Source: Christiangramia echinicola DSM 19838 (lineage in GTDB: Bacteria; Bacteroidota; Bacteroidia; Flavobacteriales; Flavobacteriaceae). Taken from it: 64,000 nt of DNA. Positions within the stretch are counted from its first letter, which is position 1, and each line of letters opens with the position of its first letter. The notes below the pieces were generated by a model, which was given only the letters and a program-made list of their open reading frames with translations, ran no database searches and was not told the DNA's origin. Where the stretch lies: assembly GCF_000423065.1 (NCBI RefSeq), contig NZ_AUHG01000012.1:310001-374000 (forward strand), in the 5' to 3' direction. The position numbers and the translations under genes were made by a program. Shown piece after piece: positions 1-64,000 of the stretch.

Positions 1-1
1 C

Positions 2-1108
2 TTTTTGGCTAACAACATCTTGAGACAATATTTTGAAAGTGGGATACGCCTGGTCATTATAGATCTGGGAGGATCCTACACCAAATTTGCTAAACTATAT
101 CCGGGACAATATACTGTACTTCGCTATGAGAGTGGAAAGAGTCTAGGTATCAATCCTTTCTACATCAATAATAAAAATGATCTAAGCCCGGAACGTCTGG
201 AAGATTTGTCGGTATTCTTATTCGAATTATTTGCTTCTGATCTGAAAGTAACCAAAGCCCAGTCGGTTTCCATAAAAAAGATATTACGCCACTATTATAT
301 AAACACACCTGGGAATCATTCTTTGGATAGCTTTTATCACTTCATCGAAAGCAATCAAAAAGAGCTGTTGACCAAACTCAAAATCCATCCCGACTACTTC
401 AACATTACGAACTTCTTACATATCATGTCGGAGTATGTTGGCGATGGTCTATATAGTTTTCTATTTGAAGTCAGCAAAGATCAGACCTATAAAATCGAAG
501 ATAAACGTCTGATCGTTTTTGAACTGGATGAAGTAAAGGATAACAAGGAAATCCTTTCGGTGATGTTGAAGCTGATCAAGTCGGCTATACAAAGAACCAT
601 ATGGAAGAATCGTTCGGAAAAAGGAATTATCCTTTTTGATGAATTTGCCAAACAGCTAAAATTTGAAAACGTACTAGAGAGCGTAGAATTTTACTATCAG
701 GCTATTCGTAAACAGAACGGTGCTATCGGAATCATTTTACAATCGATCAACCAGCTTCCCAATAATTCCACTTCAGCGAGTATTCTGGAGAACACACAGG
801 TGATTTACAGCCTCCATAACGAAAAAGGATATGAAGAGCTGGTAAGACGTTTAAACCTCTCCAAACATGATCTTAACCAGTTAAAATCTATTAAGAACAA
901 CCTTACCGGATCCAGAAAATACACAGAGATCTTTATAAAGATTGGAAAACAAAGCAATGTATTCCGTCTCGAAGTACCCATGGAAGTTTATGCGGCATAT
1001 CTGACTGACGGGTCAGAAAATGACAGCATCATGGCGCTGTATGACCAACATAACTCCATGGAAAAAGCAATTACAGAATTTATTAATCCTAAAAACAGGA
1101 AATTATGA
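2..1108 (+). CDS. traG: TraG-type conjugation ATPase (VirB4 family), 3' part
   Basis: This is the C-terminal part of the ATPase that powers the Bacteroidetes type IV conjugation apparatus at the inner membrane. The reading frame is open at the window edge, and the first residues (FLANNILRQYF) fit the stretch just after a Walker A loop, so the P-loop is presumably just outside. A Walker B-like strand (IILFDEFAK) lies near residue 210 of the visible part, and a sensor-like ILQS segment near residue 244. The stop codon overlaps the next start (ATGA), which indicates one transcription unit with the TraI-like gene. The apparent TTG start at position 5 is only the first possible codon, not a real start. 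Confidence 0.85.
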   Translation, partial: FLANNILRQYFESGIRLVIIDLGGSYTKFAKLYPGQYTVLRYESGKSLGINPFYINNKNDLSPERLEDLSVFLFELFASDLKVTKAQSVSIKKILRHYYINTPGNHSLDSFYHFIESNQKELLTKLKIHPDYFNITNFLHIMSEYVGDGLYSFLFEVSKDQTYKIEDKRLIVFELDEVKDNKEILSVMLKLIKSAIQRTIWKNRSEKGIILFDEFAKQLKFENVLESVEFYYQAIRKQNGAIGIILQSINQLPNNSTSASILENTQVIYSLHNEKGYEELVRRLNLSKHDLNQLKSIKNNLTGSRKYTEIFIKIGKQSNVFRLEVPMEVYAAYLTDGSENDSIMALYDQHNSMEKAITEFINPKNRKL

Positions 1109-1686
1109 AAAAGCAAACTCTAACTTTGATTGTAGTAATGGCTATAGCCTTATTATTGCCTGCACGCGCTGCGTGCCAGGGAATGCCCGTTTATGATAAT
1201 ACCAATTTTATCAGTCTGGTAAAATCCCTTGTAGAATCAGCAAAACAGACAGCCAATCTGGTAAAGACGGTTAATTTTCTAAAAGCTCAAAAGGAGAATA
1301 TAGAAAAGGTCAATAGTGTCATCCAGGATCTGAAGGCTGTTCGGGAGATCGGAAGAAATAATCAGCGATTGATCAGCGTCATGCAGAATGACCTTCGAGA
1401 CATTCTGGATTCTCCGTATATCGAACCCGATGAAGTAACCAGGGTCACAGAATCCTTTGATGCCGTGGTAGAAAATTCCCTGGCAACCCTGGATTTTATC
1501 GATGAGATCTTATCCAGTGACCATTTAAAAATGAGTGATGCCGAGCGAGCCGAGGTATTAAAACAAAAAGAACTGGAAAGCCAGGAAATGGTGAATGATG
1601 TGCGCTTGAAAACCAGGCGTTATCAGGAAATCATCTCGTTCCGGAAGATGCAGGACAGGATCAATAACCGGGAAACTGCTTTTTAA
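1105..1686 (+). CDS. traI: TraI-like periplasmic conjugal transfer protein
   Basis: A 193-residue protein with an N-terminal signal peptide (hydrophobic stretch to about residue 22, ending ARAACQG) and a mostly helical, charged body with likely coiled-coil segments around residues 40-110. Size, position between TraG and a multi-spanning TraJ-like protein, and the overlapping start (ATGA with traG) fit the Bacteroidetes TraI (DUF4141-like) component, thought to be a VirB5-like periplasmic part of the mating channel. The stop overlaps the next start by one base (TAATG). Family assignment rests mainly on context and architecture. Confidence 0.7.
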   Translation: MKKQTLTLIVVMAIALLLPARAACQGMPVYDNTNFISLVKSLVESAKQTANLVKTVNFLKAQKENIEKVNSVIQDLKAVREIGRNNQRLISVMQNDLRDILDSPYIEPDEVTRVTESFDAVVENSLATLDFIDEILSSDHLKMSDAERAEVLKQKELESQEMVNDVRLKTRRYQEIISFRKMQDRINNRETAF

Positions 1687-2531
1687 TGACAGCTGGTGCC
1701 ATCATATCCGCAATAGGTCTTGAATATATTGATACTGTGTTCCAGACGATTCAGAGTAGTGAGTTCTCGCAATACACTATAGTAGGAATGAAAACCTTAG
1801 CTGTTTTATTTTTCCTGGTCAACATTCTGAAGAAATATAATGAGGGTGTAGCGGAAAAGGATGGATATACGTGGGGGCTTAGTCCTGGTGAACTAGCTAA
1901 GAACTTTGCCGTGGTATTGCTGGTTATTTTCTCTACTCAGATTTTAGGATTTTTCGATGGGATCCTGGTAGCCATAGAGAATCAATACCGTGAAACTGCT
2001 CCTGCCCTCCTCCCCTTACAAATGCAGGAGATCCCGATTGAAGAAGATGTATCCGCACTGGACGCGATGCGCAAAGCCATGGCCTTATTATATGAAGCAC
2101 TGGTCACTCCATTATATGGTTTTAAAACTTTTGCCTTTCTGATCAGCCTGTTTTTATGGATCCTGGATCTGTTCATTTATCCCCTTTTCCTTGCGGAGCG
2201 CTATTTTATCCTGGGAATCATGCAGGCTTTCTTCCCTTTGATCCTTAGTCTTTCGGTATTTGAGAAATTCCGTTCGATGGCCTATAGCTTTTTCAGATTA
2301 TATGCGGGAGTATATATGCTTGTTCCTGCTTTTTTTCTGGTCAATGTATTTATTAACGCGCTATATACGGAGATCAACACCAACTTCTGGCAGAACCTTT
2401 TCGGTACCGATTTCGGGAGTAATTTCTTTGCTCCGGTGGTGGAACTTGGATCAATTGGTTTTATCGTCTTTTTAAAATTCAAATTATACCGCCGCGCCAT
2501 CTCCTTTACCCTGAGATTATTTACCAGCTAA
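1686..2531 (+). CDS. traJ: TraJ-like inner-membrane conjugal transfer protein
   Basis: A 281-residue polytopic membrane protein with hydrophobic segments near residues 35-50, 73-95, 145-185, 190-205, 210-230 and 250-265. It follows the TraI-like gene with a one-base overlap and precedes TraK, the conserved position of TraJ in Bacteroidetes elements. TraJ is regarded as the VirB6-like inner-membrane channel component. No catalytic motif is expected. The product name follows from topology and gene order. Confidence 0.75.
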   Translation: MTAGAIISAIGLEYIDTVFQTIQSSEFSQYTIVGMKTLAVLFFLVNILKKYNEGVAEKDGYTWGLSPGELAKNFAVVLLVIFSTQILGFFDGILVAIENQYRETAPALLPLQMQEIPIEEDVSALDAMRKAMALLYEALVTPLYGFKTFAFLISLFLWILDLFIYPLFLAERYFILGIMQAFFPLILSLSVFEKFRSMAYSFFRLYAGVYMLVPAFFLVNVFINALYTEINTNFWQNLFGTDFGSNFFAPVVELGSIGFIVFLKFKLYRRAISFTLRLFTS

Positions 2532-2598
2532 AACCTTTGCCAGTTATGGAAAAGATAGATCAGAATAAGCAGATGTATAAACACTAAACACAAAAACT

Positions 2599-3213
2599 AT
2601 GAAAACTCCTTATAAAGATATTTATACCGTCTTAAAACTCAACCGATTTATTGTATTAGCAATTGTTATAAGCGCACAAATATTTAGTGCTTTTGCCCTC
2701 TGGGTCACCTTCACAACGAATAAAAAAGCGTTGAACTCTACTTTTGCCATTAACAATGACGGGAGTATTATTCCTTTAAAACTAGTCACCCAAAAAGAAA
2801 ATTTTCAGGTGGAAGCATTAGCACATTTAGACCTGTTCCACACTTACTTCTACAACATTCACGCCACCAATTATGAGAAAAACCTTGAAAAGGCATTATG
2901 GTTGGGTAATGGTTCTGTTGCCGATCTATATCGCCAGAAAAAAGCCGAAGGTGTTTATAATCGTCTGCTTCAATATTCATTGGTACAAAAGGTCATCAGT
3001 ATCGAATCGGACATCGAAGAAATGGATGATCATTATAGGTTTAGAACAACTACCGTTTTTGAAATCAACCGAGGCTCTATTGTAGACACTTATGAACTTA
3101 TTTCCACGGGAAAACTTATAACGGTAGACCGGCATTTTCCAAATAATCCTCATGGCCTCCTGATTACGGATTACTTTGAAAACAGTCTGAGAAAAATCGT
3201 TCCTGAATCTTAA
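2599..3213 (+). CDS. traK: TraK-like conjugal transfer protein
   Basis: A 204-residue protein with one N-terminal membrane segment (about residues 17-36) and a periplasmic domain. This is the bitopic layout of the Bacteroidetes TraK family, related to VirB8 scaffold proteins. It starts 67 bases after traJ and is followed within 8 bases by the TraM-like gene. A body beginning near residue 45 with mixed alpha/beta character fits the VirB8 fold. Identification is by order, size and topology. Confidence 0.75.
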   Translation: MKTPYKDIYTVLKLNRFIVLAIVISAQIFSAFALWVTFTTNKKALNSTFAINNDGSIIPLKLVTQKENFQVEALAHLDLFHTYFYNIHATNYEKNLEKALWLGNGSVADLYRQKKAEGVYNRLLQYSLVQKVISIESDIEEMDDHYRFRTTTVFEINRGSIVDTYELISTGKLITVDRHFPNNPHGLLITDYFENSLRKIVPES

Positions 3214-3221
3214 AACATATT

Positions 3222-4154
3222 ATGATGAAAATAGAAAAGAATAAGATCGTGGTTGGGAGTATCATCGCTATCACCATCATTTTTTTGATCTCTTATACGA
3301 TCATGATCACAGGTGATGATCAAGATGAGGACAAGAACCTAAAACAAACAACGGTTCCAGAGCTGCAGGAAGATCCACCTTCCTATGATTCGAAACTGGA
3401 TGCCATCAACGATTTAAAAGAGGTAAGGGAGACCAATGTCCCCAGTATTTATGATGAAAAACTGATGGATTCTCTGGGTTATTACGATGCAGAACTTCCC
3501 GAAAAGGAAAAACAGCACATCATCGATAGTATATATTTTTTGGGAGAAAGAAGGTATGCGGAAGTAAGTGCGGTGGCTGCCCGGTCTAAAAAATCAATTC
3601 CCAGGAAAATTCAAAGGACAGATACTTCAGCAATTCGGGAGGAAGTGAAGATCCAGGCTAAAGAGATGGGACTGGAGCACCAGCTTTTCTTTGCATCCAA
3701 TCCTAAATCAAACAACATTGCTGCTTCTGAAACTACCGATTCGGAAATTTTAGCTGTAGTCGATGGTACCCAGGTAGTCAGGTCTAATTCCCGGCTCCGT
3801 TTACGGCTATACCAGGATGCTACTATCAGCAATAAGCCGATCCCAAAGAATACCCCCATTTTTGGTTTTGTAAGCTTTCAGCCTAACCGGGTGCTTATCG
3901 AAATAGAGAATTTAAAACATCAACCAACCGCATTAAAAGCTTTTGATCTACAGGATGGAAGTGAAGGTATTTATGTGGAAAATAATTTTCGTGAGGAAGC
4001 CACTACCGAAGTCCTGGATGATCTTTTAGGAGAGATCAATATTCCCAGTGTGCCACAGGTAAGTGGTATAGGCCAGCTCTTAAAAACCAAAAATCGTAAT
4101 GTAAAAGTTACGGTCCTGAATAACTATAAACTCATATTAAAACCAGGTTTATAA
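3222..4154 (+). CDS. traM: TraM-like conjugative transposon protein
   Basis: A 310-residue protein with a single N-terminal transmembrane segment (about residues 10-28), a charged low-complexity linker and a C-terminal domain from about residue 165. The last third (SNSRLRLRLYQDATI, GFVSFQPNRVLIEIENL) resembles the VirB10-like domain of Bacteroidetes TraM. VirB10-type proteins span the envelope and link inner- and outer-membrane parts of the channel. It lies between TraK- and TraN-like genes as in other Bacteroidetes elements. No traL-like small gene is present between traK and traM. Confidence 0.78.
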   Translation: MMKIEKNKIVVGSIIAITIIFLISYTIMITGDDQDEDKNLKQTTVPELQEDPPSYDSKLDAINDLKEVRETNVPSIYDEKLMDSLGYYDAELPEKEKQHIIDSIYFLGERRYAEVSAVAARSKKSIPRKIQRTDTSAIREEVKIQAKEMGLEHQLFFASNPKSNNIAASETTDSEILAVVDGTQVVRSNSRLRLRLYQDATISNKPIPKNTPIFGFVSFQPNRVLIEIENLKHQPTALKAFDLQDGSEGIYVENNFREEATTEVLDDLLGEINIPSVPQVSGIGQLLKTKNRNVKVTVLNNYKLILKPGL

Positions 4155-4182
4155 ATTTCTGGTATAATTTAAACTCTTTGTC

Positions 4183-5010
4183 ATGAAAACATATCTTCTT
4201 ATTTCCGCGATCCTTTTAACAGGCATCCAACTTTATTCTCAAAAGGCAGAACGCTTGGACACGATTTTTGCCAATGAGCACAAAAACGTAGCTCTATTTT
4301 TTCCGCAACCTATCAGCCAGGGTATTACAGGTGCCAGTCATTTTGTTTTTAGCCATAATAGAGAAAGACAACAATATTTCGGTTTATTACAGGCTAAACC
4401 TGGGACTGAGAGTAATCTTCTGGTAATAGATGCTGGAGGTTCGGTGTACTCTTATATCCTTAAGTATAGGAAGGACCTCTCCAGATTAAACTATTTTATC
4501 CAGGGTACAGAACGTATAGGCACTGAAAAGCGTGATCTGCCAGCCCCTTTTAAGGATATAGAACCAAACCAGCTCGACAGAGAAACCCATTATCGAAATT
4601 TTTGTTTCTATCTACTGAATAAAAAGGAACGGATTGGTAGGGTAAAGAAAAGAAACCAGGGCATCATATTAAGTGTTGAAAATATAGTTTTTAACCAGAA
4701 CGAACTGTATTTTGTAATTCAGATTGAAAACCAATCCAGCCTGGATTATGATGTCAATTTTCTAAATCTTTCTGTGACTACCAGGCAAAAGGGAAAGAAA
4801 AAATCGATGCAATCACTTAAAAAAGACCCTGTATTCGCCTATAAAGCTCCTACGAAAATTAAAAAAGGTCACACTGCTCGATTGGTGTATGTATTTCCTA
4901 AGTTTTCTCTGAGTAACGACCGGCAGGTATTACTGGAGCTCAACGAAGGAAAGGGTGAAAGGGATGTGGTATTAAAAATTTCTCATCGATTTATAAATAA
5001 TCCTAATTGA
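4183..5010 (+). CDS. traN: TraN-like conjugative transposon protein
   Basis: A 275-residue secreted protein with a signal peptide (about 20 residues, ending LYSQ) and a beta-rich body. DUF4138/TraN proteins occupy this position after TraM and are viewed as VirB9-like periplasmic or outer-membrane partners of TraM. It begins 28 bases after traM and is the last + strand transfer gene visible. The next genes are convergent, so the usual traO, traP and traQ genes do not follow. Confidence 0.78.
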   Translation: MKTYLLISAILLTGIQLYSQKAERLDTIFANEHKNVALFFPQPISQGITGASHFVFSHNRERQQYFGLLQAKPGTESNLLVIDAGGSVYSYILKYRKDLSRLNYFIQGTERIGTEKRDLPAPFKDIEPNQLDRETHYRNFCFYLLNKKERIGRVKKRNQGIILSVENIVFNQNELYFVIQIENQSSLDYDVNFLNLSVTTRQKGKKKSMQSLKKDPVFAYKAPTKIKKGHTARLVYVFPKFSLSNDRQVLLELNEGKGERDVVLKISHRFINNPN

Positions 5011-5021
5011 AAACCAACTGA

Positions 5022-5048
5022 CTATCCGAAATCAGGATTTTCAGATAG
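5022..5048. terminator. Hairpin between convergent traN and abiEii
   Basis: CTATCCGAAA (5022-5031) pairs with TTTCAGATAG (5039-5048) with one mismatch and a 7-base loop. It lies where the + strand transfer operon meets the minus-strand AbiE operon and overlaps the abiEii stop. There is no strong U-tract on either side, so a bidirectional terminator is plausible but weakly supported. Confidence 0.4.
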
Positions 5049-6015
5049 ACCACTTTATATCTTTTAATCTTGATCCGATATTCCTCAAAGATTGCAATAC
5101 CTCTTTTTCGTCTGAAAGTTCTCCGGTTAGTAATTCCCTGAATTGACCATTATAAGTTGGGCTTAAACTTTCCCAAACCTTCTCGGTATTTTTAAAAAAC
5201 AAGGATTCTAACGGGTGTTTGGACAACCATTCTTTATCTGTGGGAATAGCTTTATCATCATCTTTCCCTACCTGCAAAAGCATTACTTCAAAATCATCTG
5301 ATTTTAGGAATAACGAAATTTTATACTCCTGCAGTAACTGGTGTAAATCGTAGGTATGTCGGATCTTATTTTTTAAATCCTCCAAAGGATTCTCCGTATA
5401 TGAAAATCTTATCAGGCTAATGATTTTTTCACAAAAGGTTCGTTCGATGCTTGCCGTTAAATTAAAAGGTTCAAGTTGATATTCTTTTATAAGGTCCGGA
5501 TTGTTTGTGGTCGCAATAAACTGTGTGATCATTGAGTGTACGCTGACTTTTTGCGACGGGTAAGATCTGTCTAAGCTGGAAACTTCCAAAACAATCTGGT
5601 CCCGAACCTGCCCATATATACCTTTTACCCCTACTTTATCATAACCGTACACCAACTTTCTAATTTTGCCTTTTTTATTTTCAAGGGGGTGATCAGGAAC
5701 AAGCTTCATTTCTGATTCCAACACACTGGTGACCTTCTTAAGTTTTCTTTTTAAAGAGTTATCCGTTTCTCCATCCTCTTTTATGACAACGAGATCTATA
5801 TCCTCGGAAAACCGTTGAATGATACCGTAACATTTAGACAGCGAAGTGCCTCCTTTGAATACGGTTATATCTTTGGAGTTGGGATCCTTAAAGATGATTT
5901 TAAGCGCAAAGGTCACCCAATAATCTTTTTCTATATAGATTTCAGAAATTCCGAAATGTTGGGCAGTGGCCACGATGGCACCTTCAAAAGCGGCTTTATA
6001 GTGATGTAATTTCAT
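5041..6015 (-). CDS. abiEii: AbiEii-type nucleotidyltransferase toxin
   Basis: The 324-residue protein carries the nucleotidyltransferase signature of AbiEii/AbiGii toxins: GGTSLSK (about residues 55-61) followed by SEDIDLVV (about 71-78), whose aspartates would bind metal. Conserved K and D residues appear later (RTFCEKIISL, YDLHQLL). AbiEii toxins act as the second half of a type IV toxin-antitoxin and abortive-infection system; related enzymes modify tRNA acceptor ends. The start overlaps the abiEi stop by one base (TAATG), so the two are translationally coupled. Its place between traN and the coupling protein suggests roles in ICE maintenance or phage defence, which is an inference. Confidence 0.88.
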   Translation of the reverse strand: MKLHHYKAAFEGAIVATAQHFGISEIYIEKDYWVTFALKIIFKDPNSKDITVFKGGTSLSKCYGIIQRFSEDIDLVVIKEDGETDNSLKRKLKKVTSVLESEMKLVPDHPLENKKGKIRKLVYGYDKVGVKGIYGQVRDQIVLEVSSLDRSYPSQKVSVHSMITQFIATTNNPDLIKEYQLEPFNLTASIERTFCEKIISLIRFSYTENPLEDLKNKIRHTYDLHQLLQEYKISLFLKSDDFEVMLLQVGKDDDKAIPTDKEWLSKHPLESLFFKNTEKVWESLSPTYNGQFRELLTGELSDEKEVLQSLRNIGSRLKDIKWSI

Positions 6016-6737
6016 TAAGAAATATTCCAGTTTGAGATCGTAGGTAAGATACTTTTGGATAAGCCAAATTTATAAGTACTCAGATAATTGATACTGTCTT
6101 TTAGTGATGTACTGAGAGAATTTAAAGAAAGAGCTTCAAGGATGGCACCTAACAGAGCTCTTACTTTTGGGGGATATGCTTTGGCAATAGCAATCAGTCT
6201 ATTTTTCTCTACATCAGTAAGCTCCTGAATTTTTTTCCTTAAAAAGGTGATTCCCCTTTTTTTATCCATATCCGGAATATTTTTAAAATCTTTTATAACG
6301 TCTAATAATTGAAGTAACGATACATTGTTTTCTTCAACGGGCACATACGCTTTTGCAGGTTTAATGACAAGATTACCTATTTTGGCTTTGATCTCTTTGT
6401 TACCTGCTACCCTTACCACATTCGATATTTGAGTAGTCAATCCCAGTTCATTGTATAGTCGCAATCCGGTAACGTATGCAATCTGTTTGTCCTTTTGAAA
6501 GAGATACAAGTCAAGTAGTGTAGTTTCTCTGGGCATTAATTCCCCAAAAGCAGTTTGTTTAGGTTTGTAATATACCCCATTTTTATATCTCCTGATTACA
6601 TCATCCTCAACTAATCGGCTTAATGCCTTTGCAGCAGCCAGGAATTCATTTGGAGGAATTCCAAGGGTATCATAGGTAAAAACCTCTCCTGAATCTAACT
6701 TATTAATTTTATTTTTAATGGATGCTGCAATATTCAT
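6015..6737 (-). CDS. abiEi: AbiEi-type antitoxin/autorepressor (DUF6088-like)
   Basis: The protein has an N-terminal winged-helix region (SIKNKI... GEVFTYDTLGI, then an alternative helix-turn-helix with RLVEDDVIRRYKNGVYYKP) and a larger C-terminal domain. This is the layout of AbiEi antitoxins, which repress their own promoter. A longer reading frame reaches 6800, but a consensus promoter (-7 box TATCTTTG at 6745-6752) lies inside that extension, only 7 bases upstream of the ATG at 6735-6737. I therefore take 6737 as the start; the transcript would be almost leaderless. The stop overlaps abiEii. Confidence 0.85.
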   Translation of the reverse strand: MNIAASIKNKINKLDSGEVFTYDTLGIPPNEFLAAAKALSRLVEDDVIRRYKNGVYYKPKQTAFGELMPRETTLLDLYLFQKDKQIAYVTGLRLYNELGLTTQISNVVRVAGNKEIKAKIGNLVIKPAKAYVPVEENNVSLLQLLDVIKDFKNIPDMDKKRGITFLRKKIQELTDVEKNRLIAIAKAYPPKVRALLGAILEALSLNSLSTSLKDSINYLSTYKFGLSKSILPTISNWNIS

Positions 6738-6744
6738 AGTACAG

Positions 6745-6776
6745 CAAAGATAATCTTTAAACTGAATTATGTCAAG
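6745..6776 (-). promoter_or_regulatory. Promoter of the abiE operon
   Basis: On the minus strand TTG (6775-6773) is followed after 20 bases by TATCTTTG (6752-6745), matching the Bacteroidetes sigma consensus (TTG, 19-21 bases, TAnnTTTG). It lies just 7 bases upstream of the proposed abiEi ATG and decides that start. Confidence 0.75.
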
Positions 6777-6799
6777 TTTTTTCTGGTTTTTACTTGACA
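6770..6799. promoter_or_regulatory. Inverted-repeat operator, probable AbiEi site
   Basis: TGTCAAGT (6770-6777) and ACTTGACA (6792-6799) form a perfect 8-bp inverted repeat with a 14-base spacer, so half-site centres are 22 bases apart (two helical turns). The promoter-proximal arm contains the -33 TTG. AbiEi antitoxins are known to bind inverted repeats at their own promoter, so this is a strong operator candidate. Confidence 0.7.
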
Positions 6800-6815
6800 A
6801 ATATTTTTATTGTAA

Positions 6816-8396
6816 TTATTTAAAAATTGATTTAGCTTCCTGATAAATTCTTTCGAAATTCATTTCCAAATCGGTTGAAGAGAACTCTTTAGCTGCTCCA
6901 GGAAGCTCTCTTAAAATCTTTTGTAATTTAAACTGTACTTTTTTGTCCTTACCATCAGCATAGGTAATAAACTCACCCTGTTTCAATCGAAAGAAAACAT
7001 CTGCTCTAATTTTCGGAATTTCATTTTCCCCGGTAATCACTCGTGTATCAAAATTTAGATTATGGCCGCTGCTCACACTCTTAGTAGGATCCTTTATAAT
7101 CTCAAAGAAACGTTCATAATATTTAGCAGTATCAGGATCATTTACCTTCCCAAAGAACTGGTAAGATAGATTGCTTAGAATAGCCTTACTAGCTTTATCC
7201 CCATACATCATATCATTCTGGATCTTATCCTGCATCACATATACGGTGGCAATATCATAACTTCTTAAAGTAGCTGGAATGCGGTGCATATTCAGTAAGC
7301 GTAAGGTAGGTGCTTCTTCCATCAATAGAAATGACGGATTGGAATTACGTACACTCATTTGTTTGGTAATGGTATGGATGATGGCTGCAATTACCGCAGA
7401 ATAGGAAGATTCAAATTTAGGGTTATTCACAACGGAAATTACTGCGGGGTTTTCGGGATTATTTATATTTAAAGGAACGTCATCTGCTGAGAGGGCCATA
7501 AAGATACTTTGGGTACTGATTCGTTTTAAGGCATTGGCCAGGGTACTCTTAACACCTGCAGTTTGTCTTTCCGAATCTTTACCGCTAATAAAGGCATCTG
7601 CCATCGCCCTGGAGGTCCTGTTCGAGTCCAGGAAAGCTATAAGACTCTCAGTATCCAGAAACTGGTAAATCGCTATTAAATGGGGCAATGTACAATATTG
7701 TGGATAGGATGTTTTCAATTTCCAGATCATCCCTCCTATTAAACCTTCTGCAGCATCATTAAAGAATTTTGTGGTTCCGCTTGTGCCTGATTCCTTTTGC
7801 TCTAATAGATTCTCAATGAGAACTCTGGAAATTTCATTGACGCTCTCTTCATTTTCCAGATAGCGGGGTGCAATCGGATTGACCCGGTGGATAATCTTAT
7901 CAAAGGAGATGATCTTAAAAGGAATATCTGAATCCTTAAAAAGCGGATAAGCCATTTCGGTAAGTTCAAAATCCTTGTAATCATGAATCACCCCACAGAA
8001 ATTGTACTGCTGAAAATGCTTTAGAAAACCATAGACCACACTTTCCGTTTTTCCACTACCGGCAGACCCGATAATCGACGCACCGCGTTTGATGTTAGCA
8101 ATTTTAAAGTCTTTGCCACTGGTTTTAAAATTTACCTGGTACTTCCTGGCAACCTTACCCTTTATTTCAGTGGAATGACAAAAAACATAGAAAACCGTAT
8201 TGATTAGTAATAAGGGGCAACCCACAAACAGTAGGCCTTCTATAATCAGCTGGGGATAAAAGTAGAAAAGAATAAACCCTATTAGCAAAAGGGAATTGAT
8301 CAAAAATGCATATCTGGAAATACGGTATAAACCGTAGAAAAGCAGACTACAAAAAATGACGATTATGGTGGTATTTACAATGTTGAATTCTTCCAT
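6816..8396 (-). CDS. VirD4-family coupling protein (T4CP, TraG/MobC-like)
   Basis: A 526-residue protein with N-terminal membrane helices (about residues 8-25, 30-50, 55-73), a Walker A motif GSAGSGKTES near residue 110 and a Walker B-like strand FLLMEEAPT near residue 358. Coupling proteins bring the relaxase-DNA complex to the conjugation channel and pump the strand. The short two- to three-helix N terminus and the FKTSGKDFKIANIKRGA lead-in are typical of Bacteroidetes coupling proteins next to MobB-type relaxases. It lies 19 bases downstream of the relaxase gene on the same strand. Bacteroidetes nomenclature varies (MobC, TraG), so no symbol is given. Confidence 0.88.
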   Translation of the reverse strand: MEEFNIVNTTIIVIFCSLLFYGLYRISRYAFLINSLLLIGFILFYFYPQLIIEGLLFVGCPLLLINTVFYVFCHSTEIKGKVARKYQVNFKTSGKDFKIANIKRGASIIGSAGSGKTESVVYGFLKHFQQYNFCGVIHDYKDFELTEMAYPLFKDSDIPFKIISFDKIIHRVNPIAPRYLENEESVNEISRVLIENLLEQKESGTSGTTKFFNDAAEGLIGGMIWKLKTSYPQYCTLPHLIAIYQFLDTESLIAFLDSNRTSRAMADAFISGKDSERQTAGVKSTLANALKRISTQSIFMALSADDVPLNINNPENPAVISVVNNPKFESSYSAVIAAIIHTITKQMSVRNSNPSFLLMEEAPTLRLLNMHRIPATLRSYDIATVYVMQDKIQNDMMYGDKASKAILSNLSYQFFGKVNDPDTAKYYERFFEIIKDPTKSVSSGHNLNFDTRVITGENEIPKIRADVFFRLKQGEFITYADGKDKKVQFKLQKILRELPGAAKEFSSTDLEMNFERIYQEAKSIFK

Positions 8397-8415
8397 ATCA
8401 TTTATATTATTTCAT

Positions 8416-9447
8416 TTAAATTCCGATAGAGCTTGATTTAACTGCTATATCCACTCCCCTTCTCAACCGGTTAAAAACTTTTAAAGCCAACTGGGCTTTA
8501 TTGGTTGGGATGTTTGGCATCATGGGCATTCCGGTTCCTTTTAGCATTTTCATGGCAATTGCTTTTTCACTGGTTGGCAGTTTCATCAAATTTGAAAAAT
8601 AACTTCTAGGGTTTTTAATGAACTCTTTCCTGGCAGTATAGGTTTCCACGAAGTTTCGTTGATATCCGAAGTTCTTATCGAATGTTTTTTCAGCTTTTCC
8701 AAAGAATTTATCACGATCAAAACCCCGTTTGACTGTTTTCCCATTTAATTCAACCTTCGATGCTCTGTATTTGCTACCGGGAGATAAGCTATACTTATTC
8801 GAAGCATCCTTACGGCTCACTATAATATGGATATGGCTTTGGTTCCCTTCTTTGGGCATTCCCTGTACAATTCGTTGCCCCGCTTGTTTATGGGGAGCTG
8901 CTTTTTCCTGTTTATTGATCTCCCGTTTCATCTGAGCAATATTCCCAGGTTGTTCTCCGCGCTCAACTTTTTGGATATCATTTTTTAGTTGAAGTATTTT
9001 GGTAGCAAAGGGCTGATTTTCCCGTACCTGTTTATCGGTGCCTTTAAAAAATCGTTGATGTTCAATTTTGGCGTAGTATTTTATATCATCAATATTGACC
9101 GGTCGGCCATTGAGTTCACGATTAAAAGAAGCCACATAATCTTTCATCACTTCGCGGGTATATTTTTTTAGATCTTCGCTGTTGTTTTTCAACCTGTTCA
9201 ACTCGTATTTTGAAGGGCTTATCGTAATAGAATAAAACCTTGGTTCCGTTTTTTCCAGTTTAGCGGTATTGGCATCAATTTCCCGAACTACTTCCTCTGC
9301 TGAAATTTGATCATTATACTGATTGAAAAAGAACTCCTTATCCTGCGAATCCAATCCCTCATTTTCCTTTTCCAGATAGTCAACAAAGTCGGCAGATCCT
9401 TGAGAATAATTTCCCCCTAATTTTTGTGCTGTGATGGTGATATACAT
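8416..9447 (-). CDS. Relaxase/mobilization protein (MobB-like, DUF5712)
   Basis: A 343-residue protein beginning MYITITAQKLGG, with the metal-binding His cluster of conjugative relaxases: HIHIIVSRKD (His205, His207) plus an upstream IEHQRFFKGTD segment around residue 129 that supplies a further His. Relaxases nick oriT and stay bound to the 5' end of the transferred strand. This DUF5712-type family is found in Bacteroidetes elements next to BfmA/BtgA-like proteins, as here. It follows the small mobilization gene by 10 bases and precedes the coupling protein by 19. The nucleophilic Tyr cannot be assigned with certainty; Tyr22 to Tyr24-like N-terminal candidates exist. Confidence 0.85.
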   Translation of the reverse strand: MYITITAQKLGGNYSQGSADFVDYLEKENEGLDSQDKEFFFNQYNDQISAEEVVREIDANTAKLEKTEPRFYSITISPSKYELNRLKNNSEDLKKYTREVMKDYVASFNRELNGRPVNIDDIKYYAKIEHQRFFKGTDKQVRENQPFATKILQLKNDIQKVERGEQPGNIAQMKREINKQEKAAPHKQAGQRIVQGMPKEGNQSHIHIIVSRKDASNKYSLSPGSKYRASKVELNGKTVKRGFDRDKFFGKAEKTFDKNFGYQRNFVETYTARKEFIKNPRSYFSNLMKLPTSEKAIAMKMLKGTGMPMMPNIPTNKAQLALKVFNRLRRGVDIAVKSSSIGI

Positions 9448-9457
9448 CTTTAATAAT

Positions 9458-9847
9458 TTATAAGTCTTGTTGATTTCGTTCCTGATATTTGGGTTGCTTT
9501 TCTTCCGTATTTTTCTTCTCCAGAATCAGGGTTTGTTTTTTAGGTTCAGCTTCCTGAAACAAAGATTGCATCATGGCTACCGTTGGTTTGGTTTGTCCTT
9601 TCTCAATATCTTTTAAGATAGCGATGACTCCACTGATCCTTTTTTTGATCAGGTTTTCCAGGGTTTGCATTTTAGGGCCCATAGATTCCGTTGGAGAAAT
9701 TCCATTATCCTCAAAAAACTCCAGCATCAACAGTAGGCTTATCGATTGAGATTTTGACATAGCACGGCTAAACCGTCTAAATTTTTTAGCCACAGAAGAC
9801 TTGATCTTTAAAGTCTCAAATTGCTCTTTTTTATATTCTTCATCCAT
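9458..9847 (-). CDS. BfmA/BtgA-type mobilization accessory protein
   Basis: A 129-residue basic protein with a short DNA-binding-like N terminus (KIKSSVAKKFRRFSRAMSKS, then SLLLMLEFF) resembling ribbon-helix-helix mobilization proteins, and a charged C-terminal tail rich in K, E and Q. Proteins of this size upstream of MobB relaxases in Bacteroidetes belong to the BfmA/BtgA group, which bind oriT and help relaxosome assembly. It is the first gene of the mobilization operon and lies directly beside the hairpin-rich candidate oriT. Its coding start is followed upstream by two 13-bp direct repeats. Confidence 0.78.
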   Translation of the reverse strand: MDEEYKKEQFETLKIKSSVAKKFRRFSRAMSKSQSISLLLMLEFFEDNGISPTESMGPKMQTLENLIKKRISGVIAILKDIEKGQTKPTVAMMQSLFQEAEPKKQTLILEKKNTEEKQPKYQERNQQDL

Positions 9848-9848
9848 T

Positions 9849-9903
9849 TTTTAGTAAAAAACTGACTATTTTTAAGGGGCTGCGGAAGGATTTTAGTAAA
9901 AAA
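9849..9903. repeat. Two 13-bp direct repeats upstream of the mobilization gene
   Basis: TTTTAGTAAAAAA occurs at 9849-9861 and again at 9891-9903, 42 bases apart (four helical turns). The first copy abuts the start of the BfmA/BtgA-like gene. Regular helical spacing suggests binding sites for a mobilization or regulatory protein. Confidence 0.6.
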
Positions 9904-9935
9904 TGATTTCCGAATTCCCAGAATTTAAATAATTT

Positions 9936-9970
9936 AATTTTAAATAACTGATATTCAGTTATTTAAAATT
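9936..9970. repeat. 16-bp perfect hairpin in candidate oriT
   Basis: AATTTTAAATAACTGA (9936-9951) and its exact reverse complement (9955-9970) are separated by TAT. The arms share TTTAATTTTAAAT with the palindrome near the integrase (36,466-36,507). Confidence 0.75.
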
Positions 9971-10023
9971 GAGATGAAATATATAACGCGGCTTTGCCCG
10001 TTATCCTCTTGCTATTCCTTTTC

Positions 10024-10040
10024 GTCCCGCCAGGCGGGAC
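10024..10040. repeat. GC-rich 17-bp palindrome
   Basis: GTCCCGCC, one A, GGCGGGAC: a perfect 8-bp inverted repeat in an otherwise AT-rich stretch. It would form a tight stem in single-stranded DNA or RNA and may be part of oriT or a transcription stop; its role is unproven. Confidence 0.6.
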
Positions 10041-10370
10041 AAAAATCTCATACAAACTAGACCAATGTCCATTTGCATTTTGAGGAATAAAATTCCATTA
10101 TGTAAAAAATTATGATTGGTAAGGATATCAGCGAAAGTCAAAAATTGGGATACCTTACATAAAACTATGTGCTGAAGTTCAGCTAATTAAATATACCATA
10201 TTTTTTTTCAAAAGGAAATTAATATGCTATAGAATGGCTAAAATTTTTTAGTTTTATTATTCATTTATTTCCATACTTAGAAATTAAAAAAGGAAGATTC
10301 AGGTAACAGCGAATTTTCCTTTTCTAAAATTTTAGACTACCGGTAACTAATAAAAATTTGAGGGGTAGAA

Positions 10371-10403
10371 TAAAAAAATACCCCTAAAGTTTTTAGAGGT
10401 ATT
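10371..10403 (-). terminator. Terminator downstream of the radC-like gene
   Basis: On the minus strand AATACCTCT pairs with AGGGGTATT (one mismatch, 9-base loop) and is followed by a T-rich run. It lies about 20 bases after the stop of the radC-like gene. Confidence 0.7.
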
Positions 10404-10425
10404 TTATAAGGGATTAAAAAATAGT

Positions 10426-10875
10426 TTACAGGATACCTTCATCCGCAAAGCTTACATAATCACCATCTGGTGTCAGTATTAAATGATCCAGGACTTTAAT
10501 ATCTAACAGTTCCGCTGCTTTGGTAATTTTTTCAGTCAGGCGTTTATCTGCTTCGCTCGGTTTCAAAGTTCCGGACGGATGATTATGTGCAAGGATTACA
10601 GAACAGGAAAGGCTTTTAAGAATAACCGCAAACAAGATGCGTAGATCTACCAAAGTACCTGTAATTCCACCGGTAGAAACTTCAAAAATACCTTTCACTT
10701 TATTTGCGTTATTAAGCAGCATTACTTTAAAAGTTTCCTGCAAGCCGATCTGGTCTTTGTTCCAGGTATTGTATAATAGTTCAGCAGCATTAACGGATGA
10801 ACTTATTTTAGGCGCCTGAGAGATCTTAAAATTCCCCTGATATTTTATCGATATTTCATTAACTTTCGTTTTCAT
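10426..10875 (-). CDS. RadC-like JAB-domain protein
   Basis: The protein has the JAB/MPN metalloprotease-type motif HNHPSGTLKPSEAD, with the paired His and downstream Ser and Asp expected to bind zinc. Short RadC-like proteins of about 150 residues are common on mobile elements; despite the old DNA-repair name their function is not settled. A longer frame begins at 10926, but MKTKVNEISIKY (start 10875) matches the usual N terminus of the family and I prefer it. It follows ssb on the same strand and is closed by a terminator. Confidence 0.85.
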   Translation of the reverse strand: MKTKVNEISIKYQGNFKISQAPKISSSVNAAELLYNTWNKDQIGLQETFKVMLLNNANKVKGIFEVSTGGITGTLVDLRILFAVILKSLSCSVILAHNHPSGTLKPSEADKRLTEKITKAAELLDIKVLDHLILTPDGDYVSFADEGIL

Positions 10876-10948
10876 TTTAATCTGATTTAAGGTTAAAATT
10901 GAAAAAGAGGGCGTTACCGTGAGCAAGTACCCGCCCTCTATTAATTAA

Positions 10949-11308
10949 CTACTGCTGGCTTTCTGTCTTAGCAGTTCCATTACCTAAAAGAAGAATTTCA
11001 CTGGCTACCACTTCGGTGACATATCGCTTCTCTCCTTCTTTGGTCTCATAGGATCGAGTGGTCAATTTACCTTCAATGGCAATTTCTTTTCCAGTGCCCA
11101 CATAATTCTCTACGATTTCAGCGGTTTTTCCCCATGTCACAACATTGTGCCATTGCGTATCCTGTACTTTTTCCCCTTTTGAATTTTTATAAAATTCATT
11201 GGTTGCAATTGAAAAGCTGGCTACTTTTTTACCACTTTCAAGATTTTTGATTTCCGGGGTTTGTCCCACATTTCCGATTAACTGAACTTTGTTTCTAAGC
11301 GTACTCAT
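10949..11308 (-). CDS. ssb: Single-stranded DNA-binding protein
   Basis: The 119-residue protein is a single OB-fold SSB: NKVQLIGNVGQTPEIK, VASFSIATNEFYK, WHNVVTWGKTAEIVENYV, and GKLTTRSYETKEGEKRYVTEVVA are all hallmark strands. It lacks the long acidic C-terminal tail of chromosomal SSB, as is usual for SSBs of mobile elements. It would coat the transferred single strand during conjugation. It forms a short operon with the radC-like gene. Confidence 0.92.
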   Translation of the reverse strand: MSTLRNKVQLIGNVGQTPEIKNLESGKKVASFSIATNEFYKNSKGEKVQDTQWHNVVTWGKTAEIVENYVGTGKEIAIEGKLTTRSYETKEGEKRYVTEVVASEILLLGNGTAKTESQQ

Positions 11309-12302
11309 AATTAAAAGATTTAAAAATTAATAATTGATTTACTTATTATATCCGGGGCGTTTTCCTGTTTTTGATTTTTTTTACTTCGCTTCCGGGTATG
11401 TTGTTTTGAAATGATTTCATGAGATTTTTATTTGATTTACTTCCTATAGAGCCGTGTGCTGTTACCTTTTTTGATGCTGATACATTTTCAAGAGTTAGAA
11501 TTAGGGAAGACTTATAAAAAGGAGTATGCGACTGGCTTATGCAGTCTGTACTAACTTCTAAATATTGGTATTTTGCATTACAAAAAAGGTAGGAACAGCA
11601 ACGGCCGGGAAGGAAATGGAAATGCTGAAATTAAAAAACAACCGGAAGCGAAGTAAATGGATAAATGGAATTCCGATTTAGCGGGCGTCCTTTATTATTT
11701 AGTTTATAGAATAAGACTATAGGATGAGCACAAATTACTATATATCGAATACATCAAGAGAAAAATGAAAAGGATGCTCAAGATATCCTAAAGGAAGCTT
11801 TTTACCCGACATGGAGCATTTTGCAGAATGAAGCGGTAATGTGCTGACTGATTTACAACCAGAAAATTAATGAGATTAATAGTCACAATCTTTGGCGTTT
11901 TTTTTATTCCAAACGAAATACATGGTAATTTTTTTTTGGTTCCTAATTAATTAGTGATTCGACCTAGCTATCTGTTAAAAAGACGTGTTATAGTTTTTAA
12001 TATTGTTATAACTGGATTAAGAACAATATCTATTAACCATGGAAATGCGAAAATCATAAATTCACTTCTAAAAGGAGAGTATTGGTCTAAACTCCTCTAA
12101 GTTTTAAATAGAATTTACAGGCTATATATTCAAAGTATTGTTGATTTGTTCCTTTAAATCAGTGCCATTTTATAATTGTTTCAATTCACTGATAGTTAAT
12201 GTCAATTTATACACTAAACTAAATACCATAAAATTTAGAGTAGAAACAGATTATCTCCAAGTATTATTTCCGCCATAGTTCTTTATAGTTCCTGATTTGA
12301 CT
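11309..12302. other. Gene-free region with a large inverted repeat
   Basis: About 1 kb without a convincing gene. Its first third holds the imperfect inverted repeat at 11,380-11,657. The remainder is AT-rich with scattered stop codons in all frames. A short + strand run near 11,779-11,851 reads as a peptide fragment (DAQDILKEAFYPTWSILQ) but has no clean start and no family I recognise; it may be gene debris. Confidence 0.6.
11380..11657. repeat. Large imperfect inverted repeat (about 280 bp)
   Basis: The outer arms match perfectly over 16 bp: TTTACTTCGCTTCCGG (11380-11395) and its reverse complement (11642-11657). Moving inward, GCCGTGTGCTGTTACC...TTTTTTG (11451-11473) mirrors the segment 11581-11605 with small indels, and AGAGTTAG (11491-11498) mirrors 11551-11559. 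The apex contains a small GACTG/CAGTC hairpin (11530-11546). The whole could fold into one long stem. Candidates are a replication or conjugative-transfer origin, a structured RNA, or two diverged inverted copies of a short element. Confidence 0.7.
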
Positions 12303-13790
12303 CTACATCCATCCTCTGGAAGTACTTTCAATTTTATAAAGTACATAATCCATTAAGGATTCTGCTTTATTTCGATCTATCAGCTCGAAGCTAACATCCC
12401 CTCCGGCTGAATGGAAAGTGAGAGTTACGAGATTTTTCTTTCTATACCAGAGCGGTTGCGAAATTGAAACAGCTTGTAGTTTCCAGATTTCCAGGTACTG
12501 CTGTTTATTTTCCCATACACCAGAATTTTTTAGAATAAATTCCTCCGAAAAACTTAGGCGCAAAGATCGAAAATATAGAAGTTGATATCCCAAGAGAATA
12601 ACCGAATAAACTGATATAATGATGATCAACCATTTTAAAGGTAAATTAAGATTGTAAAATTTCGATATAATAGGAATAAGGAGCAAGGGTAGAAATCCTG
12701 CACTGATCTTTTTAAAAATAAGTAACTTATTAGGAATGATTTGAGTAACCTGTTTCTTTATTGGATTAACATGCATATATCCAAGGATCTTTGACAAAAG
12801 TTCTTGGGAAATACCGGGAATGGTAGTAATACTTTTCTCAGGATCATTCGGGCTGCTTGCCAAAAAAAATTTGATCTTTTGGAGATTAAGCCTTTGTTGA
12901 AAAGGATTGTTCAAAATTTCAATAGCCTGTACTCTTTTTGCTTTTAAGCTCACCTTTTTATTTTTCCGAAGCCCCATCTCTACCTGTAGTCCTGAGTTGG
13001 ATTTTTTAAGACGAAGGCCATAATATTTAATGAAGGTGTCCGCCACAGTGACTGTAATTATCGCCAATAGCAGAAGTATAATTTTCCAGACGCTTAAAGG
13101 AGAGTCTAAGTTTGGCTCCACCATGATGAATTCGGGAGGGATGAATTTATTTAAGAAAAACTGATCTTTGAGAGTAAGGTAGAAAGTGATCAACAGAAGA
13201 AGCCCGCGCAGGTAGTTGCTGATTAACCCGAGCTTTAGAAGCTGGAGAATGTTTAAAGAAAAATGCCAGTCTTCAGCGGCTTTTTCTTCTTTTTCTTCTT
13301 GCTGAATGTTTTCTTCCAGCCGGGAATAACTTATAAGAAGTTCTGCAAGTTTCTCTGCCTTTATCCTGGATAAAGCCTTTATTTCCTCCTCTTTTTCTTT
13401 GCTCCCCGCAGTATCGATTAAAACACTATAGACACCTATTAATCGCTGCACAAGGTTTCTCCTAAGATTGACCTGCTGGATTTTATTGAAAGGGAGGCTG
13501 ATAGTTTGAGAATTGAAAACCCCTTTTTGAAGTACAAATTCCTCAGTTCTAGGATTAATTAAAAAAACAAACCTCGAAAAATAAAGGATACTATAAGCTA
13601 AAGCTAAAATAAAAATTATAGTAGCCACGATAGCAGCATTAAGGATTGTTTGAGAATCTAATTCGTTCATGAAAAAATAGATCCCCAAAAACCACAAATT
13701 CTTAAAAAGAAGATAAAGGCTGTTCCCAAAAACAAGTATCACTCCTATTTTAGACTGCCTCTGTGGCCGATGGAAATTACTGCTATCCAT
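12303..13790 (-). CDS. PH-domain membrane protein (YdbT-like)
   Basis: A 495-residue membrane protein with two to three repeats of a bacterial PH (bPH2, formerly DUF304) domain, each preceded by paired hydrophobic helices (about residues 15-70, 180-255, 365-410). Motifs such as FNKIQQVNLRRNLVQRLIGVYSVLIDTAGS are typical of the YdbT partner of YdbS. Function in the family is poorly known; such pairs have been linked to envelope stress and membrane protein control. It overlaps the upstream YdbS-like gene by 8 bases, so the two are translationally coupled. Why the pair rides on an ICE is unclear. Confidence 0.85.
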   Translation of the reverse strand: MDSSNFHRPQRQSKIGVILVFGNSLYLLFKNLWFLGIYFFMNELDSQTILNAAIVATIIFILALAYSILYFSRFVFLINPRTEEFVLQKGVFNSQTISLPFNKIQQVNLRRNLVQRLIGVYSVLIDTAGSKEKEEEIKALSRIKAEKLAELLISYSRLEENIQQEEKEEKAAEDWHFSLNILQLLKLGLISNYLRGLLLLITFYLTLKDQFFLNKFIPPEFIMVEPNLDSPLSVWKIILLLLAIITVTVADTFIKYYGLRLKKSNSGLQVEMGLRKNKKVSLKAKRVQAIEILNNPFQQRLNLQKIKFFLASSPNDPEKSITTIPGISQELLSKILGYMHVNPIKKQVTQIIPNKLLIFKKISAGFLPLLLIPIISKFYNLNLPLKWLIIIISVYSVILLGYQLLYFRSLRLSFSEEFILKNSGVWENKQQYLEIWKLQAVSISQPLWYRKKNLVTLTFHSAGGDVSFELIDRNKAESLMDYVLYKIESTSRGWM

Positions 13791-14310
13791 TAGAAGACAC
13801 CCTTTTTGAGATAGCTTCCTTTAATGCTTCCGCATTTCTCGAAAGAAGTCCAGAAATAGTAATGTCACTGGCTGAACCACCTGCAGAAAAAATTGCCAAA
13901 GATGAAATTCCCAAGAATTTGTCCAATAAATCTTTTCTAGCCGAGACATGTTGCACCCTATTGAATGGTACGATTGTTATTTTTTCATGGAGAAAACCTC
14001 TTTTAAAAATTATATCTCTTTCTCTTAAAGCATATCCATTTCTTTTCTGTAGCTCAAAATTGCGATAGAATAACCATAAGAAAATCGGTAAGAAAAGAAT
14101 TGCAGACCAAAGGATTAATATTTTGAATTCTATCATAAGAAAGTATCCTACAATTAAAGCTCCCAAAATTACTAATGCACCAATACCAGTCCGAATATTT
14201 AGCTTAATCAGATACTTATGATCGAGCCGATAGAATTCCACTTCAGTAAATCGAGGTAAAGAATTTATATCCAGTTGTTTATTTTCAAATTCTGCCTGGT
14301 TTGAGGTCAT
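13783..14310 (-). CDS. PH-domain membrane protein (YdbS-like)
   Basis: A 175-residue protein with two membrane helices (about residues 40-80) followed by a bacterial PH (bPH2) domain containing PFNRVQHVSARKDLLDKFLGISSLAIFSAGG. It pairs with the larger YdbT-like gene, overlapping it by 8 bases. The tandem arrangement of a short YdbS and a long YdbT is widespread. No catalytic motif is visible. Confidence 0.85.
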   Translation of the reverse strand: MTSNQAEFENKQLDINSLPRFTEVEFYRLDHKYLIKLNIRTGIGALVILGALIVGYFLMIEFKILILWSAILFLPIFLWLFYRNFELQKRNGYALRERDIIFKRGFLHEKITIVPFNRVQHVSARKDLLDKFLGISSLAIFSAGGSASDITISGLLSRNAEALKEAISKRVSSNG

Positions 14311-14403
14311 CGCATTTCAAATTTATTTATTTCTTATTGTTGGATAAAATAACTTGTCAAAGACTGGTATAAAATATAATTTGTACTCATACCTTTAATT
14401 CAC

Positions 14404-14487
14404 TTATTCTATTTTTTTCGTACGCAATCTCAATGCATTGGCTATTACTGAAACTGAGCTAAAGCTCATGGCAGCAGCGGCAATCAT
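14404..14487 (-). pseudogene. 3' fragment of a CopA-type copper ATPase (first copy)
   Basis: Read on the minus strand, the frame from 14487 to the stop at 14404 encodes [20 protein letters not shown] and then LRTKKIE, which is the conserved C-terminal tail of CopA-type P1B-1 ATPases. Nothing of the ATPase precedes it; instead the upstream DNA is the first third of a cation exchanger gene in another frame, joined at about 14,490. The join is a deletion or recombination scar. Confidence 0.75.
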
Positions 14488-14755
14488 AGGCGATAGTTAC
14501 CATAAGCGGAATGGAAATTATATTGGAACCCAGCAAATTTCCTAAGCCAATATCAGAAACACCACGGGCAGCACTTGTAATATTAATTGCCACTTCAGGG
14601 CTCGCCGTTACAATAGCAAGGAAAGCTGCTCCTGCAGAAGCCGTAAGCCCCCATTGCTTACGTAACATTTTTAAAGGTGTAAGGAGTTGGTCAGCACCCC
14701 AATGAGCAGCCCATGCCGCAAGAACTAATACCCCTACCCATAACCATACATTCAT
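14459..14755 (-). pseudogene. Truncated cation (Ca/Na) exchanger, fused to copA debris
   Basis: The first ~90 codons encode the N-terminal repeat of a CaCA-family antiporter: membrane helices, then a signature region ASPEVAINITSAARG and GLGNLLGSNIISIPLM. Full exchangers of this family are over 300 residues. Here the frame ends at residue 98 after an out-of-frame join to the CopA tail (last residues DCRCCHEL are copA DNA read in the wrong frame). The gene is almost certainly inactive. Confidence 0.78.
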
Positions 14756-14782
14756 TTTAGTCTTTTTACTATTATACTATCT

Positions 14783-15574
14783 TCACTTGGAAATCTTTAA
14801 TATTTTAATCGCCCCACGCATCACAAATGTGAATACAATACCTCCTATAATTAGATCCGGCCATTTACTCTTCAGAAAATAAACCAGAATACCAGCCAAT
14901 ATCACCCCACCATTTACGATAATATCATTTGAAGTAAAAATAGCACTGGCCTGCATATGAGCCTCTTTACTTTTAGCCTTATTGATTAGCCATAATGAAA
15001 TTAAATTTCCTGCCAGGGCCAGAGAGGAAATAATAATCATCCACTGAAATAAAGGTGTTTCACTACTCATAAGAAACCTGCGTAAGACTTCTACGAATCC
15101 CAGAGTAGCTAAAAACATTTGAAAATAGCCGCTGAATTTTGCGACTTTCTTTTTTCTTGAAACAGCACCTCCCACTGCAAATAAGCTTAACGCATATACT
15201 ATCGAATCTGCTAACATATCAAGTGAGTCGGCGATAAGACCCATTGAAGAAGATATCCAACCGGTGGTCATTTCAATAAGGAAAAAACCAAAATTAATAC
15301 CCAATACCCACCAAAGGATATTTTTTTGTTTAGTTTCATCTTCTCCAACTGGAACCTCAGCCTTTTCTGATCGTATAAATTTATCGCCCAATTTTAATTC
15401 GGAAATCGAGGAATGAATGTCTTCAATCCCTTCCTGATGATATACTTCAAGTTTTCTATTGGGGATATCAAAATCAAGATATTTTATCTGTTCATAAGAT
15501 TCTAGTTTCATCCTGATCATCTGCTCCTCGGAGGGGCAGTCCATTTGATTGATTATGAAGGTACTTTTGTTCAT
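14783..15574 (-). CDS. Cation diffusion facilitator transporter with N-terminal HMA-like domain
   Basis: A 263-residue CDF-type efflux protein. The first ~75 residues look like a heavy-metal-associated domain (MDCPSEEQMIRMKL), then come about six membrane helices from residue 88. The CDF transport-site region in helix 2 reads IADSLDMLADSIVYAL, with the two Asp expected for Zn/Cd/Co binding; the helix-5 counterpart (TSNDIIVNGG) keeps one Asp. No long C-terminal cytoplasmic domain is present. The start overlaps the ATPase stop by 4 bases (ATGA), so it is co-translated with the P-type ATPase. Confidence 0.85.
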   Translation of the reverse strand: MNKSTFIINQMDCPSEEQMIRMKLESYEQIKYLDFDIPNRKLEVYHQEGIEDIHSSISELKLGDKFIRSEKAEVPVGEDETKQKNILWWVLGINFGFFLIEMTTGWISSSMGLIADSLDMLADSIVYALSLFAVGGAVSRKKKVAKFSGYFQMFLATLGFVEVLRRFLMSSETPLFQWMIIISSLALAGNLISLWLINKAKSKEAHMQASAIFTSNDIIVNGGVILAGILVYFLKSKWPDLIIGGIVFTFVMRGAIKILKISK

Positions 15575-18117
15575 TTTTTATAAGCTAAAAGTCTTAAGGC
15601 ATTAAATACTACCAAAAGTGTGGAACCTTCGTGTATAACTACCGCTACTCCAATATTTGCGAAACCAAAAATTGTTGCGGGGATAAGCAAAGCCACAATT
15701 CCAAGACTTACCCATAGATTCTGCTTAATAATTGCCTTAGCTTTTCTACTTAATCCAATAGCAAAGGGAAGGGTTTCCAATTTATCGGCCATAAGAGCAA
15801 TATCAGCGGTTTCTAAGGCAACATCACTTCCCGCAGCACCCATAGCGATTCCTACGGTGCTATTTGCCATGGCAGGCGCATCGTTAACACCATCGCCTAC
15901 CATTGCTACTTTAGATTCTTTCTTTTTCAGTTTTTTTATAGCCTCTACCTTTTCTTCCGGCAATAAACTACCCCAGGCATCGGTCAATCCAATTTCTTCT
16001 GCTACTGCATCTGCTACCTTCTGGTTATCACCGGTAAGCATGATCATTCGTTTAATTCCTATTTCCTTCAATTCAGAAAGGGTCCTTTTTGCTGCCTCCC
16101 GGGGGGTATCCATTAAAGCAAGGATGCCTATATATTCTCCATTCTTACGAAGAAGCATCGTGGTGTTTCCACCACCTTCAAGATCTCGTACTTTAGTAGT
16201 TATTTCTTCTGATGGAATAGTATCATTTAGTTCTTCGTATAGATCCAAATTACCAACATAGATCTTATCATTTCCCAATGTTGCTTTAATACCTTTTCCT
16301 AACACGGCTTCCAGATTGGAGGCATCCGGGATTTCCTCGCCTTCCAGGCGCTCCTTTCCATCACGAACTACTGCTTTGGCCAAGGGATGATCACTCAAAC
16401 TTTCCACGGCTACTGCTATTTTGAGAAGTTCATTTTCTGAAATATCACCAAGTGGTATTACTTGCGTAAGTTTAGGCTTTCCTTCCGTTAGAGTTCCGGT
16501 CTTATCGAAGGCAAGAGCGGTCAATTCTCCAAGATCTTCCAGAGGTCGGCCGCCTTTAATTAATACCCCGCCGCGGGCCGCTCTGGCCACTCCACTCAAT
16601 ACAGCACTTGGGGTCGAGATTGCCAACGCACAGGGACTTGCAGCTACCAGTACCGCCATTGCCCGGTAGAAGCTGGCGCTAAAGGGTTCGTCAATAACAA
16701 AAAAAGCGAACAAAAGAATTCCGACCAAAATAAGAACGGATGGCACAAAATATTTTTCGAATTTATCGGTGAGCAACTGGGTAGGCGATTTTTGAGTCTG
16801 AGCTTCGTTAACCAGTTTCACCAACCGGGAAAGCGTTGAATCTTTGGCTGCTTTGATAACTTTAATCTCCAAAGTATTGTTCCCATTGATCGTTCCTGCA
16901 AAAACGCGGTTTTCATCTTTGATATCATCTACCTCAGAGTAATCCTGCTCAACATTTTCTACGGGAACTTTATCTACCGGTACACTCTCCCCGGTTATTG
17001 GAGCCTGGTTTACACTACTCTGCCCGTCTACCACTACGCCATCTGCAGATATTTTACTATTTGGTTTTACGACAATGATATCCCCAATAGTGAGTTTTTC
17101 GATACCAACTTCTTCCGTTTTACCATTTTTCTTAACCAAAGCTGTTTTTGGTGCCAATTCTGCCAATGCGGCTATAGATTTGCGTGCTTTGTTCATTGCA
17201 TAATGCTCCAGGGCATGGCCCAGGCTGAAGAGAAATAATAATAATGCCCCTTCTGCCCATTCTCCCAAAATAGCTGCTCCAATAGCTGCGACCAGCATGA
17301 GAAAATCAATTTCAAATCCACCTTTGGCTACGGTTTCCACAGCCTCTTTAGCAGTATAAAATCCTCCAAAGAAATAGGCTCCTATATAAAGTGAAAGACT
17401 AACCCATTGCGGAACTGATTCTACAAAGGATAGTCCAAAACCTATTCCTAACAAAACACCACAAGTAATAGCAAAAATAAGCTCTGTATTTTTCCCAAAA
17501 ATACCTCCATGGGCGTGGGAATGTTCTTCGCCGGCGCCGTGGCTATCAGCCTCTTTATGATTCAGTTCATCCTCATCTTCATGCTGATGTTCCTGGCTCA
17601 TCTCATTTTCTTTATTTAATTTATCAGAGGTTTTTTCCGAAGATTTAAAGCCATTTTCATGACCAGAAGAAGATTTCTTGACTTGTAGGCTTTCTTTTTC
17701 GAGCTTTGTAGTTATCTCATCAAAACTTGTTTCTCGTTTATCATATTCTAAACGGATCATTCCTCCGGCATTGGCGGAAGCTTCCAAAACACCATTGGTA
17801 TTTAGCAGACTCTTTTCTATAATTCTTGCATGTCGGGTATGTCTAATCCCCTCAACCTCTATAAGAAAATGTCCATATTTCTCGGTAATTTCAGCCCCGG
17901 TTCTTTCTGCCAATGATTGAATGCGGTCAATAGAAATAATGTCGGGATCATAATGAAAACACAGTTGTGGCACCGTATCTTCCTGATCGTCTTTTATATG
18001 CACTTTATCAAGACCTTCCTTGGCTTCTAATTCCTCAATGAGCCTTTGCACACAGGTATCTTTTTCATTTGGCACCTGAGGTAGCAGTACCGGAATTTTG
18101 AGTTGTAATTTTTTCAT
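15571..18117 (-). CDS. P1B-4-like heavy-metal translocating P-type ATPase
   Basis: An 848-residue metal pump. It has the phosphorylation motif DKTGTLT near residue 538, the SPC membrane metal site near 494, SDHPLAKA in the nucleotide domain, GDGVNDAPA in the hinge, and HEGSTLLVVFNALRLL in the last helix. SPC together with HEG(S/G)T marks the P1B-4 group (Co, Zn, Fe or Cd). The N terminus is unusual: two HMA-like domains without a CxxC pair (the second has HTRHAR instead) and a His-rich stretch around residues 178-204. It overlaps the CDF gene, suggesting coordinated efflux. Substrate metal cannot be fixed from sequence. Confidence 0.9.
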   Translation of the reverse strand: MKKLQLKIPVLLPQVPNEKDTCVQRLIEELEAKEGLDKVHIKDDQEDTVPQLCFHYDPDIISIDRIQSLAERTGAEITEKYGHFLIEVEGIRHTRHARIIEKSLLNTNGVLEASANAGGMIRLEYDKRETSFDEITTKLEKESLQVKKSSSGHENGFKSSEKTSDKLNKENEMSQEHQHEDEDELNHKEADSHGAGEEHSHAHGGIFGKNTELIFAITCGVLLGIGFGLSFVESVPQWVSLSLYIGAYFFGGFYTAKEAVETVAKGGFEIDFLMLVAAIGAAILGEWAEGALLLFLFSLGHALEHYAMNKARKSIAALAELAPKTALVKKNGKTEEVGIEKLTIGDIIVVKPNSKISADGVVVDGQSSVNQAPITGESVPVDKVPVENVEQDYSEVDDIKDENRVFAGTINGNNTLEIKVIKAAKDSTLSRLVKLVNEAQTQKSPTQLLTDKFEKYFVPSVLILVGILLFAFFVIDEPFSASFYRAMAVLVAASPCALAISTPSAVLSGVARAARGGVLIKGGRPLEDLGELTALAFDKTGTLTEGKPKLTQVIPLGDISENELLKIAVAVESLSDHPLAKAVVRDGKERLEGEEIPDASNLEAVLGKGIKATLGNDKIYVGNLDLYEELNDTIPSEEITTKVRDLEGGGNTTMLLRKNGEYIGILALMDTPREAAKRTLSELKEIGIKRMIMLTGDNQKVADAVAEEIGLTDAWGSLLPEEKVEAIKKLKKKESKVAMVGDGVNDAPAMANSTVGIAMGAAGSDVALETADIALMADKLETLPFAIGLSRKAKAIIKQNLWVSLGIVALLIPATIFGFANIGVAVVIHEGSTLLVVFNALRLLAYKK

Positions 18118-18130
18118 ATCCCTATTGGTT

Positions 18131-18361
18131 TTAAATCCATCTTTTAACCTCTTCTTTTTCGGTAAGGTCGAAATATTTAACGCCTAATGTGGCCGCACTT
18201 ATCACTTCTATTGTACTGTCCAGTGCCCATCCTATAAGAGCAGAACTATTGGCAGTTATTCCTGCAATTAGAGATACTATTACTTCAATGGTATCATAAA
18301 TGACATTCCATATTTGAAGCGTTCTTGCCTTTTTTAAATCGTTTTTTCTTTTTGTTTCCAT
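18131..18361 (-). pseudogene. Truncated cation transporter (CDF family, N-terminal piece)
   Basis: The 76 residues match the start of a CDF-family protein: a basic N terminus, then IYDTIEVIVSLIAGITANSS and an ALDSTIEVISAATLGVKY helix carrying the metal-site Asp. Members of the family have about 200-300 residues and six helices; only two helices remain before the stop. It lies 13 bases upstream of the ATPase gene. A functional small protein cannot be excluded, but a relic is more likely. Confidence 0.65.
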
Positions 18362-18438
18362 AAGCTGATTTTGGTAATCACCATACTATATAGTTCCATT
18401 TTCACCTCTTTTTTATATGCTTCCTTTCTCTTCAAAAA

Positions 18439-18864
18439 TTAAACACCACTACATTTCTCACATATTCCCTTTACTACCAGGTTTACATTTTCTGCCATAT
18501 ATCCCTCTGGCAGGTTAATATGTGGAATCTTATGATCGGTCAAACAAACAGTTTCATCACAATTATTGCAATGAAAGTGGATATGTAAGTCCTGTTCTAC
18601 TTCGCAATTACAATCACTTTCACAGAGCGCATATTTTGGTATGCCTGTGCCATCATCTATTTGATGCACAATGTCCTTTGTTTCAAATGTGCGTATTGTT
18701 CGAGATAATGTAGCCCGGTCCGCTTTTCCAAAAGCATTTTCAATTTCGGTAAGGGTTACGGCCCTGTCTTTTTTGGCCATAAATTTATAGATCAGGATAC
18801 GCATGGCTGTTGGCCGAACTTCGTGTGCCTCTAAATTTTTTTCGATATCACTCATTTCCATCAT
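18439..18864 (-). CDS. Fur-family metal-dependent transcription regulator
   Basis: A 141-residue Fur-type repressor: N-terminal winged helix (RPTAMRILIYKFM, TLTEIENAFGKADRATLSRTIRTF) and C-terminal dimer domain with metal ligands (DLHIHFHCNNCDETVCL and a final CEKC). The CxxC pairs form the structural zinc site common in Fur/Zur. It probably controls the metal-efflux genes around it; whether it responds to Zn, Fe or another metal is not visible. Its start overlaps the PII-like gene by 17 bases. A Met at codon 4 (18855) is a possible alternative start. Confidence 0.9.
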   Translation of the reverse strand: MMEMSDIEKNLEAHEVRPTAMRILIYKFMAKKDRAVTLTEIENAFGKADRATLSRTIRTFETKDIVHQIDDGTGIPKYALCESDCNCEVEQDLHIHFHCNNCDETVCLTDHKIPHINLPEGYMAENVNLVVKGICEKCSGV

Positions 18865-19204
18865 TATTTAATCCAGATCGATTCAAAGATTCTCCGGTTT
18901 TTATTCGGAAAGCATCTTCAATATCTGAAAGATAAATAATTCCATCACCGGGTTCAGTTGTTTTTGCATTCTCAAGTATAATATCGATTGCTGATTGTGC
19001 TTCTTCATTTTGACATACCAGTTCTAACTTTACCACCGGGCTGTCGGTTACACGAAAATCCAAAGAAGGCGACGCGCCTTTTGCTTTAAATGCCCCGGTA
19101 CCTTCCCCCTGAGACAGCGTCATACTTTTGAATCCGCTTTCGCTAAGGGATTCTATCACTATTTGAACCCGTTTTGGTTTTATAAATGCTTTTATTTCTT
19201 TCAT
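18848..19204 (-). CDS. PII-like signalling protein of the metal-resistance operon
   Basis: A 118-residue protein with the PII/GlnB-like ferredoxin fold: MKEIKAFIKPKRVQIVIESLSESGFKSMTLSQGEGTG and a C-terminal DGIIYLSDIEDAFRIKTGE. Where GlnB has its T-loop with a Tyr uridylylation site, this protein has a short, divergent loop. PII-like proteins are found beside CzcA-type pumps in other bacteria and are thought to sense metals or nucleotides. It overlaps the downstream fur-like gene by 17 bases, so translation is coupled. Function is inferred from fold and neighbours. Confidence 0.75.
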   Translation of the reverse strand: MKEIKAFIKPKRVQIVIESLSESGFKSMTLSQGEGTGAFKAKGASPSLDFRVTDSPVVKLELVCQNEEAQSAIDIILENAKTTEPGDGIIYLSDIEDAFRIKTGESLNRSGLNNDGNE

Positions 19205-19305
19205 CGCTGTTTTATTAATTCTTTATTAAGGATGAACCCTCTGGAACTTTAATTAAGACAAACATTTTACAGAGAGCCCATCCATCTAAATTTTTAAAAT
19301 TCTAT

Positions 19306-20532
19306 TTAATGACCATGGGAATTTTGGCTTTTCTGCATTTCAGATACCAGGTAATAGGCATTATCATAAGCAACTAAAGAACCTTCTGGAAGTGGCTCCA
19401 GGAGTTTAATTTCAACCCATCCATCTTCATTTATCCCTGTCCTTACCTGTACCGGTCTTAATTCCCATTCTGTTTTACCTTCTTCCTGATGTTTTTGAGC
19501 TGTAAAGATGTAAGGATTTCCCTCTTCTTCTATCACTGCCTCTTCAGGTAGAGCAGGCACTGCTTCTTCTCCTGTCCGAATTTTTCCTTTAATATACATC
19601 CCCGGAATAAGATAATCTTCTTTGTTTTCTATTTCTGCATGAACATGCACCGCTTTGGGATTTTGTTCAAATTGCTTCCCTACAGAATATATTTTTCCTG
19701 TGAGATTGCTACCGGGAACTGACTCCAGGGTAAAAGAAATCTTTTGACCTTCTTTAACCTTATAAATATCCTTTTCAAAAACCATTAGATCGGCATGCAC
19801 GTGTTCATTATCCACCACCATAAACATGCTGGTTTGCGGTTCTACATATTGGCCAATTTGCACCTTTACTTTTTCTATATAGCCTTCGATAGGGCTTACT
19901 ACCGGAATATATTCATACAGGGTGCCATTTCTTACCTGGGAGGCACCCAGGTTTAACTGTCTTAATTGGGATTCATAACCACTTACCTCTCCCTTTACCG
20001 ACTGAAAATCTGCCTGGGTTTGTTGAAATGACTTTCCTGAACCAACTTCTGCCTCGTATAATCGCTTCTGTCTTGCAAATTCCTTTTCTAAAAACTGCAT
20101 CCGGTTATAGGCATTGATATAGTCCGTTTGTATTTTTGTCAAATTGGGATGGGATAGATACGCTAGTACCTGACCTTTATTTACCTTATCACCTTCAATA
20201 ACTTTTATTGAATTAATATTCCCGCCTAAGACAGCCGTCACGGTAGCTTCGTATTGAGGTGGTACTTCCAATTGCCCATTCGCTTCTACTATTCCTGATA
20301 ATGCTTTCTTAGTTAAAGTATCTACTTTGATTCCCAGACTATTGAATTTCATCTCTGAAAGATGCACTGAGCGCATTCCGCCACCTTCTTCTTCATTGTT
20401 ACCTTCTGTTTCTTTAGAATCCGATGCTTTAGTTTCCTGAGTATTTTTTTCCGAATTAGAATTTTCTTCACACCCCAAAAACAATGTAAGTGATAAGGCA
20501 AGCATTAAAATATTTATTGATCTTCTATTCAT
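19306..20532 (-). CDS. CzcB-type RND periplasmic adaptor lipoprotein
   Basis: A 408-residue membrane-fusion protein. It has a lipobox signal (LFLGC, Cys21), an acidic linker, then the adaptor core: a barrel-sandwich (GNINSIKVIEGDKVNKGQVLAYLS), a coiled-coil hairpin (about residues 135-200), and the returning lipoyl half (VSPIEGYIEKVKVQIGQYV). It links the inner-membrane pump to the outer-membrane channel. It sits 21 bases downstream of the CzcA-like gene and is clearly co-transcribed. There is no separate czcC gene because that part is fused to the pump. A His-containing tail (NSHGH) ends the protein. Confidence 0.9.
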   Translation of the reverse strand: MNRRSINILMLALSLTLFLGCEENSNSEKNTQETKASDSKETEGNNEEEGGGMRSVHLSEMKFNSLGIKVDTLTKKALSGIVEANGQLEVPPQYEATVTAVLGGNINSIKVIEGDKVNKGQVLAYLSHPNLTKIQTDYINAYNRMQFLEKEFARQKRLYEAEVGSGKSFQQTQADFQSVKGEVSGYESQLRQLNLGASQVRNGTLYEYIPVVSPIEGYIEKVKVQIGQYVEPQTSMFMVVDNEHVHADLMVFEKDIYKVKEGQKISFTLESVPGSNLTGKIYSVGKQFEQNPKAVHVHAEIENKEDYLIPGMYIKGKIRTGEEAVPALPEEAVIEEEGNPYIFTAQKHQEEGKTEWELRPVQVRTGINEDGWVEIKLLEPLPEGSLVAYDNAYYLVSEMQKSQNSHGH

Positions 20533-20553
20533 ATCGTTTTTCTTAGGTATTTT

Positions 20554-23500
20554 TTAATTTGATTTTTCGAGGTAATATTCGAGCTGATAACGACTATCGA
20601 GATAATCATCAAAAGCACTCCATGCGTTTACCTCGATTCTAATAGCATCTCTTATATTTTGAAGGAAGGTTACGTAATCTATAGCACCTTCCTTAAATGC
20701 CAATACTGATCCTTCTTGTTGCTCCTTAGCCAAGGGAAGCGCTTCATCCCTATAATAATTCCATGAGTTTCTCCATTTTATGAATTTTTCTCGCATATTT
20801 TTATAGGCAGTTTCGAGCTCGAGTTTATCCTGGTAAAAATTTTGCTCTGCAATCTGTCTATTTACTTTTGCCTCCTGGGTACGTCCTAATTCAGGTCCAA
20901 AAAATAACGGAATTTGGATTCCTATTTGATATTGGAAGAAGCCTGATTGCCCATTAATTTCCTGCCTGGCATACTGTCCCTGAAATTTAGGTAGAAATTC
21001 AGATTTCCGTTCTCTGGTTAAAGCTTTTGCAACATTAACTCTCTGTTCTGAAACCTGTAGTAACGGATGGTTTTCAAGCGAACCTGCCAGAAAGTTCAAA
21101 GGTTCGTCTAAAGTTTCAACAGGTAAATCTGGCACATCATAAATCGTGTCACTAACAAACCAGAGGTTTAAGCGCTGTAATGATTTCAGGTAATTTCTAT
21201 AAGCTTGTTCTAACTGTATTTTCACCTCATTCCCCTGATTCGAGGTAGCAAGATATTCCAGTTTAGAGGTAGCTTCTGTTTCATACCTTATTCTTGCTGC
21301 CCTTTCAATGTCTTCAAAAATTGAATCCATTTTCTTATATACCTGATACCTCTTTTTACTAGTATAAACTGAAGTCCAGGCCCTGCTTACTTCACGTTCC
21401 ACTTCTAAGATATTTAGTTCTAAAGCATTTTCAGCAAGTGCCACCCGTTCTTTTTGCAATTTTAACCGGGGGGCAATTCCAAAAACATCTATACCTTGTT
21501 GTTGAACACCAATTTGAGTATAAATCCCATCTGAACCGTTTCCTACCTCTTCTTTTCCAGTAAAGATTTGGGTATTCCCAAAATCATAAGCGGTCTTACG
21601 CAGTACTTCTTCACTTTCAATTTCGAGTTGAGCAGCTTTAAGCTGAGGAAAGTTTTTGATGGCTATTTCCCGGGCTTTTTCCAAACTTATAGTCTGTAAA
21701 GTATCCTGTTGTGGATATTCAGATGAAACAGCATCAGATTGTGCATTTACGGAAAAGGTTCCGCCTAACATCAAGCCAATTATCAAAATCGTAGCTAAAG
21801 ATCGCGTATCGGAAGAACCTAGATTGTTCTGTTCCTTCTTCTCACGTCTTCTCTCCACGAGGGTATATAACACCGGTAAAACAACCAGCGTAAGCAAGGT
21901 AGCCGTAAGCATACCACCTATAACAACTGTAGCAAGTGGTTGTTGAACTTCTGCACCGGCAGAAGTGGAAAATGCCATTGGTAAAAAACCGAAAATATCT
22001 GTTGTCGCTGTTAACATAATAGGTCGTATTCGTTCTTTGGTTCCTGTAAAAATTCTATCTTTTATATTGGTTACTCCTTCTTCTTTTAAAGAATTGAATC
22101 TATTTATTAGTACCAGTCCATTTAAAACTGCAACCCCAAATAGTACAATGAAGCCTACACCTGCGGAAATACTAAATGGCATTCCCCGCAACCAAAGGGC
22201 AAAAACACCTCCGATAGCAGCCAATGGTATCGCCATATAGATCATAATGGATTGGGAAAAAGATTTTAAGGCAAAATATAGAAGCACGAAAATCAGGAAT
22301 AAGGCTATCGGTACCACAATCACTAATCGATCTTTAGCACTCTGAAGGTTTTCGAACTCCCCTCCATAAGTAATATAATAACCTGGTGGTAATTCTAATT
22401 CCTCATCTAATTTTTGCTGAATGTCGTTCACCACAGACTCTACATCCCTTCCCCGTGCATTTACACCCACATAGGTTCTTCTGTAGGTGTCATCTCTCGA
22501 GATTTGCATAGGTCCCGGAACGTATTCAATATCTGCTATTTCTTTGATTGGCACCTGGGTTCCATCTGGAAGGTCGATATACATTCCTCTTAAGTCATCA
22601 ATATTCTTCCTATGATCTTCATCAAATCTTACAACTAAATCGAATCGCTTTTCACCTTCAAAAATGACCCCGGCCGTTCCTCCGGCAAAAGCGGTGCTTA
22701 TATAATCATTGACTTTCTGAATATCTAGTCCATATTGGGCAATTTTATCACGGTTAAATCTAACAGTCATTTGTGGGAGGCCAGATGTTCTCTCCGCATT
22801 TACATCTCCTGCACCAGGGACGGTTTGGATAATATTGGCCATTTCCTGCACCTTTTCTGACAGCACCTCTAGATCTTCACCATATAACTTTACCGCAATA
22901 TCTTCTCTAACCCCTTCTAATAACTCATTAAATCTCAATTCTACGGGTTGGGTGAACACTAAATTGACCCCGGTAAGCTCTTCATCAAGTTTTTCCTTGA
23001 TCTGTTCAATAAGGCCTTCTTTGGTTTCAGAAGTTTCCCATTTATCTTTGTCTTTTTCCAGGATTAGATACATATCTGCAATATCCATGGGCATAGGATC
23101 GGTAGGAATATCCGCCACTCCAATACGGGCAGTTGCCGTTTTAATTTCTGGGAAGTTTTCTAAAAGTATATTTTCAATTTTTTTTGAAACTTCGATAGAC
23201 TCTGTTAGTGAACTACCTGGTCTTATTAAAGCCTGCATGGCGATATCCCCTTCATCAAGTTGAGGAACAAATTCTCCTCCCATTCTGGAAAATAGAAAAC
23301 CGGCTAAAACAAGCAGTACCACCGCAGATCCTATAACAATCAATTTCAGTTTTAATGCTCCTTTCAATAAAGGCATGTACACTTTTTGTATTCCGCCAAT
23401 TATCTTATCGCTTATTTTCTCCAGCCAGCGTTCAAATTTTCCAAACCAGTTCTTTTTATTCTGAATTGGTTTCATAAATAAGGCCGACATCATAGGTACA

Positions 23501-24987
23501 TAGGTAAGACATAAGAAGATAGCACCTATCATGGCAAAACCGAAAGTGTACGCCATCGGCTTAAACATTTTACCTTCGACCCCGGTAAGAAAAAGAATGG
23601 GTGTAAAAACGATAAGAATGATAATTTGTCCAAAAAATGCAGAACCCATCATCGTACTTCCTGCATCATAGGCTACCTCATCCATTTTCGCCTGATTGAA
23701 TTTTACTTTTCCAGATCGAATCCGTTTTTGTATTTCATATACCGTACCCTCAATGATAATCACTGCACCATCTATTATAATTCCGAAGTCGATTGCCCCC
23801 AAACTCATTAGATTGGCCCATACATTGAATTGCTTCATCAATATAAAAGCGAAAAGAAGTGATAATGGAATGGTGGTAGCTGTTATAAGTCCACCTCTTA
23901 AACTACCTAGTAATATTACCAGGGCGAAGATCACGATTAAAGCTCCTTCCAGTAAATTTGTTTTAACGGTGTCGGTTGTTCGTGCTATTAATTCACTTCG
24001 ATCAATTATCGGTGCTATGGTCAAACCTTCAGGAAGGGACTTCTCGACTTCAGCCATACGATCCTTGACATCCTGAATGACTGCGTTAGGATTCGCACCT
24101 TTCAGCATCATGATGATTCCTCCAACGGCTTCCTCCCCATCCTGGGTAAAAGCTCCATAACGTACCTGATTTCCAAACTGAACATTTTTCGCAACATCAC
24201 CAATCGTTATTGGGATTGCATTTTCCGTGGTAATCGCAATTTTCTTGATATCCTCCAGTGAACGGATTAAGCCCTCACCCCTAATAAAATTTGACATTTT
24301 ATTTTTCTCGATATAAGCCCCACCGGTATTCACATTGTTCCGTGCCAGCGCCTCATAAACTTCAGAGATACTTATACCCATACTGTTTAATTTCTCTGGG
24401 TTAATTGCTACCTCATATTGCTTTATGGAACCACCAAAAGAATTCACTTCCACCACACCTTCCAGTAAGGTTAGTTGCCTTTTCACTATCCAGTCCTGAA
24501 TAGTTCGCAGTTCCATGGGGGAATATTCAGTTTCGTATCCTTCTTTTGGCTTTATGGTGTATTCATAAATTTGACCCAAGCCAGTTGAAATTGGCCCCAT
24601 AGCAGGACTTCCAAATTTATCAGGAATGGTCTCTCCTAATTCATTAAGCTTTTCCTGTACTAGTTGACGTGGGAGATAGGTTCCCATATCATCTTTGAAA
24701 ACAATAGTTACTACCGAAAGGCCAAAGCGTGAGATAGACCGAATTTCTGTAACCCCAGGTAAATTACCCATCGAAAGTTCTACGGGATAGGTTACAAATT
24801 GTTCAATGTCTTCTGTAGCAAGATTAGGTGATTGGGTGATCACCTGAACCTGGTTGTTGGTAATATCTGGTACCGATCCCAGATTTACGGTAGACATGGA
24901 CCAAATACCCGTGCCTATAAGTGCCAAGGTGAGTAGCCCAATAATAAATTTATTATTAATGGAAAATGAAATGATTCTATTGATCAT
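20554..24987 (-). CDS. CzcA-type RND metal pump fused to a CzcC/TolC-type channel
   Basis: A 1477-residue protein. Residues 1 to about 1035 are a full heavy-metal RND pump: N-terminal helix, SVPDITNNQVQV, the proton-relay helix DFGIIIDGAVIIIE near residue 400 (the form typical of Zn/Co/Cd CzcA rather than Cu/Ag CusA), and helices up to LPVLYTLVERR. A second signal-peptide-like segment follows (ATILIIGLMLGGTFSVNAQ, about residues 1055-1073), then an outer-membrane efflux domain with long helices. The channel must be released or inserted separately, so signal peptidase cleavage after the pump is likely. Such fusions are known in Bacteroidetes. It is the first gene before the adaptor. Confidence 0.92.
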   Translation of the reverse strand: MINRIISFSINNKFIIGLLTLALIGTGIWSMSTVNLGSVPDITNNQVQVITQSPNLATEDIEQFVTYPVELSMGNLPGVTEIRSISRFGLSVVTIVFKDDMGTYLPRQLVQEKLNELGETIPDKFGSPAMGPISTGLGQIYEYTIKPKEGYETEYSPMELRTIQDWIVKRQLTLLEGVVEVNSFGGSIKQYEVAINPEKLNSMGISISEVYEALARNNVNTGGAYIEKNKMSNFIRGEGLIRSLEDIKKIAITTENAIPITIGDVAKNVQFGNQVRYGAFTQDGEEAVGGIIMMLKGANPNAVIQDVKDRMAEVEKSLPEGLTIAPIIDRSELIARTTDTVKTNLLEGALIVIFALVILLGSLRGGLITATTIPLSLLFAFILMKQFNVWANLMSLGAIDFGIIIDGAVIIIEGTVYEIQKRIRSGKVKFNQAKMDEVAYDAGSTMMGSAFFGQIIILIVFTPILFLTGVEGKMFKPMAYTFGFAMIGAIFLCLTYVPMMSALFMKPIQNKKNWFGKFERWLEKISDKIIGGIQKVYMPLLKGALKLKLIVIGSAVVLLVLAGFLFSRMGGEFVPQLDEGDIAMQALIRPGSSLTESIEVSKKIENILLENFPEIKTATARIGVADIPTDPMPMDIADMYLILEKDKDKWETSETKEGLIEQIKEKLDEELTGVNLVFTQPVELRFNELLEGVREDIAVKLYGEDLEVLSEKVQEMANIIQTVPGAGDVNAERTSGLPQMTVRFNRDKIAQYGLDIQKVNDYISTAFAGGTAGVIFEGEKRFDLVVRFDEDHRKNIDDLRGMYIDLPDGTQVPIKEIADIEYVPGPMQISRDDTYRRTYVGVNARGRDVESVVNDIQQKLDEELELPPGYYITYGGEFENLQSAKDRLVIVVPIALFLIFVLLYFALKSFSQSIMIYMAIPLAAIGGVFALWLRGMPFSISAGVGFIVLFGVAVLNGLVLINRFNSLKEEGVTNIKDRIFTGTKERIRPIMLTATTDIFGFLPMAFSTSAGAEVQQPLATVVIGGMLTATLLTLVVLPVLYTLVERRREKKEQNNLGSSDTRSLATILIIGLMLGGTFSVNAQSDAVSSEYPQQDTLQTISLEKAREIAIKNFPQLKAAQLEIESEEVLRKTAYDFGNTQIFTGKEEVGNGSDGIYTQIGVQQQGIDVFGIAPRLKLQKERVALAENALELNILEVEREVSRAWTSVYTSKKRYQVYKKMDSIFEDIERAARIRYETEATSKLEYLATSNQGNEVKIQLEQAYRNYLKSLQRLNLWFVSDTIYDVPDLPVETLDEPLNFLAGSLENHPLLQVSEQRVNVAKALTRERKSEFLPKFQGQYARQEINGQSGFFQYQIGIQIPLFFGPELGRTQEAKVNRQIAEQNFYQDKLELETAYKNMREKFIKWRNSWNYYRDEALPLAKEQQEGSVLAFKEGAIDYVTFLQNIRDAIRIEVNAWSAFDDYLDSRYQLEYYLEKSN

Positions 24988-25112
24988 ATAAAAAAATTAA
25001 TTCAGTTAAACATCTCGATATTCCCTAAGTAGAGAGAGTCGATATACTGGTCTGAAGAAGTTATAGGACTTCAGGACAGGAAAGGATATAACTATCCTTT
25101 AAGAAAACTGAA

Positions 25113-25439
25113 TTAAACTTTTGGAGGATCTAAAAAGGAAAGTATAGGTTCTTCCACTGAACTATCAAAATGAAGAAAAGCTTTTGATGGAATTTCCGCA
25201 ATCAAAGGTTTGAAATTTGAAGAACCAAAATCTACCGTATGCACATGGCAGCAATGACAACTACAAAAAGGAGGGCATAAATCCACTACTTTATCATGTG
25301 AATGGTCGAAATCTAAATCTTGGGCAGCAATCACTGTTACTTCTGAATCTGAATTCAATTGTGAAGTATCATTATCATTACAGGCTAATAAATTAAGCCC
25401 GAGTACGTAAAACGATAATATGAGTGCCATTATTTTCAC
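25113..25439 (-). CDS. Small Cys/His-rich secreted protein (DUF6660-like)
   Basis: A 108-residue protein with an N-terminal signal (MALILSFYVLGLNLLAC, possibly a lipobox) and a dense metal-ligand cluster: DFDHSHDK followed by CPPFCSCHCCHVH. Such small proteins are found just upstream of CzcA-type pumps in Bacteroidetes and probably bind metal in the periplasm; this role is inferred. It precedes the pump gene on the same strand by about 125 bases and is likely the first gene of the operon. A Met at codon 4 (25430) is a possible alternative start because the promoter lies very close. Confidence 0.7.
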   Translation of the reverse strand: MKIMALILSFYVLGLNLLACNDNDTSQLNSDSEVTVIAAQDLDFDHSHDKVVDLCPPFCSCHCCHVHTVDFGSSNFKPLIAEIPSKAFLHFDSSVEEPILSFLDPPKV

Positions 25440-25443
25440 ATTA

Positions 25444-25451
25444 CAAAGATA
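25444..25451 (-). promoter_or_regulatory. -7 promoter element before the Cys/His-rich gene and czc operon
   Basis: CAAAGATA on the + strand reads TATCTTTG on the minus strand, an exact TAnnTTTG -7 box, 4 bases upstream of the annotated ATG. The nearest TTG is 25 bases upstream, which is longer than ideal. Direct repeats resembling GTAYGCA lie upstream (25,472-25,495) and could be regulator sites. Confidence 0.5.
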
Positions 25452-25609
25452 ATTAAATATGCATGCACAGGGTATGCAAAAGCCCCGTACGCATAATGAA
25501 TCGAAGATTTTTATATGGTTTAATACGTTACTAAAATTTTTCGATATCCTGGATTCGTATAACTATAGATAATCCGTGTGTCTCTCACTGGAATTAGATG
25601 ATATGAATA

Positions 25610-25801
25610 CTACAACAATTTCGCTCCTCTTAACCGCAAGGCATTGGCAATAACTGAAACCGAGCTAAACCTCATGGCCAGAGCCGCGATCATAGGAGAA
25701 AGTAATAACCCAAAGAATGGATATAATACACCCGCAGCAATTGGCACACCCAGGGTGTTATAAATAAGTGCAAAAAACAGGTTCTTTTTATTATTCCGCA
25801 T
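25610..25801 (-). pseudogene. 3' fragment of a CopA-type copper ATPase (second copy)
   Basis: The frame encodes the last ~63 residues of a P1B-1 ATPase: [20 protein letters not shown], then [16 protein letters not shown] and [14 protein letters not shown]. The gene is cut immediately before the MRNNKKN helix start, with a stop codon in frame just upstream. Its last 27 codons are similar but not identical to the fragment at 14,404-14,487, in the same orientation. The two fragments bracket the 11-kb metal-efflux block. Confidence 0.78.
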
Positions 25802-25845
25802 TACTTTTTTCAGTTTTAAATAAATTTAACTTGTGGAAAGAATTT

Positions 25846-26853
25846 TTAAGATTTTTTTTTATCTACCTGGTTCCAGTTCCACCCATCCTGCTGTACCAGG
25901 GTTAGAAAAATTTTACGAAGATCTTCAGACTTAGTGTCTAACGCGTGATTCCCCTTGGACTTGTCAATTAAACTAAGTTCCTCTAATTTTTGTAGGGTTG
26001 AATATGCTGGAGTTTCATTACTGGTATTTATATGCGTTACCTCTTTTAAAACTTCAAAATAATTCTCGAACGCAATATCTAATGGACGTAAGTCTCCTGG
26101 CTCTGGTTTTACCCTATCATTTAAGTTAAATGCTAGAATAAGATAGGCTTCGTAAAGTCTTGCAAGTTGTAAAATAATGGCATTCTTCTCTTTGTGATTA
26201 TGGAAATAGTGAATTACAGGATAAGCCCTATGTTGCTGACTATATTTTATAATTGATTTAGATAGTTCGTCAACTTTAGAAATAAAGGATTGAAAGCTTT
26301 TACCATCCCAGAAGTTTAGGATTATTTTTTCAGGACTGCTCCCTAATATGCTAAGTCTTATTCCCAGTTTTCGTTGCTCTATAACTGCTGATAGTACAGG
26401 GATGAAATATGTGACCGACATAGTTAAGAGAATGAGGCCGGTAAAAGAATAAAAGCTGGTGAGAATCCTGCCCCCATTTCCGGTAGCTATAAAATCTCCC
26501 ATGCCCAGGGTAGATAAGGTATATCCGCTGTAATAAATAATTTCCAAAAGATCTGCAGGAATTTGCGTGCTACTGTTAACAATAATCCCAGGTTGAGATA
26601 TCAAAATAAGGACAAAACTAATCCATAATAAAAATACCCAGATTAAAACAATTGAAATCAACAATATATAACCTGCATGAGATAAGATTTTTGATTTACC
26701 ATTACCACCGGAAACAAAAAGAAAAAGTTTCCAGAAGAGATGAGAATACCTGCTAGTTAACCAGCCTCCTCCTTGCATAGACAATGTCGTTTGAAGTATA
26801 TCCAGTACTGTAGCTATATAAATAATGAGTCCTAAAGCCAGAAATATTGCCAT
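25846..26853 (-). CDS. Two-helix-type ion channel (potassium channel family)
   Basis: A 335-residue protein with N-terminal membrane helices, then a pore module: outer helix (residues 60-88), pore loop with the filter-like TLSTLGMGDF (about residues 114-123) and inner helix (131-155). The usual TVGYGD is altered to TLGMGD, so K+ selectivity is uncertain. The remaining ~180 residues form a helical cytoplasmic domain with no recognised ligand-binding fold. It may support ion balance, but the element context gives no direct clue. Just upstream lies a truncated PepSY-type gene. Confidence 0.78.
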   Translation of the reverse strand: MAIFLALGLIIYIATVLDILQTTLSMQGGGWLTSRYSHLFWKLFLFVSGGNGKSKILSHAGYILLISIVLIWVFLLWISFVLILISQPGIIVNSSTQIPADLLEIIYYSGYTLSTLGMGDFIATGNGGRILTSFYSFTGLILLTMSVTYFIPVLSAVIEQRKLGIRLSILGSSPEKIILNFWDGKSFQSFISKVDELSKSIIKYSQQHRAYPVIHYFHNHKEKNAIILQLARLYEAYLILAFNLNDRVKPEPGDLRPLDIAFENYFEVLKEVTHINTSNETPAYSTLQKLEELSLIDKSKGNHALDTKSEDLRKIFLTLVQQDGWNWNQVDKKKS

Positions 26854-26854
26854 A

Positions 26855-26965
26855 TCATAAATTATTACTCAGGTCGTTTGAAATAGAATTCAACCCTGTC
26901 ATTATAAAAATACCAAGATAGCGGTGAGCTTTCCGGATATTCATAGCTGTTCTTCTTTTTACCAT
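26855..26965 (-). pseudogene. Remnant of a PepSY-associated membrane protein gene
   Basis: This 36-codon frame begins MVKRRTAMNIRKAHRYLGIF. NIRKAHRYLGIFI is the conserved N terminus of Bacteroidetes PepSY-associated transmembrane proteins, but the match stops after about 21 residues and the frame ends in unrelated sequence (TGLNSISNDLSNNL). The rest of the gene is missing, replaced by the ion-channel gene two bases downstream. It marks another recombination scar inside the cargo. Confidence 0.55.
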
Positions 26966-27074
26966 TTTAAATAATTGGGGTGTTATTAGTTTTTAATGTT
27001 GAAATACTGAACGAAAAAAGGAATAGATTAATATGTTTATCCTGATGCTGCCAAATAAAGAAAAACAAATTTGA

Positions 27075-27608
27075 CTATCTAATATCCCTAGAAGAAGAGT
27101 GAGTTCTAATAATTTTCCACTTTTCATTTATTTTCTTTAGTATTGAAGTGGCCACACCTTTCTTTTTAATAATTTGTGCTTCTCTATTTTTTTCTGGATT
27201 AGCCTTTAAATCAATTTTATAAATATAAGTTTCTGTGACAAAGGCATAAGGAAGATCCACCTCAGCTTCTATATTATAATCTGAAAATTTAAAACTATTA
27301 AAATGGCTAAGTTCTGGACCAATGTGATGTTTTATATAGTTTGCATACGAACCTTCCACACCGCCAGATTCATAAACTTTTGAATTTTCGGAAAAAAGCT
27401 CCATGGTGCCTTTAGTAGTTAAATTTTGAAAAGCTTCTTTATACTTTTCCATAACCTCAATAACAGCTTTTTCTTCAACTTCCTTATTTACATTTACTGG
27501 TTGTTTTGTAGGTTCCAAAGCGGTCTTCTTTTCTGTACTGTCATTTTGACAACTTCCTAATGTTAGAACGAGTACTAAAATAAAAATATTGATTTTTAAT
27601 AATTTCAT
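27075..27608 (-). CDS. SnoaL/NTF2-like lipoprotein
   Basis: A 177-residue protein with a lipoprotein signal (LTLGSCQ, Cys20) and a C-terminal NTF2/SnoaL-like domain (EVMEKYKEAFQNLTTKGTMELFSENSKVYE..., ending EKWKIIRTHSSSR). This cone-like fold serves many enzymes and binding proteins, so function cannot be named. The C-terminal HSSSR segment is common in copper-island NTF2-like proteins. It follows the FMN oxidoreductase gene on the same strand with a 44-base gap. Confidence 0.72.
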   Translation of the reverse strand: MKLLKINIFILVLVLTLGSCQNDSTEKKTALEPTKQPVNVNKEVEEKAVIEVMEKYKEAFQNLTTKGTMELFSENSKVYESGGVEGSYANYIKHHIGPELSHFNSFKFSDYNIEAEVDLPYAFVTETYIYKIDLKANPEKNREAQIIKKKGVATSILKKINEKWKIIRTHSSSRDIR

Positions 27609-27652
27609 AGAAATAATATTAAATAGTGAGTGAAAATGAATGTTCCATTACT

Positions 27653-29140
27653 TTATTTATAAATCTCTTCATAGGATTTACTTTTTCCCTCTACTTTTTT
27701 AAAAATATTCCCTTTATTAATTCCATTTTTATCCTTTAAACCCATAGCTACCAATATTTCTTTTAATCCTCCAATCGTATTTCTATGGTAATTGGCGACT
27801 TTAACTTTTTTATCTACCACAGATAAAGAATCAATCCTGCCAGGATCCATTGTGGTAATACCGGTAGGACAAGTGTTTAAATTACATTTTAAAGATTGTA
27901 CACATCCCAGGGCAAACATCATCCCTCGTGCACTATAACAGGCGTCAGCCCCCAGAGCCAAGGCTTTATAGATGTCAAAAGCCGATATAATTTTTCCTAC
28001 TGCTACTACTTTAATATATTTTCGTAAGTTGTATTTAATCAGGATTGTATTCACAAAGTGTAAAGCTTCCTGCAAGGGTGTACCTCCCCAATGCAAGGAG
28101 TCCATATTAGCCGCTCCTGAACCACCTTCTGCACCATCTATAACTATAAAATCTGGATAACTTTGCATTTCTGCAAATACCTTTATCATTTTTTCAAACT
28201 CTTTTTGCTGTCCTAAACATAATTTAATGCCAATAGGCTTACCGCTGGACAATTCTCTTAATTCATCAATAAATTTGATAAGCTCCTGGGAATTATTAAA
28301 AGCACTGTGATGGGCAGGGGAATGAATTTCAGTATGGGCTTCTATCTCTCTAAACTTTGAAATTTCTTCTGTATTTTTTTTAGCCGGAAGTATTGCGCCA
28401 AAGCCAGGTTTTGCACCCTGGGAAATTTTAATCTCGATCATTTTTACGAGATCATTCTGGGCTATTTCAGTAAACTTTTCAGCATCAAAATTCCCTTCAG
28501 CATTTCGGCATCCAAAATATCCGGTGCCAAATTGAAAGATTAGATCTGCCCCGTATTTTTGGTGATAAGGTGTAAGCCCCCCTTCACCGGTATTTTGTGC
28601 AAACCCCGCTATTTTAGCCCCTCCATTCAAAGCCAGGGTAGCATTTTTACTTATGGAACCGTAACTCATCCCACCCAGGTTTAAAATACTTGCGCTATAG
28701 GGCTGGTTACATTTAGGGCCACCAATTGTCACCCTAAAATCATCCTGGAATTTTATTGACGGAAAGGCTGAATGTAAAAACCACTCGCGCCCCAATTTTT
28801 CAAAAGATAACTGGGTACCAAAAGGCTGACTTTTATTATTGTCTGCAGCTCGTTTATATACTATTTCTTTTTGAATCCAGTTAAAAGGCATCCCTTCGCT
28901 ACGATTGAGCAACAACGCTTCCTGAAGTACATGACGTTGTTGTTCCATGAAGTTTGTGATTCTACCAAGTAAGGGATAATTGCGTTGAATATTATCATCC
29001 TTTTGAAAATAGTCTATCCAGCCCAATATCGAAAAAGGCAGGATAACTACAATAATCCACCATAAATACGGGAACCAGGCTATAATTGAGCCTACTGCTA
29101 TAATTATTGTTAAACTTATAATTAAAAACGCTTTCCTCAT
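27653..29140 (-). CDS. FMN-binding glutamate synthase-like oxidoreductase
   Basis: A 495-residue protein: an N-terminal pair of membrane helices (about residues 5-40) and a TIM-barrel domain like the FMN/glutamate-synthase core of GltB. Evidence includes YGSISKNATLALNGGAKIAG, GEGGLTPYHQ, FVIDGAEGGSGAA and a Cys cluster for an Fe-S centre (CVQSLKCNLNTCPTG). It lacks the glutamine amidotransferase domain of GltB, so it is not a normal glutamate synthase. Proteins of this type are often annotated as FMN-binding glutamate synthase family; their true substrate is unknown. The setting within a metal island is curious. Confidence 0.85.
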   Translation of the reverse strand: MRKAFLIISLTIIIAVGSIIAWFPYLWWIIVVILPFSILGWIDYFQKDDNIQRNYPLLGRITNFMEQQRHVLQEALLLNRSEGMPFNWIQKEIVYKRAADNNKSQPFGTQLSFEKLGREWFLHSAFPSIKFQDDFRVTIGGPKCNQPYSASILNLGGMSYGSISKNATLALNGGAKIAGFAQNTGEGGLTPYHQKYGADLIFQFGTGYFGCRNAEGNFDAEKFTEIAQNDLVKMIEIKISQGAKPGFGAILPAKKNTEEISKFREIEAHTEIHSPAHHSAFNNSQELIKFIDELRELSSGKPIGIKLCLGQQKEFEKMIKVFAEMQSYPDFIVIDGAEGGSGAANMDSLHWGGTPLQEALHFVNTILIKYNLRKYIKVVAVGKIISAFDIYKALALGADACYSARGMMFALGCVQSLKCNLNTCPTGITTMDPGRIDSLSVVDKKVKVANYHRNTIGGLKEILVAMGLKDKNGINKGNIFKKVEGKSKSYEEIYK

Positions 29141-29146
29141 ATTTTT

Positions 29147-29806
29147 TTAATGCGAATGCTCCCCACCTTCTCCGTGACTTTCTCCGTTTTCATCCCCTAT
29201 AAACTGCCCTTGTGGCCCTACCCCTTCTATATACACGAGTTGAGAACCATAATGTCCAGCCCAGCCCACAGAATAACCTGCAAAGGCAAGCACTAAAAAA
29301 ACTGAAATCTCAAACCATATTTTTTCTTTAAAAAGGAAGAGGCTTCCCAATTTGAGCACAGCAGCAATAGCACTGGACCAAATTGTCCAGGTGGCATATT
29401 TATCATGCTGTTCCAGCACTTTTTTAGCAGTCTCGGTAAGACCTTCAGTATGTGGATGTACAAATGTTCCGGCGACATAAGCTCCAATAAATCCAGCACC
29501 TACTGTAAGCAGAATGACCCAGTCCATAGTTCGGTTCATTGTGAAAAGTTGTATAAACTGTAGCAACACGGCTAACAATAGGAAAGCAATGGGAAAGTGG
29601 ACCACTAAAGGATGCAGGTTAGGAAATTCATCAAGGCCTACAGCTTCAGAATCCTGGACTGGAGAAAAGGTATCAGGAACTGTATCTTCCAATGTTACTT
29701 CGACATTATTTAAGGATACTGAATTGATGTCCTTCACCAAGGCATTTGAGAAATTTACAAAAAAGACCAGAAGTAATGTGGTGAATAATAATTGTTTAGT
29801 TCTCAT
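29147..29806 (-). CDS. DUF2231 membrane protein with His-rich tail
   Basis: A 219-residue protein with a signal sequence, the motif LHPLVVHFPIAFLLLAVLL (about residues 66-84) and three further membrane helices, typical of DUF2231. The C terminus is short and His-rich (GESHGEGGEHSH). Conserved His residues in these proteins (HPLVVHF, EQHDKYATW, GHYGSQLV) could bind haem or copper. It is six bases from the FMN oxidoreductase gene, so the two are co-transcribed. Function is unknown. Confidence 0.8.
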   Translation of the reverse strand: MRTKQLLFTTLLLVFFVNFSNALVKDINSVSLNNVEVTLEDTVPDTFSPVQDSEAVGLDEFPNLHPLVVHFPIAFLLLAVLLQFIQLFTMNRTMDWVILLTVGAGFIGAYVAGTFVHPHTEGLTETAKKVLEQHDKYATWTIWSSAIAAVLKLGSLFLFKEKIWFEISVFLVLAFAGYSVGWAGHYGSQLVYIEGVGPQGQFIGDENGESHGEGGEHSH

Positions 29807-29822
29807 TTTTTATGTTTTTAAA

Positions 29823-29960
29823 TTAGTTCCCAGTTAACTGAAGGAACAAGGCTCCTATGATTATAATTACAATGAACCCAAAGATTATAAAGTTGAACCA
29901 TTTTTTAAAGCCATTCCCTCTTTGTCCTTTTTCATTTCCAGTCTTGCAACATTCTTTCAT
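29823..29960 (-). CDS. Small membrane protein with N-terminal Cys pair
   Basis: A 45-residue frame: MKECCKTGNEKGQRGNGFKK, then one strongly hydrophobic helix (FIIFGFIVIIIIGALFL) and QLTGN. It lies 16 bases upstream of the DUF2231 gene on the same strand. Small proteins of this pattern (CC near the N terminus, basic spacer, one helix) occur in flavobacterial metal islands. The Cys pair suggests metal or thiol chemistry at the membrane surface. The gene is short, but coding is supported by the clean frame, the position and the amphipathic layout. Confidence 0.65.
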   Translation of the reverse strand: MKECCKTGNEKGQRGNGFKKWFNFIIFGFIVIIIIGALFLQLTGN

Positions 29961-30103
29961 CTAATTCTTTATTGCGCCTGAAGGGGGAAGGGTTATTCAG
30001 TGTACAACACCTCCCCTACAGGACTTTAAACACCAAGTACCAGAAATTTCAACTAACCAATCACACAATTATAAAAATTATTCTTTCTGATATTGGGTTT
30101 TAT

Positions 30104-30556
30104 TTATAATTCACTTTTAAGGCCGGTTATATAATTTATAATTTCTAACTTATCTTCACTTGAAAGTTTCGCATCCACATGGATCAGGGTATAAGAATCC
30201 AATGGCATCTCACCATCTTCAATCTGGCTTATAATAGATCTCAACTTGCTGTTCTTTCTGCGATCTGAGTAGTCACCCCATTCGTTAAAATTAAGTTCTG
30301 CCTTTCCCTCTCTAATATGGTCTTCCAGGAACCAGGCCACCGGCTGCACTTTATTATACCAGGGATATTCAGTATTATTACTGTGGCAGTCATAGCAAGA
30401 TACCTGTATCTTATTCTGTACTTTTTCAGGCACAGTGTTGACCAACATAAAATCTGCACGGGACACATCTTCACTTTGATTGCGTTCTATGGGAAAAAAT
30501 TGTATTACAACCCATGAGCCCAAAAAAAACCAGCCAATGAACCTAATTACTTTCAA
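30104..30556 (-). CDS. Haem-binding protein with CxxCH motif
   Basis: A 150-residue protein with one N-terminal signal/anchor helix (IGWFFLGSWVVIQFFP) and the c-type haem motif CYDCHSN at about residue 54, followed by TEYPWYNKVQPVAWFL. This is the Haem_bd family pattern, common in Bacteroidetes. It would carry one covalently bound haem in the periplasm and could pass electrons to the neighbouring oxidase or haem protein. The start overlaps the DUF3347 gene end by one base at 30556/30557 boundary, giving a tight operon. Confidence 0.82.
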   Translation of the reverse strand: MKVIRFIGWFFLGSWVVIQFFPIERNQSEDVSRADFMLVNTVPEKVQNKIQVSCYDCHSNNTEYPWYNKVQPVAWFLEDHIREGKAELNFNEWGDYSDRRKNSKLRSIISQIEDGEMPLDSYTLIHVDAKLSSEDKLEIINYITGLKSEL

Positions 30557-31165
30557 TTAATTAATCTCTTTTTGAATATTTCCGCAGTCCATCATTTTAC
30601 TTCCGAAATACGGATTTTTAATTTCTTTACTAGCACTTAACCACTGTGCCCCTTTATTGTTGTTATACATTGGACAAAAATCCTGATATAACTTTTTATT
30701 CGTTCCAGTTATGGCAATCATATCTATAACATCTTTGCTCAAAATATCGAAATGTTCCCGTTGGTGGTCAATGGCGCTTTCGGCAATATGTTCTGAGTGC
30801 TCCTTTGCATCTTCAATGATGTCCGTTAACTCCTGCTGTTCGTCTGAAGAATAATCGCTCTTATCAAATTCCTCAAATTCACTGACCAGTTTCCCTCCGG
30901 CCTTGGCAGCTGCTTCCTGATCATCTGCTACCAGGGCATCTTTTATCTGTAGGTAGTTATCGATAATAGTTTTTGTAGCATTATTACTTGCATTATCAGC
31001 CATCATTTGTCCAGAGTGTTCCTGATTCTCAGGATCTTCTTGATACATTTCACTGGACATAGGTTCAGAAGCGTCCTTTTCCTGATTCCCGTCCTTACAG
31101 GACATTGCGGTTAGTGTCACCATTACCATAAGGTAAATTTTTATTGTCATTCTTACTTTGTTCAT
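30557..31165 (-). CDS. DUF3347 lipoprotein
   Basis: A 202-residue protein with a lipobox (LTAMSCK, Cys23), an acidic Met-containing linker, and a helical DUF3347 domain from about residue 65. The C-terminal motif FCPMYNNNKGAQW, then NPYFGSKMMDCG, contains Cys and Met residues suited to copper binding. Proteins of this family accompany multicopper oxidases and Cu efflux genes in Bacteroidetes. A second, diverged paralogue lies at 34,166-34,711, so the oxidase gene is flanked by two copies. Confidence 0.82.
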   Translation of the reverse strand: MNKVRMTIKIYLMVMVTLTAMSCKDGNQEKDASEPMSSEMYQEDPENQEHSGQMMADNASNNATKTIIDNYLQIKDALVADDQEAAAKAGGKLVSEFEEFDKSDYSSDEQQELTDIIEDAKEHSEHIAESAIDHQREHFDILSKDVIDMIAITGTNKKLYQDFCPMYNNNKGAQWLSASKEIKNPYFGSKMMDCGNIQKEIN

Positions 31166-31285
31166 TTTGATTTAATTTATAGTGAATGTTTTAATCTGTT
31201 CTATTTTGCGATAATTGTAAAATTCACTGAACATTTTTCTTAATCCTAACTGTGTGTTTTTTTAATTGTTATTTAATTTAAATTT

Positions 31286-33628
31286 TTAAAATCTTAGTGA
31301 AAGTCCGCCTCCGGCACCAAATCTATTGTCGTAACTTCCCATTAATGAAAAGTTCTTACCAAGAAAATATTCCAGCCCGGCTCTCCATACCTGCTCATCT
31401 TTAAAATCTTTTCCTGGTTCAAGATCATTGACCCAACCAAAATCGGCTTGAAATTCATATTCCCCAAACACTACCAGTCTTGGGAAAATCATTATTTCCC
31501 TGGCAAGGCTAATTTGGGGCCTCAATTTATTATCTACACGAAGGTCTAAAGCAAACATATATGGAGTAAAATACCTAATACCTCCAATGGCGGTGGTACT
31601 GAGTTCTTCCATGCTGTTTTCTATTTCATTTTCAACATTTACCCCGGAAAACAATCGTACCCAGTCGTTTAGATAATATTCATAAGTAAATTCCGCTTCT
31701 ATATTTTCGTTCCAGCCGTATTCTGCCAAAACGGTAAATTGGTTTCTAATATTGGAACTCACTACATTTAACTCCGTCATATGTGAAGCGGCATCTAACA
31801 TTCCCCAGGTATAAAATTTATTGGTTTCATTTATAAGCTTACTTACTGGATAGCGTTTCATTCGCTCATCCCTTTTGGTATCATAACTTACTACTCTCGC
31901 CATTCCGGAATCTAAATGATACAAAATATGGCAATGGAAAAACCAGTCGCCATACTCATTCCCATAGAATTCAATAGTCACTTCTTGCATGGGCGGCACA
32001 TTTACCGTGTGTTTTAAAGGAGAATATTCCCCATTTTCGTTTATTACCCTAAAAAAATGACCATGCAGGTGCATTGGGTGGTGCATCATGGTAAGATTGT
32101 TAAAAGTTATCCTGGTAACCTCATCACCTTTTATCTTGATTTTATCGGCAGCAGACAGTGGAACGCCATTTAAACTCCAAATATACCGGTTCATATTTCC
32201 AGTTAAATTCAGTAAAACATTGGTGACCGGGATGCTATCGTTAAAAGCCGTCTTTTCTGGTGATTTAAGGTAATCGTAATTATATTCCGAAAATAGATCC
32301 ATACCCTGCATATCTTCCATTTCCCCCTTTTTCATATCCATCCCGTTCATTTCGTCATCCTTCATGGCCATCCCATCCATCCTTTTATCTTTCTCACCCA
32401 TTCCTTCCATTATAGAATCTTTTTTCATATTCATTTTAGAGTGGTCCTTTTCTCCCATCTTCATATCGTCCATTTGCATTCCCCATTTTTCCTTTAACTC
32501 ATATGGATCCGGATCTTTAGGATTAAATTGTAAAGCTGGCGCGCCCATCTTCATCTTCATTTTTGCCATTTTTTGCATCATCCCAATTTTATCTGGTTTT
32601 GGCACATTAGGAGCAGGGAGTATTCTCCCCTCCCCAAGAAAAGCTGAAGCTGTTCCAGAACCATCCTGAGCCATGATTTTAAATTCCACTTTCCCTTCAT
32701 CAGGAATGGTCACAATAAAATCATAGGTTTCTGCCACTGCTATAAAGGTTTTATTTCTTTTGAGCGGAACAATATCTTTTCCATCAGCCGATACTAAAGT
32801 GGGGGTTTCCCCGCCAAAGGTCATCCAAAATGAAGTGGAGGCGGAACCGTCAATAATACGCATCCTTACTTTTTCACCTGGTTTAAAATCTGGATATTCA
32901 ATTTTCTCTTCACCGTTAATCAAAAAGGCAGGGTAATAAATATCAGCAATATCAGCCCCTTCCATTCGTTGCCTCCAGAAATCTAATTGCGCTCCCAATG
33001 CTCCTCGTTTTATTACCTGATTTAGTGGTGTCGCAGTTCCTTTTTTAATGTTATACCATTCCGTTCCCCTTTTTAGGAATCTTAAAACATCCTTAGGTTT
33101 TTCATTAGTCCAATCTGAAAGTACCAGCACCAGTTCTTTATCATATTCCAGTGTTTTTTCTTTTGGATGGATCATAAGCGCACCGTAAACGCCACTTTGT
33201 TCCTGTAGCATGGTATGGGAATGATACCAATATGTTCCATGTTGCTTTATCTCAAATTCATACTTAAAAGTAGTTCCAGGTTTAATGGGCGGAGTGGTAA
33301 GGTAAGGCACCCCATCAAAAAAATTGGGCAACAACATTCCATGCCAATGGATAGAAGTTTCTACATCCATTTTATTCTCTACATAAATTACCGCGTATTC
33401 CCCTTCAGTAAATTCTAATACAGGGCCAGGAATTCCGCCATTAATAGTCATTCCCATGGTCTCTTTACCCTTGGCTTTAACAACCATTTCCTGATCTATA
33501 GTTATTTTGTATTCACGCACCGGTAAATTATTAATATTTCCTTCTACCGATGCCTCTAATTCTTCCTGGCTGTAGCCTGAAAAGCCTAAAAATATCAGGA
33601 GAATTAGAAAGTAGTTTTTCAATTTCAT
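31286..33628 (-). CDS. Multicopper oxidase fused to a CopB-like C-terminal domain
   Basis: A 780-residue protein with a signal peptide (ending GYSQ). The oxidase part has all four copper motifs: HWHG (residues 94-97), HGTYWYHSH (130-138), HPMHLHGHFF (near 515) and HCHILYHLDSGM (near 565). Between domains lies a Met-rich region (about residues 350-450) typical of PcoA/CopA-type copper-resistance oxidases. From about residue 600 the protein continues into a beta-rich segment (FTYEYYLNDWVRLFSG, FGEYEFQADFGW, ending LSLRF) like CopB outer-membrane barrels. It would oxidise Cu(I) and may anchor in the outer membrane. Confidence 0.9.
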   Translation of the reverse strand: MKLKNYFLILLIFLGFSGYSQEELEASVEGNINNLPVREYKITIDQEMVVKAKGKETMGMTINGGIPGPVLEFTEGEYAVIYVENKMDVETSIHWHGMLLPNFFDGVPYLTTPPIKPGTTFKYEFEIKQHGTYWYHSHTMLQEQSGVYGALMIHPKEKTLEYDKELVLVLSDWTNEKPKDVLRFLKRGTEWYNIKKGTATPLNQVIKRGALGAQLDFWRQRMEGADIADIYYPAFLINGEEKIEYPDFKPGEKVRMRIIDGSASTSFWMTFGGETPTLVSADGKDIVPLKRNKTFIAVAETYDFIVTIPDEGKVEFKIMAQDGSGTASAFLGEGRILPAPNVPKPDKIGMMQKMAKMKMKMGAPALQFNPKDPDPYELKEKWGMQMDDMKMGEKDHSKMNMKKDSIMEGMGEKDKRMDGMAMKDDEMNGMDMKKGEMEDMQGMDLFSEYNYDYLKSPEKTAFNDSIPVTNVLLNLTGNMNRYIWSLNGVPLSAADKIKIKGDEVTRITFNNLTMMHHPMHLHGHFFRVINENGEYSPLKHTVNVPPMQEVTIEFYGNEYGDWFFHCHILYHLDSGMARVVSYDTKRDERMKRYPVSKLINETNKFYTWGMLDAASHMTELNVVSSNIRNQFTVLAEYGWNENIEAEFTYEYYLNDWVRLFSGVNVENEIENSMEELSTTAIGGIRYFTPYMFALDLRVDNKLRPQISLAREIMIFPRLVVFGEYEFQADFGWVNDLEPGKDFKDEQVWRAGLEYFLGKNFSLMGSYDNRFGAGGGLSLRF

Positions 33629-33639
33629 AGCTTTTTATT

Positions 33640-34134
33640 TTATTTATTTTCGTTCTCCAAACGATAAATAATCTTCTTCATCTGGGCGATTTCCCTTTTC
33701 TGGGCCTCAATAATTTCTTCGGCCAGTTTCTTGGTTTCAGGATCTTTAATATCTGCCCTTTTACTGGTTAATATCGCGATGGAGTGATGAGGAATCATCG
33801 CCTTCATATATAAAACGTCCCCTATAATAGGTCGTTGTGCTCTTACCAGACCTAAGGCCGAAATAAATAACACCAGGCTACCAATATAAATAGCGATATT
33901 CTTTTTTCTGTTTTTATACATTTTCAGCATAAGGGATAACATGATCACTGCCATTGCTGCTATTCCCAGGCACGTCATATAAAAGCGGGTTAAACTAAAG
34001 TACACATGATCATATTCATAAGTATTAAGATACATCGTGATATACATGGCTACGAAAGACAAGCCGAGCATTAGGAAAAATCGACCATAATTACTTCCAC
34101 CAGACTTGTGGTTATTGTTGTTTTCTGAATTCAT
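33640..34134 (-). CDS. DUF305 membrane protein
   Basis: A 164-residue protein with three N-terminal membrane helices (about residues 17-35, 47-68, 80-97) and a C-terminal DUF305 segment with MIPHHSIAILTSKRAD. DUF305 proteins are ferritin-like, with conserved His residues that may bind copper. It sits 11 bases upstream of the oxidase gene and is surely in the same operon. Its job is unknown beyond metal-island association. Confidence 0.85.
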   Translation of the reverse strand: MNSENNNNHKSGGSNYGRFFLMLGLSFVAMYITMYLNTYEYDHVYFSLTRFYMTCLGIAAMAVIMLSLMLKMYKNRKKNIAIYIGSLVLFISALGLVRAQRPIIGDVLYMKAMIPHHSIAILTSKRADIKDPETKKLAEEIIEAQKREIAQMKKIIYRLENENK

Positions 34135-34165
34135 AAAATTAGGTTTTACAGTTAATTGGGAAATT

Positions 34166-34711
34166 TTACTTTTTTATAGTCTTCTTTACGGAGCCGCAGT
34201 TGAGCATTTTATCACCGAAATATGGATTTTTAATTTCCTCAACGTCAGCATACCAGTACGCACCACCATTATTGAAAGCCATAGGGCAGAATTTCTTGTA
34301 AATAGTCCCACCGGATAGTGCTTCCTCAAACATTGGCCCAGCCAATTCTGTAAAGTTTGAAAATAACCTTCTCTGCTCCTCAATATCGTCAGTGTCTCCC
34401 AATTGCTCAGCGATAGATTTTAATTCTGCACGCTCTTCTGAGAAAGAATCGGCCATACTTTTCGCTGCATCTTGTGCCTCTCCGGCATCGCCATTGGTAA
34501 GTGCCATTTTAATTTCCAGGTAGTTATTCCAGATTTTCCCTGTCATGCCATCTATAAAATCCTGGTCAGCAACATCTGCGGCTTTTTCTTCATTTTTTTT
34601 CACTTCCTGAGGCGTGTTTACTTCAACAGATTGAGTTTCTTTTTTATCCACACAGGAAGCTAATAGTAAAACTAGTAAGGGAGCAATTCCCAACTTAAAG
34701 ATAAATCTCAT
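34166..34711 (-). CDS. DUF3347 lipoprotein (second copy)
   Basis: A 181-residue lipoprotein (LLLASCV, Cys20) with a DUF3347 domain ending in KFCPMAFNNGGAYW and NPYFGDKMLNCG. It is a paralogue of the protein at 30,557-31,165. It is the first gene of the copper operon: DUF3347, DUF305, multicopper oxidase, DUF3347 and haem protein all run on the minus strand with short gaps. The Cys-Pro-Met motif suggests periplasmic copper binding. Confidence 0.83.
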   Translation of the reverse strand: MRFIFKLGIAPLLVLLLASCVDKKETQSVEVNTPQEVKKNEEKAADVADQDFIDGMTGKIWNNYLEIKMALTNGDAGEAQDAAKSMADSFSEERAELKSIAEQLGDTDDIEEQRRLFSNFTELAGPMFEEALSGGTIYKKFCPMAFNNGGAYWYADVEEIKNPYFGDKMLNCGSVKKTIKK

Positions 34712-35062
34712 AATATTAATGGTTTGGTTAATTAATTAGATTGATTTTTTTACACCTCTATTTACTTTAATAAATTAAAAATTGTAGTATTCGTTATAAT
34801 TCATAGATCTACATATTTTCAACATTCAATTCTTAACATCGATTGAATAGAGAGAGATAATTTTTTTTTTTTTAACTAAAGTTTAATTAAAGTGAGCTTG
34901 CTTCTCAGGAATAGCAAAATTAGAAATTGAAGAAATCAATTTCTTATGTTTTTATGGGAAAAACTTTCACAATTGAGTTTATCTAACAAAAAAGTGACAT
35001 TTTATAAGAAATGAGTTATAGATTCTATCAGGAGAAGGAATAATAAATTTCAAATTACCAAA
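34712..35062. other. AT-rich intergenic region between copper operon and integrase
   Basis: About 350 bases without a gene, containing a long T run (about 34,861-34,873). It must contain the copper-operon promoter on the minus strand, but I could not find a clear consensus pair. Nothing else stands out. Confidence 0.5.
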
Positions 35063-36394
35063 TCAAAAATTGATAACACTATCCAAAGCTTCATCAGCAT
35101 CCCTATGGATAAAATTTGCCTGATAATTTAAAGTGGTTTTTAAATCACTATGGCGATATAACTTCTGTAACATTAAAGGATGGATTCTGTCTCCGGCAAT
35201 ATTTCCAAAACTATGTCTTGCAATGTGATTGGATAAATTCTTTTCGATTTCACACTCAGCAGCTAACAACTTCAAATATTTATTTAACTGTTTCGTCGTG
35301 TTTTTTGTTTTTCTATAAAGATCTTCTGGATCTTTAGGATCTACATTCTCAAGAAAAGGAAATACATATCCTTTATTAGATCTTTTAAAACTTTTATAAT
35401 GTCCAAGTATGACTTTAGCTTTTTCTGGAATCTTTAGGCTTAATGGTTTCTCGTTCTTATGCATTACGTAATAAAGACGATCATCTTTAAAATCAGACCA
35501 CTTTAACTTAAGAATGGCGGATATACGTATCCCCGCGAAGTAAAAAGCAACTAACCATATGTTTTTAGTATGCCAAATAATTGAATTAGCTTCCAGTTTA
35601 AGCAATTCTATGCGTTCAATTTCTTTCTTGTTTAAACCAACTTTATTCCCAGAGGTCAGCTTTATTTTTTCTTTATCACCAGCGAAAGGATAATATTTGG
35701 GATCTACAACTTCTTCTTTTATTGCAATATTAAACAAGGTTCTAATAAATATAAGTTGATTTGTAATGGTTCTAGTCTTTTGTCCCAGGTAAGCCGCGCA
35801 AAAGGTTTTATATCGTTCGATAAATGACTTATCGATATCTTGAAAAGTTAAACGATTATTGAGTTTAAAATAAGAAACCCCATCCAGAAAAGAATTAGCT
35901 GAACGCCTAGCATTACTAATACGATCATTTCTTCTCTGTTTTATAGCTTTTATGACCTTTTGCCGCGGGCTTGTTCTATTTAAATTTAAAAACTCTTCAA
36001 TATTAAACAGAATGGATAATTCAGATTTGGCTACTGAATAAGTTTTTCGATCGTATTTTTGTTCAATTCTTTCTGTAGCTAAAAGGAAAAATGATTTTCT
36101 AATCTTAGTTCCTACTAATTTTTTCTTTATCTCTTTAATTGATATCCTATCCTCATTCTGAAAAGAAATATTAGTAGCCTCTGTCAATTTTTTCCTTAAA
36201 AAATTATTAAGACGTTGAGAGTTTTGATGGCTTCTCTTTACCATACCACTTTCCTTATCCCAATCTTTTTCCAAAACATACTGTCCTAGAAAACTATAAT
36301 TAGTAGCATAATTTTCACTTATTCTAAGTGCTAAAGGCGCTGTACCATCTTTCCGTTCTTTATTCTTTCTTCTTACTACTTTTATAGATGCCAT
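35063..36394 (-). CDS. int: Tyrosine recombinase (ICE integrase)
   Basis: A 443-residue phage-type integrase with an N-terminal arm-binding domain (ASIKVVRRKNKERKDGTAPL), a SAM-like core-binding domain (about residues 120-235) and a C-terminal catalytic domain. The active-site residues are visible: Arg290 (FAGIRISAILKLKW), His390 and Arg393 (HIARHSF), His415 (RHSDLKT) and Tyr424 (TLNYQANF). It would insert and excise the ICE at the tRNA-Met 3' end about 170 bases away. The gene is transcribed inward, away from the att site, as is usual. Confidence 0.93.
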   Translation of the reverse strand: MASIKVVRRKNKERKDGTAPLALRISENYATNYSFLGQYVLEKDWDKESGMVKRSHQNSQRLNNFLRKKLTEATNISFQNEDRISIKEIKKKLVGTKIRKSFFLLATERIEQKYDRKTYSVAKSELSILFNIEEFLNLNRTSPRQKVIKAIKQRRNDRISNARRSANSFLDGVSYFKLNNRLTFQDIDKSFIERYKTFCAAYLGQKTRTITNQLIFIRTLFNIAIKEEVVDPKYYPFAGDKEKIKLTSGNKVGLNKKEIERIELLKLEANSIIWHTKNIWLVAFYFAGIRISAILKLKWSDFKDDRLYYVMHKNEKPLSLKIPEKAKVILGHYKSFKRSNKGYVFPFLENVDPKDPEDLYRKTKNTTKQLNKYLKLLAAECEIEKNLSNHIARHSFGNIAGDRIHPLMLQKLYRHSDLKTTLNYQANFIHRDADEALDSVINF

Positions 36395-36442
36395 AACAAC
36401 AATGTTTCTTCTAATAAAGATAACGGAAACATTCTAAAAATG

Positions 36443-36464
36443 GGTACAGAATAGGTACAGAATA
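36443..36464. repeat. Tandem 11-bp direct repeat, candidate integrase arm sites
   Basis: GGTACAGAATA is perfectly repeated at 36,443-36,453 and 36,454-36,464. One repeat per helical turn upstream of an integrase gene and near att is the pattern of arm-type binding sites. The function is inferred. Confidence 0.65.
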
Positions 36465-36465
36465 A

Positions 36466-36507
36466 TTTAATTTTAAATGATATTATTTAATATCATTTAA
36501 AATTAAA
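36466..36507. repeat. 42-nt near-perfect palindrome near attachment site
   Basis: TTTAATTTTAAATGATATTA (36,466-36,485), two T residues, and the exact reverse complement (36,488-36,507). The outer arm shares TTTAATTTTAAAT with the hairpin upstream of the mobilization operon. Possible protein-binding or cruciform site. Confidence 0.75.
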
Positions 36508-36565
36508 AAACACATAAACAGCTAATTACCAGTATATTTGATATATTTCGATATAATAATTTTTA

Positions 36566-36610
36566 GGTTCATAACCCGGAGGTCCCGAGTTCAAATCTCG
36601 GTCTCGCTAC
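36566..36610 (+). other. 3' fragment of tRNA-Met(CAT), att site of the ICE
   Basis: The sequence contains an anticodon loop with CAT (36,570-36,572), the 3' half of its stem (CCCGG), an intact T arm (CCGAG-TTCAAAT-CTCGG) and the acceptor 3' strand ending TCTCGCTAC. No D arm or 5' acceptor precedes it. It is therefore the displaced 3' part of a tRNA, and position and anticodon suggest initiator tRNA-Met. It should be one copy of the direct repeat made by integration; the intact tRNA would lie at the left end of the ICE. Confidence 0.8.
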
Positions 36611-36615
36611 GACTT

Positions 36616-36647
36616 AAAATCCCTTCAATATTGAAGGGATTTTTTTA
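36616..36647 (+). terminator. Terminator of the original tRNA gene
   Basis: AAATCCCTTCAA (36,617-36,628) pairs perfectly with TTGAAGGGATTT (36,631-36,642) followed by a T run. It sits 6 bases past the tRNA fragment, so it is the tRNA's native terminator, left behind by the insertion. Confidence 0.85.
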
Positions 36648-36820
36648 TTCTCAAAATTTAAATCCTGCTCGATTCCCCTAATTAAAAAGTGAACTATAAA
36701 TCTGGATTTTAGGCATTAAATTCAATTCTATCCAAGGAATAGTTATCTTAATAATGATCGTAATCATTTATCTCCTTAAATTAAGATACTATCTTAGATA
36801 GGATATTCAAAGATCATAAT

Positions 36821-37609
36821 ATGCGAACAGGACTGGTTTTATCGGGCGGAGGCGCCCGGGGTGTTGCTCAAATTGGTATTATAAAAGCGCTTGAAGAGCA
36901 TGGTATAGAGATCACTCATATTTCTGGTAGTAGTGCCGGCGCTATAATTGGTGCGATGTATGCCTATGGCGCTTCCTGGGAACAGATACTCAAGTTTTTC
37001 AAATCTGTGCCTATTTTTCATTATAAACGTTATGCCAGAAATAAACCAGGATTTATTGACACAATCAAATTTTATAATGACTTTGCTAATTTTTTCCCCG
37101 AAGACAATTTCAGTATATTAAAAAAGAAATTATATGTAAATACCACTAATTTGATCACTGGTCACAAGGAGATCTTTGAAAGCGGAGAATTGATAAAACC
37201 ACTGTTAGCCTCTGCTTCTATTCCCGGTATTTTTACCCCGGTATCATTTAATGAAGGACTATATGCAGACGGAGGAATTACGAATAATTTTCCAGTTGAA
37301 TCACTCATTCCAGAATGTGATACGATTATTGGCGGTTATGTGAATCCTTTAAAAAATATTCAATCTAACCGACTTAGGCATTCATACCAGGTTATTACAC
37401 GTGCATACCAAATTAGCCTAGATCATCAATGTCGTAGAAAGTTTAAAAAATGTGATCTTTTGATCGTTCCTAAGGAATTGGAGAATTATGGATTGTTCAG
37501 TTTAAAGACCATGGATGCGATCTTTAATATTGGGTATAATGAGGCTAAAATGGTATTGGAAGAAAAAGCAGGTCATTTACTTTCGAAAAAAGGTGAAAAC
37601 AACCTATAA
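36821..37609 (+). CDS. Patatin-like phospholipase
   Basis: A 262-residue patatin-family hydrolase. The oxyanion motif GGGARG (residues 9-14), the serine box GSSAG (about 37-41) and the DGG catalytic Asp (near residue 154, LYADGGITNNFPVE) are all present. Patatin domains release fatty acids from lipids. No signal peptide is visible, so it is likely cytoplasmic. It is the first chromosomal gene after the ICE, transcribed away from it. The neighbours encode lipid transport, which fits lipid metabolism. Confidence 0.92.
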   Translation: MRTGLVLSGGGARGVAQIGIIKALEEHGIEITHISGSSAGAIIGAMYAYGASWEQILKFFKSVPIFHYKRYARNKPGFIDTIKFYNDFANFFPEDNFSILKKKLYVNTTNLITGHKEIFESGELIKPLLASASIPGIFTPVSFNEGLYADGGITNNFPVESLIPECDTIIGGYVNPLKNIQSNRLRHSYQVITRAYQISLDHQCRRKFKKCDLLIVPKELENYGLFSLKTMDAIFNIGYNEAKMVLEEKAGHLLSKKGENNL

Positions 37610-37637
37610 ATTCCCTAAATATTAATTATTGAATAGT

Positions 37638-38636
37638 TCAGTTGCTCTCATTTTTTTCTTTCATTTCTTCCTTCTCTTTTTTACGTTCCAGTTTTCTGAA
37701 ATATCCACGGAACAAAAAGTTATGCTTTAATGCTTCCATATTTTCATTTAGTTTTTTTGTAGATTCTTTCATATTAATAAGAGTTGTGTCAATATTATAA
37801 ACAAATCCCTTATCCTGAGTTAAATAATTCAAGGCCCCTTCTCCATTCTTAATTTCTTTGATAAGTACACCTATATTATCTGTTATTGTAGAAATTCGAT
37901 AACTCGAGGAATCCAGGTTTTTAATAATATTATCCATACGATCCCTGGAAATTGTATCGCTCAATAATACACCGGCCAGACTTTCGTTAAAATTGATATT
38001 CGCCAACTCCCTATTCACCTTTTTCATGGCCCTGGTAGTTTGCTCACTGGTTTCTTTGAGGTTACTTAAAGTTAGTTTTATATCTTCTGCCAGTAGTGTA
38101 TCACTAACCAACACTCCCAATGTTCCTTTGGCTTCCAGAATCTTATTAGTGATCTTTAAGAGGTCTGAAGTAAGCAATGCCGCATTCTCATTAGTAACAT
38201 TTAATGTAGATAGCATATCATCTGCACCAATTCTACTATAAGTTTCAATGGTATCCCCTGGCTTCACAATGGCCAGATCTTCTCCTCCAGGTAGGATATT
38301 CACTACCATACTACCAACCAGTCCATCAGATCCAATGGTTGCGATGGCATCCTTTTTAATAAATCTGCCTGTAGACTCTTCTATCATCATTTGAACAAGA
38401 ATACGGGATTCAGCAAACATTTCAATTTTACTAACTGTGCCTACATTTATTCCGGAGTATCTAACATTATTACCTATTTGCAATCCATTTACATTTTCAA
38501 ATTCTGCAAAGACAGGAATATTCTTTGTAAAAATATGCTGCCTGTTTCCAATGAAATAAAGGGCTAATATTAGAATAGTCATTCCTAATACTACAAATAC
38601 CCCTAATTTAATTCTTTGTGAAGCTGATTTTTTCAT
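37638..38636 (-). CDS. MlaD-type lipid-binding protein (MCE domain)
   Basis: A 332-residue protein with an N-terminal membrane helix (about residues 10-27) and an MCE domain (FAEFENVNGLQIGNNVRYSGINVGTVSKIE, then NILPGGEDLAIVKPGDTIE) followed by a long helical region (about 150-330). MlaD proteins form a hexameric periplasmic ring that handles phospholipids. It is the last gene of the mlaE-mlaF-mlaD operon. The C terminus is highly charged. Confidence 0.9.
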   Translation of the reverse strand: MKKSASQRIKLGVFVVLGMTILILALYFIGNRQHIFTKNIPVFAEFENVNGLQIGNNVRYSGINVGTVSKIEMFAESRILVQMMIEESTGRFIKKDAIATIGSDGLVGSMVVNILPGGEDLAIVKPGDTIETYSRIGADDMLSTLNVTNENAALLTSDLLKITNKILEAKGTLGVLVSDTLLAEDIKLTLSNLKETSEQTTRAMKKVNRELANINFNESLAGVLLSDTISRDRMDNIIKNLDSSSYRISTITDNIGVLIKEIKNGEGALNYLTQDKGFVYNIDTTLINMKESTKKLNENMEALKHNFLFRGYFRKLERKKEKEEMKEKNESN

Positions 38637-38641
38637 GACTC

Positions 38642-39400
38642 CTAATTTTTAAAAAACGCCTGAACCTTTGGATCTTTAGATCTCGATAATTCACTATAGG
38701 TTCCTTCGGCATAATTAACTCCATCTACCAAAAGTATCATCCTGTTAGAGATCACTCTCGCGCAATCCATATCGTGGGTGATTATAAGAGAAGACGTATT
38801 ATAAGTTGCCTGAATATTGCGCATTAATTGAATAATTTCTTTTGAAGTTATGGGATCTAAACCCGTTGTAGGTTCATCATAAAGAATAATTTCAGGTTTT
38901 AATATTAAAGCTCGCGCCAGGGCTATTCTTCTTTGCATACCACCAGATAACTCTGATGGCATAAGATCTAAAGTATCCTCTAGTCCCACATTTTTTAAAG
39001 CTTCTCGTACTAAAACTTCAGTATCTTGCTTTAGATGAAGTTCCTTCTTATGTCTTCTTAAGGGAAATTCTAGATTTTCACGAACTGTCATAGAATCATA
39101 AAGTGCACTTCCCTGGAATAGAAACCCTATATGAGTCCTTAATAGATCCAGCTCCTCTCTACCTAATATTTCAATATCCTGTTCCTTGATCCTTATAGTC
39201 CCGCTATCAGCCTGCATCAAACCAACCAGGCACTTAATCATGACCGATTTTCCAGAGCCAGATTTCCCCATTACTACCAGGTTTTCACCTTTATATAGAT
39301 TTAAGTTGAAACCATTCAATACAGAGTTATCTTTAAAGGACTTTTTTAAGTCTTTAATTTCTAAAATTGGTACTTTATTTCCTGAATTGTTTTCCATCAT
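38642..39400 (-). CDS. ABC transporter ATP-binding protein, MlaF-type
   Basis: A 252-residue ATPase with Walker A GKSGSGKS (near residue 40), ABC signature LSGGMQRRIALARAL and Walker B LYDEPTTGLDP. It drives the MlaE permease in phospholipid transport across the envelope. The start overlaps the mlaE stop by 4 bases, and mlaD follows 5 bases on. This MlaFED order is the common Bacteroidetes layout. Confidence 0.92.
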   Translation of the reverse strand: MMENNSGNKVPILEIKDLKKSFKDNSVLNGFNLNLYKGENLVVMGKSGSGKSVMIKCLVGLMQADSGTIRIKEQDIEILGREELDLLRTHIGFLFQGSALYDSMTVRENLEFPLRRHKKELHLKQDTEVLVREALKNVGLEDTLDLMPSELSGGMQRRIALARALILKPEIILYDEPTTGLDPITSKEIIQLMRNIQATYNTSSLIITHDMDCARVISNRMILLVDGVNYAEGTYSELSRSKDPKVQAFFKN

Positions 39401-40176
39401 CCAAAGAAAATATCAGTTACAAAAACTGCTATAAAGTCTATAACAAATAGTAACATCGAAGTATACACTACCGCAGCGTTCGAAGCTTCACCTACACCTA
39501 CCGTTCCATTAGTACAGTAATATCCCTTATAACACCCCACCAGACCAATAGCAAAACCAAAAAAGAAAGATTTTACCGTAGCTGGTATCACATCTGCAAA
39601 TCGCAGAGCATCAAACACCTGGTTAAAATACAGTAAGAAAGAAACCTCTCCCTTTAAATTTTCAATTATTGCAGATCCAAATAAGGCAATAGCATCGCCC
39701 ACTATAATTAAAAGGGGGAGCATTAAAGTGGTCGCAACTATCCTCGTAACCACTAAATACTTAAAAGGATTAGTGCCAGAAACCTCCATGGCATCTATTT
39801 GTTCTGTAACTCTCATAGATCCCAATTCAGCGCCAATTCCTGAACCTATTCTTCCAGCACAAATAAGCGCGATAATTACGGGGCCAATTTCGCGAACAAT
39901 AGATATGCTAACCATAGATGGCATCCATGATTCTGCACCAAACTCCATTAAGGTTGGCCTGGATTGCAGGGTGAAAACGAGTCCCAGAATAAACCCGGTC
40001 ACCGCAACAAGCAATAGAGATTTGTTACCCATATAGTAACACTGCCTTAATAATTCCTTGAATTCAAAAGGCGGTTTAAAAACTTCCCTGAAGAAGCGAG
40101 AGGTAAAATATACCATACCCCCAGCTTCTTCAAAGAATAATCTTGTTCTGCTCCAGATCGTATTTCCTTCAACCAT
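39397..40176 (-). CDS. ABC transporter permease, MlaE-type
   Basis: A 259-residue permease with about five membrane helices and the MlaE/YrbE signature region (IVREIGPVIIALICAGRIGSGIGAELGSMRVTEQIDAMEV). It is the first gene of the three-gene Mla-like operon. MlaE forms the inner-membrane channel for lipid transport to or from the outer membrane. The promoter on the minus strand upstream of 40,176 is not obvious. Confidence 0.92.
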   Translation of the reverse strand: MVEGNTIWSRTRLFFEEAGGMVYFTSRFFREVFKPPFEFKELLRQCYYMGNKSLLLVAVTGFILGLVFTLQSRPTLMEFGAESWMPSMVSISIVREIGPVIIALICAGRIGSGIGAELGSMRVTEQIDAMEVSGTNPFKYLVVTRIVATTLMLPLLIIVGDAIALFGSAIIENLKGEVSFLLYFNQVFDALRFADVIPATVKSFFFGFAIGLVGCYKGYYCTNGTVGVGEASNAAVVYTSMLLFVIDFIAVFVTDIFFG

Positions 40177-40404
40177 ACTTTAATAATTCGGATTTTTATA
40201 AATAAAAACCAAAACAAACTGATTTACAATGACATATATCAGGTTTAATACAAAACGATTGAATAAATATCGGTTACAGAATTACCGAACAAAGACCAAT
40301 AATATTTAAATTGAGGAATTACCAAACGCTGTTAAACTTATTTAAAATCTATACTGGACCTTTTATACCACCGGAACAAAATTTATATTCAGAAAAAAGA
40401 ACTC

Positions 40405-41349
40405 ATGAAAAAATTAGGTAATACTTCGCTTAACTGTCCACCCATAATTTTTGGCGGAAATGTATTTGGATGGACTGCCAATAAAAAGGAATCTTATAAA
40501 CTGATGGATGAAATGCTGGATCTCGGTATTAATATGATAGATTCTGCAGATGTTTACTCCCGGTGGGCTACTGGAAATAAAGGTGGTGAGTCTGAAAGGA
40601 TCATAGGAGAATACTTAAAAGATCGCAAAAATAGAGAGGATTTGATCATCGCTACTAAAGTTGGCTCCAGCATGCAGCAGGGTGGCGATAAAGATATTTC
40701 TGAAGCCCATGTCATCGTAGCTATTGAAGACTCCTTGAAAAGACTTAAAACAGATTATGTAGATCTTTATTTTACGCACTGGGATGATAATAAAACTCCT
40801 GTGGAAGAAACCCTGGGAGCTTATGAGAAATTAATAAAACAGGGAAAAGTAAGATATATAGGTGCTTCTAATCTATCTCCGGAAAGACTACAGGAATCAC
40901 TTGATGCTGCAAGGACCAATAATCTACCTAAATATGAAGTCTTTCAGCCGGAATATAGTTTAGCCGTGAGGGATAAGTATGAAGGTAAGACCAAACAAAT
41001 ATGCATGGATAATAATTTAGGAGTTACAGGATATTTTTCTTTAGCTAGTGGTTTTTTAACTGGAAAATACCAGAGTGAGGAGGATATAAAAGGAACCGAT
41101 CGTCAGCAATTCTTAAAGTCATATTTCGATGAAAGAGGCAAGAAAATTTTAAAGGCTTTAAAAGACATTTCAGATCATCATAATATCTCACAAGCTGCTA
41201 TAGCTTTAAGGTGGATAATGCAACGCCCGGGAATTACTGCGCCTATAGCCAGCGCCTCAAAACCTGAACATTTACAGTCTTTTAAAGAAGCTATGAATAT
41301 GGATTTAAGTACAGAAGAAATGGAAAAATTGAACCAGGCTAGCAGATAA
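40405..41349 (+). CDS. Aldo/keto reductase
   Basis: A 314-residue NADPH-dependent TIM-barrel oxidoreductase. Features include FGGNVFGWTANKKES, the catalytic Asp/Tyr region MIDSADVYSRW (Tyr near residue 56), the active Lys in IATKVGSS (near 89), the HWDD strand with catalytic His near 124, and a C-terminal NADP-binding segment (PIASASKPEHLQ). It belongs to the YajO/YghZ-like group acting on aldehydes or sugars; the substrate is unknown. It is followed by a bidirectional terminator shared with hisS. Confidence 0.9.
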   Translation: MKKLGNTSLNCPPIIFGGNVFGWTANKKESYKLMDEMLDLGINMIDSADVYSRWATGNKGGESERIIGEYLKDRKNREDLIIATKVGSSMQQGGDKDISEAHVIVAIEDSLKRLKTDYVDLYFTHWDDNKTPVEETLGAYEKLIKQGKVRYIGASNLSPERLQESLDAARTNNLPKYEVFQPEYSLAVRDKYEGKTKQICMDNNLGVTGYFSLASGFLTGKYQSEEDIKGTDRQQFLKSYFDERGKKILKALKDISDHHNISQAAIALRWIMQRPGITAPIASASKPEHLQSFKEAMNMDLSTEEMEKLNQASR

Positions 41350-41350
41350 A

Positions 41351-41385
41351 AATAAAGCCTTCAAAATTTTTGAAGGCTCTATTTT
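41351..41385. terminator. Bidirectional terminator between aldo/keto reductase and hisS
   Basis: AGCCTTC (41,356-41,362) pairs with GAAGGCT (41,372-41,378), with the A- and T-rich inner sequence extending the stem and T-rich flanks on both sides. It serves two convergent genes. Confidence 0.75.
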
Positions 41386-41404
41386 AATTATTCAATATAT
41401 GATA

Positions 41405-42775
41405 TTATTTCAGGATACTTGAAAGTCCTTCAAAATCAAGATTTGATTGTTCTCCAGATTTCATATTCTTTAGGGTGAATTTTTGCTGTTCCATCTCTTC
41501 TTCCCCCGCCAACACTGTAAAAGGAATATTCCTTTTATCGGCATATTTCATTTGTTTTCCCATTTTAGCTGCATCTGGATAAAGTTCCGCTGTGATATTT
41601 TCACCTCTAAGCCTATTAATCGCCTTCATTGCATACAAAGCTTCCTTTTCACCGAAATTGATAAATAAAACTTTAGTATTCTCTGTCACCGTAGCCGGAA
41701 ATAGCTCCAGTTCTTCCAGCACTAGGTAAATACGGTCCAGGCCAAATGAAATACCAATTCCGCTCATATCTTTTAAGCCAAAAATTCCGGTAAGATCATC
41801 GTAACGGCCTCCACCACCAATAGATCCCATTTTTACTTTCTCTGGAGCGGCCACTTCGTAGATCGCCCCGGTATAATAATTAAGACCTCTGGCCAGCGTC
41901 ACATCAAGGTCGAGTTTTGCAGTTTTCAAAGGCATTTCATTTATTGCATCCTGGATAAATTGAAGTTCCTCAATCCCTTTCTGTCCAGTATCTGAACCCT
42001 CCAGGATAGATCTTAGACCTTCTATCTTTTCAGCAAAATTACCATGAAGATTAAAAATAGGCTGAATTTTAGTCAATGCATCTTCAGAAATTCCTTTCTC
42101 TCTCATTTCCTTTTTCACCCCATCCTCACCAATTTTATCCAGCTTATCTAAAGCCACAGTGAAGTCTATCAATCTATCCTGCTCACCGATCACTTCAGCA
42201 AAACCTGAAAGGACTTTTCTATTATTGATTTTTATAGTGACACTCTCGAGCCCAAGTTTACTAAAAACAGCATCATATAATTGAACAAATTCAACTTCCT
42301 GCCATAGACTTTTACTCCCAACTACATCTGCATCACATTGAAAAAACTCTCTAAACCTTCCCTTTTGTGGGCGATCTGCCCTCCATACCGGTTGTATCTG
42401 GTATCTCTTAAATGGAAATTCGATCTCATTCTGATGCTGAACCACGTACCTGGCAAAAGGAACAGTTAGATCATAACGCAATGCTTTTTCACTTATTGAA
42501 GAAGTTAGATTAAGACTGTCTTTTTCTGAAAGCGCTTTTTCATCAGCTTTTTTAAGAAAGTCTCCTGAATTAAGAATTTTGAAAATCAATCGATCACCTT
42601 CATCACCATATTTCCCCATCAGGGTAGATGAGTTTTCAAAACTTGGAGTTTCAATAGGCTGAAAACCAAATCTTTTAAATTCGGATTGAATAATTTCAAA
42701 AATATAATTTCTCTTTGCGACTTCTTCCGGTGAAAAATCCCTTGTACCTTTTGGTATTGATGGTTTTTGTGCCAT
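41405..42775 (-). CDS. hisS: Histidyl-tRNA synthetase
   Basis: A 456-residue class II aminoacyl-tRNA synthetase. It has motif 1-like PIETPSFE, motif 2 (QIQPVWRADRPQKGRFREFFQCDAD), the histidine-specific LARGLNYYTGAIYEV and motif 3 (GIGISFGLDRI), plus an anticodon-binding domain after about residue 360. It charges tRNA-His. Length and motifs are normal for Bacteroidetes HisRS. The gene stands alone with a terminator downstream. Confidence 0.96.
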   Translation of the reverse strand: MAQKPSIPKGTRDFSPEEVAKRNYIFEIIQSEFKRFGFQPIETPSFENSSTLMGKYGDEGDRLIFKILNSGDFLKKADEKALSEKDSLNLTSSISEKALRYDLTVPFARYVVQHQNEIEFPFKRYQIQPVWRADRPQKGRFREFFQCDADVVGSKSLWQEVEFVQLYDAVFSKLGLESVTIKINNRKVLSGFAEVIGEQDRLIDFTVALDKLDKIGEDGVKKEMREKGISEDALTKIQPIFNLHGNFAEKIEGLRSILEGSDTGQKGIEELQFIQDAINEMPLKTAKLDLDVTLARGLNYYTGAIYEVAAPEKVKMGSIGGGGRYDDLTGIFGLKDMSGIGISFGLDRIYLVLEELELFPATVTENTKVLFINFGEKEALYAMKAINRLRGENITAELYPDAAKMGKQMKYADKRNIPFTVLAGEEEMEQQKFTLKNMKSGEQSNLDFEGLSSILK

Positions 42776-42909
42776 GATCTGTATTAAGCTGAATTTGCTA
42801 TTTAGGACTGCAAATATCTTAATTTTTAGACGAACCCAAACAAAATTGAAATTTTAAGTAACAAAGTTCTAATTTTATAGTCTAACCGGTAAGCCAGAAA
42901 AATCAACCC

Positions 42910-44148
42910 ATGTTCTCACTATTTCGGGAAAATATAAGGATCGCCCTAAATTCCATCAAAAACCAATCTTTAAGAACTATCCTAACTGTTCTTATTATTG
43001 CCATTGGAATAACTGCCCTCGTGGGTATATTAAGTGCCGTAGCGGCTCTTGAAAACACAATAAGCAATGATTTTGCTTCCATGGGTTCGAATACTTTCAA
43101 CCTTCAGCGATATGAATTCCGTACGCAGAGTTCCCGTAATGAGGACAGAAAAGTAAATCCTGTGATAAGCTACCGGGATGTAAAAGAATTTGAGGAAAAG
43201 TTCGAGTATCCCTATACTAAAACGGCAATTTCCTTTACCGGAACATCTTCTGCTGAAATAAAATATGAAAATGAAAAGACCGATCCAGAAATTGCAGTTT
43301 TAGGAGTTAATGAATTCTACCTGGAAAATAGCGGAATTAATGTTGAAGATGGGCGGGAATTCAATGTCTTTGATATAGAGAATAATAATAATGTGGCCGT
43401 CATAGGATCAGATTTTAAAGATGGTATATTTAAAGGATTTGATCCTGTAAACCGTACTATTAGTATACGTGGTGCAAAATTTAAAGTTATCGGGGTTTTA
43501 GAATCTAAAGGAAGTACCTTCGGGAATAACCAGGATCTAAGAGTATTTATTCCAATTCAACATGCTCGTTCCATTTTTTCTCAACCCAATATAAATTACA
43601 GTTTAAGTGTAAAAGTTGAAGACAAGGAATTACTGGATTCTGCAATGGATGAAGCAATTATTACATTCAGAAATATTCGTGCTTTAAACCCTAAAGAAGA
43701 AAATAATTTCGGACTAGAACGCAGCGATGATCTTATTAATAGAATTTTATCTATCACCGGCGCTTTAAATGTAGCAGCCTGGATCATTTCTATAATCACC
43801 ATTTTTGGTTCGTCAATAGCATTAATGAATATTATGCTTGTAACCGTAACCGAAAGAACACGAGAAATTGGAGTTCGTAAAGCACTTGGAGCTAAGAAGA
43901 ATACTATTGCTACGCAGTTCTTTTTAGAAACCCTGGTGATTGGTCAAATTGGAGGTTTATTAGGAATTCTCCTGGGAATAGGAATTGGTTACGCTGTAGC
44001 AACTTCTCTCGACTTCGCCTTTACTACTCCATGGAAAGCAATGCTTTGGGCAACAGGGATTACTATACTTGTAGCAATACTTGCAGGAAGTTACCCGGCA
44101 GCGAAAGCAGCAAAACAGGATCCAATAGAATCACTTAGATACGAATAA
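42910..44148 (+). CDS. ABC transporter permease (MacB/FtsX-type)
   Basis: A 412-residue permease with an N-terminal helix (about residues 20-42), a large periplasmic domain (about 45-275) and three C-terminal helices (about 285-400). The motif MNIMLVTVTERTREIGVRKALGAKKNTIATQFFLE is the MacB/LolC-type FtsX signature. Such permeases work as mechanotransmitters for export or lipoprotein release. No ATPase gene is adjacent, so its partner must be encoded elsewhere. The downstream gene is convergent and directly abuts it. Confidence 0.9.
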   Translation: MFSLFRENIRIALNSIKNQSLRTILTVLIIAIGITALVGILSAVAALENTISNDFASMGSNTFNLQRYEFRTQSSRNEDRKVNPVISYRDVKEFEEKFEYPYTKTAISFTGTSSAEIKYENEKTDPEIAVLGVNEFYLENSGINVEDGREFNVFDIENNNNVAVIGSDFKDGIFKGFDPVNRTISIRGAKFKVIGVLESKGSTFGNNQDLRVFIPIQHARSIFSQPNINYSLSVKVEDKELLDSAMDEAIITFRNIRALNPKEENNFGLERSDDLINRILSITGALNVAAWIISIITIFGSSIALMNIMLVTVTERTREIGVRKALGAKKNTIATQFFLETLVIGQIGGLLGILLGIGIGYAVATSLDFAFTTPWKAMLWATGITILVAILAGSYPAAKAAKQDPIESLRYE

Positions 44149-44622
44149 TTAACTTTCTACAATATCCTCGAAATACCCATATAATTTTCCCTGAGTGATA
44201 TTTGCTCCTTGCTTGATCAAAGCGAAAATATCTTTATTCCTGTCTTCACTAATAGCCTTGGTGGAAGTATAGATATTTACAGTTTCATCCATAAGATTAG
44301 TCTGCAACCATTGATATCCTTCCCTGGTTGTAATATCTATCGCCTCATTTTCAACTTTAATCGCTATAAGCTCGATGGTTGCCGTATTAATGTGAAAAAG
44401 GAAGATCTGGTTAGAAGAAAAATGCTCGAGATATTCTACTTTATTTAAAACCCCTTCCCAGATAAGGTCACTAAAGATATCCAGTTCTTCTTCAGCTGCC
44501 TCTGGTTTATCCTTTTTAATTTGCTCCCATTCATTGGCAGTAATAGATTGTGTCGCCAGGAAATTGATAAATTCCTGGTGCATTTCTTCAAACTGCTCTT
44601 TTGTTAATCTTGCGTATTTCAT
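44149..44622 (-). CDS. DUF6495 family protein
   Basis: A 157-residue cytoplasmic protein, strongly acidic, with no signal or membrane segment. The start MKYARLTKEQFEEMHQEFIN and WEQIKKDKPEAAEEELDIFS are characteristic of the flavobacterial DUF6495 family. No catalytic motif is visible and function is unknown. It lies between the convergent permease gene and the ribosomal protein operon, from which it is separated by a terminator. Confidence 0.8.
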   Translation of the reverse strand: MKYARLTKEQFEEMHQEFINFLATQSITANEWEQIKKDKPEAAEEELDIFSDLIWEGVLNKVEYLEHFSSNQIFLFHINTATIELIAIKVENEAIDITTREGYQWLQTNLMDETVNIYTSTKAISEDRNKDIFALIKQGANITQGKLYGYFEDIVES

Positions 44623-44632
44623 ACTATAGTTT

Positions 44633-44675
44633 AAAAAAAGAAAAGCCCACTCAAAAAATGAGCAGGCTTTTTTCT
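44633..44675 (-). terminator. Terminator after the ribosomal protein operon
   Basis: AAAAGCC...CTCA pairs with TGAG...GGCTTTT (44,641-44,671, one internal CA mismatch), flanked by A and T runs. It lies just after rplI on the minus strand. Confidence 0.75.
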
Positions 44676-44689
44676 ATAAGTAAAATAAA

Positions 44690-45139
44690 TTAAGCGTCTC
44701 CTACAACGTCGAAAGAAAAGTTAGAAACTACTTCACGGTGAAAACGTAAAGTTGCATCATACTGTCCTAAACGCTTGATGTTTCCACCGGCGATGCTAAT
44801 ATATTTCTTTTCAATCTCTACACCTTCTTTAGCAAGAGCGTCAGCTAGATCACCATTAGTGATAGAACCAAATAACTTATCACCTGCACCTGCCTTAGCA
44901 GTGATCTTGATCTCAAGATTGTTAAGTTTTTCAGCTTGCTTCTTAGCTTCGTCAATATGCTTTTGTTCTTTATAGGCACGCTGCTTCAAAGTTTCAGATA
45001 AAACTTTTCTTGCAGAAGGAGTTGCCAATTCAGCGTATCCATGTGGAATAAGATAATTTCTACCGTAACCGTTCTTAACAGCCACTACATCATCTTTAAA
45101 ACCTAGATTGTCTACGTCTTTTTTAAGTATTACGTCCAT
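44690..45139 (-). CDS. rplI: Ribosomal protein bL9
   Basis: A 149-residue L9 protein: MDVILKKDVDNLGFKDDVVAVKNGYGRNYLIPHGYAELA is the classic N-terminal domain, followed by the long connecting helix and C-terminal domain. It binds 23S rRNA in the large subunit. It is the last gene of the rpsF-rpsR-rplI operon and is followed by a terminator. Confidence 0.97.
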   Translation of the reverse strand: MDVILKKDVDNLGFKDDVVAVKNGYGRNYLIPHGYAELATPSARKVLSETLKQRAYKEQKHIDEAKKQAEKLNNLEIKITAKAGAGDKLFGSITNGDLADALAKEGVEIEKKYISIAGGNIKRLGQYDATLRFHREVVSNFSFDVVGDA

Positions 45140-45151
45140 AACTGCCTCTTT

Positions 45152-45451
45152 TTATTTTAATAAATCACCTACGTAAGGCATTAATGCTAAGTGACGAGCA
45201 CGTTTAACCGCTGTTGCCACTTTTCTCTGAAACTTTAAAGAAGTACCTGTTAAACGACGAGGTAACAATTTACCCTGCTCGTTTACAAAGCCCATTAAGA
45301 AATCAGGATCTTTGTAATCAATGTACTTAATACCAGATCTTTTGAATCTACAGTATTTTTTAGCTTTGGTTGTTTCTATATTAAGAGGAGTAAGATACCT
45401 GATCTCTCCATCTTTTTTTCCTTTTGCTTGTTGTTCAATAGATGTTGCCAT
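45152..45451 (-). CDS. rpsR: Ribosomal protein bS18
   Basis: A 99-residue S18 with the conserved core [20 protein letters not shown] and [35 protein letters not shown]. It binds with S6 in the small-subunit platform. It lies between rpsF and rplI with short gaps. Confidence 0.97.
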
Positions 45452-45453
45452 GA

Positions 45454-45792
45454 TTACGCTTTTTCCTTGTTACGTTTTCTTCTTTTTTCAGCCCAGGCGA
45501 TAGCATGCTTATCTAACTTCACAGTTAGGTAACGCATCATACGCTCTTCTCTTCTGAATTCTAACTCTAGCGGCTCAATAGCATCACCAGGAGCTTTGTA
45601 TTCAAATAAGTGATAAAAACCACTTTTCTTGTGTTGGATTGCATAAGCCAGTTTTCTTAGGCCCCAATCTTCTTTAGCTACCATCTCAGCTCCTTTAGAA
45701 ACAAGAAAATCTTCGTATTTCTTAACTGTCTCCTTTATCTGCTCATCAGATAAAACGGGATTCAAGATGAAAACAGTTTCATAATTGTTCAT
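45454..45792 (-). CDS. rpsF: Ribosomal protein bS6
   Basis: A 112-residue S6 ([44 protein letters not shown]). It is the first gene of the operon and has a clear promoter upstream (45,821-45,850). Unlike in proteobacteria no ssb or priB lies between rpsF and rpsR, as is usual in Bacteroidetes. Confidence 0.97.
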
Positions 45793-45820
45793 AAAATTAT
45801 TCTTTAAATTAAATCGGGTG

Positions 45821-45850
45821 CAAAAATATAATTAATAATCCATATTTCAA
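45821..45850 (-). promoter_or_regulatory. Promoter of rpsF-rpsR-rplI
   Basis: On the minus strand TTG (45,850-45,848) is followed after 19 bases by TATTTTTG (45,828-45,821). This fits the Bacteroidetes TTG/TAnnTTTG consensus at ideal spacing, and lies about 29 bases before the rpsF start. Confidence 0.75.
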
Positions 45851-45931
45851 AGCTTATTAAGAAGGATAAAACACTATTTATATCGGTGAAAATTTATTTT
45901 ACCTTGTATTTCTTATTTTTAATGAGTAATA

Positions 45932-46666
45932 TTGTTAGTGACTAACCTATTAACCGTGGAAGAAGTATTACTTAAATGTGCTGTTGTAGATGACTCTAGC
46001 CTCCAAAGGCTATCAATTGTCAAGTTGATAAAAGATCATCCCAACTTAAAATTAGTAGCAGAATATAATAACGCAATCGAAACCAAAAATGGTTTACTTG
46101 ATACAGAAACAGATCTAATATTTCTGGATATTGAGATGCCTATTTTGTCTGGTTTTGAACTTTTAGATAACCTTCCGAACAAACCACAAATTATATTCGT
46201 AACCGGGAAGACCAAATATGCCTTTAAAGCATTTGATTATGATGCTGTGGATTATATACATAAACCGGTAACTAAAGACAGGTTTAGTAATGCGGTAAAT
46301 AAAGCCGTAAATCTTTATAAACTTAAACACCAGACTGCTGTTCCAGAAGATGACGACTTTATCTTTGTTAAGAGTAATCTTAAAAACAGAAAAGTATTCC
46401 TTAGTAAACTAAAGTATATTCAGGCGCTTGGTGATTATGTAAAGTTTGTTACTGAAAAAGACAATTTTGTAGTACTGGCTACTATGAAGAGTTTTGAAAA
46501 GCAATTGCCTAACGAAAGATTCTTAAGAACTCACAAGTCTTATATTGTAAATCTGGATAAGATTGAAAGATACAACAGTAAGAACATAGAGATCGATAAA
46601 GAAAAATTACCTCTTAGTCGCCATAAGAAAGCGAATCTTGTAGAAGCATTAAGCGCCATACAATAG
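45932..46666 (+). CDS. LytTR-type response regulator
   Basis: A two-domain regulator: receiver (CAVVDDSSLQRLSIVKLI, phosphoacceptor in IFLDIEMPILSGFELL, Thr/Lys at VTGKTKY and HKPVTK) and C-terminal LytTR DNA-binding domain from about residue 140 (DFIFVKSNLKNRKVFLSKLKYIQALGDYVKF, RTHKSYIVNLDKI). The start is uncertain: TTG at 45,932, GTG at 45,938 or GTG at 45,956 are all possible and no ATG is available. GTG at 45,956 (reading MEEVLLKCAVVDD) fits the receiver start best. No histidine kinase is adjacent. Confidence 0.88.
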   Translation: MLVTNLLTVEEVLLKCAVVDDSSLQRLSIVKLIKDHPNLKLVAEYNNAIETKNGLLDTETDLIFLDIEMPILSGFELLDNLPNKPQIIFVTGKTKYAFKAFDYDAVDYIHKPVTKDRFSNAVNKAVNLYKLKHQTAVPEDDDFIFVKSNLKNRKVFLSKLKYIQALGDYVKFVTEKDNFVVLATMKSFEKQLPNERFLRTHKSYIVNLDKIERYNSKNIEIDKEKLPLSRHKKANLVEALSAIQ

Positions 46667-46690
46667 AGAAAATATTACCCTGTTATATAT

Positions 46691-46719
46691 AAAGCCACTC
46701 CTAAAGTGGCTTTTTTTTA
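46691..46719. terminator. Terminator between LytTR regulator and priA
   Basis: AAAGCCACT (46,691-46,699) pairs with AGTGGCTTT (46,705-46,713), then a T run. The T run overlaps the priA stop codon, so it serves the + strand gene strongly and may also act for the minus strand. Confidence 0.85.
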
Positions 46720-49170
46720 TTGCGGATCTACATTCACCACTACCCTAACCGACCTATAAGCACCAATAGAATTAAAGGTTTTTAGAATACGGTGAACCAT
46801 TTTTTTTGTTTTCCCCAATGATTGCTTCTTCGGAATCTTGATAAGTATATTCTTATAATATTCATTCCTGATTCTCGCTACAGGAGGGAATTCCGGACCT
46901 AATACATATCTATCAAAGACATTCTCTAGTGCCCTGGCCAACCATTCTGCAGCTTCATTGGTTTTAGAATAATCCCTGCATTTTAGTGTTAACCGTATTA
47001 AGCGAAAATATGGAGGATATTGATATTGATAGCGGTCTTCCAGCTGTTCCTTATACATTTCAGCATAATTACCAGTAGATACCTGCTGAATGATCTGGTG
47101 ATGCGGATTATAAGTTTGAATAAGTACTTTACCTCTCTTCTTAGTTCTACCCGCCCTGCCAGCAACCTGCAGCATTAGCTGAAAACTTCTCTCATGTGCT
47201 CGAAAGTCGGGAAAATTCAAAAGATTATCTGCATTCATAATTCCTACAAGACTTACTTTTCTGAAATCAAGTCCTTTTGTAAGCATTTGCGTACCTATTA
47301 AAATATCGGTTTCCTCATTTTCAAAGGAAGCGATGATCTTTTCGTAGGCATATTTTCCACGCGTAGTATCCTGATCCATTCTACCTATACTGTGCTTTGG
47401 AAAAAGCGCTTTCAATTCTGTTTCCACCTGTTCAGTTCCAAAACCTTTTGTAGTGACCTCATTACTGCTACAAGCCATGCATTGATGCTGCATAGCAATA
47501 TGATAACCACAATAATGACAACGCAACTGATTATTATGACTATGATAAGTCAAACTAACATCGCAATTTGGGCATTGAGGAGAATGCCCGCAGGTATTAC
47601 ATTCCATAATTGGAGAAAAACCACGCCGGTTCTGAAAAAGAATTACCTGCTCACCTTCCTTTAAGCTTTCCCGGATTTCCTCAATAAGCCTGTCTGAAAA
47701 ATGGCCGGTCATCCTCTTTTTTCTATGGGCCGTTTTTATATCCACTACTTCAACCTCTGGCATTAAAACATCTCCATAACGTCTATTTAGCTGGACTAAC
47801 GCATATTTGTTGTGTTCTGCGTTAAAATAAGATTCAATAGAAGGAGTAGCTGAACCCAGAACAATATTTGCTTTGAACATATTTGCCAGGACTACAGCCG
47901 CATCACGGGCATGGTATCTTGGCGCAGGATCAAACTGCTTGAAGGTTGATTCATGCTCTTCATCTACGACAATCACTCCCAGATCCTGAAATGGAAGAAA
48001 TATACAGGACCTCGCCCCTATCACAATTTTTCCTTTTTCTGAATTATCCAGAACCTTACGATAAATTTCGACTCTTTCGTTCAGGGAATATTTACTATGA
48101 TATACCAATACTCTATCCCCGAAATAATTTTGAAGTCTTTTAATAAGCTGGGTAGTAAGCGCAATTTCCGGAAGGAGATACAATGCCTGCTTTCCTTTAT
48201 TTATTGCTTCCTCAATTAGCTTAATGTATATCTCTGTCTTTCCAGATGAAGTCACTCCATGTAAAAGACATACTCTATCTTCCTCAAAATTCTGTCTTAT
48301 TTCGTTAAAGGCCTGCTGCTGGGCATTATTAAAGTTGATCTCATGCGAAATGATCTCTCCCGAAAATTTTACACGATCTGTTTCCTGGTAAAATTCTTCA
48401 AAAATATCCTTATCAATAAGACTTTTTAATACGGCCGAACTTGCCCCAGATTCCTTTAATAGATTTTTTACTTTAAGGGATTTCTTAGATTTTGCAGTGA
48501 TAGCAAAATACGAAAGCAGGATTTCTCTTTGTTTAGGTGCACGGGAAAGTTCATCCAGCAATTTGTGCATTTCAGCTTCTGCCTCATAGGTTGGATTTAA
48601 CCTAACGTAGCGAATTTCCTTAGGCTTAAATTGTTCATAGATCTCCTGATTAAGATCCACAAGCCCTTTAGATACCAGTTTATTGATAACCGGCAACACT
48701 TTTTTTCTATCCAGTAATTGCTCAATCTCCTGGATCTTCATAGAAGATTGTCTTTGCAATGCTTCTATCACAAGATATTCATCATCGTTAAGGACTTCAG
48801 ATGCTATTTCAACGTCCTTAGATAACTTAACAATACTTTCGCTTTCAAGTAAAAATGCTCCCGGCAGAGCCGCTCTCATAACCTCCCCTTCTGTACATAG
48901 ATAATAAGCCGACAGCCAGGTCCAGAATTTCAGCTGATTTTGAGTGAGTAAAGGTTTTTCATCAAGAATCTGATGTATTGGCTTAGCCTCGTAGACTTCA
49001 GGTGGAATTTGGTGTACTTCAGCTACTATACCTGTATATATCCTGTTTTTCCCAAATTGAACCGCCAATCGCATCCCAGGCTGAATAAACCTAGATTCCT
49101 CTTCAGTCAAGCTATAGGTGAATCGGTTATCCAAGGGCAACGGTAAGATAAGATCAGCGAAATAGGACAT
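46717..49170 (-). CDS. priA: Primosomal protein N' (PriA helicase)
   Basis: An 817-residue replication-restart helicase. The N-terminal DNA-binding domain (LPLDNRFTYSL), Walker A (LLHGVTSSGKTEIYI, about residue 305), DEEH box (VVDEEHESTFKQFDPAPRYHARDAA) and the zinc-binding Cys cluster (CNTCGHSPQCPNCDVSLTYH, CHYCGYH, CMAC) are all present, as are the C-terminal helicase motifs (GTQMLTKGLDF, QVAGRAGR). It reloads the replisome at stalled forks. The gene stands alone, preceded by a long hairpin. Confidence 0.96.
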   Translation of the reverse strand: MSYFADLILPLPLDNRFTYSLTEEESRFIQPGMRLAVQFGKNRIYTGIVAEVHQIPPEVYEAKPIHQILDEKPLLTQNQLKFWTWLSAYYLCTEGEVMRAALPGAFLLESESIVKLSKDVEIASEVLNDDEYLVIEALQRQSSMKIQEIEQLLDRKKVLPVINKLVSKGLVDLNQEIYEQFKPKEIRYVRLNPTYEAEAEMHKLLDELSRAPKQREILLSYFAITAKSKKSLKVKNLLKESGASSAVLKSLIDKDIFEEFYQETDRVKFSGEIISHEINFNNAQQQAFNEIRQNFEEDRVCLLHGVTSSGKTEIYIKLIEEAINKGKQALYLLPEIALTTQLIKRLQNYFGDRVLVYHSKYSLNERVEIYRKVLDNSEKGKIVIGARSCIFLPFQDLGVIVVDEEHESTFKQFDPAPRYHARDAAVVLANMFKANIVLGSATPSIESYFNAEHNKYALVQLNRRYGDVLMPEVEVVDIKTAHRKKRMTGHFSDRLIEEIRESLKEGEQVILFQNRRGFSPIMECNTCGHSPQCPNCDVSLTYHSHNNQLRCHYCGYHIAMQHQCMACSSNEVTTKGFGTEQVETELKALFPKHSIGRMDQDTTRGKYAYEKIIASFENEETDILIGTQMLTKGLDFRKVSLVGIMNADNLLNFPDFRAHERSFQLMLQVAGRAGRTKKRGKVLIQTYNPHHQIIQQVSTGNYAEMYKEQLEDRYQYQYPPYFRLIRLTLKCRDYSKTNEAAEWLARALENVFDRYVLGPEFPPVARIRNEYYKNILIKIPKKQSLGKTKKMVHRILKTFNSIGAYRSVRVVVNVDPQ

Positions 49171-49200
49171 TTAAAATATCGGTTGGTTCATATAAAGAAT

Positions 49201-49302
49201 AAAGCTGTTCTTAAGTTCAACTTACTTTCTAACTAGAGATTCAAAAATATCAAGAATCTTTAGTTTTTTTGAAAGTAAAACTGAAAGTTTAAGAACAGCT
49301 TT
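49201..49302. repeat. Long imperfect hairpin between priA and DUF2147 gene
   Basis: AAAGCTGTTCTTAA (49,201-49,214) pairs with its exact reverse complement at 49,289-49,302, and the inner arms (CTTACTTTC and GAAAGTAA) pair further. The stem would be over 25 bp with a ~40-base loop. It probably ends minus-strand transcription of the upstream genes, but it could also be a small repeat element. Confidence 0.6.
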
Positions 49303-49317
49303 TAATTTCTTAGAATA

Positions 49318-49743
49318 TTATTTGGCTCTGCGCCACTTCTTAGTTCTATAGAATAGTGAGATATAACCTCTAACCTTTAAAACATCTGGATTATCATCGT
49401 CAAGCCAAATCTTGCAACGGTATTCTTTACCAGATTTTGGGTCAACAATCGTTCCGCCTACATACTCATCTCCATCCTTTTCCAGTCCTTTCATCAACTC
49501 CATACCTTCTATGGGCTCATTCTTTAGATCTCCCTCGCATTTGGTACAAACACGATCTCGATCTTCTTCCTTCATTATCCTGTCTACCTTTCCAAAGACC
49601 TTATTTTCTTTTTCATAGATATGGATAATAGAATTCACCTTTCCTTGTTCGTTGGTGTTCTCCCATTTCCCAAGCACAGTTTGTGATTGAACGGGAAAAC
49701 TGAGAAATAATAAAAGAATTATTTTAAGGGGCAGGTACTTCAT
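49318..49743 (-). CDS. DUF2147 secreted protein
   Basis: A 141-residue protein with a signal peptide (ending VQSQ) and a compact beta-barrel-like DUF2147 domain (GKWENTNEQGKVNSIIHIYEKENKVFGKVDRI, CKIWLDDDNPDVLKVRGY). A pair of Cys (CTKC) lies near residue 73. DUF2147 proteins are periplasmic with unclear role. It follows the chalcone-isomerase-like gene by one base, so the two are an operon. Confidence 0.85.
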   Translation of the reverse strand: MKYLPLKIILLLFLSFPVQSQTVLGKWENTNEQGKVNSIIHIYEKENKVFGKVDRIMKEEDRDRVCTKCEGDLKNEPIEGMELMKGLEKDGDEYVGGTIVDPKSGKEYRCKIWLDDDNPDVLKVRGYISLFYRTKKWRRAK

Positions 49744-49744
49744 A

Positions 49745-50305
49745 TTATTTACCTAGCATGGCTTCTTTAAGATCATCATCGGCAGGTCTGTTAGACAACC
49801 AAATTCCGAAAAGAGCCTTTTTGAAATCCATACCCTCAATAGTTCCTAATTCCTTATCATTCTTATAAGCTACTACACCTTTAGAGGGCATATAAACAAT
49901 ATCGAAAACATCATTTTTCTTGATCTCTTCCATAAAGAACCCCTGGAATTTTTTAATCTCAGCAGATAAAGGTTTGGTATTTCCACCAGTAGAATTCTGA
50001 AAACCTTCATTCACGGCATCCATCATTTTCTCACTGGTAATTAGCTTAGAAACTATATGTAATTTAATACTCATAGGTTCGTTTGCTGAAACAATAGCAG
50101 ATGCATCTGAAGATTTTTTTGCAAGATACAGGCCTCCAGCATAAAGGTCTATCCACAATTTTTCTCTGACACCTGCACCATTAAGATTTAGGGTTTGTCC
50201 CTGGTAAGTTTCACTATTTGGAAGATTAACTCCTCCTACTTCGGTTTGAGCTGAAGTCAAACCAGCACTCATTAGAGCGATAAAAACAAAAATTATTTTT
50301 TTCAT
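49745..50305 (-). CDS. Chalcone isomerase-family protein
   Basis: A 186-residue secreted protein: signal peptide (ending TSAQ), then the chalcone isomerase-like fold (LNLNGAGVREKLWIDLYAGGLYL, SIKLHIVSKLITSEKM, FDIVYMPSKGV, ALFGIWLSNRPADDDLKEAMLG). Bacterial members are not true chalcone isomerases; they are likely lipid- or fatty-acid-binding. It forms a pair with the DUF2147 gene, a common flavobacterial arrangement. Confidence 0.85.
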   Translation of the reverse strand: MKKIIFVFIALMSAGLTSAQTEVGGVNLPNSETYQGQTLNLNGAGVREKLWIDLYAGGLYLAKKSSDASAIVSANEPMSIKLHIVSKLITSEKMMDAVNEGFQNSTGGNTKPLSAEIKKFQGFFMEEIKKNDVFDIVYMPSKGVVAYKNDKELGTIEGMDFKKALFGIWLSNRPADDDLKEAMLGK

Positions 50306-50331
50306 TATTAAGGGTTTAGTTTGGTTTAAAG

Positions 50332-51258
50332 TTATTTAAAATTTTTCTTCAGTTTAATTAAAGATGCATTTAGTTCAAAACCTAATAGTAACATATTAGA
50401 ATTTAACCATATATAGAACATCAAAATTAAAAGCGCGCCAATAGAGCCGTATAATTCGTTATAATTTGAAAAGTTTGTAATATACAAACTAAATAAAAAT
50501 GTGGTTATCATTATTAATATCGTGGTAAACAAAGCTCCCACTGAAAAGAACCTGGCTTGCCTTGCTTCCCTGGTCCCGAAGTAATAAAGTATTGCCACCG
50601 CTGTATAAATTAATATCACAAAACCGATATATTTTATTAGATCTGCTCCAAAACCATCAGAATTCACAATTCCCAGGGAGTTAAGATCATCTATAGCATA
50701 GGTTATATAAACTGCTCCTATTACAGATGTGAGCAACAACAGTGCCAATATAACCGAAACTCCCACAGCTACAGCATATTGACGTGGTATGGATCGATTT
50801 GTTTTAGTATGGTAGCTAAATTCAAAACCTGTAAAGATCGCATTAACACCATTGGTCATTAAAAAAATAGACAATATAAAGGCTACAGAAAGCAATCCAC
50901 CGCGGGGAGTACTAGCGATATCCTCGAAAATAGTTCCAAAAAAATCAGAAGTCTCGGGAGGCAAAAGATTTTCATCCATGAACACTAAAAACTTTATCTG
51001 GAAATCATCAATAAAGGTTATATATGGAATTAGGTTCAGTACAAATAACAGGAACGGGAATATGGCCATGAAAAAGCTAAACGCGATAGAACTGGCTCTG
51101 GTAGAAAAAGTTCCTCGCACTATCCCACCCCAATATATAATCCATAAATTATAAAGCGATAAACCTTCTAAACCCGGCAAAATAATCTTCTTGGTCTTTC
51201 GCTTCCACCAATCTGAAAAATTTTCAAGTTTGCTTTTAATCGCTTTTTGTGGGGCCAT
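50332..51258 (-). CDS. YihY/BrkB family membrane protein
   Basis: A 308-residue integral membrane protein with six helices and the conserved YihY motif (FSTRASSIAFSFFMAIFPFLLFVLNLIPYI). It was once called RNase BN by error; function is not proven, and members may transport lipids or ions. It overlaps or abuts nadC (1 base gap), with which it is probably co-transcribed. Confidence 0.88.
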   Translation of the reverse strand: MAPQKAIKSKLENFSDWWKRKTKKIILPGLEGLSLYNLWIIYWGGIVRGTFSTRASSIAFSFFMAIFPFLLFVLNLIPYITFIDDFQIKFLVFMDENLLPPETSDFFGTIFEDIASTPRGGLLSVAFILSIFLMTNGVNAIFTGFEFSYHTKTNRSIPRQYAVAVGVSVILALLLLTSVIGAVYITYAIDDLNSLGIVNSDGFGADLIKYIGFVILIYTAVAILYYFGTREARQARFFSVGALFTTILIMITTFLFSLYITNFSNYNELYGSIGALLILMFYIWLNSNMLLLGFELNASLIKLKKNFK

Positions 51259-51259
51259 A

Positions 51260-52117
51260 TTATACGGCTTTTAAGCTCAGGTCTAGATTGTACACAGAAT
51301 GCGTAAGGGCTCCGCTGGAAATAAAGTCAACTCCACACTCCGCATAGCTTCTAGCGGTCTCGAGTGTAATACCGCCACTGGACTCTGTTAGGCACTTACC
51401 ATTTATAAGGTCTACTGCCTTACGGGTATCTTCATAATTGAAATTATCGATAAGTATTCTATAAACCCCATCAGATCTTAAGATCTCTCTAATCTCATCC
51501 ATATTCCTGGCTTCGACTATAATTTTAAGATCCAGATCTTTTTCTATCAAATAATTCGTGGTCTTCTGGATAGCCTTCGTTATCCCCCCAGCAAAGTCTA
51601 TATGATTATCTTTTAGCATCACCATATCATAAAGTGCAAAACGGTGATTCTCTCCTCCTCCAATTTTCACTGCCCATTTTTCTATAGCACGAATTCCAGG
51701 AGTAGTTTTCCTGGTATCTAAGATTTTAGTCTTTGTACCCTCAAGTTTCTTAACAAATTCGGAAGTTTTCGTAGCTATTGCGCTCATTCTTTGCATAGCA
51801 TTAAGCACTAATCTTTCAGCTTTTAAAATAGACTGTGAGCTGCCTTTAACATAAAATGCGACATCACCCTTCTTAATAGGATCCCCATCCTTTAAAATTT
51901 GCTCAATTTCCATTTCAGGATCCACATAATTAAAAACTCTTTTAGCAAATTCAACTCCGGCCAGGATTCCCTGATCTTTCACCAGTAATTTAGCTTTTCC
52001 AGTTGCATTAGTAGGAATACAGGCAAGGGAACTGTGATCACCGTCACCAACATCCTCTCGTATTGCGTTATTAATAATTAATTCAATTTCTTTTTCGAAT
52101 TGTTCCGGTGAGATCAT
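51260..52117 (-). CDS. nadC: Nicotinate-nucleotide pyrophosphorylase (quinolinate phosphoribosyltransferase)
   Basis: A 285-residue enzyme of NAD biosynthesis that turns quinolinate and PRPP into nicotinate mononucleotide. Motifs: EDVGDGDHSSLACIP, LNAMQRMSAIATKT, TRKTTPGIRAIEKWAVKIGGGENHRFALYDMVMLKDNH and ESSGGITLETARSYAECGVDFIS. All active-site Arg, Lys and His regions are intact. It faces rlmH divergently across 50 bases. Confidence 0.95.
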   Translation of the reverse strand: MISPEQFEKEIELIINNAIREDVGDGDHSSLACIPTNATGKAKLLVKDQGILAGVEFAKRVFNYVDPEMEIEQILKDGDPIKKGDVAFYVKGSSQSILKAERLVLNAMQRMSAIATKTSEFVKKLEGTKTKILDTRKTTPGIRAIEKWAVKIGGGENHRFALYDMVMLKDNHIDFAGGITKAIQKTTNYLIEKDLDLKIIVEARNMDEIREILRSDGVYRILIDNFNYEDTRKAVDLINGKCLTESSGGITLETARSYAECGVDFISSGALTHSVYNLDLSLKAV

Positions 52118-52127
52118 ATTCTCTGCT

Positions 52128-52135
52128 TATTTTTG
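52128..52135 (+). promoter_or_regulatory. -7 element before rlmH
   Basis: TATTTTTG matches TAnnTTTG, about 33 bases before the rlmH ATG in the divergent nadC-rlmH gap. The nearest TTG is 25 bases upstream, longer than ideal. Confidence 0.4.
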
Positions 52136-52168
52136 TAAATGTAGTAAAGTCTGTACTAAAATCACGGG

Positions 52169-52642
52169 ATGACAATAAAATTAGTCTGTATAGGAAAAAC
52201 AGATAAAAAAGAACTCGAGGAATTGATCAAGGTCTATTCAGATAGACTTCAGCATTATATAAAATTTGAATTTGAAATAATTCCCGATCTCAAAAAGACT
52301 AAAAATCTGGATGAAAATCAACAAAAATCTAAGGAAGGAGATTTGATACTTTCTGGAGTTCAGAATTCAGATTTCGTGGTGCTACTTGATGAAAACGGAA
52401 AGCAATTCAGTTCAGAAAACTTTTCGGAATATATTCAGAAACGTATGAATACCGGGCTTAAGAGATTGATATTTGTAATAGGAGGACCTTATGGTTTTTC
52501 TGAAGATGTTTACAATAGAGCTGACTCTAAGATCTCACTTTCTAAAATGACCTTTTCCCATCAAATGGTAAGATTATTCTTTACCGAGCAATTATACAGA
52601 GCATTTACAATTTTAAAGAACGAACCTTACCACCACAGATAA
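52169..52642 (+). CDS. rlmH: 23S rRNA (pseudouridine-1915-N3)-methyltransferase
   Basis: A 157-residue SPOUT methyltransferase with the RlmH signature: VVLLDENGKQFSSENFSEYI, LIFVIGGPYGFSEDVYNRAD, ISLSKMTFSHQMVRLFFTEQLYRAFTIL and the terminal PYHHR. It methylates pseudouridine 1915 in helix 69 of 23S rRNA. The purine NTP pyrophosphatase gene follows 9 bases later in the same operon. Confidence 0.96.
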   Translation: MTIKLVCIGKTDKKELEELIKVYSDRLQHYIKFEFEIIPDLKKTKNLDENQQKSKEGDLILSGVQNSDFVVLLDENGKQFSSENFSEYIQKRMNTGLKRLIFVIGGPYGFSEDVYNRADSKISLSKMTFSHQMVRLFFTEQLYRAFTILKNEPYHHR

Positions 52643-52651
52643 TTTAAGAAC

Positions 52652-53224
52652 ATGAAATTAGTTTTCGCAACTCACAATCCCAATAAATTCAAGGAGATAC
52701 AAAGCTTGCTACCCGATCATATTGAACTTCTATCCCTTAAAGATATCGGCTGTGATGAAGATATTGAAGAAACCGGGGATACAATAGATGAGAATGCTAT
52801 AATCAAGGCTGAATATGTTAAAAACCACTATGGATATGACTGTTTTGCAGATGACACGGGCCTGGAAGTAAATTCTCTAGCCGGCGCTCCTGGAGTATTC
52901 TCTGCAAGATACGCAGGTGAGAAAAAAGATGATAATGCCAATGTAGAAAAGCTATTAAGTCAGTTAGAAAAAAGAGACGATAGATCTGCTCGTTTTAAAA
53001 CGGTCATAGCTCTAAACCTTAAAGGAAATGAAAACCTATTCACCGGTATTTGTGAAGGTAAAATCACCTATAAACGAAAGGGTGATAAAGGATTTGGTTA
53101 TGACCCCATCTTTGTACCAACTGGATTTGACAAGACCTTTGCGGAAATGGATCTAAGTGAAAAATCAAAAATCAGTCATCGAGGTATGGCGTTTAAAGAA
53201 TTAATAGAGTATCTATCTAAATAG
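52652..53224 (+). CDS. rdgB: Non-canonical purine NTP pyrophosphatase (RdgB/HAM1)
   Basis: A 190-residue Maf/HAM1-family enzyme: LVFATHNPNKFKEIQSLLPD (substrate loop), CFADDTGLEVNSLAGAPGVFSARYAG (metal-binding Asp pair) and FGYDPIFVPTGFDKTFAEMDLSEKSKISHRGMAF. It removes ITP, XTP and similar from the nucleotide pool. It forms an operon with rlmH. Downstream lies a 350-base gap. Confidence 0.95.
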   Translation: MKLVFATHNPNKFKEIQSLLPDHIELLSLKDIGCDEDIEETGDTIDENAIIKAEYVKNHYGYDCFADDTGLEVNSLAGAPGVFSARYAGEKKDDNANVEKLLSQLEKRDDRSARFKTVIALNLKGNENLFTGICEGKITYKRKGDKGFGYDPIFVPTGFDKTFAEMDLSEKSKISHRGMAFKELIEYLSK

Positions 53225-53446
53225 ATTTCCATATAGCAGAGTTATAGGATGGTTGAAATAAAATCTGCACTTGATTGAAATATGGATTATTCAGAAGGCA
53301 GAATTACATATTAATTTCGTTCCTCAAAGACTTTCTGTTATAAACTAAAACTTGTAATCAAGTTTAAAATCACCTTCAAAACACTTGATTATCAGTAGTT
53401 TATTTTAAATAATTCACTTTTAGGGCTGGAACCAGAAATAAAAGTG

Positions 53447-53454
53447 TACATTTG
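53447..53454 (+). promoter_or_regulatory. -7 promoter element of the DEAD-box helicase gene
   Basis: TACATTTG fits TAnnTTTG, about 117 bases upstream of the ATG. A matching TTG at -33 is not evident. Confidence 0.5.
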
Positions 53455-53524
53455 CCGCTTGAAAAATTCCTCAGGGTGAGGATGTGTTACTGGAAGTTTA
53501 GGTTTAAGTATGTCGATTCGCTTC

Positions 53525-53543
53525 TTATGTAACACTTACATAA
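53525..53543 (+). promoter_or_regulatory. Hairpin in the helicase mRNA leader
   Basis: TTATGTAA, CAC, TTACATAA form a perfect 8-bp stem with a 3-base loop 27 bases before the ATG, and flanking ATTCG/CGAAT can extend it. It could regulate translation or mRNA stability. Confidence 0.55.
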
Positions 53544-53570
53544 TACAATCGAATACTTACATAAAAACGA

Positions 53571-55364
53571 ATGAACGCATTCCAAAAACTTGGACTTGAC
53601 GCAGACTTGCTTAAGGCCATCGAAGACATGGGGTTTGAAACTCCAAGTGAAGTACAGGAAAAATCAATCCCAATTTTATTAGAACAGGAAACAGACCTTG
53701 TTTCTCTTGCACAAACAGGAACCGGCAAAACTGCCGCTTTTGGTTTCCCACTAATTCAAAAGATCGATCCTAATTCTAAAAAGACTCAGGCATTGATCCT
53801 TTCTCCTACCAGAGAACTTTGTTTACAGATCACTAATGAGATCAAGAACTATTCAAAATATAAGAAATCTTTAAATGTAGTTGCCGTTTACGGTGGCGCT
53901 AGCATTACAGATCAGGCCAGATCTATTGAGAGAGGAGCACAAATCATTGTTGCTACTCCAGGTAGAATGCAGGATATGATTAGAAGAAGATTGGCTAACA
54001 TCTCCTCTATTGGGTATTGTGTACTTGATGAGGCAGACGAAATGCTGAATATGGGATTTTATGAGGATATTAAAAGCATCCTTTCTCATACTCCAAAAGA
54101 AAAGAAAACCTGGTTGTTCTCTGCAACAATGCCAAAAGAGGTAGCAAAGATCGCCAAGAAATTCATGACAAATCCTATAGAAATTACTGTAGGTTCAAAG
54201 AATAAAGGTACTTCTAACGTATCTCATGAATACTATTTAGTGAATCATCGTAATAGATATGACGCTTTAAAGCGATTAGCCGATGCCAATCCTGAAATAT
54301 TCTCAGTAATTTTCTGTAGAACCAAAAGGGATACTCAGAAGGTAGCTGAAAAACTTATTGAAGATGGTTATAATGCAGCAGCACTTCACGGAGATCTAAG
54401 TCAGAATCAACGTGACCTGGTAATGAAAAGTTTCAGAAGCCGTCAGATCCAGATGCTTGTAGCAACAGATGTTGCAGCTCGTGGAATTGATGTTGATGAT
54501 ATTACGCATGTAATTAACTATCAATTGCCAGATGAGATAGAAACTTACACTCACCGTAGTGGTAGAACTGGTAGAGCTGGAAAGAATGGTGTTTCTATGG
54601 TGATCATTTCTAAAAGTGAAGTTCGCAAGATTAGAACTGTAGAAAAGATTATTCAGCAGAAATTCGAGGAAAAGTCTATTCCAGATGGAAAAGAGATCTG
54701 TAAAACACAGCTTTTCCATTTAGCAAATGATATTAAAAAGACAGAGATCAATCACGATATTGATCCATATCTTCCAACAATAAATGAGGCTCTTGAAGAT
54801 TTCACAAAAGAAGAACTAATCAAAAAATTCTTTTCTGTAGAATTCACCCGCTTCTATAATTATTACGAAAAGGCTCCAGACCTTTCATCTGAATCTGCAG
54901 GAGGAAGACCTGAAGTGTCTGAAGGAAATACAAGATACTTTATCAACGTAGGCTCTAAAGATGGTTATGACTGGAAGAGTCTAAAAGACTTCCTTACAGA
55001 AGAACTTAATTTAGACAGGGATGATATCTTTAAAGTAGATACCAAAGCAAGTTTTTCTTTCTTTAATACAGATGAAAAGCACGCAGATCTTATCCTAAGT
55101 ACATTTACAGATTACCAGCAAAATGGAAGATTTGTAAATGTTGAAATCACAAAAGATCAGAAATCTGAAAGAGGCGGAGGACGAAGAAGAGAACGCAGCG
55201 GAGGCGGCGGAGGTAGAAGAAACTCCAAAGGCTTTGATGATAAAAAAGGTGGTAAATTCAGCGGGAAAAGAAGATCTGAAAAAAGAGATGATAAAAGCCC
55301 AAGAAAAGGTGGTCGAAATAAGAATATCGAAAACTCTATAAAGAGAAGAAGATCTAAAGCTTAA
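53571..55364 (+). CDS. DEAD-box ATP-dependent RNA helicase
   Basis: A 597-residue helicase with Q motif, motif I (AQTGTGKTAAFGFP), Ia (PTRELCLQI), II (DEADEML), III (SATMP), and VI (HRSGRTGRAG). After about residue 460 there is a DbpA-like RNA-binding domain (TRYFINVGSKDGYDWKSLKDF), then a basic Gly/Arg/Lys-rich tail. It resembles DeaD/CshA-type enzymes acting in ribosome assembly and cold adaptation. The tail binds RNA non-specifically. It is followed by a strong terminator. Confidence 0.94.
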   Translation: MNAFQKLGLDADLLKAIEDMGFETPSEVQEKSIPILLEQETDLVSLAQTGTGKTAAFGFPLIQKIDPNSKKTQALILSPTRELCLQITNEIKNYSKYKKSLNVVAVYGGASITDQARSIERGAQIIVATPGRMQDMIRRRLANISSIGYCVLDEADEMLNMGFYEDIKSILSHTPKEKKTWLFSATMPKEVAKIAKKFMTNPIEITVGSKNKGTSNVSHEYYLVNHRNRYDALKRLADANPEIFSVIFCRTKRDTQKVAEKLIEDGYNAAALHGDLSQNQRDLVMKSFRSRQIQMLVATDVAARGIDVDDITHVINYQLPDEIETYTHRSGRTGRAGKNGVSMVIISKSEVRKIRTVEKIIQQKFEEKSIPDGKEICKTQLFHLANDIKKTEINHDIDPYLPTINEALEDFTKEELIKKFFSVEFTRFYNYYEKAPDLSSESAGGRPEVSEGNTRYFINVGSKDGYDWKSLKDFLTEELNLDRDDIFKVDTKASFSFFNTDEKHADLILSTFTDYQQNGRFVNVEITKDQKSERGGGRRRERSGGGGGRRNSKGFDDKKGGKFSGKRRSEKRDDKSPRKGGRNKNIENSIKRRRSKA

Positions 55365-55375
55365 TAATTTAAATT

Positions 55376-55415
55376 AATGCCAAACTTAAATCTCTAAGTT
55401 TGGCATTGTTTTTTA
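55376..55415 (+). terminator. Terminator of the DEAD-box helicase gene
   Basis: AATGCCAAACTTA (55,376-55,388) pairs perfectly with TAAGTTTGGCATT (55,395-55,407), followed by GTTTTTT. A textbook intrinsic terminator. Confidence 0.9.
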
Positions 55416-55446
55416 TAAGGATTTTATATTTTTAGCCCCAATTGTT

Positions 55447-56199
55447 ATGAAAAACATCTTCTTTATACTTTTTGTTCTCTTAACCGGGTACATGTCTGCT
55501 CAGGATATGGTATCAGGAACGGTTATGAATGCCGCCAATGATAAACCTATCGAGAACGTACATATTGTAAACCTGAACCAGGTTAAAGGGGCAACTACAG
55601 GCGAGAGTGGTGAATTTGAACTACAGGCTACAGTAAATGATACTTTATATTTTTCATACTTAGGATTCAGGTCTATACGAGTTAGAGTTACCAATGACTG
55701 GCTAAAATATGGTAATGTAAAGGTAAAAATGACTGAACTAGGTTTCGCTCTCGAAGAAGTAACGGTAAACTCTATAAATTTAACGGGTTATCTTGAGATC
55801 GATGCTAAGAATATTCCTATCTATGATAATTACAGGTATAGTATATCAGGCTTAAATTCCGGGTATGAAGGTGGAGACTCCTCTCCTAGTGCTGTAACAA
55901 AAGCCATACGTTCGCTTTCCAACCCTGCGGACCTCGTCTACAATATTTTTGGAACTAGACCACGACAAATGAAAAAATTAAGGCAAATGAAAAAGGATGA
56001 TAACATCCGGAATTTGCTGCGTAATAAATTTGATCGTGAAACTTTAATGGCCTTGCTACAAGTGAACAGAGCCGAAATTGATGAGATTCTTAATAATTGC
56101 AACTACTCACAGGATTTCATGAAAACCGCCAATGATCTTCAAATACTTGACGCGATCAACAGCTGTTACGAAGAGTATAAGGTTCTTCAGAAAAATTAA
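55447..56199 (+). CDS. Secreted protein with carboxypeptidase-regulatory-like domain
   Basis: A 250-residue protein: signal peptide (ending MSAQ), then a CarboxypepD_reg-like beta-sandwich (about residues 22-105: VSGTVMNAANDKPIENVHIVN, GATTGESGEFEL, SYLGFRSI), and a charged helical C-terminal half with no recognised domain. Such N-terminal domains are common in Bacteroidetes outer-membrane and surface proteins; here there is no barrel. Its stop overlaps that of the convergent SRPBCC gene by 4 bases. Confidence 0.83.
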   Translation: MKNIFFILFVLLTGYMSAQDMVSGTVMNAANDKPIENVHIVNLNQVKGATTGESGEFELQATVNDTLYFSYLGFRSIRVRVTNDWLKYGNVKVKMTELGFALEEVTVNSINLTGYLEIDAKNIPIYDNYRYSISGLNSGYEGGDSSPSAVTKAIRSLSNPADLVYNIFGTRPRQMKKLRQMKKDDNIRNLLRNKFDRETLMALLQVNRAEIDEILNNCNYSQDFMKTANDLQILDAINSCYEEYKVLQKN

Positions 56200-56729
56200 T
56201 TGGTCTCCAGAATATCTTTCAATTCTTTTAAACCATCCTGAAATTTATCTCCTAAAGCCTTTTCTGGTGGATAGAAAATACTGATTATGGTCAATGGAAA
56301 TGCTAAATGACCACGCGTACCCCAAACCATTTTTGTCTTTTCGGCTTCAATTTCTTTTACTCCAACATAGGTAAGAGCATTGACTTTTACAGGTTTTACA
56401 AATAGAATTTTGGTTTCTAATACCCTTCCCTGTTTTGTTTTTACAATACGTTGGATTCCCTCACCTACCTTACTGTTTCCTTTCCAGTAAAAACTTGATC
56501 CAACTTTACCATCCTCGCCTTTATACTTTAATGTAGCCTCAGTATCTCTTTTGAACCAGGGATTCCAGAGAGGTTGCTTTTTTAATTGCCTTACAAAATT
56601 GAAAACCTCTTCTCTAGGCTTGTTTATTACCACAGTTCTACTTACATCATATTCTTTCTTAGCCCACGCGTGTAGGAAAGCAAAAAATGTGATAAATGCA
56701 ATTATCAGATAAAAAAAGAGGGTCATCAA
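56196..56729 (-). CDS. SRPBCC family protein
   Basis: A 177-residue protein with one N-terminal membrane helix (LFFYLIIAFITFFAFLHAW) and a START/SRPBCC-type ligand-binding domain (VSRTVVINKPREEVFNFVRQL, PLWNPWFKRDTEATLKYKGEDGKVG, TKMVWGTRGHL). The family binds hydrophobic ligands. No ligand can be predicted. It runs convergently with the upstream gene and overlaps it by 4 bases. Confidence 0.85.
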   Translation of the reverse strand: MMTLFFYLIIAFITFFAFLHAWAKKEYDVSRTVVINKPREEVFNFVRQLKKQPLWNPWFKRDTEATLKYKGEDGKVGSSFYWKGNSKVGEGIQRIVKTKQGRVLETKILFVKPVKVNALTYVGVKEIEAEKTKMVWGTRGHLAFPLTIISIFYPPEKALGDKFQDGLKELKDILETN

Positions 56730-56761
56730 TAAAATTTAAGGCGATGAAAAGTTACAAATAA

Positions 56762-57424
56762 TTACTGATTCAAAAATCGTTCAATAATTTCTTCTGAATT
56801 TTTTATAGTTTTCTTTGTCCAGCTCATACGGATATTAGTCTTTTCTGTCTCAGTAAATTGCCAGTCAACACCTGAACTTCTTAATTTTGAAGTAAGATTT
56901 TGTAAAATTATCGCCGCCGAAACTGAAATATTCAAACTTTCTGTAAATCCGTACATGGGTATTTTAATGCTTGCATCTGCTTCTCGCATAATTTCTTCAG
57001 AAAGTCCATCTTTTTCGGTTCCAAAAAAAAGTGCTGCCGGAGAACTAATATCGAAATCATTCAACATCTGCGAATCATCATGAGGGCTGGTGGCTATTAT
57101 CCTGTAGCCTTCTGCTCTTAATCTCTTTAGACAGGCTTTCGTAGAAGTATATCGGTTTATATCAACCCATTTTTGAGCTCCCATTGCTATTTCCTTATCA
57201 ATACGTCGGGGGATCTTTTCTTCTATCACATGAATATTCTGAATTCCGAATACATCACAACTTCGAACCACAGCGCTTGTATTATGCAATTGAAAAACAT
57301 CCTGTGCCACAACCGTTAAATGATTGGTACGTTCAGCCAGGACCTTCTCAAACAACATTTTTCGCCTTGGGGTGAGGTATTCCTGCAGGTGATCTAAGAT
57401 TTCTTTATCGTTCATTTCGGGCAT
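56762..57424 (-). CDS. trmH: tRNA/rRNA 2'-O-methyltransferase, TrmH (SpoU) family
   Basis: A 220-residue SPOUT methyltransferase. The N-terminal segment (TPRRKMLFEKVLAERTNHLTVVAQDVFQLHNTSAVVRSCDVFGI) and the C-terminal knot (ALFFGTEKDGLSEE, MYGFTESLNISVSAAIIL) match TrmH, which methylates the ribose of G18 in tRNA. Close paralogues act on other RNA sites, so the target is likely but not proven. The gene lies downstream of a terminator belonging to the CHRD gene. Confidence 0.88.
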   Translation of the reverse strand: MPEMNDKEILDHLQEYLTPRRKMLFEKVLAERTNHLTVVAQDVFQLHNTSAVVRSCDVFGIQNIHVIEEKIPRRIDKEIAMGAQKWVDINRYTSTKACLKRLRAEGYRIIATSPHDDSQMLNDFDISSPAALFFGTEKDGLSEEIMREADASIKIPMYGFTESLNISVSAAIILQNLTSKLRSSGVDWQFTETEKTNIRMSWTKKTIKNSEEIIERFLNQ

Positions 57425-57427
57425 AAA

Positions 57428-57456
57428 ATAAAAAAACCCGCCATGAAGTCGGGTTC
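57428..57456 (-). terminator. Terminator of the CHRD lipoprotein gene
   Basis: On the minus strand AACCCG pairs with CGGGTT around a 9-base loop (57,435-57,455) and is followed by a T run. It lies about 25 bases after the CHRD stop and just before the trmH start. Confidence 0.8.
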
Positions 57457-57478
57457 TTTTCTGAAATAATTTTAAAGT

Positions 57479-58690
57479 TTATGTGGCATTCAACCCTATG
57501 TTTCCCTGAGCAACAAGAACTCCTAATTCTTCTGCGTTTAAATGAATATTAATGTAACCATCATACTCTATCAATGCGTTGTAATCTATAGTTTCAGCAT
57601 CTTCTCCGTTAAAAGCCGATACATTTGTCACACTTATACCAGTAGTTCCATTCACGCTATTTAATGTAATAGCTATATCTCCAGGAGCATCAGCTATAGA
57701 ACCCACATGAATATGAGCCGGATACATCGCACCTTCTACAGTGTTTTCTAAAGAGAGTATAACCAGAGTCTCTCCATTTACTCTTTTTTTGAATATTGCA
57801 TTTCCCATAATTGCAGCTACATCTACACTATTTAAAGAATAAGAAGTCGTATCACCGGTTAATTCATTCTGTCCAATATCCCCCTGAGCTACCAATATTT
57901 CAAGTTCTTCAGCATCTAAATGAACATTGATATAACCGTCGTAATTCAATACATCAGCATAGCCAAACATTTCACCTTCGTCTAAAGCAGCTACATTGGT
58001 TTTACTCATTCCGGTAGTTCCATTAACTGAATTAAATGTAAAAGCGATATCACCGCTTTCTGCAGCCGTATTCATATGAATATGTGCTGGGTGCATACCT
58101 CCATCCGGGGTATTTTCAAGCTTTAAAGTAGCTAAGGCCTCACCATTTACTCGTTCTTCAAAAGTTGCGGTTCCCATTATTCCTTCAACATCTTTCTCCC
58201 CGAGTTCAAAAACTTTCGCCTGGCCGGTTAGATCATTTTCACCGATATCTCCCTGTGCTACTAGAGTTTCCAGTTCTTCAGTACTTAAATGTACATTAAT
58301 ATAACCATCAAAAGTTACAGCTTCAGCATAGGTAATTGGAGAACCATCATCTAAAGTTGAAAATGTTGTTGTACTCAATCCTGACGAACCATCAATAGGC
58401 TCAAAGGTTAAGGCGACATCCCCTCCTTCTGCAGCATTATTAAAATGAATATGTGCTGGATGCATTCCAGAACTGTTACCATTCAATTGAATCTCAACAG
58501 TTATGCTATTATCCTCATTTTCCATGAATGTTGCATTTCCAGAAATAGCCGCATCGCTAACAGCTGAAAGATCAAAAGTAACAGTAGCCCCGTTAAATTG
58601 CTGACCTACTGGCTGCATTGCATCATCACTACTACAGCTCAATAAAACAAAGGGCAATGTTATTAGAAAAGCTCGAAATAAATTTCTCAT
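57479..58690 (-). CDS. Lipoprotein with three CHRD domains
   Basis: A 403-residue lipoprotein (lipobox LLSCS, Cys19) with three CHRD repeats at about residues 28-155, 160-278 and 285-400, each containing the MHPAHIHF- or PAHIH-like motif, a NGTTG(M/I)S turn and a YDGYINVHL strand. CHRD domains are found in chordin and in many bacterial surface proteins, probably as adhesion or binding modules; the His pair HIH may bind metal. It is not known what it binds. It follows a standalone layout with its own terminator. Confidence 0.88.
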   Translation of the reverse strand: MRNLFRAFLITLPFVLLSCSSDDAMQPVGQQFNGATVTFDLSAVSDAAISGNATFMENEDNSITVEIQLNGNSSGMHPAHIHFNNAAEGGDVALTFEPIDGSSGLSTTTFSTLDDGSPITYAEAVTFDGYINVHLSTEELETLVAQGDIGENDLTGQAKVFELGEKDVEGIMGTATFEERVNGEALATLKLENTPDGGMHPAHIHMNTAAESGDIAFTFNSVNGTTGMSKTNVAALDEGEMFGYADVLNYDGYINVHLDAEELEILVAQGDIGQNELTGDTTSYSLNSVDVAAIMGNAIFKKRVNGETLVILSLENTVEGAMYPAHIHVGSIADAPGDIAITLNSVNGTTGISVTNVSAFNGEDAETIDYNALIEYDGYINIHLNAEELGVLVAQGNIGLNAT

Positions 58691-58828
58691 TAGAATAAGT
58701 ATTTAGTAATTTTCATTGCTTGGATAGTTTTATTTCCTTTTCAACCTTTTATTTCTGTAAGATAATTACTCTGAATGATACTCTTAAGGTGAAAGCAAGA
58801 AAAGAAATTTATACTAATTAACGTTAAC

Positions 58829-59512
58829 ATGGAAAAAATTGTTGTCTTAACTGGCGCGGGGATAAGTGCTGAAAGTGGAATTAAAACTTTTAGAGACGCT
58901 GATGGATTATGGGAGGGTCATGATGTTATGGAAGTAGCCTCTCCTATTGGTTGGCAAAATAACATGGAGATGGTTCTTGATTTTTATAATCAAAGAAGAC
59001 GGCAATTGCTAAAAGTTCAGCCTAATGAAGCTCATCATGCGCTGGTGAGATTACAGGACAAATTTGATGTAGAAATTATTACTCAAAACATAGATGATCT
59101 ACATGAAAGAGCTGGGAGTTCTAAAGTAACTCATCTACATGGGGAATTGCTTAAAGCAAGAAGCACCTTTGATGATGACCTGGTTATGGACTGGAAAAAA
59201 GATATAAGTGTAGGTGATTTTTGCGAACACAATCATCAATTGCGCCCGCACGTGGTATGGTTTGGCGAGGCCGTACCCATGTTTCAAAAATCTGCCGAAA
59301 TAGCTTCAACTGCCGATATTATAATTGTTATAGGTACATCTATGCAGGTTTATCCCGCAGCCAGCCTGGTAGATTTTGCCCCCAGACACGCTCCTATCTA
59401 TTTTATAGATCCTAATCCAAATATTCAGGAGAGTAGTCGGCTTAAAATAATTAACGATAAGGCCGTAATTGGAGTTCCAAAACTTGTAGAAACCTTACTT
59501 CAGAAAGAGTAA
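58829..59512 (+). CDS. Sirtuin-type NAD-dependent deacylase (CobB-like)
   Basis: A 227-residue Sir2 protein: GAGISAESGIKTFRDADGLW (NAD binding), TQNIDDLHERAGS, catalytic His in HLHGE and the GEAVP and GTSMQVYPAA segments. The FYNQRRRQL segment contains the Tyr-x-x-Arg pair of class III sirtuins, which favour acyl groups such as succinyl. The four zinc Cys typical of sirtuins are absent from the zinc domain (only one Cys at FCEHN). The next gene starts at the same base the stop ends (overlap), so they are coupled. Confidence 0.9.
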   Translation: MEKIVVLTGAGISAESGIKTFRDADGLWEGHDVMEVASPIGWQNNMEMVLDFYNQRRRQLLKVQPNEAHHALVRLQDKFDVEIITQNIDDLHERAGSSKVTHLHGELLKARSTFDDDLVMDWKKDISVGDFCEHNHQLRPHVVWFGEAVPMFQKSAEIASTADIIIVIGTSMQVYPAASLVDFAPRHAPIYFIDPNPNIQESSRLKIINDKAVIGVPKLVETLLQKE

Positions 59513-60057
59513 TGAAAATTCAGGAAATCCTAAATAAGACAGATGCTACCTTAATTAAAAGAACAATGGCTTCTCAAAAATTAATTGAATCTGAAGAATT
59601 AAGAAAACAGGCCGTTGAATTAATCAAAAATAGGGATACAGAATACTCTTTAAAAGCATTGATGGTATTAGAGGTATTCGCCAGAGAACATTTCGAATAT
59701 TTAAAACCATATCTCCCGTCCCTTATAATTTATGGAAAGGAATATAATGATTCCTCCTCCAGAAGATGCCTATCTAAAATTTACAATTTCGCCATCAACA
59801 GTGCTAATAAATTTGAATCTAATTTCAATTTATCAAATCAATCAAAATCAGGGATAATAGAACAATCTTTTTTATGGCTTGTCTCAAAAGAAAAGACTGC
59901 CGTTAAAGTTTTTTGCATGCAGAATTTATATGAATTAAGGGAAGAAAAACATTGGATATCAGATCAATTAAAAGGAATTCTTGAGAAGGATATGGCACAA
60001 TCATCTGCAGGTTTTAAATCTCGTGGAATAAAGATTTTAAGGAAATTAAAGCAGTAG
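59512..60057 (+). CDS. Helical protein of unknown function, upstream of purB
   Basis: A 181-residue protein that is mostly alpha-helical (KQAVELIKNRDTEYSLKALMVLEVFAREHFEYLKPYL), possibly HEAT-like, with no catalytic motif. It overlaps the sirtuin stop by one base and lies 56 bases upstream of purB. Homologues are often labelled adenylosuccinate lyase only because of their neighbour; the sequence itself does not resemble that enzyme. Function is unknown. Confidence 0.75.
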   Translation: MKIQEILNKTDATLIKRTMASQKLIESEELRKQAVELIKNRDTEYSLKALMVLEVFAREHFEYLKPYLPSLIIYGKEYNDSSSRRCLSKIYNFAINSANKFESNFNLSNQSKSGIIEQSFLWLVSKEKTAVKVFCMQNLYELREEKHWISDQLKGILEKDMAQSSAGFKSRGIKILRKLKQ

Positions 60058-60113
60058 TTTTTTTGTAAAATTTGAAGCGGTATCTTTACCCTTTTAATTT
60101 TTAAAAGTAAAAG

Positions 60114-61451
60114 ATGACATCACTTTCTGCAGTTTCTCCAATTGATGGACGATACAGATCTAAGACCAAGAAGCTTTCGCCCTATTTTAGTGAAGAAGCA
60201 TTGATAAAATACAGAATTCTTGTTGAAGTTGAATATTTTATTGCGCTACATGAGCAGGGTTTAGCTCAGCTGAAAGATGTTGATACTAATAATTTCAAAA
60301 AGTTAAGAGAATTATATGAGAACTTTACCAGCATTGATGCACAGGCGGTAAAAAAGATCGAAAAAGTTACCAACCACGACGTTAAAGCGGTGGAGTATTT
60401 TCTGAAAGAAGAGTTCGAGAAACTGGGAATGCAAACTTCCAAAGAGTTTATCCATTTTGGACTTACTTCCCAGGATATTAATAATACGGCCATTCCATTA
60501 AGCCTGAAAGATGCCGTAAATGAAGTTTATTTACCAGAATTAAATGAGATCATAGCAAGGCTTCAGGAACTGGCAGAAGGATGGAAAGACATTCCTCTTT
60601 TAGCAAGGACACATGGTCAGCCAGCTTCACCAACAAGGCTAGGGAAAGAAATAAATGTATTCGTTGTACGAATCCAGGAGCAAATGAGATTGCTGAAGGA
60701 TATACCTCACGCAGCGAAATTTGGTGGCGCTACGGGTAATTTTAACGCTCACAAAGTTGCATACCCTGAAACTGACTGGAAGAAATTTGGAAATAACTTT
60801 GTAGAGAACAAATTGGGTCTACATCACTCCTTCCCTACTACACAGATAGAGCATTACGATCATGCTGCGGCACTATTTGACTCCCTTAAAAGGATCAATA
60901 ATATTTTACTGGATCTTGATCGTGATATCTGGACCTATATTTCAATGGATTATTTTAAACAAAAGATCAAAAAAGGTGAAATAGGCTCTTCTGCGATGCC
61001 ACACAAGGTAAATCCTATTGATTTTGAAAATAGTGAAGGAAACCTGGGAATAGCTAATGCGATCTTTGAGCATCTGTCTGCAAAACTTCCTGTGAGTAGA
61101 TTACAAAGAGACCTAACAGATAGTACGGTTTTAAGAAATATAGGTGTACCAATAGGTCATACCCTTATTGCTTTTAAATCAACCTTAAAAGGTCTCAATA
61201 AGCTTTTACTAAACGAGGAGAAACTTAACGCCGATTTAGAAAATAACTGGGCTGTTGTTGCGGAGGCCATTCAAACAATATTGAGACGTGAAGGTTTCAA
61301 AAACCCTTATGAAGCACTTAAAGGATTAACCAGAACTAATGAAAGGATTACTGAAAAAAGTATGTCTGAGTTCATTGACCAACTGGAAGTTTCAGAGAAA
61401 ATAAAAGAAGAGCTACATAAGATCACTCCTCAAAACTACACAGGTATATAA
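60114..61451 (+). CDS. purB: Adenylosuccinate lyase
   Basis: A 445-residue fumarase/aspartase superfamily enzyme. It has the AVSPIDGRYRSKTKKLSPYFS start, HFGLTSQDINNTA, LARTHGQPASPT and the signature GSSAMPHKVNPIDFENSEG. It acts twice in purine synthesis: SAICAR to AICAR and adenylosuccinate to AMP. Length and motifs are normal. A perfect terminator follows. Confidence 0.97.
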   Translation: MTSLSAVSPIDGRYRSKTKKLSPYFSEEALIKYRILVEVEYFIALHEQGLAQLKDVDTNNFKKLRELYENFTSIDAQAVKKIEKVTNHDVKAVEYFLKEEFEKLGMQTSKEFIHFGLTSQDINNTAIPLSLKDAVNEVYLPELNEIIARLQELAEGWKDIPLLARTHGQPASPTRLGKEINVFVVRIQEQMRLLKDIPHAAKFGGATGNFNAHKVAYPETDWKKFGNNFVENKLGLHHSFPTTQIEHYDHAAALFDSLKRINNILLDLDRDIWTYISMDYFKQKIKKGEIGSSAMPHKVNPIDFENSEGNLGIANAIFEHLSAKLPVSRLQRDLTDSTVLRNIGVPIGHTLIAFKSTLKGLNKLLLNEEKLNADLENNWAVVAEAIQTILRREGFKNPYEALKGLTRTNERITEKSMSEFIDQLEVSEKIKEELHKITPQNYTGI

Positions 61452-61454
61452 TTA

Positions 61455-61482
61455 AAAAAGCCCCGATATTTGGGGCTTTTTC
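61455..61482 (+). terminator. Terminator of purB
   Basis: AAAAAGCCCC (61,455-61,464) pairs with GGGGCTTTTT (61,472-61,481) around a 7-base loop; the stem ends in a T run. Bidirectional use with the convergent DUF4252 gene is possible. Confidence 0.9.
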
Positions 61483-61500
61483 TTTCAACTAATTAAATCA

Positions 61501-62127
61501 CTAATCTTCAGTAGAGTCTACATCTACTTCAGTCTCTTCTGAATCATCAGTGCTAATTTTCATATTTACCTTTATTGAATCGTTTTTAGATTCAGAATCT
61601 CCAAATATCTTCCCCAGGCCTTTGATCCCTTCAATATCGATATTATTCTTATCCAGGGATTTAATCATTTTCATGATCTTTTCAGGATCCATATCCTCTC
61701 CAAGAACTCTAGCCACTCCTAACCCCTGCTCATCATCATATCCATAAACAATAAGCTCATCTATAGCATCATCTTCGCCTGTGAAATAAAGAGCAGCTTT
61801 TCTATTACCACCTCCGTATTTCATTAATAACTGATACTTTTCATCTTTAAAGATCTCGTCCAGCTTCAATTTCTCTTCTTCAAATTTGGACGGATTATCT
61901 TCTTTTTTTAAAGCCAGTACATTAATTTTCTTGATACTTTCTAATGTTGCTTTCTCTTCAGCTTTTAAAGAACCGGTATTCGTGAACATACTGGTAGGTA
62001 CGTCCAGAGCTAGGAAATCTGTATCTTCTTGATTCTCGACATAATATTTTTGAAGTGATTTCCCGTCATCACATGACGTAAAACCTGCCATCAATAGTAT
62101 TCCTAGTAAAAATTTAATTGTCTTCAT
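61501..62127 (-). CDS. DUF4252 lipoprotein (first)
   Basis: A 208-residue protein with a lipobox (MAGFTSCDD, Cys19), a DUF4252-like central domain (residues 35-170) and an acidic tail (DDSEETEVDVDSTED). DUF4252 proteins in Bacteroidetes come as tandem pairs next to an ECF sigma factor. It is the last gene of the sigma operon. Function is unknown. Confidence 0.85.
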   Translation of the reverse strand: MKTIKFLLGILLMAGFTSCDDGKSLQKYYVENQEDTDFLALDVPTSMFTNTGSLKAEEKATLESIKKINVLALKKEDNPSKFEEEKLKLDEIFKDEKYQLLMKYGGGNRKAALYFTGEDDAIDELIVYGYDDEQGLGVARVLGEDMDPEKIMKMIKSLDKNNIDIEGIKGLGKIFGDSESKNDSIKVNMKISTDDSEETEVDVDSTED

Positions 62128-62130
62128 GAT

Positions 62131-62658
62131 TTATGATTTTTTGTTGGCTTTCTTTAATTCTTCAGCTCCAGGAACTTTGAGATCTGAGGTTAACTTTGAA
62201 AGTTGAGAAAGATCTATTTCTCCGGTGATACTAAGTATTACAGACATTGGCTTATCACCTTCAGATCCTTCCAGATACATAAATAATTCTCTTACATAAT
62301 TATCATTCTTACCTGGTAAGGAGTAGAATTTAATATTTTGCCCGTTATCATTTACTCGCATCAACTCCTCAAGAGAACCTTTTTGAAGGTAAGACTTCAC
62401 ATCGGTTGCCATTTGCGACATAATATTAGAGTTGGAAGACTTATAGATCTGGATACGATCTAAATTCTCAATGAGCTTCATATACTCCCTTGCTTCAGGA
62501 TCATTTTCACTCAAATCTACTTTAGCCAGCATTTTAAACATTTTGCTGGTCATCACCATAGCATCCACATCTTTCATATCCTCATATTTCTCAAAATTTT
62601 GAGACTGAGAAAACATGGGAGCCATTGCTAAGAGGAGGGTAATTACTAATTTATTCAT
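62131..62658 (-). CDS. DUF4252 secreted protein (second)
   Basis: A 175-residue secreted protein (signal ending MFSQSQ) with a DUF4252 domain (DLSENDPEAREYMKLIENLDRIQIYKSSN, SVILSITGEIDLSQLSKLTSDL). It is separated from the first DUF4252 gene by 3 bases and from the anti-sigma-like gene by 11 bases. The pair probably belongs to the sigma factor's regulon, since co-transcribed. Function is unknown. Confidence 0.87.
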   Translation of the reverse strand: MNKLVITLLLAMAPMFSQSQNFEKYEDMKDVDAMVMTSKMFKMLAKVDLSENDPEAREYMKLIENLDRIQIYKSSNSNIMSQMATDVKSYLQKGSLEELMRVNDNGQNIKFYSLPGKNDNYVRELFMYLEGSEGDKPMSVILSITGEIDLSQLSKLTSDLKVPGAEELKKANKKS

Positions 62659-62669
62659 GATTTCTGATT

Positions 62670-63116
62670 TTAATCTATTTGAATTATTTTATTTTTCGTG
62701 TTATTAAACTCTTTAAGGTAAACAAGGTCTGATTTCCCCTCATTCATAAATTGAGACACCATAGCTAAGGTCTCCTTTGCCTTTTCAAGAGCAATTTCTT
62801 CCTCGGTAATGGTTCCAAGATCATTTTCGTTTAGATTTCGAGAATTATCGTTGAAGAAAAATACTCCCATTGCTACAATAAATATTGCGGCTATAGAAGT
62901 CCAGATGTACCATTTATTGGTTGATTTCTCTTCTGGCTGCTCTGGTAACTTTTCATTTACCTGTTTATTTGAAAACATGAACATGAGCTGATAGCTTCTT
63001 AAATTTTCAGGAATATCGTTACGGAGAAAATATTCCCTCAGCAACTTTTCCTCGGCTAACGAAGTCTTTCCTTCATCATATCGCTCCAGAAGCTTTTCAA
63101 TTTTACTTAATTCCAT
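62670..63116 (-). CDS. Single-pass membrane protein, probable anti-sigma factor
   Basis: A 148-residue protein with a cytoplasmic N terminus (residues 1-65), one membrane helix (WYIWTSIAAIFIVAMGVFFF, about residues 69-88) and a periplasmic C terminus. It overlaps the sigma-factor gene by 14 bases on the same strand, the usual position of an anti-sigma factor. The N-terminal segment (LLERYDEGKTSLAEEKLLREYF) resembles the start of Bacteroidetes anti-sigma proteins. No enzymatic motif is seen. Confidence 0.72.
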   Translation of the reverse strand: MELSKIEKLLERYDEGKTSLAEEKLLREYFLRNDIPENLRSYQLMFMFSNKQVNEKLPEQPEEKSTNKWYIWTSIAAIFIVAMGVFFFNDNSRNLNENDLGTITEEEIALEKAKETLAMVSQFMNEGKSDLVYLKEFNNTKNKIIQID

Positions 63117-63612
63117 AGTTATGTTTTTTTATTAAATTTTCTCTAATCGCTTTACGTGCACGGGATAAGGAAACCCTTATTGCCGTTTGATTCATTTCCA
63201 TAATTTCAGCGATCTCGTCATAGTCGTATTGTTCTATATCCCTTAACTGGAATATCATTTTCTGTTGTTCCGGTAAACTGGCAACAATCCTGCCTAACCA
63301 TTCCATTTCATCGTTTACTTCTATCTCAGATTGCAGGGATTGATTTTTACTTTCATAATTCTGATGAACGATTCTAAGATTATTATTTTGCTTCAGTTTT
63401 AACTGGTCCAAACAATAATTTTTAGTGACCGTCATTGCAAAAGCTTCGACATTGGCATAATGCTTGATCTTTTGTTTGCGATTCCATAATTTAAGAATCA
63501 CCTCCTGAGTGGCATCTTCGGCTGCTTCCTTTGAAGTTAATAACCGCAATGCTAATCTATACATCTTATCCTTAACCGGATTTATTATTTCAAGGAAGGT
63601 ATGTTCTTTCAT
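63103..63612 (-). CDS. ECF-type RNA polymerase sigma factor
   Basis: A 169-residue sigma-70 family ECF factor: region 2 (MYRLALRLLTSKEAAEDATQEVILKLWNR), then region 4 (LPEQQKMIFQLRDIEQYDYDEIAEIMEMNQTAIRVSLSRARKAIR). A longer frame starts at 63,663, but MKEHTFLEIINPVKDKMYRL from the ATG at 63,610-63,612 is the normal ECF start. It heads the operon with the anti-sigma-like and DUF4252 genes and likely controls its own operon. Confidence 0.9.
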   Translation of the reverse strand: MKEHTFLEIINPVKDKMYRLALRLLTSKEAAEDATQEVILKLWNRKQKIKHYANVEAFAMTVTKNYCLDQLKLKQNNNLRIVHQNYESKNQSLQSEIEVNDEMEWLGRIVASLPEQQKMIFQLRDIEQYDYDEIAEIMEMNQTAIRVSLSRARKAIRENLIKKHNYGIK

Positions 63613-63752
63613 TAGGTTGTGGTTAGTTTTATACTGCCTTCTCAACTTTACAACGAATCTCAAATAGTTTTGTTACAAATTATTTTTTAATTGTAGATAT
63701 GTAGCTATTTTTAGAAAAAATTGTTAGAAAAATATTAACCCTAAACTTAATT

Positions 63753-64000
63753 ATGAAAATTTATAAATTTTTACTCCTTACCATTCTTTCATTCGGCCTT
63801 TTCACCTCCTGCTCAGACGATGACAGTCCAGGTCCAAAATCGACCGACTTACCGGGAGAAGAACCAAATAGTAGCGTCCAGTTAGAAGTTAAAGATTTTG
63901 TCTGGAAGGCTATGAATAATATATATGTTTATAAAAGTGATGTGCCTGTTTTAGGAGATAGCTATTTCTCTACTCAAAATGAATTAAATGATTATTTAGA
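63753..64000 (+). CDS. Lipoprotein, 5' part, probable S41-family peptidase
   Basis: The first ~82 codons of a gene cut by the window end. They encode a lipoprotein signal (LFTSCSDDD, Cys22) and a Pro/Ser linker, then VKDFVWKAMNNIYVYKSDVPVLGDSYF. The W..MN.IY.Y pattern after a lipobox is typical of Bacteroidetes S41 (C-terminal processing) peptidases, but the catalytic domain is not in view. It is divergent from the sigma-factor operon. Confidence 0.6.
   Translation, partial: MKIYKFLLLTILSFGLFTSCSDDDSPGPKSTDLPGEEPNSSVQLEVKDFVWKAMNNIYVYKSDVPVLGDSYFSTQNELNDYL

Follow-up and report, generated by a model that had tools for sequence, protein, structure and literature searches.

Single-stranded promoters have been shown in the F plasmid (PMC9849209) and have been proposed more widely, through similarity to Frpo or through E. 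coli-type boxes, in an article whose main text does not contain the word 'bacteroid' (PMC11541004). Frpo is described as both a promoter and a second-strand origin in the title of Masai and Arai (1997). The sections of PMC9849209 that deal with Frpo2 report that its deletion from F gave no increase of an Ssb-F reporter in transconjugants, and that deletion of Frpo2 or ssb did not lower the efficiency of conjugation. Among ICEs, ICEBs1 carries a functional sso1 downstream of oriT. Its authors expected an sso in most ICEs, described sso function as dependent on structure, and argued for a placement between oriT and the recombinase side, with the second strand made before the attachment site is duplex (relevant sections of PMC4595007). 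The literature searched, a set with most subscription papers and all preprints outside it, yielded no account of an element of this kind in ICEs of Bacteroidota; 'ssDNA promoter' and 'Bacteroid' co-occurred nowhere in this set, and 'Frpo' occurred with 'Bacteroid' only in papers that, to judge by their titles and opening lines of the abstract, are unrelated or a general review.

The window analysed here is a 64-kb stretch of the genome of Christiangramia echinicola DSM 19838, whose gene content (Table 1) we take to be that of an ICE arranged as recombinase, cargo, hairpin, ssb, radC, oriT-like site, mobABC and tra. Behind mobC, positions 5041-6800 encode an AbiEii-like nucleotidyltransferase toxin and a DUF6088 protein, likely a toxin-antitoxin pair. 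A preliminary description of the window had reported a large imperfect inverted repeat with a perfect 16-bp outer stem. The repeat proved real and its boundaries correct. A repeat search recovered arms of 23 nt that are 87% complementary (11380-11402 and 11635-11657), and self-matches between 11380-11395 and 11642-11657 confirmed that the outermost 16 bp are perfect. The segment had also been placed 'downstream of nothing', imprecise wording for a hairpin situated 71 bp 5' of ssb, a gene of the - strand. Folding of the 278 nt gave a single long interrupted hairpin, IR-A, with a DNA fold of -58.1 kcal/mol as compared with -22.8 +/- 3.4 for shuffled sequences (z -10.4; 0/200 shuffles as good). 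RNA folds gave z-scores of -7.7 for the + strand and -9.9 for the - strand. When the 64 kb were scanned on both strands in 2549 segments (278 nt, step 25), the lowest value of either strand was found at start 11376, which on the + strand stood at -6.9 SD after GC correction; the runner-up was an area at about 9776-10200, the oriT-like region.

Table 1. Features of the ICE window and of related loci (positions are those of the window unless loci are given).
Feature	Position	Strand	Basis or remark
Large imperfect hairpin (IR-A)	11380..11657	+	better-folding strand is + (ssb template)
Direct repeat of part of the GATTTACTTCCTATAGAGCC block, GATTTACTTATTATATCC, left flank	11336..11353	+	conserved outside the hairpin
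Most conserved block of left arm, GATTTACTTCCTATAGAGCC	11434..11453	+	39-sequence alignment
Apical helix, ACTTATAA (11510-11517) / TTATGCAGT (11537-11545)	11510..11545	+	pair counts
TATTTTGC, TNTTTTGC in most copies	11569..11576	+	right arm
Apparent decayed R2 copy	11672..11850 (boundaries approximate)	+	by eye
ssb, single-stranded DNA-binding protein	10949..11308	-	PF00436 1.3e-34
radC-like JAB-domain gene	10426..10926	-	PF04002 4.1e-35
oriT-like site: hairpin 10024-10040, core AGCAAGAGG 10005-10013, hairpin 9984-10003	9984..10040	-	
mobA (BfmA/BtgA family mobilization protein)	9458..9847	-	NF041200 1.4e-30
mobB relaxase (MobB family, DUF5712)	8416..9447	-	NF041495 5e-122
mobC-like coupling protein	6816..8396	-	below NF041326 cut-off
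TraG, TraK, TraM profile matches, sub-cut-off	within 5-4154	+	profile search
Tyrosine recombinase match	about 35.1-35.6 kb, ORF 35063-36394		profile search
Type B element	loci L070-L074, L076-L080, L083, L085, L086, L089, L090, L105, L106		5' of ssb
R2, examples	loci L067, L063, L107, L088		right of hairpin

Frpo2, which is 5' of ssb in F, folded into a hairpin of ~317 nt (z -6.0). IR-A resembles it as a large imperfect hairpin (278 nt here) directly 5' of ssb, a long stem-loop in the Frpo-type position; that this is the leading region follows the polarity proposed below. The 500-nt Frpo2 region gave -124.4 on the transferred strand of F versus -115.5 on the other, and the former folded better in 5/5 related copies. 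IR-A and Frpo2 agree in that the strand serving as template for ssb has the better fold. Most genes of F from ssb to traM are on the strand of ssb, with one listed gene opposite, and in the window, too, ssb shares its strand with the transfer genes beyond it. The layout of the ICE resembles the order Frpo2-ssb-oriT-tra of F. No sequence similarity was detected alongside this likeness: a relative of IR-A (L014) had no blastn match (E 1e-3) in 72,556 plasmid records, where Frpo2 finds at least 5000. We favour, with a probability of about 55%, the reading that IR-A is a cis-acting, Frpo-like single-stranded promoter and/or second-strand origin that is non-homologous to Frpo.

BLAST of the segment against the host genome, a check proposed in the preliminary description for one arm, gave one strong match besides itself. 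This match covers most of the hairpin and belongs to a second ICE, in which it, too, precedes ssb and has a recombinase match (C6:109538-109993) right beside it. A MITE or other dispersed repeat is disfavoured by this result, and the earlier suggestion that the arms are ancient inverted copies of a ~110-bp element was not supported by it, the sole other strong match spanning most of the hairpin. That IR-A consists of such copies, or of a decayed transposon remnant, is barely conceivable: the outer 23-bp arms with their 87% complementarity would suit it, but there are no dispersed genomic copies, the synteny is fixed in dozens of ICEs, and the arms covary. A retron msr-msd or a DGR is, like IR-A, a compact structured segment, but has a cognate reverse transcriptase; both are disfavoured. 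The absence of a reverse transcriptase, observed earlier for the window, was found, within the sensitivity of PF00078, to extend to the whole genome (0 at E <= 0.001, in a search whose controls gave matches in 3/14).

A family scan found a BLAST match to the hairpin at E <= 1e-3 in 43 of 199 genomes, including that of C. echinicola, and at E <= 1e-8 in 30. A MobB relaxase match was present in 27 of these 30 as compared with 52 of the 199 overall. In a sample drawn by order the hairpin occurred in 10 of 395, all of them Flavobacteriaceae, the share of other families in the 395 being uncounted. The exact consensus pattern of the left arm had 0 matches in IMG/VR. In loci fetched around the better hairpin matches, ssb adjoined the hairpin in 20/20. 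A set chosen independently of the hairpin was obtained by a relaxase scan that reached close relatives only; it comprised 48 loci, which are not independent because several share one genome or are near-identical. Within the 44 that had ssb in the fetched DNA, the hairpin was directly 5' of ssb in 27 (partial in L065), and an unrelated structured element took that place in the other 17. The hairpin HMM match was opposite to the ssb strand in 48/48 loci having both. These sequence comparisons indicate that IR-A is a conserved element of Flavobacteriaceae ICEs, and the conserved synteny with ssb and the oriT-like site bears out the earlier idea that an element placed directly before ssb has to do with single-strand DNA; the replication origin named there as an example is a possibility. 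In L064, L065, L082, L101 and L104, a tandem pair of ssb genes lies behind one hairpin.

Covariation across related ICEs had likewise been proposed as a check. From 75 hairpin sequences, some of them duplicates, 39 were selected for alignment such that none were more than about 90% alike. The left arm was more conserved than the right. Counting was free of energy terms but applied to the consensus fold of the same 39 sequences: 78 pairs were counted over the 39 copies, and 90.3% of cells paired, a percentage biased in favour of the structure, which came from these sequences. Changes on both sides of a pair are the better evidence. They occurred at 37 pairs and in 195 cells, as compared with 61.5 +/- 6.5 in shuffles, which ignore relatedness, and 40-54 with slid partners. 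Four inner pairs of the apical helix were invariant and a fifth was present in 38/39 copies, while its outer pairs covaried; one inner pair was a T.G wobble in 39/39, accompanied by a bulged C. The observed covariation argues that the hairpin fold is under selection, one of the two explanations that the preliminary description had offered, and the outcome was the reverse of freely decaying arms with no homologue elsewhere.

In many copies an A-rich ORF extends across the left arm and its flank, and two motifs stood a multiple of 3 apart in 25 of the 31 sequences measured. A small protein in the ssb sense (..MGSKSK..MKS..DIISKS) was considered and rejected. Third codon positions were not enriched for differences (1414/1724/1716), synonymous changes were a minority (748 vs 2726 in 31/39 sequences, 296 pairs), and the frame is broken in the window's own copy. 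We read the A-rich frame as conservation at the DNA level, with a small protein less favoured.

The two strands of the hairpin are not equivalent. With wobble pairs forbidden, the consensus fold was -69.8 for both; with wobble allowed it was -73.0 for the - strand and -107.1 for the + strand, the latter value coming from a script with RIBOSUM scoring, where a standard tool gave only -20.1 kcal/mol on the same alignment. The + strand folded better in 38/39 copies with DNA parameters (one tie) and in 39/39 with RNA parameters. In an arm-to-arm alignment that scored both transition mismatches alike, the ratio of G.T to A.C on the + strand was 593:109, with G.T commoner in 39/39 copies; a composition control, in which pairs were shifted by 3-5 positions, gave 1.70:1. 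Much of the excess came from a nearly invariant left arm opposite a right arm alternating between A and G. Plain z-scores did not reveal the preference, the - RNA being at least as non-random as the +. Because wobble markedly lowers the energy of the + strand only, and because of the 593:109 ratio, the + strand, the template of ssb, appears to be the one under selection. This bears on a possible leader, attenuator or operator of ssb that would work through the - strand mRNA or as dsDNA. Such an element could account for the block directly repeated in the left arm and left flank, and for the greater conservation of the left arm, but we regard it as very unlikely: the - strand loses the wobble pairs, so that a leader in the mRNA would have the poorer fold (-73.0 vs -107.1 for the +).

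The strong wobble excess distinguishes IR-A from Frpo2 and is the chief result against equating them and in favour of an RNA form. There the ratio was 47:31, an observed 1.52 against 1.33 expected from composition, and since this hardly exceeds composition, IR-A is the more RNA-like of the two. The absence of the excess from the Frpo2 control is the reason that we keep a structured RNA as a serious rival, though an unlikely one. This would be a non-coding or long leader RNA of the + strand, running rightward and divergent from ssb and regulating, for instance, ssb or transfer. Beside the RNA-like excess of 593:109, the invariant U.G wobble and bulged C of the apical helix speak for it, as do the type B and R2 elements described below, which share the orientation and, once G.U pairs are admitted, are far more stable on that strand. 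However, in ssDNA, too, G.T is the better of the two mismatches, and deamination of C on an exposed strand would be expected to yield G.T. Further against an RNA, Rfam 15 at gathering score gave 0 matches in the window and two tRNAs only in five relative loci; TTG-N17-23-TANNTTTG was absent from the + strand of 37 left flanks, each taken with 60 nt into the hairpin segment; and no obvious T-run was seen by eye after the right arm. An RNA alone would also leave unexplained why a non-homologous element occupies the same place before ssb.

Bacteroidota have a promoter consensus of their own. No -35/-10 pair or conserved TANNTTTG was recognised in IR-A, which differs from Frpo in this respect and has no promoter consensus in its favour; TANNTTTG was present in 2/39 hairpins, in different places, and in 1/37 left flanks. 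TANTTTG was present at one place of the right arm in 21/39 hairpins. The segment 11569-11576 has a TATTTT that falls within a right-arm internal loop and a GC that was paired in 39/39 copies, and is at most a weak look-alike of the Bacteroidota -7 box.

The oriT-like site lies between radC/ssb and mobA and has flanking hairpins with compensatory changes. Inspection by eye revealed a similar core (one mismatch each) and a mobA-side hairpin 5' of btgA/bfmA in Bacteroides and Flavobacterium plasmids. We propose 9984-10040 as a putative MobB-family oriT. Of the 48 loci with both hairpin and ssb, 47 have the core, and core, ssb and hairpin shared one polarity in 47/47; L042, near a contig end, had no core. 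In L045 the mobABC genes lie inverted beyond the hairpin, on its other side, yet the order and polarity of core, radC, ssb and hairpin are unchanged. In other relaxase families, the cleaved strand carries the relaxase hairpin 5' of nic. If this rule holds here, + would be the T-strand, because the hairpin is on the mobA side of the core. Wobble at the oriT-like hairpins was mixed after deduplication (10:7, 2:7, 16:5 and 5:0), with 3/4 helices leaning to the other strand, and does not confirm this polarity. The available text of PMC5729914 gives no nic sequence. Relaxase genes are typically found in the lagging region, according to a passage of PMC11541004. From this position, the layout of F and the hairpin-nic rule, we infer that the + strand is transferred.

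With this polarity, IR-A is a strand-specific hairpin near the putative oriT of a conjugative element, and it lies between the oriT-like site and the recombinase gene, as argued for the sso of an ICE. It may be a pure sso for second-strand synthesis, with ssb expressed from an ordinary dsDNA promoter. The precedent is sso1 of ICEBs1, which has the same placement if + is transferred (PMC4595007, in the sections on sso1) and likewise consists of structured DNA that the presumed transferred strand of its ICE carries beyond oriT; the likeness is one of position and structure. Unlike sso1, IR-A is directly before ssb, a position that a pure sso leaves unexplained (48/48 loci having both). We consider this reading improbable, more so than the RNA. 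It also overlaps in part with the Frpo-like promoter and/or origin that we favour, Frpo having been described as both (Masai and Arai, 1997, title).

Two further structured elements were observed in these ICEs. Type B is a multi-branched structured region of ~350 nt that replaces the hairpin 5' of ssb in 17 loci, and a second hairpin was seen beyond it in the copies folded. Its best 280-nt folds were about -40 to -52 kcal/mol, with a z-score of -7.3 for the one tested. For the alignment 13/17 copies were used, four being dropped because their fold energies equalled those of kept ones. In the orientation of the hairpin, type B folded much better on the same strand when G.U was allowed. R2 denotes structured repeats of ~207-221 bp, which is also their spacing where they are in tandem; one or more of them lie right of the hairpin in many ICEs, before the recombinase or cargo. 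There were 57 nearly full copies in L040-L107. All 38 of those in loci with a full hairpin had the hairpin's orientation (38/38), the other 19 being in loci without a full hairpin in the retrieved DNA. With wobble allowed, the R2 consensus folded at -69.7 versus -38.3 for the other strand, and G.U to A.C was 104:21. R2 could represent further ssDNA hairpins or recombination sites.

If IR-A is a Frpo-like single-stranded promoter and/or second-strand origin, transfer may proceed as follows. The + strand would enter the recipient via oriT, followed by radC, ssb and the hairpin. The hairpin would fold as ssDNA, and its stem would offer host RNA polymerase or primase a double-stranded landing site, from which synthesis would leave toward ssb and oriT. 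The products would be an early ssb-radC mRNA and/or a primer for the second strand, as with Frpo in F, and the second strand would be started before the attachment site is duplex. Four points of this scheme are inferences: an oriT function of the oriT-like site, + as the T-strand, ssDNA as the active form, and use of the hairpin by a polymerase.

More tentatively, the Bacteroidota ICEs may possess their own class of single-stranded promoters or origins, used by a polymerase that ignores -35/-10 boxes. This class would have at least two non-homologous, interchangeable forms before ssb, IR-A and type B, and possibly further strand-specific hairpins such as R2. Were this true, zygotic expression from ssDNA would have had an origin separate from that in the F/IncI lineage. 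A structured, strand-specific element of this kind before ssb would suggest that conjugative elements in general need to express genes early from the incoming ssDNA and meet this need with unrelated sequences. With one hairpin, one gene and one oriT-like site, the locus would offer a direct handle for a test in a phylum whose promoter code is different.
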